From positions 1 through 64,000 of the forward strand of contig JAHBTG010000003.1 of assembly GCA_019638695.1 (NCBI GenBank): a DNA stretch of 64,000 nucleotides. The letters run 5' to 3'. Under the pieces are notes generated by a model. That model was not told the DNA's origin. It saw only the letters and a list, made by a program, of their open reading frames with translations, and did not search any database. Source of the stretch: Bacteroidota bacterium (lineage in GTDB: Bacteria > Bacteroidota > Bacteroidia > J057 > JAJTIE01). This document shows positions 1-64,000 of the stretch, in pieces. The translations under genes and the position numbers were made by a program. Numbering within the stretch: the first letter of the stretch is position 1; every line of letters starts with the position of its first letter.

Positions 1-3000
1 TGGCCTCCATCGGGGAAAAGCTCAAGTTCCGTATCAACTATGATACTGAGGCCACATTTGGTTTTGAGAACCAGATGAAGATCAACTACCAGGGCAATGA
101 GGATGATATCATCAAGGCCATAGAGGCCGGGAACGTGAGCATGCCCATCAACGGCACACTGATCACCGGCGGGCAGAACCTATTTGGCGTGAAAGTGGTC
201 ACACAATGGGGGCCGGTGTGGGTGACCACACTGGCCAGTATCCAGCGCGGTAAAACGGAAGAAGTGAGTGTGCGCGGCGGGTCCCAGGAAACCCAGTTCC
301 TGGTAGAGTCTGCCCAGTATGACATGAACCGCCATTTCTTCCTGGCGCATCACTTCCGCCACCTATATGAGCAGAACCTGCGCAACCTGCCGCTGGTTAA
401 CAGCCCCATTAACATCAACCGGGTGGAGGTATGGGTAACGAATAAATTTAACCGGGATAATACCAACACCCGTAACTGCGTGGGATTGCCAGACCTGGGC
501 GAGAATGCACCGCTCCCCAGTGCAACAGACCCCCAGACGGGCGCCAGCAGCCCCCGCGGAGGACGGCTATTGCAAACAGATCCTACCATTATCCAAACCA
601 ACCCGGGATTTAATTCTCCCGATAACAGCGCAAACTCTCTCTACCAGACCATCAACAGCACACCCGGCACCCGGGAGCGCACCACCGTCAAAACGGCCCT
701 CACCAGCCTGCAACTGGTAGAAGAACAGGATTTTGAGATATACCAGAACATGCGGCGGCTGAACGAAACGGAATACACGCTCAACCGCCAGCTGGGTTTT
801 ATCTCGCTCAACTCCCAGTTACAGGATGATGAGGCGGTATATGTGGCTTTTGAATATACCCTGGCAGGCGACCAGCGGGTCTTCAGGGTAGGAGAATTTT
901 CGATAGACCAAACGGAGAATCAGACCGCCCCCACAGTCATTTTCCTGAAAATGCTGAAGCCCGGACGGCAGGCGGTCACCACCAATGACGGGCGCCAGTT
1001 CCCCACTTGGGACCTGATGATGAAGAACGTCTACAGCATCGGCGGGTTCAACATCCAGCCGGATGGTTTCAACTTCGAGGTATTCTACCAGAGCACAGAC
1101 GGCAGCGGAGATATCAACTACCTGCCGGGCAGCGATGTGGCCAACCGCCCGCTCATGCAGGTATTCGGCATAGACCGCCTGACGAATAACAGCGAACTGG
1201 GGCCAGACAGCCGCTTTGACTTTATCCCCGGCATTACCATTCTGCCAGACAAGGGAGTGATGATCTTCCCGGTGCTGGAACCGTTCGGGCAACACCTGGC
1301 CAACCAGTTTCGCAACAACCGCACGGAAGACTCTATCCGCTACGCCTTTACCCCGCTCTACCGCCGCACACAGCAGGACGCCATCCAGTTCTCTCCCCAG
1401 CTCAACCGCTTCCGCATGAAAGGCAAGTACGCGGCAAAGTCCAGCTCCGAGATCTACCTCAATACCGTGCAGCTCACACCCGGCTCCGTAAAAGTATTGA
1501 GCGGTGGGCGGCAACTGATGGAGGGTGTGGACTATACCGTAGACTACCAGATAGGCAAGGTAACCATTATCAACCCCGGTATCCTCTCCAGCGGGCAGGA
1601 CATCAGCGTGAAGTTTGAGACCAATACCCTGTTCGGGATAGACCAGAAGACGATGCTGGGGGCACGGGTGGAATACCGCGTGAATAAAGATGTGCAGTTT
1701 GGCACCACCGTCCTGCACCTCAATGAGCGGCCGCTGATCAATAAGATCATCATTGGCGAAGAGCCTATTTCCAATACTGTTTACGGTTTCGATGCGGCCA
1801 TTCGCAAAGAAAGCCGGGCGCTTACCAACCTGCTGGACAAGCTGCCCTTCTTCGATACCAAGGCGCCGTCAGACATCCAGTTCAACGGGGAGTTTGCCCA
1901 GATACTGCCCAATATGCCCCGCCAGGTGCGCACAGATAATGAGAACGGCATTGCCTATATAGATGATTTTGAGGGCGCCCGCAACACCATAGACCTCATG
2001 GGTTTCACCTTCTGGAAGGTAGCCAGCCGCCCCAGCCACCGTTTCCCGCTGGAAGGCGGCGATATATTGTCCAGCGGATACCGCCGGGCCAAGCTGGCGT
2101 GGTATATGATAGACCCGGTGTTCTTTGACCAGCCCCGCCAGTTTGGGTTCGATGAAAGCAGCGCCAGCCTCAACGATCACTACACCCGCCGGGTAAGCCC
2201 CATAGAAGTATACCCCGGGCGGGACTTCAATGCCGGCAACAATATCCTCACCACCTTTGACCTGCACTACTGGCCGGAACGCCGGGGGATGTACAACCTG
2301 GAGAGCAGGGCCAGCAGGCTAAACCCCGATGGCACCTTTACCAACCCGGATGATAACTGGGCGGGCATCATGCGCCGAACCGCCAGTAACACAGACTTTG
2401 AGGCCGCCAACTTTGAGTTCGTGGAGTTCTGGATCATGGATCCCTACCTCAACAGCCCCAGCCATGAGGGAGGCGACCTCTATCTGAACCTGGGACGCGT
2501 GAGCGAGGACATCCTGAACGACGGCAGCCTGAGCGCAGAGCATGGCCTGCCCGCACGCCAGGATCTCAAAGACCAGGGAATAGGCTTCACCGAAACAGAC
2601 TGGGGGCGCATCCCCAGCCAGCCGCCACCCACCAGCGCATTCGATAACAGTCCGGACGCCCGCGCCCTGCAGGATGTGGGACTGGATGGCCTGCAGGATG
2701 GCGAAGAGCAGCAAAAGTTTGCCGCCAAACTGGCCGAAGCTCAGGCGGTACTCAACGGCGAGGCTTACGCCGTGCTATCCAATGACCCCTGTTCGGATAA
2801 CTATGCACACTTCCGCGAGGAATCGCGCTATGGCAATGGCACCCCCATACTGGACCGCTATGAGCATTTTAATGGTGTGCAAGGCAACAGCCCCCTGAAC
2901 GAGGCCGGGGCGCAGTTCAGTAAAATGGCAACACCCAACCCGGATATTGAGGACCTGAACTCCGACGGCAAGATCTCCAGCGAGGAGCAGTTCTATGAGT

Positions 3001-6000
3001 ACCGCGTCTCCATGCGGCGCACCGACCTGGTAGTGGGCCAGAACTACGTGGTAGACCGCCGCACCGAGACCATCCAGACCCCCGATAAAAGCCAGAAGCA
3101 AGTGGTATGGTACCAGATCCGGGTGCCGCTTCGCTCGGGCACACCCATAGGGAACATAGCGGACTTCAAGAGCATGAACTTCATCCGCATGTACCTCACC
3201 AATTTCAACGAAGAGGTCATCCTGCGTTTCGGCAAGTTTGACCTGGTAGCCACGCAATGGCGCACCTACCGGGATGACCTGCGCCCCGGCGGACCCATAC
3301 TGGATGAAGAACCGATCGACCGCCTGGCCAACTTCAGCCTGGGGACTATTAACGTAGAGGAAAACACCAACCGGCAGCCCTTCCCCTATGTGACACCCCC
3401 GGATATCATCCGCCAGATCACTCCGCAGGCGCAGCAAGTGGGCCTGCGGATGAATGAGCAGGCGCTGATAATGCGGGTAACCGAGCTGGAAGAAGGTGAT
3501 GCCCGCGGCGTATTCAAAACCCTGAACCTGGACCTGCGTAATTACCAGCGGCTCAAGATGTGGCTGCACGCAGAGCCCCTGAGCGGCGAATGCGCCAACC
3601 CGGCCTTTGCCACCTGCGGCGATGCCGAGATCTTTGTACGGCTGGGTACGGACCTCAACGAGAACTTCTATGAGTACCGCATGCCCCTCTGTCCCTCTCC
3701 GCCCGGCAGCACCGGGGAGCGGGAGATCTGGGCCAATGACCTGAACCTGGAACTGGCCAACCTCAACCGCGCCAAGTTCCTGCGCAACGAAGCAGTGGAG
3801 CTGGGTACCCGCTCCATCTTGCAGCCCTATGAATATGCCATAGGAGACGGCACCACTGTAGTTGTACAAGGCACTCCGCAGCTCAACTCCGTGAAGAACA
3901 TCATGATAGGCATCCGCAATCCATCCAACAACGGGCAGCCGGTGTGTATGGAGGTATGGGCCAATGAATTGCGGGTAACGGATTTCGTCAACCGGGCCGG
4001 CTGGGCAGTCAATGCCCGCGTAAACATCAAGCTGGCAGACTTGGGCAGCGTAAGCATGGCGGTACAGCACAGTACCGCAGGCTTTGGCGGGCTGGAGCAG
4101 CGCATCAACCAGCGCGCCCTGGAAACCGTGACACAATATGACCTGGCCACCAGCCTCAATATGGGACGCCTGCTGCCCAAAGAGGCGCGGCTGGAGCTGC
4201 CCGTGTATTTTACCATGAGCGAGCGTTTTGTCAACCCGCTCTTTAACCCCAATGACCCGGATATTCTCCTGGAAGATGCCAAGACACTGATCTCACCCGA
4301 GAACCAGGCACAGTTTGTCAAAGACCGCCAGGACTACACCAAGACCTGGGGCTATGCCCTGAACAATGTGCGCCGCCTGGCGCGGGAAGGCAACAAGAAA
4401 ATAAAACCCTGGAGCTTGGCCAACTTTAGCTTTACTTACGGGTTTAACGAACGATACCATACTAATACCCAGATTCAAAGCCATATCAACCGCACCTGGA
4501 ACGGCAGCATCAACTACACCTATAACCTGAATCCCAAGGCCATAGAGCCCTTTAAGAACATTGGCAAGAAGCCCAACCTGCTCAATGAGTTCAACTTCTT
4601 CCTCATGCCCAAATCAGTGTCTATGCGCATGGAAGGGCTGCGCCGCTATGATGAGCTGATCTATCGCCAGTTATCCCGCAACCAGCGGCCGCTGTCGCCG
4701 GTGTATAACCAGGACTTTACCATTACCCGCAGTTACCAGGTGCGCTGGGATTTCACCCGCAGCCTGTCTATGAACTACAGCGCCACCAATATCGGGCGGG
4801 TGGACGAGCCCCGCGGACGCCTGGACACTCCTGAAAAACGAGACTCGCTCTTGCAGAACATCCTCTACCTGGGGCGCAACCCGGAACTGGGGAAAGACCA
4901 GCTTGTGAACCTTGGGCGAAACATTTCTTTCCAGCAGAACGTGGCTTTCACGTATCGTCTGCCCTTTGACAAGATTTCCTACCTCAACTGGATAACCGGC
5001 AGTGTGAACTACACGGTAGACTACCGCTGGCTCACGGCAGCCCTGCAGAACCAGGACCTGGGTAACCGCATCTCCAATACACGCAGCATCCAGAGCACGG
5101 GGCAGCTCAATATGGCCCAACTGTACAAGAAATTCCCCGCGGTAGAACGCTGGCTGTCGCCTGTCAAAGACAAGAATATCATCTCCAAGGCAGACAGCTC
5201 CCGTGAGGAGGGCGACGATGCCTATGTGGGGCTTCTGGTCCTAAGCAAGACGGTAGCCCGCTGGGTATTCAGCATACAAACCATTGATGTGAGCTATGCG
5301 GTGAACCAGGGTACCAACCTGCCCGGCTACCTGCCGCGTACGAATAACTTCGGGATGGACTGGGACTATCCCGATTCCCTGGGCGGCGGGTCCTACAACG
5401 CTCCGGGACTTCCCTTCCTGCTGGGCTGGCAACCCAACCTGGAGCCCGGCGGGTGGGTGAATGAAGCGGGCGCCCGGGGGTGGTTCAGCCGGGATTCCAC
5501 CCTGATAAACCCCTATAACCAGACGGACAGCCGGCAACTGACCATCCGCACTTCACTGGAACTGTTCAAGGGTTTCCGTTTTGATGTGAACGTGGACCGC
5601 TCTCAGAGCTGGAATGCGAACGGCATGTACACCTTCTCACCCAGCCAGAACGATTATGTATTCTCCAACCGCCAGCTGAACGGCACCTTCAGCATGACCA
5701 CATTTACCATGTTTACGGCTTTTGAAGCAGGAGGAGATGTGAGCAAAGCTTTTGCGGAGTTTGACAATAACCGCCGCATCATTTCCAAGCGCCTGGCCGA
5801 AACCAATCCTGCTTACATGAACGCCTCAGGTTACGGGCAGGTAGCCAGCCTGACCAATGCCAGTGCCAATGGTTATTATAACGGGTACCTGGGCAATAAC
5901 CAGGATGTACTGATCCCGGCCTTCCTCTCGGCATATGGCCCCTATAATGTGAACCGTGTGCGGCTGGATGCGTTTCCGGCCATACCGCTGCCCAACTGGA

Positions 6001-6731
6001 ACGCCACCTTTAACGGCCTGGGCGAAATCCCATGGTTTAAACAACGCTTCCGCAGTGTCACCCTCCGTCACGGATACCGCAGTATCTACAGCACGGGATA
6101 TATGCTGAACCTGAACAACTATGATATTGACGGCAATGGTATCCCGGACTCCAACAACGTGGTGGGCGAGGGGTATTACTTTGGAGATCCTACGGCGCTG
6201 GTAACGGTCTATAACCTGCAGACAGAGAACCTGATCACCAACATCATGATCCAGGAGCAGTTTACCCCCCTGGTAGGGCTCAACTTTGCGTGGAAGAACG
6301 GCATCACCACCACGCTGGACTTCAAACGCAGCCGCAGCCTGGCGCTGAACATTGGCGCCATGCAGCTGGCCGAAGCCCGGAATACAGAGTTCTCCCTGAA
6401 CCTTAGCTACCGCAAAGACGGGTTACTGCCCAGCTTCACCCTGTTTGGCAAAGCGCGGCAAATGAAGAACACCATCACCTTCCGCTTTGAGACGACGGTC
6501 CGCTCTATCCGCATGGCCAACCGCAAGCTTGACAGCCTGGAACCGCCCCTGCCCACCGGAGGCAACCTGAACCTGGTGATCAAACCCGGCATCGATTATA
6601 TGATCAGTACCCAGATCACGGCCCGTGCTTACGTGGAACATAACCGCAATACCCCGGTCATCTCCACCAGTTTCCCCACCAGTTTCACGGCCATAGGCGT
6701 GCAGATACAGTTCAACCTCACCAGTCTGTAA
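1..6731 (+). CDS. sprA: SprA, T9SS outer-membrane translocon (5' truncated by window)
   Basis: Open from the first base of the window (codons begin at base 3), so the true start lies upstream; about 2240 residues are visible, close to the full 2300-2500 residues of SprA (Sov in Porphyromonas). SprA is the giant beta-barrel pore through which T9SS substrates cross the outer membrane and it is needed for gliding. The visible part opens with a GEKLKF...TEATFGFENQ-type block typical of SprA, and is rich in alternating aromatic/polar strands and in repeated 'DDFEGARN', 'YINLGRVSED'-like segments characteristic of the family. It ends in a beta-strand-rich C-terminus (QIQFNLTSL). The next gene follows after 117 bp with no clear terminator. 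It supports the presence of a T9SS, as does the tail on the secreted protein at 31752-33062. Confidence 0.93.
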   Translation, partial: ASIGEKLKFRINYDTEATFGFENQMKINYQGNEDDIIKAIEAGNVSMPINGTLITGGQNLFGVKVVTQWGPVWVTTLASIQRGKTEEVSVRGGSQETQFLVESAQYDMNRHFFLAHHFRHLYEQNLRNLPLVNSPININRVEVWVTNKFNRDNTNTRNCVGLPDLGENAPLPSATDPQTGASSPRGGRLLQTDPTIIQTNPGFNSPDNSANSLYQTINSTPGTRERTTVKTALTSLQLVEEQDFEIYQNMRRLNETEYTLNRQLGFISLNSQLQDDEAVYVAFEYTLAGDQRVFRVGEFSIDQTENQTAPTVIFLKMLKPGRQAVTTNDGRQFPTWDLMMKNVYSIGGFNIQPDGFNFEVFYQSTDGSGDINYLPGSDVANRPLMQVFGIDRLTNNSELGPDSRFDFIPGITILPDKGVMIFPVLEPFGQHLANQFRNNRTEDSIRYAFTPLYRRTQQDAIQFSPQLNRFRMKGKYAAKSSSEIYLNTVQLTPGSVKVLSGGRQLMEGVDYTVDYQIGKVTIINPGILSSGQDISVKFETNTLFGIDQKTMLGARVEYRVNKDVQFGTTVLHLNERPLINKIIIGEEPISNTVYGFDAAIRKESRALTNLLDKLPFFDTKAPSDIQFNGEFAQILPNMPRQVRTDNENGIAYIDDFEGARNTIDLMGFTFWKVASRPSHRFPLEGGDILSSGYRRAKLAWYMIDPVFFDQPRQFGFDESSASLNDHYTRRVSPIEVYPGRDFNAGNNILTTFDLHYWPERRGMYNLESRASRLNPDGTFTNPDDNWAGIMRRTASNTDFEAANFEFVEFWIMDPYLNSPSHEGGDLYLNLGRVSEDILNDGSLSAEHGLPARQDLKDQGIGFTETDWGRIPSQPPPTSAFDNSPDARALQDVGLDGLQDGEEQQKFAAKLAEAQAVLNGEAYAVLSNDPCSDNYAHFREESRYGNGTPILDRYEHFNGVQGNSPLNEAGAQFSKMATPNPDIEDLNSDGKISSEEQFYEYRVSMRRTDLVVGQNYVVDRRTETIQTPDKSQKQVVWYQIRVPLRSGTPIGNIADFKSMNFIRMYLTNFNEEVILRFGKFDLVATQWRTYRDDLRPGGPILDEEPIDRLANFSLGTINVEENTNRQPFPYVTPPDIIRQITPQAQQVGLRMNEQALIMRVTELEEGDARGVFKTLNLDLRNYQRLKMWLHAEPLSGECANPAFATCGDAEIFVRLGTDLNENFYEYRMPLCPSPPGSTGEREIWANDLNLELANLNRAKFLRNEAVELGTRSILQPYEYAIGDGTTVVVQGTPQLNSVKNIMIGIRNPSNNGQPVCMEVWANELRVTDFVNRAGWAVNARVNIKLADLGSVSMAVQHSTAGFGGLEQRINQRALETVTQYDLATSLNMGRLLPKEARLELPVYFTMSERFVNPLFNPNDPDILLEDAKTLISPENQAQFVKDRQDYTKTWGYALNNVRRLAREGNKKIKPWSLANFSFTYGFNERYHTNTQIQSHINRTWNGSINYTYNLNPKAIEPFKNIGKKPNLLNEFNFFLMPKSVSMRMEGLRRYDELIYRQLSRNQRPLSPVYNQDFTITRSYQVRWDFTRSLSMNYSATNIGRVDEPRGRLDTPEKRDSLLQNILYLGRNPELGKDQLVNLGRNISFQQNVAFTYRLPFDKISYLNWITGSVNYTVDYRWLTAALQNQDLGNRISNTRSIQSTGQLNMAQLYKKFPAVERWLSPVKDKNIISKADSSREEGDDAYVGLLVLSKTVARWVFSIQTIDVSYAVNQGTNLPGYLPRTNNFGMDWDYPDSLGGGSYNAPGLPFLLGWQPNLEPGGWVNEAGARGWFSRDSTLINPYNQTDSRQLTIRTSLELFKGFRFDVNVDRSQSWNANGMYTFSPSQNDYVFSNRQLNGTFSMTTFTMFTAFEAGGDVSKAFAEFDNNRRIISKRLAETNPAYMNASGYGQVASLTNASANGYYNGYLGNNQDVLIPAFLSAYGPYNVNRVRLDAFPAIPLPNWNATFNGLGEIPWFKQRFRSVTLRHGYRSIYSTGYMLNLNNYDIDGNGIPDSNNVVGEGYYFGDPTALVTVYNLQTENLITNIMIQEQFTPLVGLNFAWKNGITTTLDFKRSRSLALNIGAMQLAEARNTEFSLNLSYRKDGLLPSFTLFGKARQMKNTITFRFETTVRSIRMANRKLDSLEPPLPTGGNLNLVIKPGIDYMISTQITARAYVEHNRNTPVISTSFPTSFTAIGVQIQFNLTSL

Positions 6732-6848
6732 AGGGACGGCATGGCCCCCTGTGCAGATCCATCCACATTTTGGACTGCATAGCGTCAAGGCTACCCTTAT
6801 TCTGCATTTTTTGCTTATACTACCTTACGAAAAGGAGACGTCATTGAG

Positions 6849-7208
6849 ATGAAAATCCCGCTTTGCATTATACTTCTGCTGGTCTTTTCAGTATCCCGGG
6901 CTCAAACCACGGGCCTGATAAAGCCCGGTGAAAGGATGCGGCCGGCAGTCTCAGATACTTCTACCGTTGAAAGATACCTTACCGCCCCACAGGGTAACAG
7001 GCAAGTGCCCTCCCATACCCAGCGCAACGGTTCTACCAGGATCTTAAAAAGCCTCTCAGGGCTAAGCACCCGCTTTGTAACCGGGCTTCGCATAGGCTAT
7101 CAATTGGGGCTCAACTCTCATCAGTTCTTATCTGCGGCAGTGGTGTATATGCTGGTCTCCAAACCATCCGCCCGCACACCCCGGGTAACTCACCTCCCCA
7201 ACCACTGA
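6849..7208 (+). CDS. Small exported protein of unknown function
   Basis: 119 residues with a clear signal peptide (MKIPLCIILLLVFSVSRA, cleavage likely before QTT). A purine-rich AAAAGGAGAC at 6831-6840 may act as a ribosome-binding site, although its distance to the ATG is long. The mature part is basic and low in recognisable domains; the middle stretch (RFVTGLRIGYQLGLNSHQFLSAAVVYMLV is split here as RFVTGLRIGYQLGL and HQFLSAAVVYML) resembles one or two beta-barrel strands, so it could be a short or decayed outer-membrane protein. It ends 10 bp before the next gene, so the two are probably cotranscribed. Function unknown. Confidence 0.6.
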   Translation: MKIPLCIILLLVFSVSRAQTTGLIKPGERMRPAVSDTSTVERYLTAPQGNRQVPSHTQRNGSTRILKSLSGLSTRFVTGLRIGYQLGLNSHQFLSAAVVYMLVSKPSARTPRVTHLPNH

Positions 7209-7218
7209 ACTCCATAAT

Positions 7219-7914
7219 GTGAAAAAGCTGATGCTAAGCATACTGGGCCTGTGCGGACTGGCATATGGGCAGGATTCGCTGTGGATACGGACCACATTCT
7301 CCGTTAACATGGGCGTCTCATCCTATAGCAATCACTTTCGCCTGATCCCGGAGACCGTATCCCCCACCCTGTGTTTCAGAAGCGACCTGGCGCCGGGTTT
7401 CACCCGCATGACGCCCGTAGTGGGCATATCAGGCGTATTATCCAATAATATCGACTTATTCCACCACACCCTTACCCGGGAAGGCTCCCGAACGCAGTTA
7501 TCTGGCGTACCGGGTATCAGTGGTGTGAATATCATACGAACGCACGGGCTAGGCTTTATGCTGGGGCTCAGATACCACCTGCACAGGAAATCCAGCACGC
7601 AGGGGCTGTATCTCCAGAATGAGGTTTCTTATGTCCTGAACTTCAGCAGCCGGCTGCGTAATTATCACTACCGGGGTTTGGATGTGGCAGAAACCCGGCT
7701 ACCTGCCAGAAGCGGGCTGTTCGGCAACTACTTCTCCCTGGGCTGCCACCTGCCCAGGTCATTCTCCTTCCTGGCTTCCTTTGTTTCCATTGGTTTTGAG
7801 TACCAGTTTTCATCCGTCATTAAAGACTATCCCATCCACTCCAAGACGCTTATCCTTTCGCTGGGGTATGTGCTCAACAGGGCTCCTTACCCCAGGCTAT
7901 CCGGCCCAAACTGA
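7219..7914 (+). CDS. Predicted outer-membrane beta-barrel protein
   Basis: 231 residues from a GTG at 7219 (an ATG at 7231 is in frame, but the GTG start gives the better signal peptide MKKLMLSILGLCGLAYG before QDS). The mature chain shows alternating hydrophobic/polar strands ending in aromatic residues (FSVNMG, GFMLGLRYHLH, YLQNEVSYVL, FVSIGFEYQF, LILSLGYVL), the pattern of small PorT-like barrels in Bacteroidota. It probably sits in the outer membrane. No enzymatic motif is visible and the role is unknown. It directly follows the small exported protein and lies downstream of sprA. Confidence 0.65.
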   Translation: MKKLMLSILGLCGLAYGQDSLWIRTTFSVNMGVSSYSNHFRLIPETVSPTLCFRSDLAPGFTRMTPVVGISGVLSNNIDLFHHTLTREGSRTQLSGVPGISGVNIIRTHGLGFMLGLRYHLHRKSSTQGLYLQNEVSYVLNFSSRLRNYHYRGLDVAETRLPARSGLFGNYFSLGCHLPRSFSFLASFVSIGFEYQFSSVIKDYPIHSKTLILSLGYVLNRAPYPRLSGPN

Positions 7915-8010
7915 CAGCATCAGCAAGCAAACGCCGGGGAATCCGCTCCCGGAGCAGGCATCCTTATGAAGGCCGGGCACGCTACAAAAAGGGGGTATTC
8001 TCCACAAATT

Positions 8011-8042
8011 TTTTGGGCAGATAAGAATATCCCTTATCTTTG
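8011..8042 (+). promoter_or_regulatory. Bacteroidota promoter of rpsU
   Basis: -33 element TTTTG (8011-8015), 19 bp spacer and a perfect -7 element TATCTTTG (8035-8042). The predicted transcription start near 8046 leaves a leader of about 46 nt before the rpsU ATG at 8092. Confidence 0.75.
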
Positions 8043-8091
8043 TAGTTCCACTTATTGTGAGATCCACTTTTTATTCCACTATAACGCATAT

Positions 8092-8286
8092 ATGATCATC
8101 GTTGAAGTAAAAGACGGCGAGCCCATCGACAAGGCCCTGCGCCGCTACAAGAAGAAATTCGAGCGCCTGGGTATCCTCAAGCAAGTGCGTGGTCGCATGC
8201 ACCATGTGCCCGATTCGGTATCTCGTCGCGAGCAGATCAAAAAAGCCGTTCGCCGCCAGCGTTATATCCAGCAACACGAGCTGTAG
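8092..8286 (+). CDS. rpsU: 30S ribosomal protein S21
   Basis: 64 residues, the usual length for S21, beginning MIIVEVKDGEPIDKALRRYK and rich in Arg/Lys (KKFERLG, RRQRYIQQ). The ATG at 8092 was chosen because it gives the conserved N-terminus; the reading frame is open further upstream, but that part covers the promoter. S21 binds the 30S subunit near the 3' end of 16S rRNA, and in Bacteroidota it takes part in hiding the anti-Shine-Dalgarno sequence. It is followed by a strong terminator and then xerC. Confidence 0.95.
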   Translation: MIIVEVKDGEPIDKALRRYKKKFERLGILKQVRGRMHHVPDSVSRREQIKKAVRRQRYIQQHEL

Positions 8287-8336
8287 GCCATCCCTGCTTG
8301 TGGAAAATCATTCTCCGCAAGTATGCCCACTTATAC

Positions 8337-8375
8337 AACCCTTTAGCCGTATCTTACAGGCTAAAGGGTTTTTTT
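8337..8375 (+). terminator. Rho-independent terminator after rpsU
   Basis: A perfect 12-bp stem (AACCCTTTAGCC at 8337-8348 with GGCTAAAGGGTT at 8359-8370), a 10-nt loop and a run of Ts. The T run touches the GTG start codon of xerC at 8376. Confidence 0.9.
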
Positions 8376-9287
8376 GTGCAGCTCCTCCAAGACTTCCTGC
8401 AATACCTGGGCACCGAGCGCAGGTATTCCGCCCATACCCTCACGGCCTATAGTAAGGACGTGCAGGACTTTGCTGCATGGGCAAAAGACACGCTGACACT
8501 GGATATACTGGCCCTGCCCGCTCACCTGCAGCAGCTGACACACGGGCATATCCGCAGCTATATGGGCACGCTGGACTGCGCACGCACTACACTGGTGCGC
8601 AAGCTGTCTGCCATTCGCACTTTCCTACGCTTCCACCATCGCAAAGGTACTCTGCCTGCCAACCCGGCCGGACGCCTGACCCTGCCTAAAAAAGCACGCA
8701 GGCTCCCTGAGTTTGTTCAGGAGACCCAGCTGCAGGCATTGCTGGACAATCCCCTCCCTCCGCCGGAGGACCCTGAACTGGCATTCGTCTATGTGCGCGA
8801 TGCCTGTATGCTGGAACTGTTGTATGGCTGTGGCCTGCGCCGCGCAGAATTAGTTAACCTGCACTGGCCACAAATAGACGGCAGCAATCATACCCTGCGC
8901 ATACTGGGCAAAGGCAACAAAATGCGCATAGTACCTATTGGCAAGGAGGCCTGGCATATGCTGCACGCCTATGCAGAGCGGGCACGTGCCCTGGGGCTGG
9001 ACTATAAGGGCCCGCACTTCTTTCTGCTGCCAAACGGCCGCCCCATTTATGACAAGCTGGTATACCGGGTAGTGACCCACGCACTCCGGCATCTGCCGGC
9101 CCTGCGCAAGCGCAGCCCTCATATCCTGCGCCACAGCTTTGCCACTCACCTGGTAAACAATGGTGCAGACCTTAATGCGGTAAAAGAGATGCTGGGCCAC
9201 AGCAGCCTGGCAGCCACACAAGTATATGTGCACACAGGCACTGCCCAGATGAAGGACCTGCACAAGAAGGCCCACCCTAAGGGTTGA
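8376..9287 (+). CDS. xerC: Tyrosine recombinase XerC/XerD
   Basis: Site-specific recombinase that resolves chromosome dimers at dif. From the GTG at 8376 it is 303 residues, the normal Xer length; a TTG at 8298 would force the rpsU terminator into the coding region. The N-terminal SAM-like domain (YSAHTLTAYSKDV) precedes the catalytic domain with the expected residues: Arg in GLRRAEL (about residue 154), Lys in LGKGNKMR, HILRHSFATHL (His and Arg), LGHSS, and the nucleophilic Tyr in QVYVHT near residue 284. The order rpsU-xerC-hpf suggests a housekeeping Xer, not a phage integrase. XerC and XerD cannot be told apart safely here. Confidence 0.88.
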   Translation: MQLLQDFLQYLGTERRYSAHTLTAYSKDVQDFAAWAKDTLTLDILALPAHLQQLTHGHIRSYMGTLDCARTTLVRKLSAIRTFLRFHHRKGTLPANPAGRLTLPKKARRLPEFVQETQLQALLDNPLPPPEDPELAFVYVRDACMLELLYGCGLRRAELVNLHWPQIDGSNHTLRILGKGNKMRIVPIGKEAWHMLHAYAERARALGLDYKGPHFFLLPNGRPIYDKLVYRVVTHALRHLPALRKRSPHILRHSFATHLVNNGADLNAVKEMLGHSSLAATQVYVHTGTAQMKDLHKKAHPKG

Positions 9288-9395
9288 GGATTTTTAACAG
9301 AGCAATACGCATCCCTGAGCCTTGATTTTACGTTAATAAGGTAGTACCCTTAGAATCACCCCCTTCGATCCTTTCACCTCCCAAATACCTGAACT

Positions 9396-9695
9396 ATGCA
9401 AACCACTATCCAATCCCTTCAGTTTGAGGCAGATGAGCGCCTGAAAACATATGTGCAGGAAAAGGCCACCAAGCTGGACCAGTTCTTCGATCACATCATT
9501 GCCAAAGAAATCACCCTCAAAAAATCTAACAGCGATGCCGACCAGTATAGCGTAGATATCCTGGTGCGCGTGCCCAACCAGACACTGGTGGCCAGCGAAA
9601 CGGCTCAGAACTTTGAAGCTGCCACGGATCTTTGCGTAGACAACATGGCACGGCAAATCAAGCGCTTCAAAGAGAAAATACGCTCCCGGGTATAA
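9396..9695 (+). CDS. hpf: Ribosome hibernation-promoting factor (short HPF / RaiA family)
   Basis: 99 residues, beginning MQTTIQSLQFEADERLKTYV, with the beta-alpha-beta-beta-beta-alpha pattern of the S30AE family and a basic last helix (ARQIKRFKEKIRSRV). It binds the decoding region of the 30S subunit and stabilises idle ribosomes in stationary phase. It is the short form, with no C-terminal dimerisation domain. It follows xerC by 108 bp, a neighbour pair that is frequent in Bacteroidota, and it has its own terminator. Confidence 0.88.
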   Translation: MQTTIQSLQFEADERLKTYVQEKATKLDQFFDHIIAKEITLKKSNSDADQYSVDILVRVPNQTLVASETAQNFEAATDLCVDNMARQIKRFKEKIRSRV

Positions 9696-9729
9696 TATGT
9701 CCATGCCCGGAGAAGTGCAAACAGAAAAG

Positions 9730-9755
9730 CCTGCCCGCTGGGACAGGTTTTTTTA
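9730..9755 (+). terminator. Terminator after hpf
   Basis: CCTG-CCC / GGG-A-CAGG stem with a three-base loop (GCT) and one bulged A, followed by seven Ts (9748-9754). Confidence 0.75.
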
Positions 9756-9792
9756 TTTTTCTGCCAGGCCGCTCTGGCTGGGATCATGCGCT

Positions 9793-10113
9793 TTACAGGA
9801 CCACCTCATTGGCAAACAGACTGCCAAAAAGACTCCGGGCTTCGGCCCAGTTTTGTGAGTGCACTTTATAGCGTATGCGGGGAGGCATGGCTTCCCCTTC
9901 TATCAGTCCCACTTCCTTGAGCGCCGTGAGGTGCTGGGAAAGCGAAGAATTGGCCATGGGCAACACACTTGCCAGGCTACCCACAAAGCACCCATTACAC
10001 TGCTCCAGGTATTGAAGAATAAAGACGCGGGCAGGATGCGATAAAGCTTTGGCATAGGCAGCCAATCGCTCCTGTTGCGCCGTGTATGGCGGTTGATTAG
10101 GGGTAGGATTCAT
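9793..10113 (-). CDS. ArsR-family winged-helix transcriptional regulator
   Basis: 106 residues. The core shows the ArsR-type HTH: AKALSHPARVFILQYL, then a helix-turn-helix around SLASVLPMANSSLSQHLTALKEVGLI and the wing MPPRIRYKV. The sequence CNGCFVG (two Cys near residue 40) lies just before the recognition helices, but the classical metal-site ELCVCDL motif is not present, so a metal sensor role is uncertain. No target gene is adjacent: hpf converges on one side and about 470 bp without genes lies upstream on the other. Confidence 0.85.
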   Translation of the reverse strand: MNPTPNQPPYTAQQERLAAYAKALSHPARVFILQYLEQCNGCFVGSLASVLPMANSSLSQHLTALKEVGLIEGEAMPPRIRYKVHSQNWAEARSLFGSLFANEVVL

Positions 10114-10585
10114 GTTAGTATCTTCTTATATGTATATATACGAATGAAGCCTTAAACTTGTTTCATATAAACCCATACACAAAAATGCAAAAAGTTTAAG
10201 TTTCTAAAAAGTATTTTTTGCGATGATTTTCCTGCTTCGTTAATTTTTCATTGCCCTTCTATTCACATTAAAAACCTCTAATATGGGCATCAGTAGCAGA
10301 ATGGGGCCTATTCAAAGCTCATCACTAAAGTCGCAAACAACCTGGATTTCCAGTCACAGTACGACTTAGATAAACGTATAGCCCTGATATTTAGGCCCGT
10401 CACCTATCCGTTGTCTCCTGTAAAAGCGGGGGTGTTTACTAATAAATCGTCCCTAAAACAAGGGAACTGCCATATACACATATATATACTACCGCATAGA
10501 CGACCTCTTTGAACAGGCAGCCGGGATACCTGCGAGGACAGGTATTGCAAGAAAGTATTGCGGTATTTACGCTGAGTCTGGCTGC
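10114..10585. other. AT-rich intergenic region without a gene
   Basis: 472 bp between the arsR start and the lysA stop, clearly richer in A/T than its surroundings. No ORF of convincing length or composition is present on either strand (the longest ATG ORF from 10282 has 28 codons). It holds TATATGTATATATA-like tracts close to the arsR start, which could carry an operator, and at its right end a nested inverted repeat behind lysA (listed separately). Confidence 0.6.
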
Positions 10586-10586
10586 C
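10516..10586. repeat. Nested inverted repeat just downstream of lysA
   Basis: Outer arms GGCAGCC (10516-10522) and GGCTGCC (10580-10586, touching the lysA stop codon), inner arms ATACCTG/CAGGTAT (10526-10532 and 10539-10545). No T run follows on either strand, so it is not a standard terminator; it may be a 3'-end-protecting hairpin of the lysA mRNA. Confidence 0.5.
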
Positions 10587-11839
10587 TAAACAGCGCTTTT
10601 TTCCTTGAGCTGTTCCAACTCTACCTGGTTACGCAGCAAGTCCTCCAACGTCTCCCGCTGGCGAATCAGGTGTGGCTTCCCGTCCAGCACCATCACTTCT
10701 GCCGGACGCAGGCGGCAGTTATAGTTGCTGGCCATAGCCATGCCATAGGCCCCGGCATTCAGAATAGCCAGCACATCGCCTTCATGCACTTCATTCAGGC
10801 GGCGGTCTGCCCCCAGCGTATCCGTTTCGCAGATATAGCCCACTACGGTATAGATACGGGTGGTACCCCCGGGATTGCTCACGTTCACAATCTCATGGTA
10901 GGCATCATAGAGCATGGGGCGGATGAGGTGGTTCAATCCGCTGTTAACCCCTACAAATACTGTGCTCACAGTGGTTTTGATGACATTGGCAGTCACCAGC
11001 AGGTGACCGGCCTCGCTCACCAGGAACTTACCGGGCTCAAACCAAAGTTCCAGCTCGCGCCCATAGTCCTGGCAAAACTGGAGGAAGCGCCCGGCAATCT
11101 TGGCACCCAGGGTTTCCACATCTGTACTCACATCTCCCGGGGCATAGGGCACCCGGAAGCCGGAGCCAAAATCCAGGTAGCTCAGGCTGGGAAACTCAAA
11201 GGCTGCCTCCAGGATCACATCGGCAGCGGCCAGAAATACATCGGCATCCAGGATATCTGAGCCCGTGTGCATGTGCAAGCCGTCTATATGCATGTTATGT
11301 GCCTGAATGACCCGCAGCACATGACGCAGTTGATGGATGCTGATGCCGAACTTGGAGTCTATATGCCCCGTAGAGATCTTGCTGTGCCCCCCCGCCATAA
11401 TATGGGGATTGAGGCGGATACACACCGGCACACGGTTGCCGTATTCATTGCCAAACTGTTCCAGGATGGAGATATTGTCTATGTTGATGCGCACACCCAG
11501 GCGCACCGCTTCGCGGTATTCTTCAAAAGAAACGCCGTTGGGCGTAAACAGGATCTCCTCCGGCGCAAATCCGGCATGCAGGCACATCTGGATCTCCTGG
11601 ATGGAAACGGCATCGATACCAGAACCTTCCTGGCGCAATAACCGGAGGACATTAATGTTAGAGAGCGCCTTGCACGCATATTTTATCTGCAGGTTCACCC
11701 CAGAGAACGCTTTCTTCAGGCGACGATACTGCTGGCGGATCTTCTCGCTGTCATACACATAAACAGGTGTCCCAAACTCCCGGGCAATTTGTGTGGCGGG
11801 CACACCACCTATCAAATACTGCTGTCCTACAAGCTCCAT
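10586..11839 (-). CDS. lysA: Diaminopimelate decarboxylase
   Basis: PLP enzyme that makes L-lysine from meso-diaminopimelate, the last step of lysine synthesis, in the cytoplasm. 417 residues, normal for the family. The PLP lysine is K57 in YACKALSN; the glycine-rich phosphate site GSGFRVPY, HMHTGS and the active-site Cys in the CETD segment near residue 335 (CESGD in relatives) are present. The N-terminal domain is the alanine-racemase-like barrel and the C-terminal part is the beta domain. It is monocistronic on the minus strand and divergent from miaE. Confidence 0.92.
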   Translation of the reverse strand: MELVGQQYLIGGVPATQIAREFGTPVYVYDSEKIRQQYRRLKKAFSGVNLQIKYACKALSNINVLRLLRQEGSGIDAVSIQEIQMCLHAGFAPEEILFTPNGVSFEEYREAVRLGVRINIDNISILEQFGNEYGNRVPVCIRLNPHIMAGGHSKISTGHIDSKFGISIHQLRHVLRVIQAHNMHIDGLHMHTGSDILDADVFLAAADVILEAAFEFPSLSYLDFGSGFRVPYAPGDVSTDVETLGAKIAGRFLQFCQDYGRELELWFEPGKFLVSEAGHLLVTANVIKTTVSTVFVGVNSGLNHLIRPMLYDAYHEIVNVSNPGGTTRIYTVVGYICETDTLGADRRLNEVHEGDVLAILNAGAYGMAMASNYNCRLRPAEVMVLDGKPHLIRQRETLEDLLRNQVELEQLKEKSAV

Positions 11840-11977
11840 GTGATTTTAAATATGTTATCTATAAAACGACAAAATGCCCTTCATAAAAAGGACATATATC
11901 AATGAGAATGCAAATTTTCATAAAAAAATGCTTACTTGGCTTAATCCAAGCAAATTCTGTCTTAAAAAACTAAATTT

Positions 11978-11985
11978 TAATTTTG
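11978..11985 (+). promoter_or_regulatory. -7 element of miaE, directly before its start codon
   Basis: Perfect TAnnTTTG (TAATTTTG, 11978-11985). With the usual spacing transcription would begin at about 11989, the A of the miaE ATG. The -33 element is weak (TTCTG near 11955-11959). Confidence 0.5.
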
Positions 11986-11988
11986 TGC

Positions 11989-12570
11989 ATGCTGGGGTTA
12001 AAACTGAAAACAGATGCACGCTGGGCGCGCCTGGCACTGGAGAACCTGCCGGAACTACTGACCGACCATGCTTTCTGCGAACAGAAAGCCGCCAGCAACG
12101 CCATTTCACTGATCGTCCTATACCCCGAGAAAAGCGACCTGGTGCAGCAAATGAGCCAGATTGCACAAGAAGAGATGCTGCATTTTGAGCAAGTGCATGC
12201 ACGCATACTGGAACGCGGCTGGACGCTGGGGCGGGAGCGCAAGGATCCCTATGTCAACGACCTGCAGCAGTTCATTCGCAGGCAGGCAGGCCCGCAGGTC
12301 CTGCTAATAGACAGGCTGTTGTTTGCAGCTATGATAGAAGCCCGCAGTTGCGAACGGTTCCGGCTATTGGCAGATAGCCTGACCGACACGGCCCTGCGCA
12401 CGTTCTATACCGAACTGATGGCGAGCGAAGCCAACCACTATGTTACGTTCCTGACCCTGGCCCGCCAGTATTGCGGACGAGAGGCAACGGACACCCGCTG
12501 GCAGGAATGGCTGGCCTATGAGACTTCGGTAATCACCCGCTATGGAGAACAGGCTACGATGCACGGCTGA
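11989..12570 (+). CDS. miaE: tRNA 2-methylthio-N6-isopentenyladenosine-37 hydroxylase MiaE
   Basis: 193 residues. Di-iron, ferritin-like four-helix-bundle hydroxylase that converts ms2i6A37 to ms2io6A37 in tRNAs reading UNN codons. Iron-ligand motifs are visible: Glu in HAFCEQKAASNA, EEMLHFEQVH (ExxH), EARSCERF and EANHYVTF (ExxH). The ATG at 11989 was chosen over a TTG two codons earlier, because the TTG lies inside the -7 promoter box. The gene may be transcribed as a leaderless mRNA. It is divergent from lysA and followed by a glycosyltransferase gene 33 bp away. Confidence 0.88.
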   Translation: MLGLKLKTDARWARLALENLPELLTDHAFCEQKAASNAISLIVLYPEKSDLVQQMSQIAQEEMLHFEQVHARILERGWTLGRERKDPYVNDLQQFIRRQAGPQVLLIDRLLFAAMIEARSCERFRLLADSLTDTALRTFYTELMASEANHYVTFLTLARQYCGREATDTRWQEWLAYETSVITRYGEQATMHG

Positions 12571-12602
12571 TTTTTAGTTTCTTGCACAGACATTCTCCTG
12601 TC

Positions 12603-13622
12603 ATGCCCCACCCTCCCAAGCTGGTTTTCCCGGCGGAAACCGTAACCAGAACCCCTCCCGGCAATCTGTTACCCGGAGATGACGCATTATTCGCACACGA
12701 ATATACCCGGAGCATCCTGCCCACACATATCTACGAGTACAACGGCCTGGCAGTCAACCCCGACGGCGCAGGCTTCCGGGGCCTGAGGGTACAACCGCCT
12801 ACCCTGAGAAACGCGTCTCAGCTCAGCCGTTATAACTGGAAAACACCTTTACGGCTTTACCTGAAGCATAAAGCAATACCCGTATCCCGGTTATTGCATT
12901 TTACGGAGGAATGGAGCCTGGGCTATTTTCACTGGATATGTGACGCACTCCCCCGCCTGTGGTGCCTGCGTGCCTATTGGGAAAGCCACCAGATATGGCT
13001 GCCGGAACGCTACCGGGTAGGGTATGTGCAAGATAGCCTGGCACTGCTGGGCCTGTCGGCAAACTTCTACCCGGAGGGTGCTTATCTGAAAGCACAAGAA
13101 GCTGTAGTCTGTGACATGGTGGCCCCCACCGGAAACTACCGTCCGGCACTGGTGCAATCACTCTTTACCCACCTGTCCCGGCTCAATCACGAAGAGCCGC
13201 CTATCCATCCGGCCCCCCGGGCCCTGTTTATCTCACGGCGCAAGGCCCCCAGGAGATATATAGCAGATGAGGCGCGGATCAGTGAACAACTGAATACACT
13301 GGGAGTACACACGGTGCAGATGGAGGACTATACCTTTGGCCAGCAAATAGCGCTGCTGCGCCATGCCCGGCTATTAATAGGATTACACGGCGCCGGACTT
13401 ACCAACCAGGTATTCATGCCCCCCGGAGGAACCGTACTGGAACTGCGTTTTGAGAGCGATGCCCGTAACAACGCCTACTTTTCACTGGCCAACGCAATGG
13501 AGCACCGTTACTACTACCTCACCGGGCAGGGTTCGCATACAGATACGCATTCTGCCGATTTGCAGATAGACCCCGGCCAGGTGGCAGCAACCATACGGGA
13601 GGCGCTTGCCCGGCAGCAGTAG
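12603..13622 (+). CDS. Glycosyltransferase family 61-like protein
   Basis: 339 residues from the ATG at 12603 (a TTG at 12582 is possible). The sequence matches the GT61/DUF563 pattern: HFTEEWSLGYFHWICDALPRL in the first half (a W..NY.HW..D..P-type block), RALFISRRKAPRR, then the donor-site segment ARLLIGLHGAGLTNQVFMPPGGTVLEL near residues 260-300. Such enzymes transfer pentose or hexose residues to surface polysaccharides. No other polysaccharide gene is nearby, so the acceptor is unknown. It converges with the MATE gene with a 13 bp gap. Confidence 0.8.
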   Translation: MPHPPKLVFPAETVTRTPPGNLLPGDDALFAHEYTRSILPTHIYEYNGLAVNPDGAGFRGLRVQPPTLRNASQLSRYNWKTPLRLYLKHKAIPVSRLLHFTEEWSLGYFHWICDALPRLWCLRAYWESHQIWLPERYRVGYVQDSLALLGLSANFYPEGAYLKAQEAVVCDMVAPTGNYRPALVQSLFTHLSRLNHEEPPIHPAPRALFISRRKAPRRYIADEARISEQLNTLGVHTVQMEDYTFGQQIALLRHARLLIGLHGAGLTNQVFMPPGGTVLELRFESDARNNAYFSLANAMEHRYYYLTGQGSHTDTHSADLQIDPGQVAATIREALARQQ

Positions 13623-13635
13623 TTCCCGGACTGCA

Positions 13636-14970
13636 CTATACTTCCCGGCCTTTCCAGCGGCCCGAACGCAGGTACAGGCTAAAGAGGGTTACCATTCCCC
13701 CCATATAGATAAATTCGCAGCCCCACAAACGACCCAGGCTCGGCTCCCATACGTGAGCCGCCAGGGCAATGTAGAGGCAATATGCCGAGATGAGGATAAT
13801 CTCGGCATAAAGGGCAAAGCGCGTAGCACCCGTACCGATCACTCCGCTCATGAATACAGATCCTACACTGAGCAACACAAGCCCCACCCCCACGATATAG
13901 CCGGGGACACGGGCCATAGCCAGGATATCCGGGTTATGGGTGTATAGCCGGAACAGGTAATCCGGCGCCAGGAACAGGGGCAGCGAAATAACGGCAATAC
14001 ACACAAAGCTCATGCTGCTGATACGCCGGAGGATAGGCAGCACCGCCATATTGTGCCCTGCGCCTATAGCATAGCTCACCAGCGTGCCTGCCGCTGCCTG
14101 AAAGCCCCAGATGGGTATCATCAGGGTAAGATAAGTGGTCTTTACCAGTTCACTCACCGCCAGGGAGCGCTCTCCCAGTTTCTCTATCTCATACATGAGA
14201 TAAAGAAAGCCCAGCATACTAAGGATATACTGCATGATGGTAGGGCCGCTCAGGCTCAGCATCAGGCGATAGATATACCCCCTTTGTTTCTCCCTGCGAA
14301 ACAGGTGGAACTTGCGCACATACCCATAGTGATACAGATGACCCAGTACGAGGAAAGCGCCGGCGGCTTGGGCAATCACTGTACTCAGGGCGGCCCCGGC
14401 CATGCCCAGGGACGGGAATCCCCACAAGCCCGCCACCAGGAACAGGCATAATACGATATTCAGCACTGCCGTGAGGAGGGTGCTCCACATGACAATGCGG
14501 TTCTGCCCCACACCGGTATAGAAGCCCCGCAGCATGATAGTGAAGTACACAAAAGGCATGTCCCACATCCGGATGCTCAGATATTCCAGCGTAGCCTCCA
14601 GCACCTCGTCACTCACCAGGTACAGCGACAAGATATGGGGCATGGCAAATTGCAGAAAGAGCATGGTAACCACACTAAAAGCGCCTCCCAGCATCAGGCC
14701 ATGATTGACTACCCGGCCTATGCTCTTATACTTGCCCCCGGCAATGCGGCGGGAGGTCATCACCTGCAGGCCCGTCCCCAATCCCATACTCACGGTGAGC
14801 AGCATGAAGTACCAGAGGTTAGCCAAGCCGCCGGCGCCCAGCTCCACTTCTCCCAGGTGCCCCAGGAAAGCAGTATCTGTCACCATCAGTATGCTTTGGC
14901 TAAGCCCTGCGGCCATTACAGGCCAGGCCAGGGTCCAGATTTGGTTACGTTTAAACCCAAGATTAGACAT
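13636..14970 (-). CDS. MATE-family multidrug/toxin efflux transporter
   Basis: 444 residues with twelve hydrophobic segments, typical of MATE exporters that use Na+ or H+ gradients in the inner membrane. The family pattern is seen near the N-terminus (WTLAWPVMAAGLSQSILMVTDTAFLGHLG) and again at the start of the second half (SLSGPTIMQYILSMLG), in line with the internal duplication. The substrate cannot be told from sequence. Transcription on the minus strand starts after the pdhA terminator, whose T run contains a TATTTTTG that could also serve as a -7 box. Confidence 0.88.
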   Translation of the reverse strand: MSNLGFKRNQIWTLAWPVMAAGLSQSILMVTDTAFLGHLGEVELGAGGLANLWYFMLLTVSMGLGTGLQVMTSRRIAGGKYKSIGRVVNHGLMLGGAFSVVTMLFLQFAMPHILSLYLVSDEVLEATLEYLSIRMWDMPFVYFTIMLRGFYTGVGQNRIVMWSTLLTAVLNIVLCLFLVAGLWGFPSLGMAGAALSTVIAQAAGAFLVLGHLYHYGYVRKFHLFRREKQRGYIYRLMLSLSGPTIMQYILSMLGFLYLMYEIEKLGERSLAVSELVKTTYLTLMIPIWGFQAAAGTLVSYAIGAGHNMAVLPILRRISSMSFVCIAVISLPLFLAPDYLFRLYTHNPDILAMARVPGYIVGVGLVLLSVGSVFMSGVIGTGATRFALYAEIILISAYCLYIALAAHVWEPSLGRLWGCEFIYMGGMVTLFSLYLRSGRWKGREV

Positions 14971-15017
14971 CGTTTGTATGTTACAGGATAGTGCGGCGCA
15001 TGGAAAGAAAAGGGGGG

Positions 15018-15062
15018 CAAAAATAAAGCTACACCCGTCAGGTTTTCCGGGCGTAGCTTCAA
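15018..15062 (-). terminator. Terminator after pdhA
   Basis: Read on the minus strand: stem AAGCTACGCCCG with CGGGTGTAGCTT (one G-U pair), 10-nt loop, then TATTTTT. It separates pdhA from the MATE gene. Confidence 0.8.
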
Positions 15063-15086
15063 AGGATATTTTTTAAGGCCAGATGG

Positions 15087-16151
15087 CTAGACTTCCGTCA
15101 CAAACGGATAGTCTTTTTCGGCATATACCAGATCATATAGCTGGGAAGGATCGGGATACGGGCTCTGTTCTGCAAATTCCACACAATCCTGCACCTCAGC
15201 CATGATCTTCTCCTCCACCGCATCCAGCTGAGCCTCGGTATAATACTTGTTCTCCAGCAGGTATTTCTTGAGGACAATGATAGGATCCTGGTCTTTATAG
15301 GCGTTTAGTTCCTCTTTGGTACGATACTTGGCGGGGTCACTCATAGAATGCCCTTTGTAGCGATATGTAAGCACCTCCAGGAAAATGGGACCCTTACCGC
15401 TGCGGCAATGAGCCGCAGCTTCGGAAATGGCCTCATGCATCTCAAAGACATCCATGCCATTCACCTGGCGGCTGGGCATATCATAGGCCAGGCCCAGCTT
15501 ATAGATATCCGTTACATTGGAACTGCGTTCCACACTGGTGCCCATCGCATAGAAATTATTCTCGCACAGGAAGATCACGGGCAGCTTCCACATCATAGCC
15601 AGGTTAAAAGCCTCATGCAGGGCACCCTGGCGGGCAGCCCCATCACCAAACATGGATACCGCTACACGGTCTGTGTTCTCATACTTAAAAGCAAAGGCCA
15701 GCCCTGCACCCAGGGGAATCTGCTGGCCCACAAGGCCATGTCCGCCATAAAAATGGTGTTCTGCACTGAACATGTGCATGGAACCGCCCATACCGGCGCT
15801 ACAGCCGGTGACCTTGCCATACAGCTCCGCCATAACAGAACGGCTGCTCATGCCGCGTGCCAGGGCATTGCCATGGTCCCGGTAGGCCGTGATCACCGCA
15901 TCATCCTTGCGCAAGGCTGTCTCCATGCCGCAGGCCACAGCCTCCTGCCCTATATACAGATGACAGAAGCCGCGAATTTTTTGCTGGCCATATAGCTGGC
16001 CTGCCTTCTCCTCCAGGCGGCGGATACGCAGCATCATCTCATACCAATAGTCCAGTTGCTCACGCGTGTACTTCTTCTTTTGAGATGAAGCGGTGGATTT
16101 TGCTTTGCTACCATTGGCGCTGGCAGCAGAGCGGGTCTTTATATTTGCCAT
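15087..16151 (-). CDS. pdhA: Pyruvate dehydrogenase E1 component, alpha subunit
   Basis: ThDP-dependent E1 alpha subunit of a 2-oxo-acid dehydrogenase complex, probably for pyruvate (heterotetrameric type). The ATG at 16151 gives 354 residues; an upstream in-frame start would add 19 residues across the promoter. The ThDP/Mg motif runs from GDGAARQG to ENN (GDG...NN). YRDHGNALARG, GGSMHMF and KGHSMSDP (phosphorylation-loop region in mitochondria) are present. A Lys/Ser/Ala-rich stretch of about 25 residues precedes the enzyme core. The E1 beta gene is not adjacent, so E1 beta must be encoded elsewhere. It is divergent from recF with 68 bp between them. Confidence 0.9.
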   Translation of the reverse strand: MANIKTRSAASANGSKAKSTASSQKKKYTREQLDYWYEMMLRIRRLEEKAGQLYGQQKIRGFCHLYIGQEAVACGMETALRKDDAVITAYRDHGNALARGMSSRSVMAELYGKVTGCSAGMGGSMHMFSAEHHFYGGHGLVGQQIPLGAGLAFAFKYENTDRVAVSMFGDGAARQGALHEAFNLAMMWKLPVIFLCENNFYAMGTSVERSSNVTDIYKLGLAYDMPSRQVNGMDVFEMHEAISEAAAHCRSGKGPIFLEVLTYRYKGHSMSDPAKYRTKEELNAYKDQDPIIVLKKYLLENKYYTEAQLDAVEEKIMAEVQDCVEFAEQSPYPDPSQLYDLVYAEKDYPFVTEV

Positions 16152-16219
16152 ACGGTCGGAATTGCGGAAGATTTTGACTGCTAAGATAGACATAAAGTGA
16201 TATACCAAGCCCAGCCCAC

Positions 16220-17311
16220 GTGCATATCGAACAACTGAGTCTTACCGGATTTCGCAGTTATGCAGAGGCTACCTTCACTTTTGGCAGCCACCTGAATGGC
16301 CTGTTCGGACCCAACGGTTCAGGAAAGACCAATCTACTGGAGGCCCTGCACTTCCTTTGCCTGACCAAAGGATTTCACCCGGACAGGGATGCCGTGCGCC
16401 AGGGCGACCGCTTCTTTAACCTGGATGCCACAGGCGAATGGGGTGAGGGGCGGCATAGCCTCAAGTGCCACTACCAGCCCGGGGTGGGCAAACGCATGAT
16501 CCTGGACGGCCAGCCCCTACCCCGCCTGAGTCAGCATATCGGGCAGTTACCCGTGGTGGTGGTATTGCCGGATGACACGGATCTCATCCGCGGAGGCAGC
16601 AGCCTGCGCCGCCGCTGGCTGGACGGCGCCATCAGCCAGACGGACCCCCGCTACCTGGAGGCGCTGCTCCACTACGAGCGTGCCCTCAAGCAACGCAACG
16701 CCCTGCTGGATGCTTTCCGCCAGCAAGGGGTGGCGGACCCCGGCGCACTGGAGCCCTGGGATTACCAACTGGCACAGCACGGCCCATACCTGCAACAACA
16801 ACGACGGCTATTTATACAAGACTTTGAACCGGTATTTATGGAGATGCACCGGCACATCTGCGGTGGAGTGGAAGCCGTCACCCTGCGTTATGCCCCCGAG
16901 CCTGTGCTGGCAACCGAAGCAGATGTACAAGATCTTCTGCAAACATGCCTGCGGGCAGACTTAGCCGCCGGACGCAGCACCCGCGGTGTTCACAAAGAAG
17001 ACCTGGATTTCCTGCTGAAAGACCACCCTTTGCGCAGTCATGGTTCACAGGGGCAGCAAAAGACATTCGTGCTGGCGCTGCGGCTGGCACTGGCGCCCTT
17101 CCTGCACAAGCAAACCGGGCGGGCGCCTATCCTGCTGCTGGACGACCTGTTCGACAAACTGGACCCTCAACGTACCCATGCGCTGGCATCCCTGTTAGCA
17201 CAACACCCGGGCCAGGTATTTATCACACATCCGGATGAAGAGCGGCTGCAAAAGGCCTTTGCCGGCACACAGCAATCGCTCGTCCTGTGTGCCATCCACC
17301 CCGGCGCCTAA
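16220..17311 (+). CDS. recF: DNA replication and repair protein RecF
   Basis: 363 residues from a GTG. SMC-like ATPase that helps load RecA at gaps through the RecFOR pathway. Visible motifs: MHIEQLSLTGFRSY at the N-terminus, Walker A GPNGSGKT (residues 30-37), ABC signature GSQGQQKT, Walker B ILLLDDLFDKLD, and a late His (THPDEE). In this organism recF lies next to pdhA and not beside dnaA-dnaN, which is common in Bacteroidota. Its stop codon overlaps the end of the convergent VOC gene by 4 bp. Confidence 0.92.
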   Translation: MHIEQLSLTGFRSYAEATFTFGSHLNGLFGPNGSGKTNLLEALHFLCLTKGFHPDRDAVRQGDRFFNLDATGEWGEGRHSLKCHYQPGVGKRMILDGQPLPRLSQHIGQLPVVVVLPDDTDLIRGGSSLRRRWLDGAISQTDPRYLEALLHYERALKQRNALLDAFRQQGVADPGALEPWDYQLAQHGPYLQQQRRLFIQDFEPVFMEMHRHICGGVEAVTLRYAPEPVLATEADVQDLLQTCLRADLAAGRSTRGVHKEDLDFLLKDHPLRSHGSQGQQKTFVLALRLALAPFLHKQTGRAPILLLDDLFDKLDPQRTHALASLLAQHPGQVFITHPDEERLQKAFAGTQQSLVLCAIHPGA

Positions 17312-18186
17312 CGCGGGCCTTGCAAGCCCACCCGGTTGCCCTCAGAATCCAGGAAAAGAGAGTAATAGGCATCTACATCGCCTATGCGGGTTTTGGCCAG
17401 TACGATGCTGCCACCCGCTTGCACAATGCGGGCATGCACCCGGTCCTGGTCCTCGGCACAATAGAGGAACGCAATGGGGCCTATCTGGCTGGGTTTGCGC
17501 AGGGGGTGTTGCACCAGCGCGCCGCTGGCGCTGCCCGGTTCTGCAGCATGCGCCAGAAAAGCGGCAGGGTATCCATTGACTTCCCCGGAAACCAGGGGAT
17601 ACCCCAGCACCTTTGCATAGAAATCAGCCGCGCGTTCCAGGTCCGTCACCGGGATCTCAAACCAGTGGAGATCATGCATATCGGCTTCATTCCTATCTGC
17701 CATAGGGCTATGAAGCGCCACGGTATTGCCTTCGGTATCTTCAAAGAGGAGGTACTGTCCGCCCCCGGGCGTCAAAGTAGCCGGAGGCTGTATCAGCCGC
17801 CCGCCTGCTGCCAGCATACGCGCCTGCATGGGTCCGAGCTCTTTGCCGGCATTAAGATACAGCAGGGTGCCGGCAGGACCAGGCAAATAACTGGTGCGCA
17901 CCACAGCCCCGCTCACCCGCTGGCGATGATAACGCGGCAGAAAGGCCATTTGTACACCCGGAAATTCCAGGCGCTCCAGGCGACTGCCCAGTAATTGTTC
18001 GTAAAAGGTCTGTGCACGGTCCATATCCGTGGCCGGCAACTCAAACCATTCGATGTCTTTACCGGAGGCAGCAGGGACAGGGTGCATGGGGATAGATACA
18101 GGTTCTGCAAGGGCAGGCGCTTTCCGTTGTGCATGGCAGGCCAGCAGTAACAGGAGACACCCAAAGCAAGCCCACCGGATCTGCAT
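17308..18186 (-). CDS. Two-domain VOC (glyoxalase-like) lipoprotein
   Basis: 292 residues. The N-terminus is a lipoprotein signal (CLLLLLACHAQ, lipobox LLAC). It is followed by two tandem VOC-superfamily domains, about residues 45-165 and 170-292, each starting with WFE(L/I)P.TD...A..FY and ending in EDTEGN / LDSEGN. Such domains bind a metal ion and act as glyoxalases, dioxygenases or resistance proteins. Cytoplasmic VOC proteins are common; a lipid-anchored, exported one is less usual, and the substrate is unknown. The gene converges with recF and is 49 bp downstream of the XRE regulator. Confidence 0.8.
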   Translation of the reverse strand: MQIRWACFGCLLLLLACHAQRKAPALAEPVSIPMHPVPAASGKDIEWFELPATDMDRAQTFYEQLLGSRLERLEFPGVQMAFLPRYHRQRVSGAVVRTSYLPGPAGTLLYLNAGKELGPMQARMLAAGGRLIQPPATLTPGGGQYLLFEDTEGNTVALHSPMADRNEADMHDLHWFEIPVTDLERAADFYAKVLGYPLVSGEVNGYPAAFLAHAAEPGSASGALVQHPLRKPSQIGPIAFLYCAEDQDRVHARIVQAGGSIVLAKTRIGDVDAYYSLFLDSEGNRVGLQGPR

Positions 18187-18235
18187 ACGCTAATTTACGT
18201 CACCTCGGTCAAAAACACCCGGTTGCGGAGAAATG

Positions 18236-19147
18236 CTAGCGGCTCATGCGCATCTTCTCAATCTCATTGCGCAGCAGTTGCAAGGACTGCTCAAAGAGGT
18301 TGAGACGGGCATCCAGGTTCTGCTGGTTCATGAGATTACTGGTGAGGATGCGCTCCACTTTCCAGATCTGCACGATATTCTTGCGGGAAAGGCGCACCGG
18401 CAGGACATTGGTATTGTCACTTTTCAGGGTAACGGTAAGGGTGCTGGTGTTGGCTTTGTCCAGGCGTCCTATACGGATGCCCTGTTTCACACTCACCGCC
18501 ACGTATACCACATCTTCATCCAGGCTTTCCTTGGGCTTTACCAGGCTGGTAATGGCCACATCGCCTTGCTGAATGGTGGGATACATATTCTCCTGGCGTA
18601 CTTCAAATGCCATGTATTCATTGCCGGCAAAGCCGGGGATGCGCATGCGGGGCTGTTTTACCAGGAAATCGTAGGAAGCATAATGCGTAGGATAAGCTTC
18701 CAGCGCCTGTTCCCCGCCAATATAGGTAAACCCCTCCTGTTCCAGCACAAGGTTATGATGCTGCGGGGCCGATACGCCCTCCTGGCGCACATCATCCGCC
18801 TCAACACCACCTACCACGGCATCGCTGGCGGCTTTGGGCGTTTTCTTGCGGCCGGGCGCATAGAGTTCATTGAGTGCACGCAGTTCATTATTGAGCGGCA
18901 TAAAGGGCCCGCCCGTGCGATACATCAGCCAGTCGCTGTTGAGGTGAAAGGCTTCCACGATCTTCTTAAACACATCATAAGAAATGCCATTTTTCTCATT
19001 CTCAATGTCAGACAATGCCGCCTGGGAAATACCGATGCGCGAAGCAAACTGTTGCTGCGTGAGGCCCAGAAGTTTGCGAATGGCTTTGATGCGCTGGTTT
19101 TCGTTGAGTTGGGGCAGTTGCCCTTTGGCTCCTTTTTTCTTTTGCAT
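18236..19147 (-). CDS. XRE-family regulator with degenerate S24 (LexA-like) domain
   Basis: 303 residues. An XRE helix-turn-helix occupies residues 17-70 (IRKLLGLTQQQFASRIGISQAALSDIEN). A linker (80-140) follows, then an S24/LexA-like beta domain (about 165-265). The usual catalytic Ser-Met is replaced by Asn187-Met188 (QENMYPTI), and the general-base Lys position is Gly227, so self-cleavage is not expected. A C-terminal leucine-rich helix (LFEQSLQLLRNEIEKM) could dimerise. Proteins of this architecture are numerous in Bacteroidota and mostly uncharacterised. It has a strong promoter with a palindrome at the predicted mRNA start, consistent with autoregulation. Confidence 0.8.
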   Translation of the reverse strand: MQKKKGAKGQLPQLNENQRIKAIRKLLGLTQQQFASRIGISQAALSDIENEKNGISYDVFKKIVEAFHLNSDWLMYRTGGPFMPLNNELRALNELYAPGRKKTPKAASDAVVGGVEADDVRQEGVSAPQHHNLVLEQEGFTYIGGEQALEAYPTHYASYDFLVKQPRMRIPGFAGNEYMAFEVRQENMYPTIQQGDVAITSLVKPKESLDEDVVYVAVSVKQGIRIGRLDKANTSTLTVTLKSDNTNVLPVRLSRKNIVQIWKVERILTSNLMNQQNLDARLNLFEQSLQLLRNEIEKMRMSR

Positions 19148-19188
19148 CTTTCTCTTATTTTACCCTATTTTTTGATTTTACCAGAAGT

Positions 19189-19210
19189 CAAGCATATCAA
19201 ATAATGCTTG
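19189..19210. promoter_or_regulatory. Palindrome at the transcription start of the XRE regulator (candidate operator)
   Basis: Perfect 7-bp arms CAAGCAT and ATGCTTG (19189-19195 and 19204-19210) with 8 bp between. On the minus strand it covers +2 to +23 from the predicted start at 19211, a suitable place for an autorepressor operator or a 5' mRNA hairpin. Confidence 0.5.
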
Positions 19211-19214
19211 GAAA

Positions 19215-19250
19215 CAAATCTAATCAACATAATGATGACAACCAAATTTA
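19215..19250 (-). promoter_or_regulatory. Tandem -7 boxes / promoter of the XRE regulator
   Basis: Minus strand: proximal -7 TAGATTTG (19222-19215) with a -33 TTTG (19246-19243) exactly 20 bp upstream. That TTTG is itself the end of another perfect -7 box, TAAATTTG (19250-19243). The predicted start at 19211 leaves a 64-nt leader. The 19148-19309 gap is otherwise AT-rich and without a gene. Confidence 0.7.
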
Positions 19251-19309
19251 TATAGTTAAAATAATATGAGTGGTTATCTGTATATGTAAACATCCATAAT
19301 AACCTGAAG

Positions 19310-21694
19310 TTATGAAGCCGGAAACAGATTGACCAGCGTGATACCGCTGCCTCCCTGCTGCTCCGGGGCATCGGTACAGGTAGCCGCAGGGTAGAGCTTG
19401 GCAATATGCTGGCGGATGGCGTTGCGCAGAGCACCGGTACCCTTGCCATGCAGGATCTCTGCCTGGGAATAGCTGCTCAGCTGCAGATCATCCAGGAATT
19501 TATCGAGTATCGGCAGGGCCTGTTCCACGCGCATACCCCGCACATCCAGCGTGGTGGGCACAGTACGTGTACGCAGTTCCTGAGGCACATGATGGCGCAC
19601 GGCACTCCCCGGGGCCTGAGCCGCCACAACCACCAGCCGGTCATTGGCCACCCGGGTGCGCAGCTCTCCCAAAGCCACCAGGCTGTCTGCAGTACCCACC
19701 TCCAGCAACAATCCCACATTGCCAGTATCTGCAATCTGCACCTGTGCACCTGTGCTCAGGGGGTGGTCCTGCAAAGGCGCATACTGCACACGCTTGCGGC
19801 GCTGCTCTTTGGGCGTGGGCTCCAGGATAAACGATTCCTGTAGCTCCTTGCGCAGCCGAAGTGTGGCCTCGCGTTCTGCCTGTGCTTCCTTGATCTCCCG
19901 TATAGTGGCTTCTATACGCTTATTGGCTTCTCTAACAATGGCGGCCGCTTGCTTGCGGGCCAGTTCCAGCTCTGTCTTTACCTGCTGCTTCAGTTGCTGC
20001 TGCTGGGCCATAACCGCCTGTTCCCGGGCCTCCAGCGCCGCCAGCCGGCCGGCCATCTCCTGGCGCAGTTGCTGCTGTTCCTGCTGTTGCTGGCGCAGTT
20101 GAGCCAGCAGGCGGTCGCTATCCGCCCGGCCTTGCCCGGCAAGCTCCGCGGCTCTTTGCAGGACCGGTTGCGGCAAGCCCACCCGGGCCGCTATCTCAAA
20201 GGCATAGCTGCTGCCAGGCTGTCCCTGCACAAAACGGTAAGTGGGCGACAAGGTACCCAGGTCAAAGCTCATAGCGCCATTACACAGGCCCTCGGTATGA
20301 GATGCCCGTTCTTTCAGGTTGCTATAGTGGGTATTGATCACCCCCTTTGCCTGTGTGGTCACAAACGACTCCAGCAAAGCCTCTGCCAGCGGTCCTCCCA
20401 AAGCGGGGTCTGTACCCGTGCCAAACTCATCGATCAGGAGCAGGCTGTCGGGCATCAGCGCCTCCAGGGCCTGCCGCATATGGGTAAGGTGACTGGTATA
20501 AGTACTGAGGTCCTGCTGCAGGTTCTGGTCATCCCCTATGTAGACGAACAAGCGAGTGCACAAAGGCAACTGGCTGTCGGGCTCCACCGGCAGGGGAAGG
20601 CCGCACTGGGCCATCACCTGTAACAGCCCGCAGGCCGTAAGCAAGACAGACTTTCCTCCGGCATTAGGACCGGATATCACCAGGATACGCTGCCGGTCAC
20701 CGAGCTCCATGCGAAAGGGAATTACCTTATCGGCTCCTTTTTGCAGGCTGAGCACAGGATGCCGCGCCTGCAGCAGTTTCAGGGGCTTGCGGGGAGGCAG
20801 TAACTGCCAGCGCGGTGTAGCATCCATAGCCCGGCCCAGCCGCGCCGCAGCATGCAATCCGTCGAACCGGATGGTGAGGTCCCGCATGGCGCGTATGGCG
20901 GGCAGGTCCTTGCGCAGGGCATCGCTCACCTGCTGCAGGATACGCAGGACTTCGTTATGCATCCGCACCTGTAATTCGCGCAGCTGGTTGTTCAGCTGCA
21001 AAGAGGCTGCGGGCTCCAGGAACACCGTTTGCCCGGAGGCGGATACATCCTGCACAAAACCGGGATACTGGCCCTGTAAGTGGCTGGGAATGGGCAATAC
21101 CAGGCGGTCATTTCGCAAGGTCACCTCCGCATCCGGGGGTACATGGCCCTGGCGTTTTGCCTGCTGCAGCATGCGGCTAAGGTGCTCTCTCAACTGCACG
21201 CCCACGCGCACCAGTTCGCGCCGCAAGTTTCGCAGCTCGGGACTCGCATCATCCCGCATACGCCCATCCGGACCCAGCACCTGGTCTATGGCGGCGGGCA
21301 ATCCCAGGTCTATGGGGTAAAGTCTCAGCAGCGCTGCCAACTGGGGTTTATCGGGTGTTTTTTGCAGGAACTCTGCCAGGACTGCGGCAGCCCGCAGAAA
21401 CTGGCGAAGGCGGTGGAGCTCCTGTTCTGTCAGATAAGTGCCGCCGGATTCTAACTGGCGGACCAGAGGATCCATATGGGGCAACTGCTGCAAAGGGATG
21501 CTGATGCCTTTCTGCAGCAGGTCCATCAGCTCCCAGGTAAGACCCAGCCGGTGGCGGATAGCGTCTGCGTCTGTACCCGGCACCAGGTCTGCATACAGGT
21601 CACGGGCTTCCTGCGTATAACAGGAAGCTTGCAACCGGGCACGTATCTCGGCAAAACCCAGCTTGTCCAGGGCTGTAGCGGGGAAGCAACGCAT
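19310..21694 (-). CDS. mutS2: Endonuclease MutS2
   Basis: 794 residues from the ATG at 21694, whose ATGA overlaps the stop of the upstream lipoprotein gene. MutS2 lacks the mismatch-recognition domains of MutS; it acts on branched or recombination intermediates and on collided ribosomes. Visible: core/lever helices, Walker A SGPNAGGKS near residue 340, Walker B LLLIDEFGTGTDP, THYSNLK, a Gln/Arg-rich coiled coil (about 520-640), and a C-terminal Smr nuclease domain beginning LDVRGMRVEQA with HGKGTGALR. It is the last gene of the guaA run. Confidence 0.92.
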   Translation of the reverse strand: MRCFPATALDKLGFAEIRARLQASCYTQEARDLYADLVPGTDADAIRHRLGLTWELMDLLQKGISIPLQQLPHMDPLVRQLESGGTYLTEQELHRLRQFLRAAAVLAEFLQKTPDKPQLAALLRLYPIDLGLPAAIDQVLGPDGRMRDDASPELRNLRRELVRVGVQLREHLSRMLQQAKRQGHVPPDAEVTLRNDRLVLPIPSHLQGQYPGFVQDVSASGQTVFLEPAASLQLNNQLRELQVRMHNEVLRILQQVSDALRKDLPAIRAMRDLTIRFDGLHAAARLGRAMDATPRWQLLPPRKPLKLLQARHPVLSLQKGADKVIPFRMELGDRQRILVISGPNAGGKSVLLTACGLLQVMAQCGLPLPVEPDSQLPLCTRLFVYIGDDQNLQQDLSTYTSHLTHMRQALEALMPDSLLLIDEFGTGTDPALGGPLAEALLESFVTTQAKGVINTHYSNLKERASHTEGLCNGAMSFDLGTLSPTYRFVQGQPGSSYAFEIAARVGLPQPVLQRAAELAGQGRADSDRLLAQLRQQQQEQQQLRQEMAGRLAALEAREQAVMAQQQQLKQQVKTELELARKQAAAIVREANKRIEATIREIKEAQAEREATLRLRKELQESFILEPTPKEQRRKRVQYAPLQDHPLSTGAQVQIADTGNVGLLLEVGTADSLVALGELRTRVANDRLVVVAAQAPGSAVRHHVPQELRTRTVPTTLDVRGMRVEQALPILDKFLDDLQLSSYSQAEILHGKGTGALRNAIRQHIAKLYPAATCTDAPEQQGGSGITLVNLFPAS

Positions 21695-22113
21695 CAGGGA
21701 GAATTGCGGGGCGATTTCAGATGCAGGCCACGGGGAGCATCCGGCAAATGCGGCACAAACTTGCCCTGGCGGCGCGCATTCCGCTGGTTGAGTTCTGACA
21801 CCAGTTTGTCCATGAGCTTCTCCAGTGCAGGCAGGTCTTCGGTATAGGCCACCCAAGCCTCCCAGAATTGCCCGGCGGTGACACCGTGGTGCTGAAAGAC
21901 TGCCGCCAGGGCTGCATAATCCTTATCCACAGAGGCCACCGGCTTACGGATCTGCCCGGGCATATTCAGGTGAGCCGCCTGCACGGCAAGGGCGTAGTCT
22001 GCCAGCAAGGGCACCATCTTTTCCTCCGGGATAGGCTTATGCGAGGACCGGCAACCCCAGGAACCTGCCAGTAGCAGCGCTCCCATCACAGCTGCCAGGC
22101 ATCGCGTTACCAT
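21694..22113 (-). CDS. DUF4296-type lipoprotein
   Basis: 139 residues. It has a lipoprotein signal with lipobox LLAGSWGC (Cys21). The pattern EEKMVPLLADYALAVQAAH, a Tyr-containing FQHHGVTAGQFWEAWVAYTED and LEKLMDKLVSELNQR matches the helical DUF4296 family, found almost only in Bacteroidota and without known function. It probably faces the periplasm. It overlaps the upstream LpoA-like gene by 7 bp and mutS2 by 1 bp, so the three must be cotranscribed. Confidence 0.75.
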   Translation of the reverse strand: MVTRCLAAVMGALLLAGSWGCRSSHKPIPEEKMVPLLADYALAVQAAHLNMPGQIRKPVASVDKDYAALAAVFQHHGVTAGQFWEAWVAYTEDLPALEKLMDKLVSELNQRNARRQGKFVPHLPDAPRGLHLKSPRNSP

Positions 22114-23816
22114 TGCAGGCGCGTAATTTTGCCGCCGGCAAGGCGTAATAACTGCACCTGCTGGTTACTCTGCCGGGTATCGAAGAAGTACGTCTGGTTG
22201 GCACCCTTAAAAGGGGGCGCTTTGCGCAGCACTTCAGCAGCATCTGTATAAGGAGCTGCTGACCCGAGATGCTGAGCCACCATGCGCAGGAGGTCATATC
22301 CCTGGAAGACATAGATGGTGGGAGGGTTCTTATAAGTGGAGATGCACTTGCCTCTCAATGCCTGGTACTGGAGAGAATCTGCCCTGGGCGCGTAACAACT
22401 GGGGTATACGGCGGCAAAACCACTAAGCAGGCGCTTATTCAGTTTATTGAAGAGATTCCAGTCCGGCACACCCAGCAGCAAGGGGCTGCGGGCATCTTCG
22501 CGCAACTGCAGGGCGTATTCCTGCACCACTTTTTCATGGTCTACAGGCATGAACACACAAGTAGCGCCGGCCGAGCTCACCAGGCGGCTGAATGCCTCGG
22601 GGTTATGGGTTTCCGTGCCGACTACCTGCACCTTGATAGCCGGGTCCAGTCTTTCTGTGAACGACTCCAGGAAAACAGCACGGGTAGATGGATGCTTAAG
22701 GATCAATACCTTGGCGGGCTTTACTTGTTTGTTGACAAACAACGCCAGGGCCTGTGCCTGCCAGGCAAATGTGGGGTTGGCCAGGAAGACCTGCTGCTTG
22801 TCTGCAATCAGGCTCTCAGAAGGCGCCAGCGGGACTATCTGGAGGATATGATTGGCCTCGGCAAAATCTGCAATGACCTTTGTGGGTGCATTGAGAATAT
22901 CTCCTATAATGAGGTGGGGCTGCCAAGGCCCGATCTCTTTTTTCAGTAAGTCTTCCACGCGCGCCACCTGGTTGCGGCTATCAAATACCCTGACCTCGAT
23001 CTCTGAAAAGAAAGGAGCTTCCATGCGGCTGGCAGCCAGTTGCATCCCTGCCAGCAGGTCAAATGCCCAGCTGTCCTCTGGATGGAGCACGGTATCTTTT
23101 TCTCCAATATTAAAAGGCAGGACCAGCGCAATGCGCAGGTTGGTCTCCGCCAGTTTGGGGCGTGCCGCCAGCTTTTGCAAAGCAGGAGAGAGTTGTCCCT
23201 GGTTCCGGCTCTGGTATTCCTCCAGGTACCGCTTGAGCGCATCCACCTTGTCCCGGCGATACAACTTGAGGCAAATGGCCTCGGTCACGATATTCTTCCA
23301 GCTGGGGCGCACGATCTTGTAATAGTCTTCCAGGAAAGCGAGATCTGCTTCATAGAAGAAGAACTGGCGCGCCTGGTGGTCTGCCAAGGTGCGCAAGCGG
23401 GTATCCGCGGCTTCCTCGGCCAGGTTCAGCAACAAAAAGAGGCCGCCGCTGCGCTTATCTGCCTTGTCAAGCATCAACAGGCTTTTATGATACTTGGCAT
23501 CTTCTTCATAGGGGTTGCCGGGGTAGCCTACCAGCAGCTTCTGAAAATGACGAATGGCATTGTCATAGTCATTCAGATTATAGTAGCACATGGCAGCCAT
23601 GTAGGTAGCAGCTACCGTGTGCTGGTTGGGTTTACGCTCCAAGAGCAGTTCAAAAACACTGGCAGCCTGTGTATAATGCTGATCCTTGTAGGCCTGCAAC
23701 CCGGTCTCCATGATCTTATCTGCCCGCTTGTCCTCGCGGAATTCTTCCTGGGCCATCAGTGCAGGGGTGCACCACAGCCAGACGAGCACAGTGCCAAACA
23801 GTGAGATAACGCGCAT
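22107..23816 (-). CDS. Exported TPR / type I periplasmic-binding-fold protein (LpoA-like architecture)
   Basis: 569 residues from the ATG at 23816 (an in-frame start at 23828 would overlap guaA). A signal peptide (MRVISLFGTVLVWLWCTPALMA before QEE) precedes TPR-like helices at about 30-110 (AASVFELLLERKP, YMAAMCYYNLNDYDNAIRHFQ) and further helices to about 220. The second half, from LRIALVLPFNIGE, has the type I periplasmic-binding fold of leucine/isoleucine/valine-binding proteins (LLAGMQLAA, IIGDILNAPT, KVLILKHPS, FAAVYPSC, QGYDLLRM). E. coli LpoA, the activator of PBP1A, has the same order of domains, so a role in cell-wall synthesis is a reasonable inference. No lipobox is seen. Confidence 0.75.
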   Translation of the reverse strand: MRVISLFGTVLVWLWCTPALMAQEEFREDKRADKIMETGLQAYKDQHYTQAASVFELLLERKPNQHTVAATYMAAMCYYNLNDYDNAIRHFQKLLVGYPGNPYEEDAKYHKSLLMLDKADKRSGGLFLLLNLAEEAADTRLRTLADHQARQFFFYEADLAFLEDYYKIVRPSWKNIVTEAICLKLYRRDKVDALKRYLEEYQSRNQGQLSPALQKLAARPKLAETNLRIALVLPFNIGEKDTVLHPEDSWAFDLLAGMQLAASRMEAPFFSEIEVRVFDSRNQVARVEDLLKKEIGPWQPHLIIGDILNAPTKVIADFAEANHILQIVPLAPSESLIADKQQVFLANPTFAWQAQALALFVNKQVKPAKVLILKHPSTRAVFLESFTERLDPAIKVQVVGTETHNPEAFSRLVSSAGATCVFMPVDHEKVVQEYALQLREDARSPLLLGVPDWNLFNKLNKRLLSGFAAVYPSCYAPRADSLQYQALRGKCISTYKNPPTIYVFQGYDLLRMVAQHLGSAAPYTDAAEVLRKAPPFKGANQTYFFDTRQSNQQVQLLRLAGGKITRLQW

Positions 23817-23818
23817 AT

Positions 23819-25348
23819 TTATTCCCATTCGATGGTTGCCGGGGGCTTTGAGCTGATGTCGTAGACCACACGATTGATGCCTTTGACAGAGTTGATGATG
23901 CGGTTGGATACTGCAGCCAGGAAATCCCAGGGGAGGTGCGCCCAGTCGGCAGTCATACCATCCACACTGGTAACGGCCCGCAAAGCGAGCACACTTTCAT
24001 AAGTACGTTCATCCCCCATCACTCCCACAGAGTTTACCGGCAGCAACACGCAAAAAGCCTGCCATACCTGGTCATACAGCTCATGGTCCCGCAGGGCCTG
24101 GATAAAAATGGCATCGGCCTCCTGCAACACGGCCACCCGCTGGGCCGTCACCTCGCCCGGAATGCGAATGGCCAGGCCGGGACCAGGGAACGGATGGCGG
24201 CCTATCAGGGCAGGTGGCGCCTGAAGTTCCAGGCCTACCTTGCGCACTTCGTCTTTGAACAGATAGCGCAACGGTTCCACCACTTTGAGATGCATTTTCT
24301 CCGGCAAACCGCCCACATTATGGTGGCTCTTGATAGTTACACTCGGGCCGTTTACACTGACGCTTTCGATCACATCCGGGTAGATAGTACCCTGGGCCAG
24401 CCATTTGACGCCGGGCAGGGCTTCGGCCTCAGCCTGAAACACTTCGATAAACACCCGGCCAATGGCCTTACGCTTGAGTTCCGGATCGGTAAGACCCCCC
24501 AGTGCGCTCATAAACCGGGCGGAGGCATCTACTCCCCGCACATTCAGTCCCAGGTCCTGGTAACTGTGCAGCACCTGCGCATACTCATCCTTGCGCAGCA
24601 GGCCGTTATTGACAAAGATGCAATGGAGACGTTTGCCGATAGCCCGGTGTAATAACAAAGCAGCTACCGTGCTATCCACACCGCCGCTCAGCCCGCATAC
24701 CACGGAATCTTCACCCAGTTGCTGTTGCAGGCCGGCCACGGTTTCTTCAATGAAATGGGCCGGTGTCCAGTCTGCTTTCATGCCGCAGACGCCCAGTACG
24801 AAATTGGAGAGTATCTGCTTGCCTTCGGCAGTGTGCGTCACCTCGGGATGAAACTGCAAACCATAGATATGGTGCGTTTCATGCGCAAAGGCCGCTACCG
24901 GAATATCATGTGTGCGGGCAATGGCATTATACCCACTGGGCAGTTTATGAATATGGTCCGAATGGCTCATCCACACCTGGGTGCCGGGATCCAGCCCTTT
25001 GAGGAGGGGGTTGCCGTTATTGATGACGGCTAATTGCGCACGGCCGTATTCCCGCACCTGCGCAGCCTCCACCTCTCCGCCCATCTCCTGGGTAATCAAC
25101 TGGGCGCCATAGCAGATACCCAGCACAGGGATATGATCGGGCAGCGCATCCAATGCCATCCGGGGACTATCGGGCTGGCGCACCGAGGCCGGGCCGCCAC
25201 TCAGGATGATGCCCTGTACACCCTCCCAGCTTTGCGGCAGTTTACTGTAGGGGATGATCTCTGAATACACCTGGAGCTCGCGCACACGGCGGGCGATCAG
25301 TTGTGTATACTGAGAGCCAAAGTCGAAGATAAGAAGGCGGTTATTCAC
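23819..25348 (-). CDS. guaA: GMP synthase (glutamine-hydrolysing)
   Basis: 509 residues, GTG start. It amidates XMP to GMP. An N-terminal class I glutamine amidotransferase domain (nucleophile C79 in GICYGAQL; His/Glu in LQFHPEV) is followed by the ATP-pyrophosphatase domain with SGGVDST near residue 220 and the dimerisation domain ending in TIEWE. It is the first gene of a minus-strand operon with the LpoA-like protein (2 bp gap), a DUF4296-type lipoprotein and mutS2. Its -7 box ends 4 nt before the GTG, so the mRNA may be leaderless. Confidence 0.95.
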
Positions 25349-25352
25349 GCCG

Positions 25353-25360
25353 CAAAATTA
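25353..25360 (-). promoter_or_regulatory. -7 element of guaA, adjacent to the start codon
   Basis: Minus strand TAATTTTG (25360-25353), a perfect -7. The predicted start is 25349, one base before the GTG at 25348. TTG sequences lie 15 and 25 bp upstream, neither at the ideal 19-20 bp. Confidence 0.45.
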
Positions 25361-25424
25361 ACAAGATTGTGCAGCCAAGTTGCCACAATTTTACCATAAT
25401 ATCCCTTCTGCTATAAGAAGCACC

Positions 25425-27146
25425 CTACGGCCGGAGAGGATGATGCGCCAGGTGGTCATACTTACCGGGCAGGAAGACGAGGTAACGGGTCTCCAATACC
25501 CGGGGGCGGGTATGCGGATCGAGAAAATCGGGGCTCAGCTGCTGCACATCGTAGTGGGCGAACCGGATCACCTTGCCGGGCATAAAATGAGTGATCAACT
25601 GCTCATAACCCTCCTGGTGGGTATAGACCCATAGCCAGCCGTTGGCCGCATGGTATTCATGCAGCTCATGCAGGTCTGCCGTCCAGTTCTGTGTATTGAT
25701 GATCTTGCCATAATGCCCGGCATGGAACACAAAGGAATGAACGCCAAAACCCAGCTGCACCACTTTGGCAGACGGCACGTGCCGGCGGGCAAGTTCATCC
25801 CCGGCCACAGTGCCGCTCTGGTAGCGGAGCAGATGAGGATAGAAATAGCCATTGAGCAGAACATTGCCCCCGGCCACTGCCAGCAGAGCCGGAAGCGCCA
25901 GCCGGCCCAGCACCGGCAAAAGCTTTGCGGCTTGCCACCAGGTCCATGCCACCGCCAGTACCAGCAGTGCCCATACTACCCACCAGCCCCAGGCTGCGCC
26001 CGGGAAAACATAGCCCAACAGCAAGGCCGTAAGCACAAGGAGGGCAAATGCCTCCAGGGTAGTCAGTACAGTGAACCCTATACGCCATGCCTTCAAAGCA
26101 GGCCGGTCATGAAGGGCGATAACAGCCCTGGCCGCCAGCAAAGCGCCCATGGGCATAGCTACAAACAGGTAATGCGGCAATTTGTACTGGCTCAGCGACA
26201 AGCCCAGGAACATCAAGAGGAAACCGCCGCCACTCATGCCCTCCTGCACCGCCGTCAGCACAAAACGCTGGCGCACCCAGGTAATCACATCCCGCCCCGC
26301 CTGCCAGAAGCTGAGCAGCGCCAGCGGCAGGAACACCCACAGCCAGATGTGCAGCAGGTAGAAATAACCGCTGTCATCCTTCCACACATTTTCCCCGGTG
26401 AGACGGCCAAAACTTTGCGTCCAGAAGAAAAAACGGGGGCCCTCCCATCCCCACTGGGCATAGAGGCCGTAAAGCATGGGCAATAGCAGCAAAAGCACCC
26501 ACAATATACCTGTGAGCCATTCCAGGCGAAAGACGTTGCGCCACTCGCGGCGCAATACCCAGTGGCTGCCCAGGGTGAGCGCAGGCGCCATCAGTCCCAT
26601 AGGGCCTTTGGCCATCATGGCCAGGGCTACGGCAGTAAAGGCCAGCAGGAATTGCCAGGTGCGGCCATCCTGCACATATGCCAGCAGCATCCAGCAGGCC
26701 AATGCCACAAAGGCTGTGAGCACCCCATCGGTTTTCACATCCAGCAACATCAGCATACAACCCTGGCTGCAGGCCAGGATCCACGCAGCTACCCATGCGG
26801 TTTGTTTGTCATATAACCGCCGGGCAATGCCCCACACGCTCCATACCGTGAGTGCACCGAGCAGTAATGTGGGCAGTTTGAAGGCAACGGCGCTGACTCC
26901 AAAAGCCATGTAGGATAATGCCCCCAGCCAGAACAGCAGCGGCGGTTTATCCAGGTAGTCATGGTCCCATTCCCGTATCTGCAGCCACTGCCCTTCCTGC
27001 AGGATCTGCCGGCTCATATGTGCATATTGGGCGCTGTCTACATCCAGCACAGGCACCCAGAGGCCCAGCACAGCCGCGAGCGCAGCCAAACCTAGCAGCA
27101 GCCAGGGGAGCAGTCGCTGAGGGAACGGAGAGGCTATTTTTGTCAC
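25425..27146 (-). CDS. GT39-family (ArnT/PMT-like) membrane glycosyltransferase
   Basis: 573 residues from the GTG at 27146; the frame is open further upstream, but that part would overlap the divergent TPR gene and its own -7 box. About twelve hydrophobic segments; the first extracytoplasmic loop has the acidic motif LDVDSAQYAHMSR and DHDYLDKPPLLFW, as in ArnT and related lipid-linked sugar transferases. It probably moves a sugar from a polyprenyl-phosphate carrier to lipid A, protein or another acceptor in the periplasm. No aminoarabinose genes are near, so the name arnT is not given. Confidence 0.85.
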   Translation of the reverse strand: MTKIASPFPQRLLPWLLLGLAALAAVLGLWVPVLDVDSAQYAHMSRQILQEGQWLQIREWDHDYLDKPPLLFWLGALSYMAFGVSAVAFKLPTLLLGALTVWSVWGIARRLYDKQTAWVAAWILACSQGCMLMLLDVKTDGVLTAFVALACWMLLAYVQDGRTWQFLLAFTAVALAMMAKGPMGLMAPALTLGSHWVLRREWRNVFRLEWLTGILWVLLLLLPMLYGLYAQWGWEGPRFFFWTQSFGRLTGENVWKDDSGYFYLLHIWLWVFLPLALLSFWQAGRDVITWVRQRFVLTAVQEGMSGGGFLLMFLGLSLSQYKLPHYLFVAMPMGALLAARAVIALHDRPALKAWRIGFTVLTTLEAFALLVLTALLLGYVFPGAAWGWWVVWALLVLAVAWTWWQAAKLLPVLGRLALPALLAVAGGNVLLNGYFYPHLLRYQSGTVAGDELARRHVPSAKVVQLGFGVHSFVFHAGHYGKIINTQNWTADLHELHEYHAANGWLWVYTHQEGYEQLITHFMPGKVIRFAHYDVQQLSPDFLDPHTRPRVLETRYLVFLPGKYDHLAHHPLRP

Positions 27147-27167
27147 GCTTTTTGCAGATATTTCGGA

Positions 27168-27175
27168 CAAAGATA
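27168..27175 (-). promoter_or_regulatory. -7 element for the GT39-family gene
   Basis: Minus strand TATCTTTG (27175-27168), perfect -7. The predicted start near 27164 leaves 18 nt before the GTG. No well-placed -33 TTG is seen; the element lies only 7 bp from the divergent TPR gene's ATG. Confidence 0.5.
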
Positions 27176-27181
27176 CACCCC

Positions 27182-28351
27182 ATGCGCCTTTGGCTCCTGT
27201 TTTTCTGGGCAAATACCCTACCCTTGCTGTCATCAGCCCAAAATACCTGCCTGGACAAGATCCCGGCCTGGCACAAGGAAGCACAGGCCGCCCGCCTGGA
27301 TAATCATGCCTCCCTGGCCACGGAACTGTATACACAGATTTATACCTGCGCCCGGCAAGCCCGGCAACCCGGCAACCCACAATGGCTGGGCTATGTGGAT
27401 GCCGCGCTTTTCCTGGGGGCAGAGGCCCTGCGGGCAGGCCAGCCCCAGCAGGCCGCCCACTGGATGGCGCCGCTGGCACAAATCCCGGCAGGAGACACTT
27501 TACTGCTGTCTTATGCGCAGTTGCTGCACAACCTGGCCGCCACGTATGAGCCCGGCAACCTGGCCGCAGCCGAGGCCCTCTACCTGCGTGCCCTGAACAT
27601 CAAGCTCAAAGTATTGCCTACCGAATGGGAAACCACCGTAGCCCAAACCTTCAACAACCTGGCAATGGTCTGTGTGCACCAGAACAAGCTGGATTCTGCG
27701 GAGTATTATATGATGCGCTTTGCAGGCATTACCATGCAGTTGCAGGGAGAGCGGTCATTCGCGGCGGCACAAGCTTACTATAGTATGACGAATGTGTACC
27801 TGGCCAACCACAAATGGACGGACGCCCATCAGGTAAGCACACTGGCACTGGAGACGCTGAATAACTACACTCCCCGGGGAGATACGCTGGCGCTGATCAC
27901 CCGCCTGGCCAACAACCATGCACTGGCCCTCATCCACCTGGAGAAGCCCCAGCAGGCAATGAAGGTCATTGCCCTGATGCTCAAGGACCTGGACGACCTG
28001 AAGGTGGTCCCCAATGCAGATTTCGTGTACCTCTATACGACGCTGGGCCGCAGTATGGAAGCACAGGAACTCTACCAGAAAGGGCTGGACTATTACCAAA
28101 TGGCCTGGGAAACCGCCCTGGCTACCGGGGTAACTACCGAACACCCCTGGCTGCGCTATAACCTGGCCCGCATGCACCGCCTGCTCCTGCAAGACGCACA
28201 GGCAGAGGCTTTGTTACGCCAGGCTGCCGCAGACAAAACACTGGCGCCAGCCGTAGTAACGGAATACAGGACCTACCTGGCAAAGGTCCTGCGGGAAAAC
28301 GGAAAAGAGAAAGAAGCGCAAAAAATAGAAAGAACTATAGATAAAAAATAA
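27182..28351 (+). CDS. Exported TPR-repeat protein
   Basis: 389 residues from the ATG at 27182, which gives a signal peptide (MRLWLLFFWANTLPLLSSA before QNT). The rest is alpha-helical repeats: LATELYTQIYTCA, AEALYLRALNIKLKVLP, AQTFNNLAMVCVHQNKLDSAEYYM, QAYYSMTNVYLANHKW, LYQKGLDYYQMAWETAL, LRYNLARMHRLLLQDAQAEALLRQAA. This fits seven or more TPR motifs, a protein-binding scaffold in the periplasm. No enzymatic or signalling domain is attached. The partner is unknown. It is divergent from the GT39 gene and followed by a CAP-domain gene. Confidence 0.75.
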   Translation: MRLWLLFFWANTLPLLSSAQNTCLDKIPAWHKEAQAARLDNHASLATELYTQIYTCARQARQPGNPQWLGYVDAALFLGAEALRAGQPQQAAHWMAPLAQIPAGDTLLLSYAQLLHNLAATYEPGNLAAAEALYLRALNIKLKVLPTEWETTVAQTFNNLAMVCVHQNKLDSAEYYMMRFAGITMQLQGERSFAAAQAYYSMTNVYLANHKWTDAHQVSTLALETLNNYTPRGDTLALITRLANNHALALIHLEKPQQAMKVIALMLKDLDDLKVVPNADFVYLYTTLGRSMEAQELYQKGLDYYQMAWETALATGVTTEHPWLRYNLARMHRLLLQDAQAEALLRQAAADKTLAPAVVTEYRTYLAKVLRENGKEKEAQKIERTIDKK

Positions 28352-28415
28352 TTTTACCCGCAGATATAATAAATTTTATCAAAAAAATATAAGGAATCGA
28401 GAAACATTTCATTTT

Positions 28416-28440
28416 CTACATGCGTACCTCAAACATGTAG
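28416..28440. repeat. Inverted repeat upstream of the CAP-domain gene
   Basis: Perfect 7-bp arms CTACATG and CATGTAG (28416-28422, 28434-28440) with an 11-nt spacer; a further CATGT follows at 28449. It may be a weak terminator of the TPR gene or an operator of the CAP gene, which starts 18 bp later. Confidence 0.4.
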
Positions 28441-28457
28441 TTTAATGACATGTTGAG

Positions 28458-29060
28458 ATGGGTACGCTGTTCTTTTCATTGTTTCTTGCGCTTATTGGAG
28501 ACCTGACTCCTACCCAACCGCCGGCACCGGCCGAGAAAGTGGCGGTGAGCTTTCACTTGGATAACATGGCGGCCTTTGACGCCCTGGCTTATCTGAATGA
28601 AATCCGCGAGCACCCCCATAGCTATGTAAACGAACTGGGAGTGGAGCTCCAGGGGGTGCCAGTCTATCTTTCTCGCCTGCGGGTGAACCCGGTATTGATG
28701 CAGGTGGCAGAACAAAAAGCGCTGGACATGGCGCAAAGGGACTACTTTGCACATGTAGACCCGGACGGAGTGGGCATTAATCTGCGCATGCATGAGGCCG
28801 GGTATGCCCTGCCGGAGCCCTGGCGGGATGAACCCCATGAAAACAACTTTGAGAGCCTGGCTGCCGGCTTGCCGGACGGCCGCCAGACCATCCGGGCGCT
28901 TATCGTAGACGATGGTGTACCGGGCTTACAGCACCGCAAGCATTTGCTGGGACTCACCCGCTTCTATGCCGGGTGCACAGATGTGGGCATTGCCTTTGTA
29001 CGCGCCAGAGGCACTGTCTTCCGCACGTATTGCTGCATTATCATCGCACGCCAGTATTAG
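28458..29060 (+). CDS. CAP-domain (SCP/PR-1) exported protein
   Basis: 200 residues. A hydrophobic N-terminus (MGTLFFSLFLALIGDL) is a likely signal peptide or anchor. The CAP core begins at about residue 40 (ALAYLNEIREHPHSYV) and contains the family motifs: QVAEQKALDMAQRDYFAHVDPDGVGINLRMHEAGY (His of the AHVDP motif), ENNFESLAAG, and HRKHLLGLTRFYAGCTDVGIAFV. Bacterial CAP proteins are extracytoplasmic and bind lipids or are of unknown function. It has a clear terminator. A second CAP gene lies at 33075-33767 on the other strand. Confidence 0.82.
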   Translation: MGTLFFSLFLALIGDLTPTQPPAPAEKVAVSFHLDNMAAFDALAYLNEIREHPHSYVNELGVELQGVPVYLSRLRVNPVLMQVAEQKALDMAQRDYFAHVDPDGVGINLRMHEAGYALPEPWRDEPHENNFESLAAGLPDGRQTIRALIVDDGVPGLQHRKHLLGLTRFYAGCTDVGIAFVRARGTVFRTYCCIIIARQY

Positions 29061-29074
29061 ACCCACCAGTATTA

Positions 29075-29103
29075 AACCTGAAGTGCAGGCACTTCGGGTT
29101 TTT
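29075..29103 (+). terminator. Terminator after the CAP-domain gene
   Basis: Stem AACC-GAAGTG / CACTTC-GGTT with loop CAGG and one T/G position unpaired or wobbling, then TTTT. It may also serve the phage-like operon that ends at 29122 from the other side, though the minus-strand T run is short. Confidence 0.75.
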
Positions 29104-29121
29104 ACCTAAACCTTGGCAGGA

Positions 29122-29529
29122 CTAGCACAGTTGCAGCGCACAACTGAATTCCAGCACATCTGTGATCTGGTGGTCATAAGCCGAGGCAAACCGGGTTTGC
29201 AGCAGCACCAGTTCCGTGCCGGCAGGACTGCGCCACCCGTGCAGGCCCTGAGCCAGGGAAGTCACCCGGTCAAAAGTAGCCAGGCGAGGCCCCGCCAGGT
29301 GACTGTCATCCAGCCGCTGCTGTACCAGGTGCACCCGCAGGCGGGCTGTGCTCCTCAGGTGCAAGCCACCGGCAGATTCCCACTGTACAGGTAACCACTC
29401 AACAAAGGCGGCAGGTGTATCAAACACCTGCTCTGCCTGAGGCTGGCCGGGCTGGCCGTTATAGCGATCTATATACACACACCCCAGTTCCTGCAAGCGT
29501 GTGGTCAGTTCCGTTAGGAGCGTGCGCAT
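29122..29529 (-). CDS. Phage structural-type small protein (tail/head-completion-like)
   Basis: 135 residues without a signal peptide. The general pattern, an N-terminal helix (RTLLTELTTRLQELGCVYIDRYNGQ), a middle beta part (AAFVEWLPVQWES, TARLRVHLVQQRL) and an end with ITDVLEFSCALQL, recalls a family of about 140-residue proteins in Mu-like prophages of Bacteroidota that are thought to be head-tail or tail-completion proteins. This assignment comes from recall of the pattern and is tentative. It is the last gene of a minus-strand operon with a Gam-like gene and overlaps its upstream neighbour by 16 bp. Confidence 0.5.
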   Translation of the reverse strand: MRTLLTELTTRLQELGCVYIDRYNGQPGQPQAEQVFDTPAAFVEWLPVQWESAGGLHLRSTARLRVHLVQQRLDDSHLAGPRLATFDRVTSLAQGLHGWRSPAGTELVLLQTRFASAYDHQITDVLEFSCALQLC

Positions 29530-29735
29530 GACAGCATTTCTTTATGAATGATGCGCTCCAGCGTGAGGGTAGCCAGGTGATACTCTTCGCTCAACCGGCG
29601 CAAGACTTCATCCATGCGCAGGCGGTCTTTTTCATAGAGCTCCCGAAAGCGCACGAAGATCTTTTCGTTGCGCCGCTGGGTCATCTCCTTGCGGCTGCTC
29701 AGGTGTTTGTAGGGAGGGGTCATGTGTAAATTCAT
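29514..29735 (-). CDS. Small helical phage-type protein
   Basis: 73 residues (or 69 from Met5). Almost all helical and charged: RRNEKIFVRFRELYEKDRLRMDEVLRRLSEEYHLATLTLERII. This RNEKI.-.RF..LY...R...D.VL..L...Y.L...T..RI pattern is one I associate with small proteins of Bacteroidota phages; the C-terminal half may be a helix-turn-helix. The role is unknown, perhaps a regulator. Start codon of the downstream gene lies inside this gene, so the two are translated from one message. Confidence 0.55.
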   Translation of the reverse strand: MNLHMTPPYKHLSSRKEMTQRRNEKIFVRFRELYEKDRLRMDEVLRRLSEEYHLATLTLERIIHKEMLSCARS

Positions 29736-29765
29736 TTTTTGTTTGAAAGATTAAGACAGGAGAGG

Positions 29766-30149
29766 CTAGACCTTGACGATGAACTGCGGTTCATGCACCA
29801 GCCGCACGCCCAGTTGCTCCAGGGCGCGGGCCGCCCGCTCGTCTGCCAGCGATTGCTGCACGCCGGAGAGGCTGGGCAACAGCCGCACACACTGCGGGAA
29901 CAGAGTATAGAATATTTCTATATCAAAGTCCTGGGGAAGTGCCAGTTCGGCACGCTGCACCCAAGCCAGCTTGCCATGTGTAAAAGTGCGGGTGCGCCGG
30001 GAGGCAAACCACTCGGGATGGCGGGCGGCCAGAGCTTCCAGTTCGCCGGAAAGCGCTTTAAGGGATTGCTCCGCCTGTTGTTTGACCTGGCGTTGTCCGC
30101 GATAAGCCTGGAGCAGGGTTTCTGCCTGGTTTTCATCAGAGAACTGCAT
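29766..30149 (-). CDS. Gam-like host-nuclease inhibitor (phage Mu Gam family)
   Basis: 127 residues. An N-terminal coiled coil (QAETLLQAYRGQRQVKQQAEQSLKALSGELEAL), then HPEWFASRRTRTFTHGKLAWVQRAEL, and a C-terminal part ending RLVHEPQFIVKV. This order (coiled coil, then a beta segment in which a Gly follows a basic stretch and is followed by R-x(2)-L) resembles Mu Gam, a Ku-like dimer that binds linear DNA ends and protects them from RecBCD. It is shorter than Mu Gam (174). In Mu-like phages Gam lies in the early operon controlled by the repressor, which agrees with the divergent S24 regulator here. Confidence 0.6.
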   Translation of the reverse strand: MQFSDENQAETLLQAYRGQRQVKQQAEQSLKALSGELEALAARHPEWFASRRTRTFTHGKLAWVQRAELALPQDFDIEIFYTLFPQCVRLLPSLSGVQQSLADERAARALEQLGVRLVHEPQFIVKV

Positions 30150-30227
30150 AAGAAAGTATGTTTGGGGAAAGAACGGGGTAGAAGCCTCTCCTGCCTGCAG
30201 GAAAGGGCTATAAGACTCCGGGAGGCA

Positions 30228-30431
30228 CTATGGAAGCTCTTCTGCAGTATCCCAGGAAGCGTCCTCATCCCATATACCCGGGGCAAGATCCTGCAGCATA
30301 TCCTGCATAGCAGCCATAAAAGCCGATTGCGGGTCGGGAGCCGGCTGAGGAGAACGGGTGGGATTCTGGGAAACAGAAGGGAGGTTTTCTGCACCTGAGT
30401 GCAAGGTAATTTGAGATTGTTTGACTTTCAT
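30228..30431 (-). CDS. Small proline-rich protein, first gene of the phage-like operon
   Basis: 67 residues from the ATG at 30431, which lies 26 nt after the predicted transcription start; an upstream in-frame start at 30491 would be inside the -33 element and is unlikely. The middle is Pro/Gln/Asn-rich (NPTRSPQPAPDPQ) and the end is acidic (GIWDEDASWDTAEELP). No family recognised. Its position corresponds to that of the small early (ner-like) gene of Mu-like phages, but no helix-turn-helix is visible. Confidence 0.5.
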   Translation of the reverse strand: MKVKQSQITLHSGAENLPSVSQNPTRSPQPAPDPQSAFMAAMQDMLQDLAPGIWDEDASWDTAEELP

Positions 30432-30460
30432 TACAAGGACATTTGATTGATTGATGAGAG

Positions 30461-30491
30461 CAAATCTATAGGCACCTTCTATATAAGTCAA
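30461..30491 (-). promoter_or_regulatory. Promoter of the phage-like operon
   Basis: Minus strand: -33 TTG (30491-30489), 20 bp, -7 TAGATTTG (30468-30461), both at ideal spacing. Predicted start about 30457, leader 26 nt. Confidence 0.75.
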
Positions 30492-30516
30492 GATTACATC
30501 TGAAAATATAGACTTG

Positions 30517-30567
30517 TTCGGTAATAAATCCGACCAATGCGGTCGACATTCTGGACGATTCGGTAAT
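30517..30567. promoter_or_regulatory. Candidate operator region of the S24 repressor
   Basis: Two direct copies of TTCGGTAAT (30517-30525 and 30559-30567) lie 42 bp apart, four helical turns. Between them is the palindrome CGACC-AATGC-GGTCG (30531-30545). The second copy overlaps a degraded -7 (TAATTTG, 30564-30570) of the repressor gene, so binding there would fit autorepression. Confidence 0.5.
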
Positions 30568-30599
30568 TTGCCTCTGTAATCTACAGGCCAAACAACCCT

Positions 30600-31328
30600 A
30601 TGAACGAAAGAGACCGTATCCGGCAGGTACGCCGTGCCCTGGGCTTAAGCCAGCAACAAATGGGCGAGTTGGTGGGCCTGAAACAAGGCAGTTACAGTGA
30701 TATGGAACGGGGCAAAGCTGCACCCGGACTAGCGCTGGTGCGTATACTCCTGGAGCAATTCCGGGTGAGCCCGCAGTTTATCCTCCTGGGTGAAGGCCCC
30801 ATGTTCTTGAACACCCAGCTGGCTCCTCCTGCAACCGGGTTGCGCACCTGTCCGCTGCTCGGCAGGGAAGACATGGCCCAATTCCTCCGGCTCCAGCAGA
30901 ACGAGGGCTGGCAACACCACCTGCCGCAACTGGCACTGCCGGGCCTGGGAGAAGATGCCAGCCACACCTGGATAGCCACGGAAGTCACCCAGGATAGCAT
31001 GACCCCTACATTGTACCCGGGAGACCTGGTGGTATGCCGTCTGCTGAGGCCACAGGAAACTATCCTGGACAACCGCATTTACATGATCATCCTCAAGGAT
31101 GGGGCATGGGCCATTAAACGGGTACTGAACCGGCTGGAGCGGGACGGCACCTTGTTGCTGAAAAGCGACAACCAAGGACACGCCACCTATTCCCTGCCGC
31201 GGTCTGCCATTGCCCAGGTACTGGCAGTACACCGCCGCCTGACGGCTAAACTTCAGGGGCCGGAGGACGTATATGACCGCCTCAATGCGCTGGAACAAGC
31301 GGTGTGGGACCTCCAGAAAAGATCCTGA
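30600..31328 (+). CDS. Phage-type repressor: XRE helix-turn-helix plus S24 peptidase domain
   Basis: 242 residues. HTH at residues 8-60 (VRRALGLSQQQMGELVGLKQGSYSDMERGK), linker, then an S24 domain with Ser133 in TQDSMTPTLYPGD and Lys173 in GAWAIKRVL, the pair used for self-cleavage in LexA and CI-type repressors. Unlike the regulator at 18236-19147, both catalytic residues are kept, so induction by RecA filaments is possible, although no clear Ala-Gly cleavage site is seen. A C-terminal helix (YDRLNALEQAVWDL) may dimerise. It is divergent from an operon with a Gam-like gene, as in lysogeny control regions. Confidence 0.8.
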   Translation: MNERDRIRQVRRALGLSQQQMGELVGLKQGSYSDMERGKAAPGLALVRILLEQFRVSPQFILLGEGPMFLNTQLAPPATGLRTCPLLGREDMAQFLRLQQNEGWQHHLPQLALPGLGEDASHTWIATEVTQDSMTPTLYPGDLVVCRLLRPQETILDNRIYMIILKDGAWAIKRVLNRLERDGTLLLKSDNQGHATYSLPRSAIAQVLAVHRRLTAKLQGPEDVYDRLNALEQAVWDLQKRS

Positions 31329-31348
31329 GCGTTGGATCTCAGGCAAAC

Positions 31349-31379
31349 TTGTATATCACTGGCGCTCAGGTTATATTTG
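31349..31379 (+). promoter_or_regulatory. Promoter of the cobalamin riboswitch transcript
   Basis: -33 TTG (31349-31351), exactly 20 bp, perfect -7 TATATTTG (31372-31379). Predicted start near 31383, about 20 nt before the riboswitch begins. Confidence 0.75.
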
Positions 31380-31400
31380 CAGCGGTTCTTTGCTTTTGTG

Positions 31401-31585
31401 CAACAGGTGTCTGAAAAAAGCCTTTTTTCAAAGGAAACTCAGATGAAAAGGGAATACCGGTGCAATACCGGAGCTGTGCCCGCAACTGTAACTGTCGTAG
31501 CGCTTTAGGCAATCAACCACTGCACCTGCAGAAGGTGTGGGAAGGAGCCTGAAGGAGGACAGGAGCCAGGAGACCTGCCTGTTTC
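31401..31585 (+). promoter_or_regulatory. Cobalamin (B12, AdoCbl) riboswitch
   Basis: All hallmarks are present in order: the 5' arm CAGGTGTC (31403-31412 region) that pairs with the 3' GACCTGCCTG, an A-rich linker, GGGAATACCGGTGCAATACCGG, GCCCGCAACTGTAA, CCACTG, GGGAAGG, and a complete B12 box AGCCAGGAGACCTGCC at 31564-31579. The orientation is plus, so the regulated gene is the secreted protein starting 167 nt downstream at 31752. Such switches normally turn expression off when cobalamin is plentiful. In Bacteroidota they usually precede btuB-type receptors, btuG-type surface lipoproteins or cobalamin synthesis genes; none of these is seen here. Confidence 0.93.
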
Positions 31586-31751
31586 ACTCAACAGTAACGG
31601 CCTTCGGGACCAATTGCCGCTGCTGGAAACTCCTCCTTTTTTCTTCCTGTAGCGATTTTTGTCTCAAGGGCTTGGGTCCCCATATTGACCCTGCAAGGGT
31701 GTGTATTCCGGCGTGGTGTATGTCCATCACAGTTCTGTTTACCTCACTCCT

Positions 31752-33062
31752 ATGCATACACCTGTTTTTTACTTCCTGCTCTGCTTCTGCTTCCCTTTCA
31801 CGGGTTTTGCGCAAAACCTGGTACCCAACCCCAGTTTTGAAGACTACCTCGGTACCACAGCCTGTGGCAGCGGTGGCCACACCTGGACCAGTTACACCAC
31901 AGGCGTGGGCTCCTGCACCGCGGGGAGCGGCACTTTTCAGCGCCTGCATTGCACGCTCAACGGAGGATGGTATGAGCCGGGCGGCGGCAGTACGGACGTC
32001 TATACCACCTGCAATTGTACTGCAACCGGCACGGGCACTTTCCGCTGCCAGGGCCAGAACACCCTTTTTGCCGGTGACGCCGTGCCTATGCAACAAGGTA
32101 GCGCCTGCATCTGGCTGCGCAATTATGGATTACAGGATTACCTGGCAGTACCGCTGAGCGCTCCCCTGGAGCAGGGGAAAACCTATGACATCAGTGTATG
32201 GCTGCGGCTGTCTCCTCGCGCGCGCTTTCAGCACGATGGCTTTGGCATCCTCTTTACCCCTGCGGTGTATACCTGGGGCTGGTGGAGCAGCGCGCCGGCC
32301 GGCGCAACGGACCCCAAGCCCCAGTTCCCTGCCACTCCCTTCATGCTGAGCGACGCCGGCCAGTGGGTGGAGGTTGCGGGCACCTATACCGTGCCCGCAG
32401 GCAGTGACCTGACCCACCTGACACTGGGTACCTGGAAGACCTATGCCTCGTTCTCCATCCCTGCCAACAGCCTGTTGCCTGATGCGTCCAGCAACGCCGA
32501 TGCCGATTACTTTGTAGACAACCTGTCTATCACAGAAGCCAGCATATTGTCTGCAGATGAGATCCGCCTGCATGGCATATCCACTACCGAAGGCCACTGG
32601 CTGAGCGCGTACTCTTCTACCGAATGGCTGCAAGTAGAACTGCAGCACAGCCATGACGGCCAGCAGTTTCAAACCCTGCTCAGCCAGCACTCGGTACCCG
32701 GGGACTACCTGCAACCGGCATCTGCCCTGGCGGCCGGAGGACATTATTACCGGCTGCGCTGCCTGGATTGGGAGGGTACTGCGCATTACTCACCAGTGGT
32801 ATTCCTGCGGGCGGGCAGTCCTGCACCCAGGCTCGTATCTTCTCAATTACCTGCCGCAGGCGGATGGGTATTGCAGCATGCCTTGCCCAATGCCCGGGCA
32901 CACCTGCTGGACCCGTTGGGGCGCCAACACGCCTTGCGCCAGGAATACCCCCAGGCAGGCAGTCTTCAGCTGGTGCCGCCAGGCGGTCTTTCCAGCGGGC
33001 TGTACTTTTTATCCTATGCAGATGCGGAGGGACAGGCTACCTACAGGGTATGGGTGCCATAA
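31752..33062 (+). CDS. T9SS-secreted protein with NPSFE-type beta-sandwich, under a B12 riboswitch
   Basis: 436 residues from the ATG at 31752 (signal peptide MHTPVFYFLLCFCFPFTGFA before QNL). Residues 22-265: a jelly-roll domain that starts NLVPNPSFEDY and ends GQWVEVAGTYTVPAG...ADYFVDNLSI, a fold often used for ligand or carbohydrate binding; it has about eight Cys clustered between residues 30 and 130 (GSC, LHC, TTCNC, FRC). Residues 280-355: the common pre-CTD module (QVELQHSHDGQQFQTLL, YYRLRCLDWEGTAHYSPVV). The last 75 residues look like a type A T9SS sorting tail (LSSGLYFLSYADAEGQATYRVWV). The riboswitch suggests a role in cobalamin acquisition or a B12-independent alternative; no B12-binding motif is recognised. 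Confidence 0.8.
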   Translation: MHTPVFYFLLCFCFPFTGFAQNLVPNPSFEDYLGTTACGSGGHTWTSYTTGVGSCTAGSGTFQRLHCTLNGGWYEPGGGSTDVYTTCNCTATGTGTFRCQGQNTLFAGDAVPMQQGSACIWLRNYGLQDYLAVPLSAPLEQGKTYDISVWLRLSPRARFQHDGFGILFTPAVYTWGWWSSAPAGATDPKPQFPATPFMLSDAGQWVEVAGTYTVPAGSDLTHLTLGTWKTYASFSIPANSLLPDASSNADADYFVDNLSITEASILSADEIRLHGISTTEGHWLSAYSSTEWLQVELQHSHDGQQFQTLLSQHSVPGDYLQPASALAAGGHYYRLRCLDWEGTAHYSPVVFLRAGSPAPRLVSSQLPAAGGWVLQHALPNARAHLLDPLGRQHALRQEYPQAGSLQLVPPGGLSSGLYFLSYADAEGQATYRVWVP

Positions 33063-33074
33063 CTCCCAAGTCCG

Positions 33075-33767
33075 TTACTTGCAGCGCTCTGCCGCACCCT
33101 GCGGGTCTGCACTGTCGCTAAACCACACACAGGCGCTGCCCTTATAGATACCAATGCCAATACTTTTCCATTGGTTATCTTTCCATATGCCTTCATTCAC
33201 GATTACCGTATTATGCCCGCTGCTTTTTTTCCAGGCATCCAGGGCAGCGCTGGCAGAACGCACATCTCCATACGAAGGGTTCCCCCCGCCATATGAGATC
33301 TCAAAGCCATAGCCGGTGAATTTGCCTGCGGTAATTTCCTTGGGCTTATCCCACATGCACTGCGCCTGTTTGTGGTCCCGGGTATAGCAGCATCCTTTCC
33401 AGGTGTCGCCTTTTGAGCTCCAGCTATGGGAGTTGCACGGTTCCTGATCGGGACGATAGGTGACCACATCACGGGCATGGGTCTGCGCTACCAGGGTGAG
33501 CGAATAAGAAAGCGGAATGCGGGGCAGGCCCTTGCTGCGGCGATAGTCCATGATCAGCTCATAAAGCTCCATTTCCATGGGAGACAAGCACACCTGGGTT
33601 TTATCCGAGTCTTCAAAGTCTGCCTCAGGGGAAAACGGGAGGGTGTGGGCTGGGGAAGACACTACGGGCGGTTCAGGTGGCCGCATGGCAGTACCGAACA
33701 ACGACACTAATAGAATGATCACTACCAGGAAAAAGAGCTGGCCATACACTTTCAATAGCTTTTTCAT
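33075..33767 (-). CDS. Membrane-anchored CAP-domain (SCP/PR-1) protein
   Basis: 230 residues from the ATG at 33767 (MKKLLKVYGQLFFLVVIILLVSLFG, an N-terminal membrane anchor or uncleaved signal); an in-frame start 33 bp upstream is less likely. After a Pro-rich linker comes a CAP domain from residue 65: MELYELIMDYRRSKGLPRIPLSYSLTLVAQTHARDV, CNSHSWSSKG, CCYTRDH, GYGFEISYGG, AALDAWKKSSGHNTVIVN, WKSIGIGIYKGSACVWF. Six Cys suggest disulfides, hence a periplasmic or surface location. It converges with the riboswitch-controlled gene (12 bp gap). Function unknown. Confidence 0.82.
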   Translation of the reverse strand: MKKLLKVYGQLFFLVVIILLVSLFGTAMRPPEPPVVSSPAHTLPFSPEADFEDSDKTQVCLSPMEMELYELIMDYRRSKGLPRIPLSYSLTLVAQTHARDVVTYRPDQEPCNSHSWSSKGDTWKGCCYTRDHKQAQCMWDKPKEITAGKFTGYGFEISYGGGNPSYGDVRSASAALDAWKKSSGHNTVIVNEGIWKDNQWKSIGIGIYKGSACVWFSDSADPQGAAERCK

Positions 33768-33882
33768 GAGAATTCGGAAGATGGATTTAACGCCATACAA
33801 GCAAAGGTTATACCAATCTGTCCGTCTTCAAGCGAATGATTACCCGAATTATCCGCATGTGCACAACAATAAGCCAAATGCC

Positions 33883-34758
33883 CTACGGGTAGTTGGGCAG
33901 CGGCACGCGTTCGGTTTCCCCGGGCACTTTGGGGAAGCGGTCATGATACCAGTCGGCCTTGGCTTGTTCGATCACCGCCTTATCCGAAGAGACGAAGTTC
34001 CAGTGGATAAACCGCTCTTCGGGGAAGGGTTCCCCGCCAAACAGGAATACCGTACTGCCGGGAGTCATTTCAAAGGTGCACAACCGGGCATCCGCAGCCA
34101 CCAGGATCTGCCGGGGACCAAAGGTATGGCCTTCGCTCTGCACACTGCCTTCGAGGATATACAGGCCGCTCTCCCCGTATAGCTGATGGGAGAGGTCTGC
34201 AACACTGTGCCCGGGACTATGCAGTTCCAGCATATACAGCGGGCTATAGACCGGAACAGGGGAGGTATGCCCCATTACAGAACCGGCTATCAGCCTGCAC
34301 CGCACGCCATGGTGTTCCCAGGCGGGCAGTTCATCCGCCTCCACATGGGTAAAGCTGGGAGCCGTTTGCTCCTGATCCCTGGGCATGGCCACCCATATCT
34401 GCAAGCCATGAAAGGACTGGCGGGTATTGCGCAGGCGGGCAGGGGTGCGCTCGGAATGGACGATACCCCGGCCTGCCGTCATCCAGTTGACCGCCCCGGG
34501 AGCGATCTCCCGCTCAGTACCCAGGCTGTCGCGGTGCAGCACCATGCCCTCAAACAGGTATGTGAGGGTGGACAGCCCAATATGAGGATGGGGCGGCACA
34601 TCCAGGTGCGAACCTTCTTCCAGCACCGCCGGTCCCATATGGTCAATAAAAATGAACGGCCCCACCATCCTTTTCTGGCGAAAGGGCAAGAGGCGCCCCA
34701 CCAGAAAGTTGCCGATCTGTGTAGGGCGCTCCTCTATGATAAGTCCGATATTTGACAT
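33883..34758 (-). CDS. Pirin family protein (first of two paralogues)
   Basis: 291 residues from the ATG at 34758. Bicupin of the pirin family. The N-terminal cupin keeps the metal site PPHPHIGLSTLTYLFEG and VHSERTP (His-x-His and His-x-Glu), with APGAVNWMTAGRGI between. Bacterial pirins are reported as quercetinases or as regulators of metabolic enzymes, including pyruvate dehydrogenase. It lies 21 bp downstream of a second pirin gene in the same direction; the two share the frame of motifs but differ widely in the rest. Confidence 0.88.
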   Translation of the reverse strand: MSNIGLIIEERPTQIGNFLVGRLLPFRQKRMVGPFIFIDHMGPAVLEEGSHLDVPPHPHIGLSTLTYLFEGMVLHRDSLGTEREIAPGAVNWMTAGRGIVHSERTPARLRNTRQSFHGLQIWVAMPRDQEQTAPSFTHVEADELPAWEHHGVRCRLIAGSVMGHTSPVPVYSPLYMLELHSPGHSVADLSHQLYGESGLYILEGSVQSEGHTFGPRQILVAADARLCTFEMTPGSTVFLFGGEPFPEERFIHWNFVSSDKAVIEQAKADWYHDRFPKVPGETERVPLPNYP

Positions 34759-34779
34759 GATCCGTGGCAATAAGTGAAG

Positions 34780-35646
34780 TTACTCTGCAAGATAACCAAA
34801 AGCCCCGCGCTCATATTCTGCAAATGCCTGCACAATCTCCTCCCGCGTGTTCATCACAAAGGGGCCATACGCTGCAATAGGTTCCCGCAACGGTTCTCCG
34901 CTCAGCACCAGCACGGTGGATTCGGCATCCGCAGTCAATGAGAAACTACCGGTACCAGGCGCCAGGACGGCAAAATGATCTGCCGGCACCAGCGCATCTC
35001 CATTTACCTTCACCTGCCCTTCTATTACCAGCAGTGCAGTATGATAATGTGCAGGGAATGTAAAGGAAGCCGTGCCACCGGCATGGAGACAGGCATTCAT
35101 CAGATGCACGGGAGAGAAGGTATGCGCGGGACCTGTTTGTCCTTCGTAGCTGCCGGCGATAATCTCCACCGTACCTGCATTTGCCGGCAGGGGTACCCGA
35201 ACCATATCGGCCTTGCGGACATCCTGGTAACCGGGGGGTGTCTGCTTATGGCGGGCGGGGAGGTTTACCCACAGCTGTACCATCTGGAAATCGCCACCCT
35301 GGCGGCTAAAGGCCTCCTCATGGTATTCCTTATGCAGGATACCGGCACCGGCCGTCATCCACTGCACATCGCCTTCACCGATCACTCCGCTGTTACCGGC
35401 ACTGTCGTGGTGGGCTACGCGGCCCTTATAGGCGATGGTCACTGTCTCAAATCCCTTGTGAGGGTGCACACCCACTCCACGGGGGGTTGCCGCCGGGGGA
35501 AAATAATGGCGGGAATTGTAATCCAGCATCAGGAAGGGATCCATGCGGGCCATGCCCTCCGGTATCATACCGGGGATGAAATTATGGACGCGAAAACCGT
35601 CTCCTACAAAATGAGGAGTGGGGGGTGCATATACGGTAACTGACAT
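34780..35646 (-). CDS. Pirin family protein (second paralogue)
   Basis: 288 residues from the ATG at 35646 (a GTG codon precedes it). The N-terminal cupin has GVGVHPHKGFETVTIAYKGRV, GDVQWMTAGAGILHKEYHEE: the His-x-His and His-x-Glu metal ligands are kept. The C-terminal cupin covers residues 170-270. This is the YhhW/pirin type that often shows quercetin 2,3-dioxygenase activity; the substrate in vivo is not known. A near -7 sequence (TAATTTTT on the minus strand, 35659-35652) ends just before the start. Confidence 0.88.
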   Translation of the reverse strand: MSVTVYAPPTPHFVGDGFRVHNFIPGMIPEGMARMDPFLMLDYNSRHYFPPAATPRGVGVHPHKGFETVTIAYKGRVAHHDSAGNSGVIGEGDVQWMTAGAGILHKEYHEEAFSRQGGDFQMVQLWVNLPARHKQTPPGYQDVRKADMVRVPLPANAGTVEIIAGSYEGQTGPAHTFSPVHLMNACLHAGGTASFTFPAHYHTALLVIEGQVKVNGDALVPADHFAVLAPGTGSFSLTADAESTVLVLSGEPLREPIAAYGPFVMNTREEIVQAFAEYERGAFGYLAE

Positions 35647-35682
35647 CACAGAAAAATTAGATGGTAATCACACAACCCTGCA

Positions 35683-36399
35683 TTACCGCGAAGGGTTCAC
35701 TACTGACGCACCCGAAAGTGAGGAAGAGGGGGTGCCGGTGATTACCTGCAGCTGAGGCCGTTGCTGGCGGAGGGCCTCCACTTCCGCCGGCGGAACTTCA
35801 TTACCCTCCAGGTTAAGTTGCCGCAATGCGGGTAATTCGGCCAGAAACAGGGGCAGGTTGCGCAGCTGGTTAAAGCTAAGGTTCAGATTCTGCAAACGGT
35901 GCAGTCCGGCCAGACCGGCGGGGAGTTCGGTAAGCTGGTTATGCGCCAGGTGCAGCACTTCCAGCTCGACAAGGCCTCCCAGGCAGGCGGGCAGCTCGGT
36001 CAGATTGTTCACACTGGCATCCAGGTAGCGCAGGCGGGGGAGGCGGCACACGTCTGCGGGCAAGGCTTGCAACCCATTGTTGCTGATCAGGAGTTTCTGC
36101 ACCACTTCACTGCCCGCCAGTCCCTCGGGCAATGCCTGCAACTGGGAATAGGCCAGGTTCATAGTGGACCTGGGAGTGACCGCGGGTTGTCCCGGGGCCT
36201 GTTTCCCTGTATAATAATAAAAGGCGATCCCTCCTGCCAGCAGGACAAACAAGAGCAGCCTGAGGCTGCGCACAGATCCCGGGCGGCCCCGCATACCGGG
36301 CAAGCCCGGGCGCTGGCGGTGCTGCATCTCGCTCATACGGGCTTCCCAGGCGGCCCGGCGGGATGCCAGCCTGGGGGGAAGGTTATTGGGCTTTTCCAT
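35683..36399 (-). CDS. Single-pass membrane leucine-rich-repeat protein
   Basis: 238 residues from the ATG at 36399; an ATG at 36411 also fits the frame, but the predicted transcription start (36409) falls inside it. A basic cytoplasmic N-terminus of about 45 residues precedes one membrane helix (LRLLLFVLLAGGIAFYYY). After it come about seven LRRs of the plant/Ras-suppressor kind: LQALPADVCRLPRLRYLD, NNLTELPACLGGLVELEVLH, NQLTELPAGLAGLHRLQNLN, NQLRNLPLFLAELPALRQLN. The LRR part faces the periplasm and is likely a protein-binding surface. The partner is unknown. Confidence 0.82.
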   Translation of the reverse strand: MEKPNNLPPRLASRRAAWEARMSEMQHRQRPGLPGMRGRPGSVRSLRLLLFVLLAGGIAFYYYTGKQAPGQPAVTPRSTMNLAYSQLQALPEGLAGSEVVQKLLISNNGLQALPADVCRLPRLRYLDASVNNLTELPACLGGLVELEVLHLAHNQLTELPAGLAGLHRLQNLNLSFNQLRNLPLFLAELPALRQLNLEGNEVPPAEVEALRQQRPQLQVITGTPSSSLSGASVVNPSR

Positions 36400-36412
36400 A
36401 CGGTCTTTCATT

Positions 36413-36420
36413 CAAAAATA
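36413..36420 (-). promoter_or_regulatory. -7 element of the LRR gene
   Basis: Minus strand TATTTTTG (36420-36413), perfect -7; a TTG 17 bp upstream (36440-36438) is a possible -33. Predicted start 36409. Confidence 0.5.
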
Positions 36421-36518
36421 AGGGCAGAATAAGCACACAACTACACATAATACTTAGGTTTAAAAAGTATTTTCGTAAAAAAACGTTTGTCCTGATTTAC
36501 GGGCCTTAAGTTAACGTC

Positions 36519-36554
36519 TACATTTGCGTTCCTCTTACATTATGTTTACTTTTG
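36519..36554 (+). promoter_or_regulatory. Tandem -7 boxes / promoter of the PAS gene
   Basis: Two perfect -7 boxes, TACATTTG (36519-36526) and TACTTTTG (36547-36554), 28 bp apart. The TTTG of the first (36523-36526) sits exactly 20 bp upstream of the second and can serve as its -33. The start from the second box would be 36558, the A of the first ATG. Confidence 0.65.
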
Positions 36555-36557
36555 CTT

Positions 36558-37070
36558 ATGTCTGACAAAGACAATACTATGCAAAACCCCATCCAACCCG
36601 AACTGGAACTCCAACTTAGCGAGGCATTGCTGGCCCAGTTACGGGGTATGGGAACGTCCAGAACCGTGGTTCCGGCAGCAGCACAGTTGTTGCATCTGCT
36701 GATGGAGAATATGCAGGACCTGGTGTTCTGGAAAGATGCCAACCTGATCTACAGGGGATGCAACTACAGCTTTGCGCGCGCCGTCGGGTTCAGCAGTCCT
36801 TCGGACATTGTAGGCAAAACGGACGAGCACATTATAGAAGACCATGAGCTGGTGCAGGCTTACATGGAGATAGACCGGGAGGTACTGGCCAGTGACCTGC
36901 CCTATATCAGCTATGACTTCATGTGCTACCAGCCCGGCAGCCTTGAGCGTAAATGGGTGCGCACCTATAAGTACCCCATTAAGAATGAACTGGGTGCCGT
37001 ATCGGGCATCCTGGGCATAGTAAGAGAAGACCGGGACACTGTATATGTGCCCGTGTTCCCTAAACCGTAA
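36558..37070 (+). CDS. Stand-alone PAS-domain protein
   Basis: 170 residues from the ATG at 36558 (an in-frame ATG at 36579 is an alternative). Apart from a short N-terminal helix region, the whole protein is one PAS fold: LLHLLMENMQDLVFWKDANLIYRGCNYSFARAVGF, a KTDEHI helix, and the final strands KWVRTYKYPIKNELGAVSGILGIVRED. It has no kinase, GGDEF or HTH output domain, so it would act by binding a partner such as a histidine kinase, or by binding a small ligand. It overlaps the end of the convergent hydrolase gene by 11 bp. Confidence 0.82.
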   Translation: MSDKDNTMQNPIQPELELQLSEALLAQLRGMGTSRTVVPAAAQLLHLLMENMQDLVFWKDANLIYRGCNYSFARAVGFSSPSDIVGKTDEHIIEDHELVQAYMEIDREVLASDLPYISYDFMCYQPGSLERKWVRTYKYPIKNELGAVSGILGIVREDRDTVYVPVFPKP

Positions 37071-37827
37071 GAGTAAGGCCATCATAGGCCAGGGCAACGC
37101 CTGGCGGCAACTGGCGGGTGACCTCCTCATGGGTACCCAGCAAATGAGAAATATGGGTAAGGTACGCCTGGCGGGGTCTGAGCTCAGTAATGACCGCGAG
37201 CGCCTCCCTGAGGGTAAAATGCGACACATGCGGTTCATGCCGCAACGCATTGAGCACCAATACATCTAGTCCGCACAACAACTCCATACTGGCCGGGGGG
37301 ATATGATTGGCATCCGTCACATACGCAAACGCGCCTACCCGGAAGCCCAGCACCGGCAACCGGTGGTGAAGCACCGGCACCGGGGTAACGGGAACCCCCG
37401 CTGCCACAAAAGGGCCGCCATCCAGTTCATGCGTAATCACTTGGGGAATACCAGGGTAGTTGGTACCGTCAAACACATAGGGAAACTCCTCCCTCAGGCG
37501 CTGCAGGGTAAGGGCATCCGCATACAAGGGCATCGGCGCACGGGTACGGTAATTATACGCCCGCACATCATCCATACCCGCCACATGGTCTTTATGAAGA
37601 TGGGTATACAGAATGGCATCCAGCTGGCGCACCTGCGCCCGCAGCATCTGCTGCCGGAAGTCCGGACCGCTGTCTATCACCAGGCTTTTGCCTGCCGTCT
37701 GCAACCACACGGAACAACGCAGGCGATTATCCCGCGGGTCAGGACTGGTACACACAGGACACTCACAGGCAATCACAGGTACTCCCTGGGAAGTGCCCGT
37801 GCCCAGAAAAGTGACCGTCAGGCTCAT
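37060..37827 (-). CDS. PhnP-like metallo-beta-lactamase-fold hydrolase
   Basis: 255 residues. Metallo-beta-lactamase fold with FLGTGTSQGVP at the N-terminus, CECPVCTSPDPRDNRLR (Cys-containing structural zinc site as in PhnP), and the catalytic metal motif THLHKDHVAG, later YVTDAN and LTHISH. PhnP in E. coli is a phosphodiesterase for cyclic ribose phosphates in phosphonate use, but this subgroup (often annotated as MBL-fold metallo-hydrolase) is widespread in Bacteroidota without phosphonate genes. Its ATGA start overlaps the stop of the upstream small gene. Confidence 0.85.
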   Translation of the reverse strand: MSLTVTFLGTGTSQGVPVIACECPVCTSPDPRDNRLRCSVWLQTAGKSLVIDSGPDFRQQMLRAQVRQLDAILYTHLHKDHVAGMDDVRAYNYRTRAPMPLYADALTLQRLREEFPYVFDGTNYPGIPQVITHELDGGPFVAAGVPVTPVPVLHHRLPVLGFRVGAFAYVTDANHIPPASMELLCGLDVLVLNALRHEPHVSHFTLREALAVITELRPRQAYLTHISHLLGTHEEVTRQLPPGVALAYDGLTLTV

Positions 37828-38096
37828 TGCAGGTCGAGCTTCGTCTGGCGCAGCTGCGTCAGGATCTGGCGTTGGTCATCATCCAGGTTTTGCTCATCCA
37901 GGTCCAGGCCCATAATAAGATCCAACAACATATTGATGCGGCTCTCCAGGGTGAATACCTTGTTCAGCACAATGATCCGCTGCTGTTTGAGCACACAAAA
38001 CCCTCCGGAGAATGCACCGCGCTCATAACGCACCCGGTAACCACTACGCTTCAGCATATCTTCCAGTCTGGTCAGCAGTTTGGTGGTGAGCTTCAT
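37824..38096 (-). CDS. Small conserved-type protein of unknown function
   Basis: 90 residues from the ATG at 38096 (longer in-frame starts would cross a possible promoter). MKLTTKLLTRLEDMLKRSGYRVRYERGAFSGGF is split here: KLLTRLEDMLKRSGYRVRYE, then GFCVLKQQRIIVLNKVF, TLESRINMLLDLIMGLDL. The pattern (helix, two strands, helix) is one I recall from short hypothetical proteins of Chitinophagia-type genomes. It is translationally coupled to the hydrolase gene (ATGA overlap), which points to a related function. Confidence 0.7.
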   Translation of the reverse strand: MKLTTKLLTRLEDMLKRSGYRVRYERGAFSGGFCVLKQQRIIVLNKVFTLESRINMLLDLIMGLDLDEQNLDDDQRQILTQLRQTKLDLQ

Positions 38097-38275
38097 GGCT
38101 ATTGACGATTTAACAATAGAGAAGGCTATTGCCCAGAACAAAGATGCAGGCCAGCCTCCTTCCCCCAACAGCGGTTATTCCACACTGCTCAGCCATCCGG
38201 GCACACCTGTGGATAACCTCCAATCCTGCACCTGTAACCCTCAGACGGATACCCTGTATGCTGCCCGGGCACACG

Positions 38276-38307
38276 TTGCATATACCGGCAAGAATGCGTT
38301 AAGTTTG
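38276..38307 (+). promoter_or_regulatory. Promoter of fumC
   Basis: -33 TTG (38276-38278), 21 bp, perfect -7 TAAGTTTG (38300-38307). Predicted start 38311, leader 24 nt. Confidence 0.7.
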
Positions 38308-38334
38308 CTACACTAATTTTTAAATTCATCCGCC

Positions 38335-39735
38335 ATGTCCTACCGCATAGAAAAAGATACCATGGGCGAAGTGAAAGTGCCCGCCGACCGCTACTGGGGC
38401 GCCCAGACGCAACGCAGCATCGAGAACTTCCCCATAGGCCACCTCAACGGCAAAAACCGTATGCCCCTGGAGGTTATCCGTGCATTTGCCATCCTCAAGC
38501 AGGCAGCAGCCCAGGCCAACCACCAACTGGGCGTATTGCCCAAAGAAAAAAGCGATGTGATCGGCCAGGTATGCCAGGAGATCCTGGCCGGCAAGCTGGA
38601 CGACCATTTCCCGCTGGTCATCTGGCAAACCGGCAGCGGCACCCAAAGTAACATGAACGTGAACGAGGTGGTGAGCAACCGGGCGATTGAGATCCTGGGA
38701 GGGCAAATGGGCAGCAAAACCCCGATCCACCCCAATGATGACGTCAACAAGAGCCAGAGCAGCAATGACACCTTTCCCACAGCAATGCACATCGCGGCCT
38801 ATCACATTACGGTAAAGACCCTTATCCCTGCGCTGGAAGTGCTGCGAGACACACTGGCGGCCAAAAGCCAGGCGCTATGGAAGGTGGTGAAGATCGGCCG
38901 CACCCACTTTATGGACGCCACGCCGCTCACCCTGGGCCAGGAATTCAGCGGATATGTGACCCAGCTGAACCACAGCATCCAGGCTATCCGGAACTGCCTG
39001 CCCCATGTGGCCGAACTGGCACTGGGCGGTACGGCAGTGGGCACCGGTATCAATACACCCAAAGGATATGCAACTTTAGTAGCCGAGAAAATAGCGGCGC
39101 TGTCCGGCCTGCCTTTTGTCACTGCCGAGAACAAGTTTGAAGCGCTGGCCGCGCATGACGCAATGGTGGAACTGCACGGCGCTTACAAACGGGCAGCCGT
39201 GGCGCTGATGAAGATCGCCAACGACATCCGTATGCTCAGCAGCGGCCCCCGCAGCGGCATCGGCGAGATCCTCATTCCCGAGAATGAGCCCGGCAGCTCT
39301 ATCATGCCCGGCAAGGTAAACCCCACCCAGTGTGAGGCGCTGACTATGGTGTGCGCTCAGGTGATGGGGAACGATGTGTCCGTATCCGTGGGCGCCAGCA
39401 ACGGCCATTTTGAACTCAACGTATTCAAGCCCCTCATCATCCATAATGTGCTCACCAGCGCCCAGTTGCTGGCCGATGCCACCCGCAGCTTCAACGACCA
39501 GTGTGCCGTGGGCATAGAAGCCAACCTGCCGGCCGTGGAAAAGCACCTCAACAACAGCCTGATGCTCGTCACGGCACTCAACACCCACATTGGTTATGAC
39601 AAGGCGGCGGGCATTGCCAAGAAAGCGCACAAGGAGAACCTGACCCTCAAAGAAGCCGCCCTGGCGCTGGGATACCTGAGCGCAGAGGAGTTTGACAAAT
39701 ACGTAGTACCTGCAGATATGGTCGGAGAGCTCTAG
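38335..39735 (+). CDS. fumC: Class II fumarate hydratase
   Basis: 466 residues. Iron-independent fumarase of the TCA cycle, a homotetramer that interconverts fumarate and L-malate. Starts [26 protein letters not shown]; the active-site segments are [39 protein letters not shown]-equivalent [14 protein letters not shown], and the fumarase/aspartase signature [15 protein letters not shown] near residue 322. Monocistronic: own promoter and terminator. Confidence 0.95.
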
Positions 39736-39769
39736 ACCATCCGGGATAGCTATGCGTAAAAGGGTGAGC

Positions 39770-39798
39770 GGGCGGGCAGCAATGCTCGCCCTCTTTTT
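39770..39798 (+). terminator. Terminator after fumC
   Basis: Stem GGGCGGGC / GCTCGCCC (one G-U pair), loop AGCAAT, then TCTTTTT. Confidence 0.8.
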
Positions 39799-39873
39799 GG
39801 GAGTTGCGTAGAAGCCTATAACCTTCACCCAATAAATCTCCCGGTTACGCGTTAAGCCTAACATATCGTACAC

Positions 39874-40575
39874 ATGCGGCTATTAGCACTGGATATTGGC
39901 AATACTGCCCGCAAATGGGCGCTTCTGCAGGAAGGTCGGGTGGTGGCGCATGGGCACTGGCAACAACCCCGGGACCTGCCGCAGGACTGGCAAAGGCTCG
40001 GCTGGATAGCCAGCGGGCAGGTAGATGCCCCCACGCAGGGGTGGCTGCAAGCCCGGCAGAGCACGCAGATCACCGGCCAGACCCCGGGACTATTACAGAA
40101 TGCCTACCAAACCCCGCATACCCTGGGTGCAGACCGCTGGGCTGCCATCAACGGCGCATGGGCACTGGCACAAGGTAAACCCGCGGTAGTATTTGACCTG
40201 GGCACGGCGCTTACCTGCGAAGTTGCCCAGGAGGGCAGCTACCTGGGCGGCAGTATCTCCCCCGGTTTGCACCTGCGGCTGGAAGCCCTGCACCGGCATA
40301 CTGCACAGCTACCCTTACCGGACGTTGCGCAAACGTATCATTTCCCTGCCCTCAATACCCGCGAAGCACTGCTTGCAGGAGCCGTACAGGGGGTCTTCCT
40401 GGAGATAACAGGCCGCATTAGCCTGCTCACCGCACAACTGGGAGAGCACCCGCAGGTGTATATCTGCGGAGGAGACGCTCCATTTTTTGAAAACCATTGG
40501 AAAACTCCCATTTTTGCCCGTCCGCATCTGGTGGCAGAGGGTATCTGGCATTTGATGCAACTGCAAAACGCATGA
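39874..40575 (+). CDS. coaX: Type III pantothenate kinase
   Basis: 233 residues. First step of coenzyme A synthesis: phosphorylates pantothenate. ASKHA fold with DIGNTARKW (phosphate 1 motif), the pantothenate-binding GADRWAAINGAW, VFDLGTALTCE (catalytic Asp) and GGSISPGL. It starts the long plus-strand gene series; the next gene overlaps it by the ATGA at 40572-40575. Confidence 0.92.
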   Translation: MRLLALDIGNTARKWALLQEGRVVAHGHWQQPRDLPQDWQRLGWIASGQVDAPTQGWLQARQSTQITGQTPGLLQNAYQTPHTLGADRWAAINGAWALAQGKPAVVFDLGTALTCEVAQEGSYLGGSISPGLHLRLEALHRHTAQLPLPDVAQTYHFPALNTREALLAGAVQGVFLEITGRISLLTAQLGEHPQVYICGGDAPFFENHWKTPIFARPHLVAEGIWHLMQLQNA

Positions 40576-41978
40576 GGCGCATACACCGGTATATTTTTTT
40601 CGTAAGCATTGCTGTGGTGGCCGCGCTGGGCACCCCGCCCGTCCGGGCACAGCAACAAACCTACAGTCCATACTCGGAATATGGAGTAGGAGAGCTGAAC
40701 ACACCTGCTATGAGCCGCTATTTCGGCATGTATGGGCTGGGTGTGGCTGCCGGAGATCCCTACTCTGTCAACTACCAGAACCCGGCCAGCTGGGGGCAGG
40801 TGCGCACAACCACCCTGGACTTTTCGCTGCAGGCCCGGAATACGCGCCTGAGCACCGCTCAAACCAGCATCCCCTTCGGCTCCGGCGGGCTCAATGCGCT
40901 GGCGTTCGTCTTCACCAAACCCCGCTCCAACTTCGGGGTATCTGCCGGGCTATTGCCTTACAGTAGTGTGGGGTATGAGGTGCGCCGGGTGATTACCGTA
41001 CCCAACGACACCACCACTGCCAATATGGTCAGCCACCACGAAGGGCAGGGCGGCCTCAACACCTTCTACCTGGGTGCCGGCGGCAAGCTCCGGAACCTGC
41101 CCATCTATGTAGGCGGCAGCCTCAACTACCTGTTTGGCACGGTGCGCAATACCTACACCTCCGGATTTGCCACCACGGTTTCTGCCAGCAATCCACTGGG
41201 CATTACCCCCACTACCCGCACAGAAGTCCACCGCACCATATCCTACCAGGGGTTAAGCGCGCGGGCAGGCATCATCTATAGAGATACGCTCTTTCGCACA
41301 CATATACCTGCACCGGATTCCACCAGCAGCGCCAGGGAGCGTGCCCGCTACCAGCGCCGCAAAGTGGAACAGAACGCCCCCAACTTCCTGCGCGTGGGCC
41401 TCATCTGGGAGCAGCCCGTGTGGGGCCGGAGTGAGCGCGACCTGATCGTGGTGGGCAGCAGCGGCGGATCTCTTTACAATGCCGTGGACACCCTCGACCG
41501 CAGCCCGCAGGTATCCGTTTCCTTACCCTTTACTGCCGGTATGGGGATCTGCCTGGAGCGCGAGCTCCGTTACCTCATCGGGCTGGACATCACCTACCAG
41601 AACTGGAGCACATTTGCCCTGGACGGAGAGAACCAGCACCTGCAAAATCTTTTGCGGTTATCCCTGGGGGGAGAGTGGATCCCCAACCGTAATCCCACCA
41701 ACCTGAATGCCCCTTTCCTGAGCCGTATCGCCTGGCGCGCAGGCACGGGATACGAACAAAGTTACCTGCGCCTGAACGGACAGGCCATCACAGCTTACGG
41801 TGCTTCGGTGGGTATGGGCATCCCTATCTCCAAGCTCAGCAGCAACCGCATCAACCTGGGCCTGCAATGGCAGCGCCGGGGCACTACCGAGAATAACCTG
41901 GTACGGGAAGACAACGTGAGGTTCCTGCTGGGCATCAGCTTCAGTGAGCTATGGTATAGTCCCCGCAAATACCAATAG
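40572..41978 (+). CDS. Outer-membrane beta-barrel protein (FadL/OmpP1-like shape)
   Basis: 468 residues from the ATG at 40572. Signal peptide MRRIHRYIFFVSIAVVAALG...VRA before QQQ. Beginning YSPYSEYGVGELNTPAMSRYFGMYGLGVA, NYQNPASWGQ, FSLQARNTRL and NALAFVFTKPRSNFGVSAGLLPYSSVGY recall the FadL-type barrels of Bacteroidota (conserved NPAS motif). Ends SELWYSPRKYQ, aromatic-rich but not a strict terminal Phe. The likely location is the outer membrane; transported substance unknown. Its place directly behind coaX is, as I recall, a common order in this phylum. Confidence 0.78.
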   Translation: MRRIHRYIFFVSIAVVAALGTPPVRAQQQTYSPYSEYGVGELNTPAMSRYFGMYGLGVAAGDPYSVNYQNPASWGQVRTTTLDFSLQARNTRLSTAQTSIPFGSGGLNALAFVFTKPRSNFGVSAGLLPYSSVGYEVRRVITVPNDTTTANMVSHHEGQGGLNTFYLGAGGKLRNLPIYVGGSLNYLFGTVRNTYTSGFATTVSASNPLGITPTTRTEVHRTISYQGLSARAGIIYRDTLFRTHIPAPDSTSSARERARYQRRKVEQNAPNFLRVGLIWEQPVWGRSERDLIVVGSSGGSLYNAVDTLDRSPQVSVSLPFTAGMGICLERELRYLIGLDITYQNWSTFALDGENQHLQNLLRLSLGGEWIPNRNPTNLNAPFLSRIAWRAGTGYEQSYLRLNGQAITAYGASVGMGIPISKLSSNRINLGLQWQRRGTTENNLVREDNVRFLLGISFSELWYSPRKYQ

Positions 41979-41979
41979 G

Positions 41980-42753
41980 ATGGTCCCCAGCGCAGCTCCC
42001 CGCTATGCTCCGGTGCGCATACTCCTGCGGCTGTGGAGCATATGGTACTTCGCAGGCTTTTTTGGACTTTACCTGGCCATATGGCCATTTCAGGCAGCTC
42101 TTCTGGCTACTAACCGGTCATGGGCACGCCGTAGCGCACATACGCTTAACATCTTATGGGGGTATTGGGTCTTCCTGTGGGGGCTGTGCCGGGTACGGGT
42201 CATCCGCCAGGCGCGTTTACCGCAGGGACCCTGCATATATGCGGCCAATCACCGCAGCTATATAGACATTCCCGCGGGCCATGTGGCCCTACGCCGCTAC
42301 TTTAGGTATATCGCCAAGCAGGAGCTGGCCCGCCTGCCGCTGTTCGGGTATATGTACCGCAAACTACATATCCTGCTCGATCGCAGCTCTGGTGGCGCGC
42401 GCGCGCGCAGCCTGCAGCGGGCCGCCGCCGCCTTACGCGAAGATGAAAGCCTGTTCATCTTCCCGGAAGGCACCACCCGGCACCCCGATGCTTTTCAGCT
42501 GGGCGCCTTCCAGCCCGGCGCATTTGCCCTGGCTATCAAATACAACATTCCCATAGTGCCCATAGCCCTAGTAGGGACCTCCCGCATGCTCTCGAACGAC
42601 GGCAAATTCTGGCTACGCCCCTTCCGGACGATAACCGTGGTTATCCACCCGCCTGTTATCCCAAATACACTAACTTTGCCCGAACCGGAGGTGCTTTCAC
42701 AGGCGCTTAAGGATATATTGCAACATACCCTGGACCGCTATGCAAATAGATGA
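41980..42753 (+). CDS. plsC: 1-acyl-sn-glycerol-3-phosphate acyltransferase
   Basis: 257 residues from the ATG at 41980, one base after the previous stop. Makes phosphatidic acid from lysophosphatidic acid at the inner membrane. N-terminal hydrophobic segments (IWYFAGFFGLYLAIWPF; WGYWVFLWGL) are followed by the acyltransferase motifs NHRSYID (His-x4-Asp), KQELARLPLFGY and FPEGTTR. It overlaps gatC by 14 bp. Confidence 0.9.
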   Translation: MVPSAAPRYAPVRILLRLWSIWYFAGFFGLYLAIWPFQAALLATNRSWARRSAHTLNILWGYWVFLWGLCRVRVIRQARLPQGPCIYAANHRSYIDIPAGHVALRRYFRYIAKQELARLPLFGYMYRKLHILLDRSSGGARARSLQRAAAALREDESLFIFPEGTTRHPDAFQLGAFQPGAFALAIKYNIPIVPIALVGTSRMLSNDGKFWLRPFRTITVVIHPPVIPNTLTLPEPEVLSQALKDILQHTLDRYANR

Positions 42754-43030
42754 CGCCCTGATAGACAAACTAAGCGCGCTGGCCAAGCTCTCATTCGAGG
42801 ATGCGGACCGCGCAGCGATCAAAGCCGATTTGCAGCGCATGTTAAACTTTGTAGAAAAGATTGCAGAGGTGGATACCACAGGCGTGGAACCGCTTATTCA
42901 TATGACACAAGCGGTGAATGTGTGGCGGGAAGATGAAGTGCGGCCCACGCTCACCCATGAGCAGGCGCTGGCCAATGCCCCCAAACGTGACAGCGATTAT
43001 TTCAGGGTACCCAAAGTCATTAAAAGCTAA
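42740..43030 (+). CDS. gatC: Asp-tRNA(Asn)/Glu-tRNA(Gln) amidotransferase subunit C
   Basis: 96 residues, normal GatC length. Starts MQIDDALIDKLSALAKLSF, then MLNFVEKIAEVDTTGVEPLIHM, WREDEVRPTLTHEQALANAPKRDSDYFRVPKVI; the last block is the diagnostic GatC tail. It stabilises the GatA-GatB pair that amidates misacylated tRNAs. gatA and gatB are not in this window, so the operon is split, as is often seen in Bacteroidota. Confidence 0.92.
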   Translation: MQIDDALIDKLSALAKLSFEDADRAAIKADLQRMLNFVEKIAEVDTTGVEPLIHMTQAVNVWREDEVRPTLTHEQALANAPKRDSDYFRVPKVIKS

Positions 43031-43042
43031 TCTTGCAGGAAC

Positions 43043-46000
43043 GTGGCGCAGAAACTATCTGAAGAAACCTCAGGCACACCGCCTGTACTTTCGCTGGATT
43101 TTTTCTACTGGCAGTATAACCGTGCCGGGAAACGCCTTTTCATACTGGCCTATGCTGTGCTGGCGCTCATGGCTGTCCTTCTGCTGGTTGCAGATAGCCT
43201 GCCGGGCCGGTGGGCGCTGGATGTGCTGCCGGACAGCCTCCACCAGACGGAGGCCCTCTCTGCACACAACTATACACACAACTACCGCGAAGTGCCGGTA
43301 ATGGCGCAGGGCAGCTGGAACTACACTATTTATGGGGCAGGCATGATACAGCCCACGCTATCCATGCTGCTGATACTGCTGGTAGCCATCAGTGTGGGGT
43401 GGAGCGTACTATTGGCGGCTTCGGCCCGGTTTGCGGATATATGGGGATATCTCATTTACCTTGGTCATGCGCTTTTTATCTACCTGGCAGGCTCTTCTGA
43501 GCTCATCTTCCGGCACCCTTCGCCCTACCTGGCGCTGATCCCCATTTTCGGCTTCATCCTGCCGGCCTATCTCTTCAAGGAGCAAATGCTGAAGGCCAGC
43601 CTGTGGGTACAGTTCTGGCTTTTCCTGGGTCTGCACCTGCTGCTGTTTGGCCTGGTACTCGGCTTCAGTGGTTATGCCGGACTGTTTCAACTGGCCGTGA
43701 CGGGATACCCCGTACACGTGGCCATTACGCTGCTGTTTATCCTCGCTTGCGCCAAGGAGTTGTTACAACTGCTGGTATTTATGGGCAATTCCCGTGCCCC
43801 GCACACCCGCCTGTCTGTGGGACGTTTGAGCTGGCTCCTGCTGCCGCTGGTATTGCTCATGCTGATGCAGGCCCTGTCCTATACGGGCTTACTGCCGGCA
43901 GGCTTTCGCCTCTTTAGTCCCATGTGGCTGTTGGTACCTGCGGTGCTGCTTATCGTCTTCACTGCGCAGAACAGCTACTTTCAGTTGCGGGACATCATTC
44001 CTGCCAACCTCGCCTTCAGCCTGCTTATCCTGGGCGCCGGTATCCTGTCGCTGGGAAACCTAGCCTACTGGTTCATGGCGGGGGAATACACCCTGCGTTT
44101 TGTCCTCCACAAACACACCGCTCTGATATTTGGCTTAGTGGGCGTATTTCAACTGATCTACCTGTATGCCAACTTCGGGCCCCTGCTGGCGCAGCGGGTC
44201 AATGTGTACTATATGCTGTTCAAAGCGCCGCGTTTTCGTTTTGCAGCCGTTTGGTTTGCGGCCTTGCTGGGGGTGGTGCTGGTAGAAGGCATGGCCCGGT
44301 GGTCTGGCGTGCGGGCAGTGCAAGCCAGCTATTACCAGCAAAAAGGAGACGCCCAGTTGATAGCAGGCATCTATGAGACCGAAATCCCCCCCGTGGAGCA
44401 AATGGTGGCGGAAGGAGATGCCCAGATAGCTTATGGCGCCCAGTACTGGTATGAACTGGCCGTGGAAAAGCTGCCTGTCACTGTGAAGGCATCGTATAAC
44501 CTGGCGGCCCTGCGCATTGCCAAACTGCCGGCATTTGGTGCAGATGACGTGGAGGAGATCTCCACCCTGTACAAGTTCACCGGCTCTCCCGGCGAATTTC
44601 CTTATGCCTATGTGAACTGGGGACGCTTCCTGGCTCAAGCCGGGCGCATACCGCAGGCCAAACAGGTGCTCCACAGCTATGTCCGCAGCTACCCGCACCC
44701 GCATGTATATCTGGCGCTGTCCGGCATATACTTCCATACCCAGGATCCGGACTCAGCTATCCTGATGCTGAAGGAAGCGCTCCGGCTGGATCCTAATGAC
44801 GGGATAGCTTATGCCAACATGGCGGCAGTATACCACAAATGGAAACGCCCGCAACAGGCGCTCGCTTTTGCCAAAGCAGCCTTTAAGACCCAGCCGCAGG
44901 CACCTGCCGTGCAGGAAAACTACTGGTTCCTGATGATGCAGGCAGGAGAAGTGCCGGAGGAAGTCACTATTGACCCGGAGCAGGATCTGACGCCGGTAAC
45001 GGACTCTCTCCGTTATCCCTATTATGCCCTGATGAACAAGGCGCTGGCCGCCTGCCGCGCCGGCAACTGGAATGGGGCAGACCAACTGGCCGCCAGGCTG
45101 CTGGAGTACCGTGAGACCCCGGATGCCCTGCTCCTGCGCCTGATCACCCAGACCGGACGCGACAGCCTGGAACATGCCGCATCCCGCTACCTGTACCTCA
45201 GCGAATTTTACCCGCCCTTCAAGGCACGTGCTGCAGAGGCAATGGGCACCTATTGTTATCGCAAAAGCGCGTACCACCAGGCCCGGGTATACTACCGCAC
45301 CGCGGCAGAGGCAGGCAGTGCCCCTGCTGCTTTATGGGCTGCCTGGAGCCTGCTGGACCTAGGCGCGCACGAAAAAGCCTATGAAGAGCTCCAGAAAGTG
45401 GCGGTAGACCACCCCATGCTCGCAGACCTGTGCACCCAGGAGATGGCCCTGCTGGATTCTGCCTACGGCTTGCCCAGTTGCTTTATCGGCTGGAACTTTG
45501 CAGGCATCACCCCGCTGCAGGCCATGCGCCTGGGCGTCTATGCCGCCGGGCGCCAGAAGCTGCATATCTGCACCCGGGCCTTTGCTTTTGTCCTGCAACA
45601 AGACAGTACTACCGTAAGGCCCTTTATCGAAATGGCACGCGCCTATGCACAGGAACCCGATTTTGCGCTGGCCCGCACACAACTGGATGCAGGGCTCAAA
45701 CGCCATCCCCATCACCCGGAGCTGCTCTGTGAGAAGGCAATGATCTACCTGCGGGAAGGCAATACCCCCCAGGGGCTGGCTACCCTGGCACCTTTGGAAG
45801 AAAATAATATGCCATTGGTACTGGCCACCCGCGGACGGCTGGTACTGGCCAAAGGAGACACTGCCCGGGCCATTTCCCTGTACAGACAAGCGCTGGAGCA
45901 GGACCCGTGGAACCTGGAATGGCTGGAGCAGCTGGCTACCATCTATACACTGCGGAAAGAACCCCTGGAAGCTTACCTGCTGATGACCCGGGCCATCAGG

Positions 46001-46210
46001 CTGAACGATGCCGACCCCTGGCTGATGACCCGCTATGCCTGGAGCGCCTTTGACCTGGGCAAATACAAGGACGCCCAGGAGGCCATGCGCGCCGCCCTGA
46101 AAAATGCGGAGCCCTTCCCGGAACTGAGGCCTACTTTGCAGGCGCAGCAACAAGCGCTGGAGCAAGCCATCACGCGGGTAGAGGAATCCACTTATGTTGA
46201 AGATTTATGA
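43043..46210 (+). CDS. Large inner-membrane protein with C-terminal TPR domain
   Basis: 1055 residues, GTG start. Residues 30-450 hold about eleven hydrophobic segments (RLFILAYAVLALMAVLLLV, LSMLLILLVAISVGWSVLL, HVAITLLFILACAKELLQLL, FAAVWFAALLGVVLV among them). Residues 460-1055 consist of TPR motifs (ILMLKEALRLDPNDGIAYANMAAVYHKW, ARVYYRTAAEAGSAPAALWAAW, AISLYRQALEQDPWNLEWLEQLATIY). The fusion suggests a membrane hub that recruits proteins on one side. No catalytic motif found; it does not carry the O-antigen ligase signature. It overlaps purN by 4 bp and sits upstream of the cell-shape genes. Function unknown. Confidence 0.7.
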   Translation: MAQKLSEETSGTPPVLSLDFFYWQYNRAGKRLFILAYAVLALMAVLLLVADSLPGRWALDVLPDSLHQTEALSAHNYTHNYREVPVMAQGSWNYTIYGAGMIQPTLSMLLILLVAISVGWSVLLAASARFADIWGYLIYLGHALFIYLAGSSELIFRHPSPYLALIPIFGFILPAYLFKEQMLKASLWVQFWLFLGLHLLLFGLVLGFSGYAGLFQLAVTGYPVHVAITLLFILACAKELLQLLVFMGNSRAPHTRLSVGRLSWLLLPLVLLMLMQALSYTGLLPAGFRLFSPMWLLVPAVLLIVFTAQNSYFQLRDIIPANLAFSLLILGAGILSLGNLAYWFMAGEYTLRFVLHKHTALIFGLVGVFQLIYLYANFGPLLAQRVNVYYMLFKAPRFRFAAVWFAALLGVVLVEGMARWSGVRAVQASYYQQKGDAQLIAGIYETEIPPVEQMVAEGDAQIAYGAQYWYELAVEKLPVTVKASYNLAALRIAKLPAFGADDVEEISTLYKFTGSPGEFPYAYVNWGRFLAQAGRIPQAKQVLHSYVRSYPHPHVYLALSGIYFHTQDPDSAILMLKEALRLDPNDGIAYANMAAVYHKWKRPQQALAFAKAAFKTQPQAPAVQENYWFLMMQAGEVPEEVTIDPEQDLTPVTDSLRYPYYALMNKALAACRAGNWNGADQLAARLLEYRETPDALLLRLITQTGRDSLEHAASRYLYLSEFYPPFKARAAEAMGTYCYRKSAYHQARVYYRTAAEAGSAPAALWAAWSLLDLGAHEKAYEELQKVAVDHPMLADLCTQEMALLDSAYGLPSCFIGWNFAGITPLQAMRLGVYAAGRQKLHICTRAFAFVLQQDSTTVRPFIEMARAYAQEPDFALARTQLDAGLKRHPHHPELLCEKAMIYLREGNTPQGLATLAPLEENNMPLVLATRGRLVLAKGDTARAISLYRQALEQDPWNLEWLEQLATIYTLRKEPLEAYLLMTRAIRLNDADPWLMTRYAWSAFDLGKYKDAQEAMRAALKNAEPFPELRPTLQAQQQALEQAITRVEESTYVEDL

Positions 46211-46785
46211 AAAATATAGCCGTATTCGCCAGCGGTGCCGGGTCTAATGCCATGGCGCTTATTGAGCACTTTAACCAAAAGGCCAGTAAGGTGGCGCGTG
46301 TGGCAATCGTACTGACCAACAACCCCGATGCACCGGTCCTGCAGCATGCCCGGGATGCGGGTGTCAAAGCCCAGCTCCTGGACCCTGCCGACTATAACAA
46401 TGGCGAAACCCTGACGGATATCCTTTTTGACGAAGCCATTGACCTCATTGTGCTGGCAGGCTACATCAAGCGTATCCCGGAGGAACTGATCGAAGCCTTT
46501 CCCAACGCTATCATCAATATACATCCCTCCCTGCTGCCCAAATACGGGGGCAAGGGCATGTATGGCCTCTATGTGCATGAAGCTGTGGTAGAAAATGGAG
46601 AGAAAGTGAGCGGAATCACCATCCATTATGTGAACGAGGAATATGACCAGGGAGAAATCATCCAGCAGGTGCAGCTACCTGTAAACCCCAAATGGACCTC
46701 TGCCCAGCTGCAACAACACATCCTGCGGCTGGAACACCAGCACCTGCCGCTCACGGTGGAAAAGATTTGTGCCCGTATGAAGTAA
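46207..46785 (+). CDS. purN: Phosphoribosylglycinamide formyltransferase 1
   Basis: 192 residues. Transfers a formyl group from 10-formyl-THF to GAR, third step of purine synthesis. FASGAGSNAMALIEHF at the N-terminus binds the ribose phosphate; the catalytic triad is seen in INIHPSLLPKYGG (Asn, His) and HYVNEEYDQGEII (Asp). Starts inside the stop region of the membrane/TPR gene (ATGA). purH follows after 33 bp. Confidence 0.93.
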   Translation: MKNIAVFASGAGSNAMALIEHFNQKASKVARVAIVLTNNPDAPVLQHARDAGVKAQLLDPADYNNGETLTDILFDEAIDLIVLAGYIKRIPEELIEAFPNAIINIHPSLLPKYGGKGMYGLYVHEAVVENGEKVSGITIHYVNEEYDQGEIIQQVQLPVNPKWTSAQLQQHILRLEHQHLPLTVEKICARMK

Positions 46786-46790
46786 TTTTG
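46783..46790 (+). promoter_or_regulatory. Possible -7 element between purN and purH
   Basis: TAATTTTG (46783-46790), perfect -7, overlapping the purN stop codon; predicted start 46794, leader 25 nt to purH. The nearest TTTG is only 13 bp upstream, so the -33 part is poor. Confidence 0.35.
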
Positions 46791-46818
46791 CGCGTAATTT
46801 GTGCTTTTAGCGCACTTC

Positions 46819-48324
46819 ATGTCTGCATCTGATACTTCTCTCAAGAATATACGTACTGCCCTGATTTCCGTATACCGCAAAGACGGCCTGGCCCCCTTAT
46901 GCCAGGCGCTGGCACAGGGCGGCGTACAGTTGTACAGCACCGGGGGCACGGCTGTTTTTCTGAGGGAACAGGGGCTTCTGGTAACCGAGATCGCAGAAGT
47001 ATCCGGCTATCCCAGTATCCTGGGAGGACGGGTAAAAACACTGCACCCTGCAGTATTCGGGGGCATACTGGCTCGGCAAGACCTGGCGCAGGACCAGCAG
47101 GACCTGGCCGCACACAGCCTGCCCACCTTCGACCTGGTGGTGGCCGACCTGTATCCGTTTGAAGAAACCGTTGCGCACACCACGGACGCAAGCGCCATCA
47201 TTGAGAAAATAGACATCGGCGGGGTGAGCCTGCTGCGCGCAGCAGCCAAGAACCATGCGCATGTGGCCGTAGTGGCCGGGCAGGAGTATTATGCCAGCTT
47301 CACTGCCCTGCTGAAGGCCCAGGGCTGCCATACCACCCTGGCACAGCGCCACGAACTGGCCCGGCAGGCGTTTGCCACCACAGCCCGCTATGAGCAGGCC
47401 ATCTCAGACTGGTTCGGCCACCCGCATACCCAACCCATGCGCTACGGGGAAAATCCGCATCAGGCGGCGCATTTCGTGGGCAGCCTGGAGGAAGTGCTGG
47501 ACATTTACGGCGGCAAAGCCCTGAGCTATAACAACCTGCTGGACGTGGATGCCGCCCTGCGCACCCTGCGGGATTTTGAACCCGGCACATTCGTTATCAT
47601 CAAACATACCAATCCCTGTGGCATTGCCACAAGGGATACGGTAGAAGCGGCAGAGACGGCCGCCCGCGCCTGTGACCCCGTCAGTGCCTTTGGCGGCATA
47701 CTGGCCACGAACCTGAAGGTCACCCGAGCCGCAGCAGAATCCATGCATCCTCACTTCTGGGAAGTATTGCTGGCGCCGGAGTATGAGCCTGCCGCACTGG
47801 AATTACTGCAGCAGAAGACTAACCGGCGCATTATCCGCTACAAGCACCTGAACCTGCCTGCAGAAGAGCAGCGCACTGTTCTCAATGGTAAGCTGTATCA
47901 GCAGCCGGACACGCTGGCAACCACAGCAGATGCCCTGGAAGTAGCTACCGGAGCCCAGCCAACTGCCACACAGGTTGCGGACATGCTGTTTGCCGAACGT
48001 TGCGCCAAACACCTGAAAAGCAATGCCATCGCCATCGTCAAAGACCGCCAGCTGATAGGCGCCGGCTGTGGACAGACCAGCCGCGTAGATGCCATGCAGC
48101 AGGCACTGGACAAGGTGCTGCGGATGGGATTCTCCACCCAGGGAGCCGTACTGGCTTCGGATGGGTTTTTCCCCTTCTCAGACGGCGTGGAACTTGCCCA
48201 TAAAGCCGGCGTGCAGATATTTCTGCAACCCGGCGGCAGCATGCGGGATGAGCAGACGCTGGAATATTGCCGGACTCACCAGTTGATAATGGCCCTGACA
48301 GGAACCCGACATTTTAGACATTAG
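46819..48324 (+). CDS. purH: Bifunctional AICAR formyltransferase / IMP cyclohydrolase
   Basis: 501 residues from the ATG at 46819 (MSASDTSLKNIRTALISVY); a GTG at 46801 is the alternative. Performs the last two steps of IMP synthesis. N-terminal MGS-like IMP cyclohydrolase domain (YSTGGTAVFLRE, EVSGYPSILGGRVKTLHPAVFGGIL), then the AICAR transformylase domain with RYGENPHQAA and the catalytic KHTNPCGIA, ending FLQPGGSMRDEQ and GTRHFRH. It lies 5 bp before mreB, a pairing that is conserved in Bacteroidota. Confidence 0.95.
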   Translation: MSASDTSLKNIRTALISVYRKDGLAPLCQALAQGGVQLYSTGGTAVFLREQGLLVTEIAEVSGYPSILGGRVKTLHPAVFGGILARQDLAQDQQDLAAHSLPTFDLVVADLYPFEETVAHTTDASAIIEKIDIGGVSLLRAAAKNHAHVAVVAGQEYYASFTALLKAQGCHTTLAQRHELARQAFATTARYEQAISDWFGHPHTQPMRYGENPHQAAHFVGSLEEVLDIYGGKALSYNNLLDVDAALRTLRDFEPGTFVIIKHTNPCGIATRDTVEAAETAARACDPVSAFGGILATNLKVTRAAAESMHPHFWEVLLAPEYEPAALELLQQKTNRRIIRYKHLNLPAEEQRTVLNGKLYQQPDTLATTADALEVATGAQPTATQVADMLFAERCAKHLKSNAIAIVKDRQLIGAGCGQTSRVDAMQQALDKVLRMGFSTQGAVLASDGFFPFSDGVELAHKAGVQIFLQPGGSMRDEQTLEYCRTHQLIMALTGTRHFRH

Positions 48325-48329
48325 GACGC

Positions 48330-49352
48330 ATGGGATTTTTTGATTTCCTCACCAAAGAGATAGCCATAGACCTGGGCACCGCCAATACCCTGATCATGTT
48401 CAATGACAAGGTGGTGGTGGATGAGCCCTCTATCGTAGCTATAGACCGCAATACCAACAAGGTGATCGCCGTGGGCAAGGAAGCCCTGATGATGCACGAA
48501 AAGACGCATGAGAACATCAAAACAGTGCGCCCGCTCAGGGATGGGGTGATTGCGGACTTTACGAATGCGGAATTCATGATCCGCGAGTTCATCAAAAAGA
48601 TCACTACCGAACGAAGCTGGCTGGCGACCAGTCACCGCATGGTCATCTGCATTCCCAGCGGCATCACCGAAGTGGAAAAACGCGCCGTGCGCGACAGTGC
48701 GGAGCATGCCGGCGCCAAAGAAGTGCACATGATCCACGAGCCCATGGCGGCAGCCATCGGTATCGGCATCGATGTGCAGGCGCCCATTGGGCAAATGGTG
48801 GTGGACATCGGGGGCGGCACCACGGAGATTGCGGTGATAGCCCTGAACGGTATCATCTGCGACCAGAGCATCCGCACGGCAGGTGACGAGCTGAACAATG
48901 ACATCCTGGAATATGTGCGCCGGCAGCACAACCTGCAGATAGGAGAAAAGACTGCCGAACGCATCAAAATAGAAGTAGGCGCCGCTATACCGGAGCTGGA
49001 TAACCCGCCGGAGAATGTAGAGATCAAAGGACGGGATATTATGACGGGTATCCCCAAGAAAATATCCATCAGCTACAAGGAAGTGGCACATGCCATTAAC
49101 AAGTCCATTGTCAAGATAGAAGATGCCATCTTAAAAGCGCTGGAGATGACCCCTCCGGAGCTTTCGGCAGACATCTATGAACATGGGATTCACCTGACAG
49201 GCGGGGGTGCATTGCTTCGGGGGCTGGACATCCGCATCAGTGAGAAGACCAAACTGCCGGTGCATGTGGCAGAGGATCCGCTGCGGGCAGTGGTGAGGGG
49301 CACGGGTATTGCGCTGAAGAACTTCAAGAAATACAAGTACCTGATGCAATAG
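48330..49352 (+). CDS. mreB: Rod-shape-determining actin-like protein MreB
   Basis: 340 residues. Actin fold with the phosphate 1 motif DLGTANTLIMF, IPSGITEVEKRAV, connecting/phosphate 2 VDIGGGTTEIAVI and the adenosine motif LTGGGALLRGLD. Forms membrane-bound filaments that guide elongasome cell-wall synthesis. First gene of the mreB-mreC-mreD-mrdA cluster, so the organism is probably rod-shaped or filamentous. Confidence 0.96.
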   Translation: MGFFDFLTKEIAIDLGTANTLIMFNDKVVVDEPSIVAIDRNTNKVIAVGKEALMMHEKTHENIKTVRPLRDGVIADFTNAEFMIREFIKKITTERSWLATSHRMVICIPSGITEVEKRAVRDSAEHAGAKEVHMIHEPMAAAIGIGIDVQAPIGQMVVDIGGGTTEIAVIALNGIICDQSIRTAGDELNNDILEYVRRQHNLQIGEKTAERIKIEVGAAIPELDNPPENVEIKGRDIMTGIPKKISISYKEVAHAINKSIVKIEDAILKALEMTPPELSADIYEHGIHLTGGGALLRGLDIRISEKTKLPVHVAEDPLRAVVRGTGIALKNFKKYKYLMQ

Positions 49353-49355
49353 GTT

Positions 49356-50210
49356 ATGGGGCGTCTGCTGGCCTTCCTCTACGCCTGGCGGGGCGCCATA
49401 TGGTTTCTGCTGATACAGGGTGTATCGGTGTTACTGTTAGCCAGCTACAACAGCAGGCACCAGCTGGTCTTCAATGCATTCTCACGGGATATCACGGGCA
49501 GCATTCAGCGGATGAATACCCAGATGGATAATTATTTCAACCTGGGCAAAGATAACCGCGACCTGATGTCAGAGAATATCAACCTGCGCAAACAGATCTT
49601 TCGCCTGCAGCAGGAAGTGGATGCCTATAAATACCGCATCCCGCTCAGCCACCAGTTCCGCATCATTGCAGACAGCTTGCTGCCCAATGAAGAATACCGC
49701 TTCATTCCCTGCAAAGCCATTTATAATACCATCTCCTCCAATTACAACTATATCAAACTGGATGTGGGCCGCAAGGATGGCGCCCGTGAAGGGATGGGTG
49801 TCATTTCTGAGGATGGTGTAGTGGGCATGGTGGTAAGCGTCAGTGAAAACTACTCGCTGGCCATGAGCCTGCTCAACACACGGATGCGCCTGAATGCAGT
49901 GGTCAGCGGCCGGGGGATACAAGGCACATTTCGCTGGCGGGGCGGCACGGCGCGGTTTGGCCACCTGGAAGACATCCCGCTGCACTTTAACCTGCAGGAG
50001 AATGACCTGGTAACCACCAGCGCCTACAGCAGCATCTTCCCGCCGGGCTATGTGATCGGCACCGTTACCGAAATCCGGGACAACAAACCGAATGGATTCT
50101 ACGAGATCAGTGTGAAGCTGCATACGGATTTCTACCGGCTCAATTATCTCTACCTGATAGAGAACAGGCGCCGGGATGAACTGGAGAACCTAACCCCCCA
50201 ACAGCCATGA
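49356..50210 (+). CDS. mreC: Rod-shape-determining protein MreC
   Basis: 284 residues. One N-terminal membrane helix (IWFLLIQGVSVLLLASY), a coiled coil (LMSENINLRKQIFRLQQEVDAYK) and the beta-barrel periplasmic domain (IKLDVGRKDGAREGMGVI, GVVGMVVSVSENYSLAMSLL, VTTSAYSSIFPPGYVIGTV). Bridges MreB/MreD with PBP2 in the periplasm. It overlaps mreD by 4 bp. Confidence 0.92.
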   Translation: MGRLLAFLYAWRGAIWFLLIQGVSVLLLASYNSRHQLVFNAFSRDITGSIQRMNTQMDNYFNLGKDNRDLMSENINLRKQIFRLQQEVDAYKYRIPLSHQFRIIADSLLPNEEYRFIPCKAIYNTISSNYNYIKLDVGRKDGAREGMGVISEDGVVGMVVSVSENYSLAMSLLNTRMRLNAVVSGRGIQGTFRWRGGTARFGHLEDIPLHFNLQENDLVTTSAYSSIFPPGYVIGTVTEIRDNKPNGFYEISVKLHTDFYRLNYLYLIENRRRDELENLTPQQP

Positions 50211-50722
50211 CAGGCCTGCTGCGTTATAGCCTGTTCTTTGTGCTCTACATCCTGGCACAGGCGCTGTTGTTTTCCATACTGGATCTGCCGGATCTGTACA
50301 TGTGGCCCAAGATATTTCCTGTCTATGTGCTCACGCTGCCATTCATATTACCCCGCTGGGCAGAGTTCCTGATAGCATTTGCGATGGGCGTGCTGGTAGA
50401 CTGGACACTGCAGCTGCCGCTCGGGGGGAGCTCCTTCAGCCTGGTGACCCTGGTGGCAGTGCGCAAATACTGGATCATGCTCATCTCGCAACAGGGCAAT
50501 AAGGAATTCTTCCAGGCACTGAGACTAGACCGGGAATCGCTGAGCTGGCTGCTCACCTACCTGCTGCCTATGGTCTTTTTTTACGAACTGGTGTACTATA
50601 TCACTATAGACTTTGGCATCGGGCTATATACGCTCCTCAAGATACTGGGTAGCGGAACAGCCTCCGTTTTCTGGGTTAGTGTGCTGGTCATTCTCACCAA
50701 CCGGCGCAGTAAACGGGAATAG
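50207..50722 (+). CDS. mreD: Rod-shape-determining protein MreD
   Basis: 171 residues with about five membrane helices (LFFVLYILAQALLFSIL, FPVYVLTLPFILP, FLIAFAMGVLVDW, LLTYLLPMVFFYEL, SVFWVSVLVIL). Start overlaps the mreC stop (ATGA). The assignment rests on topology, size and position between mreC and mrdA; MreD is poorly conserved in sequence. Confidence 0.88.
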   Translation: MTGLLRYSLFFVLYILAQALLFSILDLPDLYMWPKIFPVYVLTLPFILPRWAEFLIAFAMGVLVDWTLQLPLGGSSFSLVTLVAVRKYWIMLISQQGNKEFFQALRLDRESLSWLLTYLLPMVFFYELVYYITIDFGIGLYTLLKILGSGTASVFWVSVLVILTNRRSKRE

Positions 50723-50725
50723 GTC

Positions 50726-52621
50726 ATGCAGTATCGCGAGCGCAGATTTTTTATCCTGGGACTTATCGGCATCATTTTCCTGGTGTTTGTGATCCGGCTG
50801 TTCTACCTGCAGGTACTGAGCCCGGACTTTGCCGCCCGTGCAGAACGGAATGTCATAAAGAAAGAGATCCTGATTCCCTCCAGAGGCATTATCTATGACC
50901 GCACGGAGCGCATCTACGTGACCAATACCCCCATCTACAACCTGTATATCACTCCCAAGGAGCTGTATATACCGGACAGCACGCTTTTCTACAAGCACCT
51001 GGGCATGTCTCCTGCACGGCTTAGGCGCAAGATTCAGGAAGCCCGTGACTTCAGCATTCATAAAAAGACCCAGCTGGAGGGTGGTATCAATGCCGATGTT
51101 TTCCGGCGCATGCAGGAACAACTGTGGAAGACCCGCGGGGTCTATGTGGAGGTGCGTAACACCCGCGAATACCTGTACCCGGTAGGAGCCAATTACCTGG
51201 GCTATATCTCTGAGGTAAATGATGGCGACATTGCCGTGGACAAATACTACCAGAGCGGTGATTTCATTGGCACCACAGGGATTGAACGACGCTACGAGCC
51301 CATTTTGCGGGGCCGCAAAGGGGTGCGTCACGTGCTGGAAGATGTGCATGGACGCGAGGTGGGCCCCTTTCATAACGGAGACCATGACACCATTCCCGAG
51401 AAGGGGGAAGATCTTATCATCAGCATAGACGTCAAACTCCAGGAGCTGGGCGAACACCTGATGCAGCATAAAACGGGCAGTATCGTGGCGATAGAACCGG
51501 CCACAGGCGAGATCCTGGCTTTTGTCAGCGCCCCCACTTATGACCCCAATTACCTGGTAGGCAGCCAGCGTCTCAAGTACTTCTACCGCCTGCTACAGAA
51601 AGACACGCTCAAACCCCTCTTTAACCGGCCGCTGCAAGCCACCTATCCGCCGGGCTCCATCTTCAAGGTGCTGAACGGGTTGATCGCCCTCAATGAGGGC
51701 ACCCTGTCTCCTCAAACAGCCTACCCCTGTGGAGGAGGATTCTCCCGGCACCCGCAAGGCAAGCCCAAATGTCACCCGCACCCCAGCCCACTCACCGTGC
51801 ATGCCGCCATTCAGCACTCCTGCAATGCGTTCTTTGCCGCTACCTATGTAGACATGCTCAACAGTCGCAAGTATGCTTCTTTTTATGAAGCCTATAACCG
51901 CTGGCATATGTACATGGAACGCTTTGATGTGGGCAAGCTCACGGGCATAGATATTCCCAACGAAAAGAAAGGATTGATCCCTTCCCAGGCATTTTATGAC
52001 CGCTGGTATGGCAAGAACCGGTGGAAAGCGATGACCATCGTATCCAACTCTATCGGGCAGGGAGAGGTGACGATGACGCCCCTCCAGATGGCAAACGTAG
52101 TATGCGCTATTGCCAACAGAGGGCACTATATACAGCCTCATTTCTTCAAGCGCTTTGCCAATCCCCGGGCAGACGATTCTCCCCCGCGTTTTGAACGTGT
52201 GGAAACCGGCATCAGCCACGAATACTATGAGCTGGTGACAGACGCCATGGAACAGGTGGTCGTAGCGGGTACCGGCATAGGGGCACAGGTAAAAGACATT
52301 GCCGTGTGCGGCAAAACGGGAACGGCTGAAAACCCTCATGGGGAGGATCACTCCGTATTCATTGCATTTGCACCCAAAGAAAACCCCAGGATAGCCCTGG
52401 CTGTGATCATCGAGAATGCGGGCTTCGGCGGGCAATGGGCGGCTCCCATGGCCAAACTTATGCTGGAACAGTACCTGAAAGGTAAGGTAGAAAGCACGGA
52501 CGTCTACCAGTATCTCACGGAGAAGACATTCTGGGTAAATATCAAACGCCCGGATTACTCACTGGATTCCTTTGAGCGGTGGCTGGAACAGGTGGGGGGT
52601 ATGGTGGAAGATAAACCCTAA
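50726..52621 (+). CDS. mrdA: Penicillin-binding protein 2 (elongasome transpeptidase)
   Basis: 631 residues. One N-terminal membrane helix (FFILGLIGIIFLVFVIRLFYLQVL), a dimerisation/pedestal domain beginning PSRGIIYDR, and the transpeptidase domain with the active-site S311-I-F-K314, the SCN motif and CGKTGTAE. Crosslinks peptidoglycan during elongation with RodA. Only 3 bp from mreD. rodA, which often follows, is absent here: the next gene is a convergent peroxiredoxin. Confidence 0.94.
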   Translation: MQYRERRFFILGLIGIIFLVFVIRLFYLQVLSPDFAARAERNVIKKEILIPSRGIIYDRTERIYVTNTPIYNLYITPKELYIPDSTLFYKHLGMSPARLRRKIQEARDFSIHKKTQLEGGINADVFRRMQEQLWKTRGVYVEVRNTREYLYPVGANYLGYISEVNDGDIAVDKYYQSGDFIGTTGIERRYEPILRGRKGVRHVLEDVHGREVGPFHNGDHDTIPEKGEDLIISIDVKLQELGEHLMQHKTGSIVAIEPATGEILAFVSAPTYDPNYLVGSQRLKYFYRLLQKDTLKPLFNRPLQATYPPGSIFKVLNGLIALNEGTLSPQTAYPCGGGFSRHPQGKPKCHPHPSPLTVHAAIQHSCNAFFAATYVDMLNSRKYASFYEAYNRWHMYMERFDVGKLTGIDIPNEKKGLIPSQAFYDRWYGKNRWKAMTIVSNSIGQGEVTMTPLQMANVVCAIANRGHYIQPHFFKRFANPRADDSPPRFERVETGISHEYYELVTDAMEQVVVAGTGIGAQVKDIAVCGKTGTAENPHGEDHSVFIAFAPKENPRIALAVIIENAGFGGQWAAPMAKLMLEQYLKGKVESTDVYQYLTEKTFWVNIKRPDYSLDSFERWLEQVGGMVEDKP

Positions 52622-52648
52622 GCCCCGGATCTGGCAACGGAGACTTAT

Positions 52649-52678
52649 AAAAAAACCACCTGCTGCGCAGCAGGTGGC
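52649..52678 (-). terminator. Terminator after the peroxiredoxin gene
   Basis: Perfect 11-bp palindrome CCACCTGCTGC/GCAGCAGGTGG (52656-52677); on the minus strand it is followed by seven Ts (52655-52649). On the plus strand it also lies behind mrdA but without a T run. Confidence 0.88.
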
Positions 52679-52697
52679 CGTATGCAACCGGGTAAGG

Positions 52698-53333
52698 CTA
52701 GCGGTTCGGCTGGGGAGTATACCGCAGGTAGGGTTTTACGACACGATGGCCCTTGGGAAAGCGCGCGGGAATATCTTCCGTAGCGATAGCGGGGGCAACG
52801 ACCACATCCTGCCCGGGCTCCCAGTTGGCCGGAGTAGCCACACTGTATTCTGCGGTGAGCTGCAGGCTCTCCAGCACACGCAACAGTTCCTGGAAATTCC
52901 GTCCGGTACTGGCAGGATAAGTCAGGATGAGCTTGATGCGCTTATCCGGGCCGATAATGAAGACGGAACGCACCGTAAAGGTTTCACTGGCATTGGGGTG
53001 AATCATATCGTAGAGGCTACTCACTTTCTTATCGGCATCTGCCAGGATAGGGAAGTTCACGGTCACCTGCTGTGTCTCATTAATATCCTTCACCCACCCG
53101 TGGTGACTATCCAGGGGGTCTACACTCAAGGCCAGGACGCGGGTATTTCGCTGCTCAAAAGCATCCTTGAGCCGTGCAACGGCTCCCAGCTCGGTAGTGC
53201 ACACAGGCGTATAATCTGCCGGGTGACTAAACAAGACCGCCCACTTGCCGTCTATGTACTGGTAAAAGTTGAGCTCACCCTCGGTAGAAAGGGCCGTAAA
53301 ATCCGGTGCGGTATCGCCTAATCGAAGTGCCAT
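52698..53333 (-). CDS. 1-Cys peroxiredoxin (Prx6-like)
   Basis: 211 residues. Thiol peroxidase with the peroxidatic Cys45 in PADYTPVCTTE. It is the only cysteine in the chain, so there is no resolving Cys; the length and the C-terminal extension (VVVAPAIATEDIPARFP) place it in the Prx6 group. Reduces H2O2 and lipid peroxides using an outside thiol. The promoter is not a perfect match to the Bacteroidota consensus; the 53334-53446 region is AT-rich. Confidence 0.9.
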   Translation of the reverse strand: MALRLGDTAPDFTALSTEGELNFYQYIDGKWAVLFSHPADYTPVCTTELGAVARLKDAFEQRNTRVLALSVDPLDSHHGWVKDINETQQVTVNFPILADADKKVSSLYDMIHPNASETFTVRSVFIIGPDKRIKLILTYPASTGRNFQELLRVLESLQLTAEYSVATPANWEPGQDVVVAPAIATEDIPARFPKGHRVVKPYLRYTPQPNR

Positions 53334-53446
53334 ATACTTTAAGAATTAAGTTTGGCACAAAACAACAAAACAATCTTTTATTCTGCAAATAATATTTTTA
53401 ATTCAGATATACAGACTTTTAATCCGAAAATTATGGAGTTCGGCCA

Positions 53447-53472
53447 ATAAAAAAGGCTCCTTACGGAGCCTT
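53447..53472 (-). terminator. Terminator after the 424-residue lipoprotein gene
   Basis: Minus strand: AAGGCTCC-GTAA-GGAGCCTT followed by TTTTATT. It isolates the gene from the peroxiredoxin gene. Confidence 0.85.
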
Positions 53473-53496
53473 CCCTATCATAAGAATCAGAAGCAG

Positions 53497-54771
53497 TTAT
53501 TTGCCGGCAGGTTTTTTCTCCTGGGGTTTATCCTGCGCAGGTGCAGCAGGCTCTGCCGGTTTGCGACGCGCCATGATCAGGCTGGTGCGGTCTTCTCCCC
53601 TGCCCTGCTGATATCCCATCTGGAAAGAAACGGGCTTTACAGGGTGCTTCTTGGTAGCATAAGCTTGTGCCAGCGGGCGTTCAAACTGAGTAGTAAAGGG
53701 CGGCACAGGCGGCACATAGTTGCCATACAGGGTGATATCCCAGGTATTCAGGTCAAACTGGCCATAGCGCAGTCCGGTATCATCCTGGAAGAAGAAGTCA
53801 GTAATATCCGTGATCAGTGCACGCAAGGTATTGGTACTTTCCCACTGGATCACATAGCTGCCGCTTTTGAAGTAGGTGCTCACCCGGCCCAGTCCGCGCA
53901 GCCACTTGATCAGCTCTGTGTGGCGGCTGAAGCGCTTCTCTGCCGGGAAATCCTGTGCATCAAACACGATATAAATGAGCTCCTGCACGGGCGCATCTTC
54001 ACTGCGACGGAAGAGGTAGCGCATACCCGTCACCAGGCTGTCATTGGTGCCCATGCCATAACTGGCATCCTTGCCAATGGGCTCCAGCTCACCGTTCATA
54101 TTGATCTTGATGCGCTCTACATTCAGCACCTCATTGCCCCGCTCTGCCATAAAGGTGAGGATAATGGGCAGGCTGCCATTGAGCTCTGCCCGGCGGAAAT
54201 CGCCCCCCATTTCGCTGGTCACAAAAAAGCTGCGGCGCATAATGGTACGCAGGCTGTGCTGAATGCTCTTGAGATTATGGTCCAGCCGGTCCTTGGGTAT
54301 CTCGCGGATATTGGGTAGCTGCCCTTCGGGCTCCAGTCCCCAGAACACGTATTTACGCGCATTGGGGAACAAGGCATGCGCCGTGATAAAATCCGGGCCG
54401 GAGAAGGGGTAAAGCATCACGCGGTCGCTCTTATGCTCCTCGGGGAACTCTGCCTGGGCAAAGGCCTCCACTTTCTTCAGATAGTCGCGATACTGCTGCC
54501 AGAGGGATCCCTTGAAGAAATCGCGGTGCTGCTGCGCAGTAGCGCCATTGTCAATACTATCCAGCACACTGCCGGCCAGTCGTTCCTTCCCGGCCAGCAA
54601 ACGCGCCAGGTCATTCCAGTAGCGGTCATATTTCGGCTTTTCAGAGGCTTCCTTGCCACCTTTACCGTTTTTGCCGCCTTTGAGGTCACCAATTTCTTTT
54701 TTACCCCCGGAGCAGGCCATGTGCCCTATAACTCCCCAGGCCAGCAATGCAGCCAGTACAATTTTCTTCAT
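53497..54771 (-). CDS. Exported lipoprotein of unknown function
   Basis: 424 residues from the ATG at 54771. MKKIVLAALLAWGVIGHMAC looks like a lipoprotein signal (Cys20) with a loose lipobox, followed by a Gly/Lys-rich linker (GGKKEIGDLKGGKNGKGGK). The body has a segment YPFSGPDFITAHALFPNARKYVFWGLEP and a C-terminal domain with MGTNDSLVTGMRYLF, LIYIVFDAQDFPAEKRFSRH and YGNYVPPVPPFTTQFERPLAQAY. The tail is Pro/Ala/Lys-rich and disordered. I do not recognise the family; the length and even conservation-like texture suggest a defined enzyme-like domain in the periplasm. A promoter with TTTTTTG, 19 bp and TACATTTT precedes it. Confidence 0.7.
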   Translation of the reverse strand: MKKIVLAALLAWGVIGHMACSGGKKEIGDLKGGKNGKGGKEASEKPKYDRYWNDLARLLAGKERLAGSVLDSIDNGATAQQHRDFFKGSLWQQYRDYLKKVEAFAQAEFPEEHKSDRVMLYPFSGPDFITAHALFPNARKYVFWGLEPEGQLPNIREIPKDRLDHNLKSIQHSLRTIMRRSFFVTSEMGGDFRRAELNGSLPIILTFMAERGNEVLNVERIKINMNGELEPIGKDASYGMGTNDSLVTGMRYLFRRSEDAPVQELIYIVFDAQDFPAEKRFSRHTELIKWLRGLGRVSTYFKSGSYVIQWESTNTLRALITDITDFFFQDDTGLRYGQFDLNTWDITLYGNYVPPVPPFTTQFERPLAQAYATKKHPVKPVSFQMGYQQGRGEDRTSLIMARRKPAEPAAPAQDKPQEKKPAGK

Positions 54772-54900
54772 TACTTCATCCAAAAAAATGTAATTCAGGG
54801 GGCGAATTAAGCAAAAAACCGCGGCCTGCCTAGCACTCCCCCCACATACTTATACACCATAGTTATAAACCGGCTGAGGGCCTTGTGGGCAAAGCAGTCC

Positions 54901-56424
54901 TCAATCGCCCCAGATCCACTGCCCCTTGATGCGCAAAGCTTCATCCAGCTTATGCTGCAGGAGGAAGTCCCGCACCTGGTGTGGCTCCAGGCGTTGCATA
55001 GGCAAAGAAGGACTGTCTGCCAGCGCATACAGCATCATACCCAGGAACCGTACATTATTATGCATATGCACAGGGTCTACCAGACGGATCTCATCGCAGT
55101 TGCTATGGTAACAATCGGTCACACCCGGATGATGTTTGCCATTGGCCCAGAAAACAGGAACGCCCTCCAGCATAAACGGCTGGTGATCTGAGTGCAGGCC
55201 CGCATGGGCAGAATGGGTATTGGTAAAGCCGGTGTCCAGCGCATGAATATACGCCCCCACATCAGCCAGCAATTCCAGCAGTTCGGGCCGGCCCACGGCA
55301 TTGAATCCTACGGGGTTACCGGTCATATCCACATTGATCATAGCACGCACCTGGTCCAGGGTGCCATTGGCCTTGGCCTGTGCCACATAGTGGGTGGAAC
55401 CCAGCAGGCCCTGCTCTTCTCCCATGAACAGCACAAACTCAAGGGTACGCCGCGGCCGCAAGCCCAGCACCTGGTATACGCGGGCCAGTTCCACGATACT
55501 GAAAGCCCCGATACCATTATCTATAGCACAATGAGACAGATCCCAGCTGTCGAGATGCCCGCCGATCACGATCTTTTCGCGGGGAAGCTCCCTGCCGGGA
55601 ATGGTGGCAATGACATTGCGGGCCCTGACGGGCGCCACCCGGTTTTGCATGCGGAGGTGTACCGATACCTCGGAGTATCCGCGGATATGAAGGGTCTCCT
55701 TCAGCCAGGCGCGCAACTGCGCTCCCCCGGCTTTGCTGATGCACGCTACAGGTATCGACACCAGGTTACCGTCCACGGAACAGGTACCTGTCAGCACATT
55801 GTCACCTTCCCGGTCATAGACAAACAGCACTCCGGCAGCCCCGTATTGGATGGCCAGTTGTGTTTTTTCACTACGGTGCAGGTTGCGGGTGCCGGGTGCC
55901 GCATGATGCAGCCCCAGGTTTACCAGCAATATGCGCCCCTTCAGGTAGTTGGGGCCTATCGCCATCAGGGAATCATAATCGTCCTGCAAGCCATTGCCCG
56001 CATCTATCAGCGGGGCTTTGATGTCTGCCGACACAGGCGTCTGAGCAAGTGCCACGGACTGGATCTTAAGATAAGGAATCGTATCATACCGGGCATTGGG
56101 GTGGCTGCGGCGCGCCTGCACCTCACAGCTTACCCGGCTCCAGGCTTCCACCTCAAAAGGCTGATAGCTCACGGTCTCCAGCCCATAGGCACGCCATTTG
56201 TCATAGACAAAGGTCTCTGCCCTGGCGCCATTTTCGCTACCCGTAAGCCGGTGGCCTATATGTTCGCACACCCATTTGAGGGTCTCATACCCTTGTGCAT
56301 GGGCCAGCACCTCCTGATTGATGCGGGTAAATACCTCCTGAACGGACGGTGCCTCTTGTGCAGATACGCGCAGAGAGTTCATCAATACAAACAGGCATGC
56401 GATAGATAGTTTATGCAGAAACAT
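54901..56424 (-). CDS. M28-family zinc aminopeptidase/carboxypeptidase, exported
   Basis: 507 residues. Signal peptide MFLHKLSIACLFVLMNSLRVSA before QEA. A PA-domain-like insert lies in the middle (IDAGNGLQDDY...KGRILLVNLG). The di-zinc catalytic domain has IGGHLDSWD (His, Asp), AIDNGIGAF (bridging Asp), FMGEEQGLLGS (Glu base and ligand), NVDMTGNP (Asp) and CYHSNCDE (His). Related to plasma glutamate carboxypeptidase (PGCP). Likely digests peptides in the periplasm or outside. A -7 TATTTTTG (56452-56445, minus) lies 20 bp before the start. Confidence 0.9.
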   Translation of the reverse strand: MFLHKLSIACLFVLMNSLRVSAQEAPSVQEVFTRINQEVLAHAQGYETLKWVCEHIGHRLTGSENGARAETFVYDKWRAYGLETVSYQPFEVEAWSRVSCEVQARRSHPNARYDTIPYLKIQSVALAQTPVSADIKAPLIDAGNGLQDDYDSLMAIGPNYLKGRILLVNLGLHHAAPGTRNLHRSEKTQLAIQYGAAGVLFVYDREGDNVLTGTCSVDGNLVSIPVACISKAGGAQLRAWLKETLHIRGYSEVSVHLRMQNRVAPVRARNVIATIPGRELPREKIVIGGHLDSWDLSHCAIDNGIGAFSIVELARVYQVLGLRPRRTLEFVLFMGEEQGLLGSTHYVAQAKANGTLDQVRAMINVDMTGNPVGFNAVGRPELLELLADVGAYIHALDTGFTNTHSAHAGLHSDHQPFMLEGVPVFWANGKHHPGVTDCYHSNCDEIRLVDPVHMHNNVRFLGMMLYALADSPSLPMQRLEPHQVRDFLLQHKLDEALRIKGQWIWGD

Positions 56425-56501
56425 ACGATTTACTCAATAAGACTCAAAAATACAGGATTTATCTTGAAAAGATACTTATTCCTACTATCGCCCCGCAGAC
56501 A

Positions 56502-57362
56502 TCAGGCTTCGGCAGTATAGGCCATCTCTTCTGCCTGAGCAGCCTGCATTTCCCACTCCTCGCCGGCTTCTGCAAAATGCGCCTGTGCTTCCCTGAAATA
56601 ACGGGCGGAAGCTGCATGCTTACCAAACTGAAGCAGGAGTTGTCCCAGCTCCATCTCCACCTCTGCCAGGTGGGCGGGCGTGCAGTCGGATGTTGCTGGC
56701 AGGTCTTCCAGCAACTGCTTCAGGGCCAGGCGCCCCTCATTGGGTTTGCCCACCGTGATATAGTAGCGCGCCAATGCCCGCTGTACAGGCACTACCGCGG
56801 CCATATACCCCTGCTCCCGCCAGGATGCCATCCTGGCGAGCACATCTTCCAACCCATCTGTCTGCAAGGCAGCCAGCCACTCCCGGTCTTCTGCCGGCAA
56901 TGCCTGGGCTTGTCCGCCCATCAGCTGCCATCCGGTATATTCCACCAGCAGGTGCAGCACGGCCTGCAATCCATACTGTGCCCACTCCGGCGCAGCGGTT
57001 TCCGTATGCACAATGATCTCCTGGTAGCAGGGCAGATTTTCATAGACCTGGAGATCAATCTGTCCCTGGGGCAGCATAATACGCCGCCAGCGGACCGTAG
57101 CCATATTCCACTGCACCAGGAACTCCAGTGTAGCGGGACTTTGGGGCGCCGTTTCCAGCAAGGTATCCAGCAAATGACGGCTGACATCCAGAGCATTCAG
57201 CAACCCCTGGGCATCTTTCACATAGGTAAGCACATGCAGCAGCTGCTGCCAATCAGCAGGGTCCTGGCTGGGCGAGGGTCCCAGGCAACGGTCTTGGAGC
57301 GATTCCAGGTGTGTGTGCAGCGTGGTATCGTCCAGCTGATCCAGGGTTTCAGGCGTAATCAT
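56502..57362 (-). CDS. Helical-repeat protein of unknown function
   Basis: 286 residues, cytoplasmic (no signal). Almost fully alpha-helical, with TPR-like pairs at the C-terminal half: PVQRALARYYITVGKPNEGRLALKQLLEDLP, HLAEVEMELGQLLLQFGKHAASARYFREAQAHFAEAGEEWEMQAA. The N-terminal half (LLHVLTYVKDAQGLLNALDVSRHLLDTLL) resembles more helical hairpins. Low in Lys, rich in Glu/Gln/Ala. It is divergent from rplU-rpmA and shares a 113 bp promoter region with it. I do not recognise the family. Confidence 0.65.
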   Translation of the reverse strand: MITPETLDQLDDTTLHTHLESLQDRCLGPSPSQDPADWQQLLHVLTYVKDAQGLLNALDVSRHLLDTLLETAPQSPATLEFLVQWNMATVRWRRIMLPQGQIDLQVYENLPCYQEIIVHTETAAPEWAQYGLQAVLHLLVEYTGWQLMGGQAQALPAEDREWLAALQTDGLEDVLARMASWREQGYMAAVVPVQRALARYYITVGKPNEGRLALKQLLEDLPATSDCTPAHLAEVEMELGQLLLQFGKHAASARYFREAQAHFAEAGEEWEMQAAQAEEMAYTAEA

Positions 57363-57423
57363 GGGGGTAAACTAGTGCATTTTCGGGTTAGCTGCCCATT
57401 GGCGGAATTTTTGCAGAAAAAAA

Positions 57424-57454
57424 TTGGCGCATAACATCTCATCTACTATCTTTG
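57424..57454 (+). promoter_or_regulatory. Promoter of rplU-rpmA
   Basis: -33 TTG (57424-57426), 20 bp, perfect -7 TATCTTTG (57447-57454). Predicted start 57458, leader 18 nt. Confidence 0.75.
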
Positions 57455-57475
57455 CAGGCTCAATTCTCCAAGGAT

Positions 57476-57787
57476 ATGTTTGCAGTAGTAGATATTGCGG
57501 GTCACCAGTTCAAGGTCAGTGCAGACCAGTTTCTGTATGTGAACCGTTTGCCCCAGGCCGAAGGCGAAGAGTTTACACTGGAAAGTGTAATGCTCGTGGC
57601 CAATGACGGCAAAGTGCAGGTAGGCGCTCCTTTTGTAAAGGGCGCTACTGTTCAGGCCAAAGTGCTGAGCCATCTGAAAGACGACAAAGTGATCGTCTTC
57701 AAAAAGAAACGCCGCAAAGGCTATAAGAAGAAAAACGGTCACCGCCAGGCGCTGACCAAAATCCAGATTCAGTCTATCAAAGCTTAA
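57476..57787 (+). CDS. rplU: 50S ribosomal protein L21
   Basis: 103 residues from the ATG at 57476 (an in-frame TTG eight codons earlier lies in the -7 box). FAVVDIAGHQFKV, VMLVANDGKVQVGAPFV, KVIVFKKKRRKGYKKKNGHRQALTKIQI are typical of L21. Binds 23S rRNA. Cotranscribed with rpmA, 12 bp apart. Confidence 0.96.
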   Translation: MFAVVDIAGHQFKVSADQFLYVNRLPQAEGEEFTLESVMLVANDGKVQVGAPFVKGATVQAKVLSHLKDDKVIVFKKKRRKGYKKKNGHRQALTKIQIQSIKA

Positions 57788-57799
57788 TTTCCCCTTACC

Positions 57800-58054
57800 A
57801 TGGCACACAAGAAAGGCGTCGGTAGTTCCAAGAACGGTCGTGAGAGCGAAAGCAAACGACTGGGCGTGAAAATATTCGGTGGACAGTCGGCCAAAGCAGG
57901 CAATATCCTGATCCGCCAGCGGGGCACTGCCACGCATCCCGGCAAGAACGTGGGCGTTGGCAGAGACCACACCCTCTTTGCCCTGGTAGACGGCACTGTA
58001 AAGTTCAGCCGCCGCAACGACCGTAAATATGTGCACATTGAGCCCCAGGCTTAA
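57800..58054 (+). CDS. rpmA: 50S ribosomal protein L27
   Basis: 84 residues. [20 protein letters not shown] with the conserved AHKKG N-terminus that reaches the peptidyl-transferase centre, then [33 protein letters not shown]. There is no cleaved N-terminal extension of the Firmicutes kind. A terminator follows. Confidence 0.97.
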
Positions 58055-58100
58055 CGGCACACTCCTGTAACAGAGAACCATTGTTCTTTTCTGAAAGAGA

Positions 58101-58129
58101 AGACGACCTTGACGGTTGTCTTTTTTTTT
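58101..58129 (+). terminator. Terminator after rpmA
   Basis: Stem AGACGACC / GGTTGTCT (one G-U), loop TTGAC, then nine Ts. Confidence 0.85.
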
Positions 58130-58194
58130 GAGCCCAACCGCCAACTATTTTTTAACATTAAGCCCCTGGTCTTTTGGCTAACTTGGGCGCCCAT

Positions 58195-58920
58195 ATGAAC
58201 TATCAACAGGATCGGAAAGAGACGCTGGAATTTCTCACCCGCAGACGCAGCCGCTGGAAGGAATTCCGCTTTGCCCTTAAGGTAATGTGGGAGTTTATAC
58301 GCGGCTTTCGCACACTTCACTTTGTAGGACCCTGCATCACCATCTTCGGCTCCGCACGTTTTGGCCCCGGCAATCCATGGTATGGGCTGGGTGAACGCAT
58401 GGGGGCAGAGATGGTCCGGCTGGGCTTCACCGTCATGACAGGAGGAGGCCCTGGTATCATGGAAGCGGGCAACAAAGGCGCCTACCAGGCAGGCGGCCTC
58501 TCTGCAGGATGCAACATCATCCTGCCCTTTGAACAGCAGGCCAACCCCTATGTACAGCGCAACGTCAATATCAGGTACTTCTTCGTACGCAAGGTACTGC
58601 TACTGAAATACAGCTACGGTTTCATCATCCTGCCCGGCGGACTGGGTACACTGGATGAACTATTTGAAACAATTACCCTGCTGCAAACCCAGACCATGAA
58701 GAACCTACCTGTGGTGCTGATGGGGAAGGAGTACTGGCGCAATCTGCTGGCATTGCTGGAAGACCTGGCCCGTGAAGGCGCCATTGATACTGCAGATATT
58801 GACCTTATGCTGGTCACAGATGACCCGGAAGAAGCCACAGCACACATCCGCAAGTATGCCCTGCCGCGCTACCGGCAAGAACAGGCGCCGCGCAAGCGCT
58901 GGTGGCTCTTTGGTGAATAA
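58195..58920 (+). CDS. LOG family (TIGR00730-type) Rossmann-fold protein
   Basis: 241 residues from the ATG at 58195; a TTG-initiated extension of seven codons is possible. It carries both LOG motifs: GGGPGIMEAGNKGA (PGGxGTxxE partner) and ILPGGLGTLDELFE. LOG proteins are cytokinin-riboside-monophosphate phosphoribohydrolases or, in bacteria, nucleotide 5'-monophosphate nucleosidases (PpnN-like). An N-terminal helical extension (ETLEFLTRRRSRWKEF) precedes the fold. The name lysine decarboxylase found on such proteins is a known misannotation. A weak -7 (TAACTTGG, 58179-58186) precedes it; the aldehyde dehydrogenase gene follows after 26 bp. Confidence 0.88.
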   Translation: MNYQQDRKETLEFLTRRRSRWKEFRFALKVMWEFIRGFRTLHFVGPCITIFGSARFGPGNPWYGLGERMGAEMVRLGFTVMTGGGPGIMEAGNKGAYQAGGLSAGCNIILPFEQQANPYVQRNVNIRYFFVRKVLLLKYSYGFIILPGGLGTLDELFETITLLQTQTMKNLPVVLMGKEYWRNLLALLEDLAREGAIDTADIDLMLVTDDPEEATAHIRKYALPRYRQEQAPRKRWWLFGE

Positions 58921-58946
58921 TCACTTTCTGCGCATATTTACCCGTC

Positions 58947-60335
58947 ATGCGCAAACTTGAAGTACATAATCCCTGGGACGGCAGCCTGCTGGAAACCCTC
59001 CCCCTGCTGGCAGCCAGTGACCTGGAGGGGATTATCGCGCGTGCCCAGACGGCCCACCAAACACCGCTTCACCAGTTGCCTGCCCATGCCAGGGTCGCTA
59101 TCCTGGAGCAGTTCCTGCAGTTGATGACCCAGCAACGAGAAGCTTTGATCCATCTGGCCATAGCCGAAGGCGGCAAACCCCGGACAGATACGGAGGGTGA
59201 ATTTATGCGTGCACTGGATGGCGTCAAGACCGCACTGGCAGAAATGCGCACCTGGAGCGGCGAAGAGATACCCATGGGATATACCAAAGCTTCTGCAGGG
59301 CGCATAGCCTTTACCCGTTATGAACCCATAGGGGTAGTAGCAGCTTTTTCTGCCTTTAACCATCCCATTAACCTGTTCATTCACCAGGTGATTCCGGCAG
59401 TAGCGGTGGGCACCCCGGTCATCTATAAACCGGCACCGGATACCCCGCTCACCGGCATTCGTCTCACACAGTTACTGGCTGAGGCCGGCCTGCCCCAACC
59501 CTGGTGTCAGACGATAGTCATAGACAACGAATCTGCCGCCGCACTGGCCGGGCATCCGGGTATTGCGGCCGTCAACTTCATCGGTTCGGCACGGGTAGGA
59601 TGGCAGTTGCGGCAGCGCCTGGCCCCCGGCACCCGCCTGGCACTGGAACACGGCGGAGCCGCCCCGGTGATCATAGATGAAACCGCGGATCTGAAGGAAG
59701 CCCTGCCTATACTCTGCAAAGGCGCGTTCTACCATGCAGGACAGGTCTGTGTGTCTGTGCAGCGCATCTTCGCACACCGGAGCATAGCCGCCCGGGTAGC
59801 CGAAGAGCTGAGTGAACTGGCTGCAAAACTGCGGGTAGGCAATCCCCAGGAAAGCTCCACGGATGTGGGCCCCCTGATCCGCACGGCAGAGGCGCAACGC
59901 ATAGACCAGTGGGTGCAGGAAGCAATTGCAGAAGACGCGCAATGCCTGTGCGGCGGCACACCCCTGCCGGAGCATAACAGCTATGCCCCCACGGTGTTAT
60001 TCGGCCCCTCTACCCGTAGCCGCGTGATGCAGGAGGAGATCTTTGGTCCTGTGGTGTCCGTGGTGCCCTATGACACGATAGACGAAGCCATTGCACAAGC
60101 CAATAACCTGCCCTACACCTTTCAGGCAGCTATTTTTACCCAGAACTATGCGCATGCCATGCGGGCAGGCCAGCGATTGCAGGCCGCTACCGTACTGGTC
60201 AATGACAGCACCACCTTCCGCACCGACTGGATGCCCTTTGCCGGGCACGCCCAAAGCGGACTGGGTGCCGGCGGTATCCGATACACCATGGAGGAATATA
60301 GCCGCCGCAAGTTGTGGGTGCTGAAGATGGGGTAA
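58947..60335 (+). CDS. NAD(P)-dependent aldehyde dehydrogenase
   Basis: 462 residues. Nucleotide-binding FSAFNHPINLFIHQVIPAV, KPAPDTPLTG, FIGSARVGWQLR, the general-base Glu234 in LALEHGGAAPVI, and the nucleophilic Cys268 in AGQVCVSVQRI are all present, as are QEEIFGPVVSVVPYD and the C-terminal FAGHAQSGLGAGGIRYTM. Closest in style to the lactaldehyde / phosphonoacetaldehyde / succinate-semialdehyde branch, but substrate cannot be fixed by eye. It may be cotranscribed with the LOG-family gene. Confidence 0.88.
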   Translation: MRKLEVHNPWDGSLLETLPLLAASDLEGIIARAQTAHQTPLHQLPAHARVAILEQFLQLMTQQREALIHLAIAEGGKPRTDTEGEFMRALDGVKTALAEMRTWSGEEIPMGYTKASAGRIAFTRYEPIGVVAAFSAFNHPINLFIHQVIPAVAVGTPVIYKPAPDTPLTGIRLTQLLAEAGLPQPWCQTIVIDNESAAALAGHPGIAAVNFIGSARVGWQLRQRLAPGTRLALEHGGAAPVIIDETADLKEALPILCKGAFYHAGQVCVSVQRIFAHRSIAARVAEELSELAAKLRVGNPQESSTDVGPLIRTAEAQRIDQWVQEAIAEDAQCLCGGTPLPEHNSYAPTVLFGPSTRSRVMQEEIFGPVVSVVPYDTIDEAIAQANNLPYTFQAAIFTQNYAHAMRAGQRLQAATVLVNDSTTFRTDWMPFAGHAQSGLGAGGIRYTMEEYSRRKLWVLKMG

Positions 60336-60339
60336 CAGG

Positions 60340-60830
60340 TTATCCTCCGATAAAATTGAGAAGATCCTTCACTCCGTTCAGAATGACACAATAAGAAAAG
60401 GCCAGAAACGGTACAGGCTTCTCCGTCATGCCGAACTTGTCTCAGCATCTCCAGCGCAGAACCGGGTATGACAGCGGACCCCGAAACCAGTTGGTAATGC
60501 TATACAAGGTTATACCTACAACGGTATCAGGCGCTCAGGGCATCTTTTGTAATGGGCCTTACTTTTTTCTTGATAAAAAAGTAAGCAAAAATCAAGGCCT
60601 AACAGCAAAAGGGGGTGTCGCCTGTGCTCCGGCGGCCCAAAACAAACTCGCCCCTTTGCAGGGGCTCAAACAGTGTTTTGGGCTGTCCGCCTGCGCTCAA
60701 GCGCCTCTTATTCCCCTTTTGCTGTTAGGCCGATCTTGCAGGAGTGAATAACTGCGGATGGAAACACAGGGTACCGCCGCTGTTAATGGGTATATCATTG
60801 CCAACCTGTTCGGGATGACCGGGACAAAGT
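60340..60830. repeat. Composite nested inverted-repeat element in a 536 bp intergenic region
   Basis: No gene lies between 60336 and 60871. Instead several palindromes are nested: outermost GTCATGCCGAAC (60425-60436) against GTTCGGGATGAC (60808-60819, 11/12); a hairpin CTTACTTTTTT-CTTGAT-AAAAAAGTAAG (60558-60585); perfect 19-bp arms GGCCTAACAGCAAAAGGGG (60596-60614) and CCCCTTTTGCTGTTAGGCC (60713-60731); inside them GCCCAAAACA (60635-60644) with TGTTTTGGGC (60674-60683); at the centre GCCCCT-TTGC-AGGGGC (60650-60665). At 60362-60387 is a CTTCACTCCGTTCAGAATGACA-like segment. Such segments are, as I recall, typical of dispersed intergenic repeats in Bacteroidota, so this is probably a REP/MITE-like element. 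Confidence 0.7.
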
Positions 60831-60859
60831 ACATAGGAGAAGATGCTTAATTATATGTA

Positions 60860-60867
60860 TAAATTTG
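60860..60867 (+). promoter_or_regulatory. -7 element before the small lipoprotein gene
   Basis: TAAATTTG (60860-60867), perfect -7; predicted start 60871, one base before the ATG at 60872. No -33 TTG is seen. Confidence 0.45.
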
Positions 60868-60871
60868 TAGT

Positions 60872-61156
60872 ATGAATAGCAAAATGTGGGTGCTGGGCCT
60901 GGCGGTCCTGCTGTGCAGTTGCGGGCAGATGGCCCAGGAAGCCCGGGCACTGGGCGAAAAGCGGTGCAGTTGTGAGAAGGAACTGAAACAAAACCCGCCG
61001 GCTATGGGAGTGCAGACCGGCTGTCAGCAAGAGCAGCAGGCTCAGGCGGATGCTTTCCTGGAGAAATACCGTGACAAAATGCGGGAGGATGAAACCTTTC
61101 GCGAGCGCTTCCGCAAAGCAGAAGCCGAAGGCTATGGCATGCATTGCGCCCAATAA
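60872..61156 (+). CDS. Small lipoprotein
   Basis: 94 residues. Signal MNSKMWVLGLAVLLCSC with lipobox LLCSC (Cys17, preceded by another Cys). The mature part has four more Cys (KRCSCEKE, GCQQ, HCA), a Glu/Gln/Arg-rich helix (AFLEKYRDKMREDETFRERFRKAEAEGY) and no known domain. It is anchored in the periplasm or outer membrane. It lies between the nested repeat element and ispG. Confidence 0.65.
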   Translation: MNSKMWVLGLAVLLCSCGQMAQEARALGEKRCSCEKELKQNPPAMGVQTGCQQEQQAQADAFLEKYRDKMREDETFRERFRKAEAEGYGMHCAQ

Positions 61157-61211
61157 CTCTCTTTATCCCAAACCAAAGGGCATTTATCCGCGTTAGGCTA
61201 TTGAGAATATT

Positions 61212-63203
61212 ATGCACAAGGAATCGGCACCCGCTCGTATCCGCCAGTATGTAGACAGCCTGGTAAACCCCCGGCGCCTGAAGACCCGCGAGGTCAAAGT
61301 AGGGGGCATGGGTATAGGGGGTAGTCATCCCATACGGGTGCAGAGCATGACCACTACCGATACGCTGGATACTGCCGGCTCCGTAGCACAGTGTATCCGC
61401 ATGATAGAAGCGGGCTGCCAGTTGCTGCGCCTCACGGCCCCCAGCCTCAAGGAAGCGGAGAACCTGCGGGTCATCCGCGAGGAGCTGCGCCGCCGGAGCT
61501 ATACGACGCCTTTGGTGGCAGACATCCACTTCACACCCAATGCCGCCGAACTGGCCGCCCGTATCGTAGAAAAAGTGCGCATCAACCCCGGTAATTATGC
61601 CGACAAGAAAAAGTTTGCCACACTCAGCTACACAGATACCGAATACCAGGCCGAACTGGAACGCATCTACAAGCGCTTTGCGCCCCTGGTGCGCATTTGC
61701 AAGGAGTATGGCACTGCCATGCGCATCGGCACTAACCACGGCAGCCTGTCTGACCGGATCATGAGCCGCTATGGTGACACCCCGGAAGGCATGGTGCAAA
61801 GCGCGCTGGAGTTCCTGGACATCTGCGAAGACCTGAATTATCATGATATCGTCATCTCCATGAAGGCGAGCAATCCGCAGGTCATGGTACAGGCATACCG
61901 CCTGCTGGCACAGCGCATGCAGGAACGGGACTATGTCTACCCCTTGCATGTGGGCGTTACCGAGGCTGGTGACGGAGAAGACGGCCGCATCAAAAGCGCA
62001 CTGGGCATGGGAACTTTACTGGCCGATGGCATCGGGGATACGGTGCGTGTCTCGCTGACGGAAGAACCCGAAGCCGAGATGCCGGTGGGCCGCTACCTGG
62101 TCAGGCATTTTGAGCGGTATATGGACCAGGCAGACCCGCACCTGGAAGAAGTGCCATCCCCTATTAACCCCTATGCCTATACGCGCCGCCCCAGCAAGGC
62201 AGTCTATAATATAGGAGGCGACCACGTGCCGCGCGTCATTGCAGACCTTTCCCAGGCCCCGCTGCGCGAGCAGGATCTGCTGGCCGTGGGGCACTACTAC
62301 AGCCTGCAACTGGATAAATGGAACATGACGGATATGGGTGCGGATTACCTGTACCTGGGCAGTCACCCCTCACCTTTTATGCTTCCCAACGGGCTGCGTG
62401 CCATTTATGATGCGGCAGTATGGCACAACCTGCCCGATACAACCGGCGCTTATCCCTACTATGTATCCCTGGCCGAATGGCAGGCGGCCAATCTGCTGCC
62501 GCACCAGCCTGCCTTTGTGCGGCTGACGTTGACAGATACCGGTCATTCCCTGCTCAGCGCTGCGGCGCAGGCGCCTGTCATCCTGGTATTGGAAGCAGAC
62601 GACTCCCCCATCCGCATACATGCCTGGCGCAATCTTTTTTTCCACCTGATGCAAGCGGGGATCACTTGTCCGGTAATCGTGCATACACACCTCCATCCGC
62701 TCCGGGACAATGACCCGCATACCCCCGAAGCACGCCTGCAGACCGAACTGGGCTGCCTGCTGGGACCCCTGCTTACAGACGGACTGGGCGATGGCTTCTG
62801 GCTAAGCGCAGACCCCGCCCTGTATAGCCGGGAGTGTGTGAACCGCAGCCTGTTTACCGCTCTGCAGATGGCACGGGCACGTATCACCAAAACAGAGTAT
62901 ATCTCCTGCCCCAGCTGCGGACGCACCTTATTTGACCTGCAGGAAACCACGGCCCGCATCCGTGCCCGTACAGAGCACCTGAAAGGGGTGAAGATTGGCA
63001 TCATGGGCTGCATCGTCAACGGGCCCGGCGAGATGGCCGATGCCGACTATGGCTATGTGGGCAGCGGACCCGGGCAGATCACCCTATACCGGGGGCAGGA
63101 AGTGGTGCAGCAGAAAGTCCCGGCCGAGCAGGCAGTGGATGCCCTCATCGCATTGATTGCCGGAGACGGCAGATGGGTGGAAAGCGCCCGGGAAACCTCA
63201 TAA
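61212..63203 (+). CDS. ispG: 4-hydroxy-3-methylbut-2-enyl-diphosphate synthase (long form)
   Basis: 663 residues. [4Fe-4S] enzyme of the MEP isoprenoid pathway. The TIM-barrel domain begins TREVKVGGMGIGGSHPIRVQSMTTTDT; the iron-sulfur domain carries C566-x2-C569 (CPSCGRTLF), C600 (GIMGCIVNGPGE) and ADYGYVG. Unlike the about 370-residue form of most bacteria, it has an insert of roughly 260 residues (about 290-545) between the two domains, the form known from plants, Chlamydiae and Bacteroidota. The insert is itself barrel-like. The start ATG at 61212 lies 55 bp after the lipoprotein gene. Confidence 0.94.
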   Translation: MHKESAPARIRQYVDSLVNPRRLKTREVKVGGMGIGGSHPIRVQSMTTTDTLDTAGSVAQCIRMIEAGCQLLRLTAPSLKEAENLRVIREELRRRSYTTPLVADIHFTPNAAELAARIVEKVRINPGNYADKKKFATLSYTDTEYQAELERIYKRFAPLVRICKEYGTAMRIGTNHGSLSDRIMSRYGDTPEGMVQSALEFLDICEDLNYHDIVISMKASNPQVMVQAYRLLAQRMQERDYVYPLHVGVTEAGDGEDGRIKSALGMGTLLADGIGDTVRVSLTEEPEAEMPVGRYLVRHFERYMDQADPHLEEVPSPINPYAYTRRPSKAVYNIGGDHVPRVIADLSQAPLREQDLLAVGHYYSLQLDKWNMTDMGADYLYLGSHPSPFMLPNGLRAIYDAAVWHNLPDTTGAYPYYVSLAEWQAANLLPHQPAFVRLTLTDTGHSLLSAAAQAPVILVLEADDSPIRIHAWRNLFFHLMQAGITCPVIVHTHLHPLRDNDPHTPEARLQTELGCLLGPLLTDGLGDGFWLSADPALYSRECVNRSLFTALQMARARITKTEYISCPSCGRTLFDLQETTARIRARTEHLKGVKIGIMGCIVNGPGEMADADYGYVGSGPGQITLYRGQEVVQQKVPAEQAVDALIALIAGDGRWVESARETS

Positions 63204-63311
63204 GGTTCCCCGGCTACTCATCCCGGAAGAGATAATCCCCCTGTAATGCCTTGTGGGCAATATTATCTTAATGTTATTATTTAGATTCATTCTTGATTGA
63301 GATTTCATTGG

Positions 63312-63319
63312 TACATTTG
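63312..63319 (+). promoter_or_regulatory. -7 element of the FTR1-type gene
   Basis: TACATTTG (63312-63319), perfect -7; a TTG at 63293-63295 lies 16 bp upstream. Predicted start 63323, leader 44 nt. The AT-rich stretch 63268-63310 could hold an iron-regulator site, but no clear Fur palindrome is visible. Confidence 0.5.
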
Positions 63320-63366
63320 CAGCGCTGGCGCTTGCCAGGCATTCCATACTACATGCTGAACCTTCT

Positions 63367-64000
63367 ATGGCAGAGTTTCTTATCTTATTCCGGGAAGGCC
63401 TGGAGATCGTCCTGATACTGGGTATCGTACTCACCTGGCTCCACAAACAAGGCCGCATGGCAGATGCGCGTTGGGTGGCCTGGGGCTCGGCAGTAGCCGT
63501 ACTGGTGAGCTTACTGGCCGGCCTGGGACTGGCAGCCCTGCAGGATAACGCCGCCGCCAAAGGTTATGACAAGCTAGTGGAGGCCCTGATGCTCTATATA
63601 GCCTGCGCATTTATCCTGTACCTGGTCGTATGGATGGGTCGTGTGGCCAATCCCGCGGCCGGGCTTCATAAACAACTGAACGAGGCTGCCAGTCCGAGGG
63701 CGCTGTTCCTCATAGCATTGCTGGCTGTAGCCCGCGAAGGGATTGAGTCCGTCACCTTTTTATTCGCGGCACGTTCCGCTGCCGGCACGGTGAACTGGCT
63801 GGGCGTTTTCCTGGGGCTGGCCGTGGCACTGGTACTGGGCTACCTTATCTTCTGGACGGGCCGCAAACTGCCGCTCAAGCGTTTTTTCATGCTCTCCAAT
63901 GCTACACTGATCCTGCTGGCAGCCGGTATGTCTGCCTATGGCACACATGAACTGGAGGAGTTCCTGGTTGACCAGAAAGTAATCGCAAAACCTACCCGCG
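63367..64000 (+). CDS. FTR1-family iron permease (3' truncated by window)
   Basis: 211 residues visible from the ATG at 63367 and open to the window end. Two REGxE iron-binding motifs are seen in membrane helices: FREGLEIVLILG near residue 8 and AREGIESVTFLF near residue 122, the hallmark of FTR1/EfeU high-affinity iron permeases. About six to seven helices are predicted. The missing end, and whether efeO/efeB-like genes or a cytochrome domain follow, lie outside the window. Confidence 0.88.
   Translation, partial: MAEFLILFREGLEIVLILGIVLTWLHKQGRMADARWVAWGSAVAVLVSLLAGLGLAALQDNAAAKGYDKLVEALMLYIACAFILYLVVWMGRVANPAAGLHKQLNEAASPRALFLIALLAVAREGIESVTFLFAARSAAGTVNWLGVFLGLAVALVLGYLIFWTGRKLPLKRFFMLSNATLILLAAGMSAYGTHELEEFLVDQKVIAKPTR

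Follow-up and report, generated by a model that had tools for sequence, protein, structure and literature searches.

A cobalamin riboswitch in the window, that is, the whole 64,000 nt stretch of DNA from an uncultured Bacteroidota bacterium that is analysed here, precedes a single gene for a predicted secreted protein, P0001, and relatives of P0001 lie behind riboswitches of their own in four other lineages. This recurrence suggests that these surface proteins belong to a family not described before, which would be produced under B12 shortage and whose role is probably to catch B12. Because the single target of the switch is a secreted binding-type domain, a corrinoid-capture accessory is the simplest reading, and we put the probability that P0001, secreted or at the surface, captures corrinoids in the manner of BtuG, BtuH and BtuJ but as a member of a different family, at roughly 0.6.

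The riboswitch and the protein behind it

The preliminary description of this DNA had recognised a full B12 riboswitch, and Rfam agrees: the RF00174 aptamer scores 104.4 bits over the whole covariance model, against a gathering cut-off of 31.5, it is the only match in an Rfam scan of the 64 kb window, and the landmarks named in that description lie where it had placed them. The features are as follows, the last being on another contig of the same genome.

31349-31379, +, promoter-like site TTG-N20-TATATTTG, read from the sequence
31388-31596, +, cobalamin riboswitch aptamer RF00174 (cmscan 104.4 bits, E 4.5e-25, model positions 1-189 of 189)
from 31479, +, CCCGCAACTG, read from the sequence
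31479-31483, +, L5 loop CCCGC, its CCCG complementary to the CGGG of L13
31539-31545, +, GGGAAGG, read from the sequence
31564-31579, +, B12 box AGCCAGGAGACCTGCC, read from the sequence
31592-31625, +, P13 hairpin with loop CGGG at 31605-31608 (region fold and six-leader alignment)
31637-31642, +, T-run 3' of the P13 hairpin (region fold and six-leader alignment)
31752-33062, +, gene predicted to be under riboswitch control, the switch being followed by this gene alone; product P0001, a predicted secreted protein of 436 aa
31752-31811, +, putative signal peptide, residues 1-20 (by eye, a hydrophobic stretch before QNLVPNPSFE)
31812-32540, +, jelly-roll domain with altered site residues Q128, A132, T227 and Y231 (AF2, mean pLDDT 75.7; alignments and signature)
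32901-33059, +, C-terminal tail (residues 384-436, approximately) of a degenerate T9SS type A-like form (tail-profile score)
G000:C46:333-1616 (L002/L069), first gene behind the genome's second switch, BtuG-type propeller with T9SS tail

The riboswitch is genuine and its L5-L13 kissing contact is intact. The two loops are complementary in all six aligned leaders (the window and five others), and in four of them (C46, L210, L215 and L218) a compensatory change has turned CCCGC/CGGG into CGCGC/CGCG. Because the pair is kept, with this compensatory change in four leaders, the window switch looks functional. The putative promoter (TTG at 31349-31351, a 20 nt spacer and TATATTTG at 31372-31379) fits the Bacteroidota promoter consensus, and a leader of 156 nt runs from the end of the aptamer to the ATG at 31752. 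As had been proposed, the switch is predicted to control this one gene only, the next one downstream (33075-33800) being on the minus strand. By eye, two CAP/SCP-like secreted proteins are encoded nearby, one by this minus-strand gene and the other at 28458-29060 on the plus strand.

The T9SS sorting tail read in P0001 by the preliminary description is weakly recognisable. The tail scores 6.7 bits with a locally built T9SS tail profile, the best of 1000 shuffles reaching 4.7, and three relatives (L210, L215 and L218) have clear, significant TIGR04183/PF18962 tails; but that of P0001 is degenerate and matches neither TIGR04183 in NCBIfam nor PF18962 in Pfam. By the same curated models the relative in genome G002 lacks such a tail. 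P0001 may be exported by type IX secretion; SprA is encoded at window positions 3-6722. A jelly roll with about eight clustered cysteines had also been claimed. AF2 models a jelly roll, and the domain has seven cysteines, but richness in cysteine is not a family trait: at most two of the seven fall on superfamily-wide Cys columns, one clearly and one only after an alignment shift, and the others are not common to the relatives and are lineage-specific. Metal binding by a Cys-rich P0001 was rejected, since the Cys columns are not conserved in the relatives.

Recurrence, fold and the altered site

Four relatives of P0001 each lie directly behind an RF00174 of their own, on the same strand and as the first gene of the transcript, so that the outcome which the preliminary description named as refuting its proposal, homologues without any tie to B12 switches, was not obtained. 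They come from Crocinitomicaceae (L210), a Chitinophagales MAG (L215), Flavobacteriales UBA5422 (L218) and G002 (L205), all of them other families or orders of Bacteroidota than that of the window genome. G002 belongs to another family of the same order, and its sole switch is followed by its only homologue of the jelly-roll domain. In the five members the gap between switch and start codon is similar (156 nt in the window, then 137, 156, 150 and 131 nt). A scan of GTDB genomes for the domain gave 80 loci. In four of them, L205 (the same genome as G002), L210, L215 and L218, an RF00174 of 87-100 bits lies immediately ahead of the gene and on its strand. A further match behind a switch, in L189, was left uncounted, being a generic OmpA-type protein and the fourth gene. 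Among the distinct domain copies in the scanned loci, 5 of 157 have a switch upstream, whereas a rough rate of 1.5 switches for every 3000 genes would predict about 0.1 (P of the order of 1e-6 or below). This figure is a guide only, since copies had been collected for their resemblance to two of the switch-linked proteins. A contig scan with P0001 alone as the query gave no match. The riboswitch-linked profile, run at strict E-values against 46 genomes of the order of G237 and 396 genomes of the phylum, found no further member, a result that leaves room for divergent members because the window's own genome also went unreported at that cut-off. The open-access papers found do not mention an association of switch and jelly roll.

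The riboswitch-linked proteins appear to form a small branch of a very large, unnamed jelly-roll superfamily, which has the motif NLVPNPSFE...W..P...DYFN.C...REY, is very common across Bacteroidota and occurs in 243 of 395 genomes of the class, mostly without B12 control. Neither Pfam nor NCBIfam has a family that recognises the domain above its cut-off, and no PDB chain matches it by sequence; with CBM_4_9 (PF02018), P0001 reaches 21.8 bits and the domain 25.0, below the gathering score of 25.9. AF2 gives a confident model of the L215 domain (pLDDT 94.4, pTM 0.91) and a weaker one of the window domain. Both models resemble CBM16, CBM4 and CBM22 modules and gingipain adhesin domains, and there is no B12 binder among the best 50 structural matches listed.

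A tree built from 100 domain copies places all five switch-linked members to the same side of a single branch (SH-aLRT 88), and none of 500 label shuffles on this tree was as low. With the window row and the five signature-region columns left out, the other four form one branch (SH-aLRT 95). When those columns are removed and the window row is kept, the free quick tree separates the window and the label needs two changes; a constraint holding all five together has a likelihood above that of the free quick tree and is not rejected (p-AU 0.947). Because the window row sits on a very long branch, its position depends in part on the signature and the switch. This signature concerns four positions: among the 95 other copies, 84 have R at the first, 73 have Q or E at the second, 79 have N at the third and 69 have D or N at the fourth. 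All four are lost in all five switch-linked proteins: R is replaced by Y, Y, Y, V and Q, Q/E by G or A, N by C, C, Y, I and T, and D by W in all but the window protein, which has Y. Both R and Q/E are missing from only three of the other 95 copies. We infer from the alignment that these changes have remodelled a putative binding site. In BtuJ the B12 pocket is lined by aromatic residues (PMC12751083, PMC13398666).

The fold, which is that of carbohydrate-binding modules, makes a glycan-binding adhesin the main rival to corrinoid capture. At low B12 the cell would display a carbohydrate-binding protein and attach to particles, algae or B12-supplying bacteria, and the sub-threshold CBM_4_9 matches, found in 16 of the 100 superfamily members, fit such a role, as does a parent superfamily that is a broad family of secreted domains. 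However, the polar positions that the superfamily conserves are exactly those altered in the switch-linked members, and other B12 switches in the order mostly precede genes for corrinoid uptake, the remaining kind of target being class I ribonucleotide reductase. We consider an adhesin unlikely.

The B12 regulon and the proposed role

Two cobalamin riboswitches are present in the window genome, which is 96% complete at 2.9 Mb. The propeller behind the second, on contig C46, carries its T9SS sorting tail in place of a lipoprotein anchor, and when this propeller is combined with four others that follow B12 switches, the resulting profile matches the BtuG structures 8bmx, 8baz and relatives at E values of about 1e-17 to 1e-18. 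No receptor gene was seen beside either switch, contig C46 ending shortly past the propeller gene. A profile search and reading of the locus found an unlinked BtuB-like receptor, ending in RAFPMPGR, on contig C101 (13593-15524); its identity as BtuB is probable and not certain because it scores only 52.6 bits with the BtuB profile. That BtuB is wholly absent (a first search had given weak matches, one of them in a heme-uptake locus) is rejected by this receptor. The earlier statement that the gene has no link to a TonB receptor is therefore correct by gene position, but has to be qualified by the C101 receptor and by the propeller that the other switch drives. Genome G001 has a switch before a T9SS propeller and G002 one before the jelly-roll protein, in both cases with a BtuB-like gene elsewhere. 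MetH, the B12-dependent methionine synthase, is present in the window genome. The genome also has a heme uptake-like locus (G000:C59:46000-52000, L339) with a T9SS-tailed protein, a TonB receptor, a lipoprotein and an ABC transporter of the HmuT/U/V type.

In the direction of regulation that we infer, the riboswitch would leave the leader open when corrinoids are scarce, and the 436-residue protein would be made and placed at the surface or secreted. Its N-terminal CBM-like jelly roll is predicted to bind corrinoids outside the cell, which would make more of them available locally to the receptor in the outer membrane. With plentiful corrinoid the aptamer would be bound, the L5-L13 contact would form and expression would stop. 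P0001 would work alongside the T9SS-tailed BtuG-type propeller and the unlinked BtuB-like receptor, feeding MetH.

A survey of the genes behind B12 switches (119 regions) found mostly BtuB and propellers. In the window's order, DUF4465 proteins with T9SS tails lie behind BtuB downstream of switches, and class I ribonucleotide reductase is a rarer target (G012 and G014). Several B12-riboswitch operons (L210, L218, L059, L062, L105, L115 and L149) include an acyl-CoA thioesterase of the 4HBT family, of about 128 aa. It is the gene next after the jelly-roll gene in two loci (L210:5367-5750 and L218:4167-4553), and elsewhere it follows BtuB, lies beside NrdB/NrdA (class I ribonucleotide reductase) or is the first gene; perhaps it relieves a build-up of acyl-CoA when a B12-dependent mutase stalls. 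In L133 (321-1856), L139, L145 and L191 the first gene behind the switch, which in at least some cases directly precedes BtuB, encodes a member of another secreted family in which the T9SS tail is the only Pfam domain; this family is a further candidate accessory.

The reductase and the thioesterase, both found under B12 switches, would also suit a B12-sparing or stress function for P0001, that is, a surface role in life without B12 or the capture of cobalt or another ligand and not of corrinoids. But P0001 appears to be secreted and has a binding-module fold in which no catalytic motif was recognised, and its extra cysteines are not conserved in the family, which makes such a function quite improbable. 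That the switch is the remnant of a lost btu operon, stranded by accident before the gene of an unrelated surface protein, could appeal to a superfamily common in Bacteroidota and to the lack of an adjacent receptor gene, but we reject this very improbable reading on its recurrence in four other genomes, the five being of different families and orders with the same arrangement, similar spacing, related proteins and the L5-L13 pairing kept.

Corrinoid capture is thus the reading that we prefer, and against it we count the CBM/gingipain-adhesin fold, the lack of a DUF4465 match, the long branch of the window protein and its degenerate T9SS tail. More tentatively, we propose an undescribed corrinoid-binding family that arose from a generic T9SS jelly roll by replacement of the polar site, and that serves as a T9SS-exported or released B12 scavenger from a single-gene regulon without a receptor. 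In environmental Bacteroidota the capture proteins appear to have shifted to type IX secretion and to be encoded alone, apart from the receptor, one of them being a member of a domain family unnamed in Pfam. Corrinoid binding, if true, would bring one more family to the B12 binders, and the replaced site would offer a sequence signature for separating B12 scavengers from other members of the superfamily.

Comparison with known B12 systems

The accessories of B12 uptake are well studied in gut Bacteroides, where they are lipoproteins encoded beside BtuB. One of them, BtuG, is a seven-bladed surface beta-propeller of the YncE type that caps BtuB. A T9SS-tailed propeller of the BtuG type shares the B12 regulon of the window genome, whereas P0001 is a jelly roll in its AF2 model, an unrelated fold, and is not encoded beside BtuB. 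The window switch is a full member of RF00174 with the L5-L13 contact, and the open-access papers found do not report its product family behind this switch. CBM4/CBM9, CBM16 and CBM22 modules have the fold of the window domain, which gives a weak CBM_4_9 profile match; the domain differs from them in falling below the Pfam cut-off, in its identity of 10-17%, in having no catalytic partner domain and in its control by B12.

Known B12-binding lipoproteins of Bacteroides are encoded in such riboswitch operons (PMC12751083, PMC8941943). Among these accessories, the surface B12-binding protein BtuH begins with PKD domains and ends in a globular binding domain, the latter reported to be without a known structural homologue (PMC8941943), and the profile of the window domain has no sequence match to the PDB chains of BtuH. 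BtuJ/DUF4465 proteins (PF14717, IPR027828) are augmented jelly-roll B12 binders (PMC12751083, PMC13398666), and the window protein is like them in its beta jelly roll, its predicted secreted or surface location and its control by a B12 riboswitch. Membership of DUF4465 was rejected, with no PF14717 match in P0001 or its relatives and an hhalign profile probability of 0.2%. The window domain also differs from BtuJ in having fold neighbours of the CBM16/4/22 type, and genes of its family lie alone or with the thioesterase and not behind BtuB.

Follow-up and report, generated by a model that had tools for sequence, protein, structure and literature searches.

A nest of probable mobile repeats in a Bacteroidota genome carries a covarying structured unit found in many copies across much of the phylum

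Several described systems resemble parts of the locus considered here. REPs and REPINs are hairpin repeats that occur in many intergenic copies, and recognition of their structure is believed to take place on single-stranded DNA; as described in the passages cited, REPs of the RAYT literature carry a GT[AG]G foot (Quentin et al. 2018, PMC6006769). A second kind, the CGTC repeats, occurs in Bacteroidetes and, according to the portion of text cited, does so without a dedicated transposase (Di Nocera et al. 2013, PMC3733652). Miniature inverted-repeat elements (MITEs), such as MITECca01 of Cardinium, are short, non-coding sequences with inverted ends, which are dispersed between genes and whose parent transposase is external; in the part of the report cited, MITECca01 is about 240 bp long, has IS982-type ends and is reported from a single strain (Halter et al. 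2022, PMC9769881). Finally, the FopS paralogous sRNAs of Bacteroides are a multi-copy intergenic family of Bacteroidota, represented in Rfam by a family of 71 positions (excerpt of PMC11697453).

The locus lies at 60340-60830 of the window, i.e., the whole stretch of 64,000 nucleotides that was analysed, between genes for an aldehyde dehydrogenase and a lipoprotein. The genome of the window is a 2.94-Mb draft in 146 contigs. The original prediction described this space as a three-level nest of palindromes, and each of the pairings that it named is present in the sequence: the 19/19 arms at 60596-60614 and 60713-60731, the 10/10 pair at 60635-60644 and 60674-60683, the 6-bp hairpin GCCCCT-TTGC-AGGGGC at 60650-60665, the separate 11/11 hairpin at 60558-60568 and 60575-60585, and the 12-bp imperfect pair at 60505-60516 and 60789-60800 (83%). 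The last of these forms the inward portion of longer terminal inverted repeats (TIRs), also imperfect, at 60493-60515 and 60780-60802. The segment 60545-60745 is predicted to fold stably as RNA on either strand, with -91.2 kcal/mol (z -6.85) on the + strand and -93.8 kcal/mol (z -7.64) on the - strand, and none of 200 shuffled sequences was as stable on either. The layers of the locus, as read from the sequence, are the following, with the basis of each given in brackets.

60340-60830: nested palindromic element between the aldehyde dehydrogenase and lipoprotein genes
60358..60389, - strand: short palindrome, a repeat of CGTC/TGTCATTCTGA type (the - strand reads GTGTCATTCTGAACGGAGTGAAGGATCTTCTC)
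60423..60492, + strand: left portion of a pair of CGTC-type REP palindromes, split by the TIR element (join alignment)
60485..60492, no strand: left copy of the 8-bp target duplication, AACCAGTT (7/8 equal to the right copy)
60493..60802, + strand: non-autonomous TIR element (MITE) of 310 bp (recurrent inverted ends, 8-bp flank matches)
60493..60515, + strand: left TIR, GGTAATGCTATACAAGGTTATAC, about 23 bp (side-by-side copies, end pattern)
About 60558-60735, + strand: core structured unit, a hairpin followed by a long interrupted stem
60558..60598, + strand: 5' module, hairpin CTTACTTTTTT-CTTGAT-AAAAAAGTAAG and linker with ATCAAG at 60591-60596 (covariation; R1 model match of 62.1 bits, E 6.7e-14)
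60596..60731, + strand: long interrupted stem with outer arms 60596-60614 and 60713-60731 (pairs in sequence, fold)
60635..60683, + strand: inner stem 60635-60644 and 60674-60683 around AACTCG (60645-60650) and CTCAAACA (60665-60672) (arms pair across variants)
60780..60802, - strand: right TIR, GGCAATGATATACCCATTAACAG as read on the - strand, about 23 bp (side-by-side copies, end pattern)
60803..60810, no strand: right copy of the 8-bp target duplication, AACCTGTT (7/8 equal to the left copy)
60811..60824, + strand: right remainder of the interrupted CGTC-type palindrome, CGGGATGACCGGGA (join alignment)

The original prediction had offered two readings of this nesting, namely the insertion of one element into another or a single structured mobile unit, and both apply, each at its own level: the outer nest is a TIR element with an 8-bp duplication inside a CGTC-type REP, and the central hairpins at 60558-60735 together make up a single structured unit, which has counterparts throughout the phylum. 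Taken as a whole the reading is upheld in part. The REP-associated tyrosine transposase that it proposed to look for was not found in the window's genome. Its expectation of a dispersed repeat, rather than a single-copy sequence, was borne out, with 79 BLAST matches of 60336-60871 and 40 covariance-model matches in that genome. The copies found by BLAST are mostly 75-90% identical, from which it follows that the family is not freshly active there. Regarding the surroundings, an aldehyde dehydrogenase matching at E<=1e-80 is encoded in 9 of 40 genomes, the window's own counted; the nearest of the others (61% identity) stands at a contig end, and the rest differ in the gene order that follows. 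A 107-aa ORF that runs through the repeat (60428-60751, + strand, FFLDKKVSKNQ...) is most likely spurious, and small ORFs like it may be annotated as genes in other Bacteroidota genomes. Elsewhere in the window, a cobalamin riboswitch is located at 31388-31596 (+ strand, 104.4 bits).

The outermost layer is the host palindrome, CCGTCATGCCGAAC... / ...TTCGGGATGACCGGG, which starts with CGTCAT and has many intergenic copies, some of them in inverted pairs. When 60493-60810 is deleted in silico, the flanks align across the join to intact palindromes at two other loci of the same genome (L013 and L012). As in CGTC REPs, CCGTCATGCCGAAC has the CGTC tag, AT as the first bases of the stem, and intact relatives at several loci, and the host palindrome behaves like these repeats, an assignment to CGTC REPs in general that follows the text of PMC3733652 cited above. 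In addition, GTCAT...GGATC modules that resemble the repeat at 60358..60389 adjoin many copies of the element in the window's genome.

The next layer is the 310-bp TIR element. Copies compared side by side give the end consensus GG(T/C)A(A/C)TGATATAC...TTACAC, a pattern with 30 matches in the genome against none for its reversed control, so that dispersed copies have their TIRs in common, as those of a MITE do. A permissive scan of the genome returned 19 candidate end pairs, of which six are well matched at both ends and 13 poorly matched. The flanks of the six two-ended copies agree at 8 of 8 positions (L004 and L036), 7 (the window and L002) or 6 (L003 and L039), as against 0 to 4 of 8 for the thirteen poor pairs; over all 19 pairs, chance ones included, the agreement has a shuffle p of 0.00125. 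The target duplication, perfect in two copies, is therefore of fixed length. The shared TIRs, the 8-bp duplications and the join alignment together identify the outer nest, at the level of sequence, as an element inserted in an element. Moreover, 4 of 31 distinct TIR ends abut the AAC..GTT site of CGTC palindromes by a strict test, and others nearly do so, which suggests that the TIR element may have a target preference for this site. At three loci of the same genome (L036, L039 and L027) the elements contain a hairpin of the same type with a different stem, CTTCTTTTGGCTTGACCCAAAAGAAG, which at L036 and L039 lies within the same TIRs in the opposite orientation.

In the core structured unit, which the TIR element carries, the loop CTTGAT is complementary to the downstream ATCAAG, as in an H-type pseudoknot, and the outer arms of the long stem differ completely in sequence between lineages and still pair. 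Any hairpin with a CTTGA loop and a downstream TCAAG was found as 128 distinct matches (101 of them with the bait stem), compared with 0-1 for each of ten control 5-mers. In an alignment of 93 modules, which is enriched for the bait stem, 8 of the 11 pairs of the first helix show changes in both partners, and pairing holds in 97.8% of the cells of the two helices. This alignment has a covariation score of 0.193 versus 0.041 when shuffled and at most 0.065 when slid. Of the loop-linker pairs only the sixth carries evidence, because the other five hardly vary, and it is Watson-Crick in 81 of 90 distinct modules versus 64 when shuffled (0/5000), or, for stems other than the bait, in 34 of 38 versus 21.6 (0/5000). 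The inner motif, AACTC(G/A)...TCA(A/G)ACA, sits 47-55 bases after the 5' module. Its arms pair at 7 or more of 8 positions in 13 of 16 distinct sequences, which differ from each other by at least three bases, with a mean of 7.06/8 versus 3.82 for shuffled arms (0/2000).

This covarying unit is widespread, as computation shows. At least 112 sequence stretches from named genomes contain an exact copy of the hairpin TACTTTTTTCTTGATAAAAAAGTA, and among the 80 matches listed, 75 carry Bacteroidota titles; the other five are two Nomurabacteria records and one each of Fusobacteria, Bacillales and Chlorobiota. Copies in records titled Nomurabacteria and Bacillales are those of L079, L085 and L100; because L085 and a Bacteroidales record (L083) are almost the same, some of these records may be binning errors. 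A covariance model of the 5' module, i.e., core hairpin and linker (R1), has matches in every one of 27 genomes, all of them known carriers or chosen as such. Besides the 40 matches in the window's genome, there are at least 135 and at least 140 in two Cardinium genomes of about 1 Mb each (G293 and G294), for which 150 candidates were scored, and 72, 41 and 28 in other carriers. Among unchosen genomes, R1 matches 59 of 119 in a sample of the class, which belong to 48 of 84 genera; in a sample of the phylum it matches 46 of 148, 25 of these outside the class. A plasmid collection yielded one match to the core unit, 38 bases long, viral contigs yielded three matches, and a phage collection yielded none. 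In the literature searched, subscription papers excepted, we found no account of this many-copy folded family, and six sequence words taken from the unit are not present in any of the papers.

The packaging of the core unit varies. In some genomes it is naked. Inverted ends enclose it in the window's genome, in G284 and in Cardinium, and these ends differ among the three; in G284 the left end is present in 14 of 16 copies and the right end in 5. Some copies form inverted pairs, such as the inverted modules of L285-L288, or tandem clusters. L271, L272 and L273 hold tandem arrays whose units measure about 222 to 386 bp; in some units a second module stands inverted at the opposite end. Seventeen same-strand copies occupy the spacers of an apparent polysaccharide gene cluster on contig 19 of G105 (L311 and L312). 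Miniature palindromes of 107 bp, in which the bare hairpin stands between an inverted end and a repeat of that end, were seen at L113 (3418-3524) and L150 (5051-5157). In Cardinium (L062-L169; G293 and G294) many contigs stop no more than about 150 bases from a copy, which indicates that the repeat breaks assemblies. In one closed genome, 34 of 54 copies share a replication-strand orientation, which is not significant (p 0.076).

Palindromes of this kind could also be kept perfect by replication errors alone, with no recognition of the fold, since template switching can correct quasi-palindromes. The mispairs bear on this. If the unit functioned as RNA, decaying copies would be expected to retain G.U, but not A.C, on the transcribed strand. 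In four genomes the counts of G.U and A.C were 47/44, 15/19, 5/5 and 34/32, or 101 versus 100 in sum; the 128 positions of the inner arms held 113 Watson-Crick pairs, three A.C and no G.U. With G.U about as frequent as A.C, selection on RNA is not seen. The pattern fits DNA palindromes, and neutral repair of quasi-palindromes would give the same: arms that are nearly all Watson-Crick, with neither mispair favoured. Such repair leaves unexplained, however, the copy numbers and the CTTGA loop, the TCAAG linker and the AACTCG...CTCAAACA motif, which are fixed at set spacing across the phylum, and we regard it as an unlikely account, although not a negligible one.

The core might instead be a functional structured RNA, such as an sRNA, an attenuator or a terminator, which is only incidentally multi-copy. 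The loop-linker pairing, the A-rich unpaired stretches and the stable folds would suit this idea, and so would the avoidance of spaces between divergent genes, where 5 of 59 elements lie versus a naive 1 in 4, as expected of a 3'-end element (3 of the 59 are inside an ORF). The mispair counts above speak against it, as do the tens to more than 100 copies per genome beside unrelated genes, the mixed orientation of the elements to their neighbours, and the lack of an Rfam match at the window element (gathering threshold) and in 10 loci (E<=1). Of 157 units, 88 were selected for a stable stem, and in 74 of these the minus strand gives the better fold, an excess that is not read as function on account of this selection and of loops that are A/C-rich on one strand. 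In our judgment, a functional RNA is improbable.

A third possibility is a GTAG-type REP or REPIN moved by a RAYT, i.e., a tyrosine transposase. The unit consists of hairpin repeats with many intergenic copies, some as the inverted module pairs noted above, and the Y1 transposase family PF01797, which is RAYT-type, is somewhat commoner in genomes of the class sample that have the element (49/59) than in those that lack it (40/60; Fisher p 0.057). In spite of this, none of 90 modules has a GT[AG]G foot in the 5 nt before the 9-bp stem. PF01797 is missing from the window's genome and from 6 of 13 further genomes with the element, which were chosen from the 27; both Cardinium, with their 135 or more copies, are among the six. 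Among the 25 families listed, out of 216, for 140 flanking genes there is no transposase family at all, Y1_Tnp included. Movement by a RAYT is thus very hard to sustain. As a class for the core unit, the GTAG REPs were rejected, given that these have GT[AG]G at 0-2 nt 5' of the hairpin and a Y1 transposase in the genome. An integron-like recombination site, read as an attC-like folded single strand, hardly deserves credence: structure is conserved over sequence, tandem same-strand clusters exist, and the window's outer arms happen to agree with GCCTAAC...GTTAGGC, the attC core consensus, but the clusters viewed in three genomes lie in spacers of ordinary gene clusters with no cassettes, and the GTTRRRY fit is missing in most lineages.

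The explanation that we propose, and consider probable, is a nest of mobile repeats whose core is a Bacteroidota-wide structured repeat read as folded DNA by a trans-acting protein. The space between the two genes was first occupied by a CGTC-type REP pair. A 310-bp non-autonomous element with ends of the GG(T/C)A(A/C)TGATATAC type then entered one palindrome at its AACCAGTT site, duplicating 8 bp in the manner of DDE transposases, such an enzyme being presumed; the insertion and its duplication are shown by the ends, the duplications and the alignment to the empty site. This element carries a copy of the structured repeat, in which the loop CTTGA(N) can pair with the downstream (N)TCAAG and is followed by a long, interrupted stem whose inner motif is conserved. 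The unit would persist through a protein acting in trans that recognises the folded DNA, either single-stranded or extruded from the duplex. Recognition by fold, as proposed, would allow the arms to vary freely while pairing, and the loop, the linker and the inner motif to stay. From the anatomy of the unit we infer that folded DNA is what is recognised; its mode of action would be that of a REP/REPIN, or of an IS200-type hairpin end, with another enzyme.

A broader version of this proposal is conceivable, and we offer it tentatively, as something we doubt more than believe: the core may define a phylum-wide class of non-coding mobile DNA, specified not by sequence but by its folded strand, with a hairpin whose loop and linker pair as in a pseudoknot and an interrupted stem around a fixed inner motif, moved in trans by an enzyme other than RAYT and packaged repeatedly in different TIR elements. 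If the core is a substrate read as folded DNA, about half of the sampled genomes of the class would carry a mobile family absent from Rfam and from the literature searched, with up to 140 model matches per genome and, by implication, an enzyme that reads folds in DNA. Many contig breaks (numerous copies are at contig ends) and spurious small ORFs of Bacteroidota would also be explained, and the copies would form a natural library of covarying DNA hairpins in which the needs of a fold-reading protein could be tested. The ordinary reading would still yield exact borders, target duplications and an annotation model for these repeats.

Compared with the known systems, each layer has its own nearest counterpart. 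The likeness to CGTC REPs, as far as the cited text of PMC3733652 describes them, is confined to the flanks, and the TIR element and the core lie outside that group. The TIR element resembles MITEs such as MITECca01 in being short, non-coding and intergenic with inverted ends, and differs from MITECca01, in the part of PMC9769881 cited, by its other ends and its 8-bp duplication. No parent of the TIR element was found: at nine loci with unpaired TIR ends no recognisable transposase lies between matching ends, and PF03400 and PF01797 are missing from the genome. A further system to compare is the IS1 family. Its ends begin GGT(A/G)ATG, and its target duplication is about 8-9 bp. The ends and the duplication of the TIR element are similar, and this resemblance is a lead only; an assignment as an IS1-family MITE was rejected, as no IS1 transposase (PF03400) was found in the 146-contig draft of the window's genome. 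The FopS sRNAs (excerpt of PMC11697453) are like the core unit as a multi-copy intergenic family of Bacteroidota; the one FopS match, in a Tannerella MAG (L149, 6086-6159), lies about 250 bases before a copy of the element and does not overlap it. Finally, the core unit shares with REPs and REPINs its hairpins, its many intergenic copies and a structure that may be read as single-stranded DNA, and departs from the REPs and RAYTs described in the passages of PMC6006769 in having no GT[AG]G foot and no linked Y1 transposase, in its greater length, and in the complementarity between its loop and its linker.
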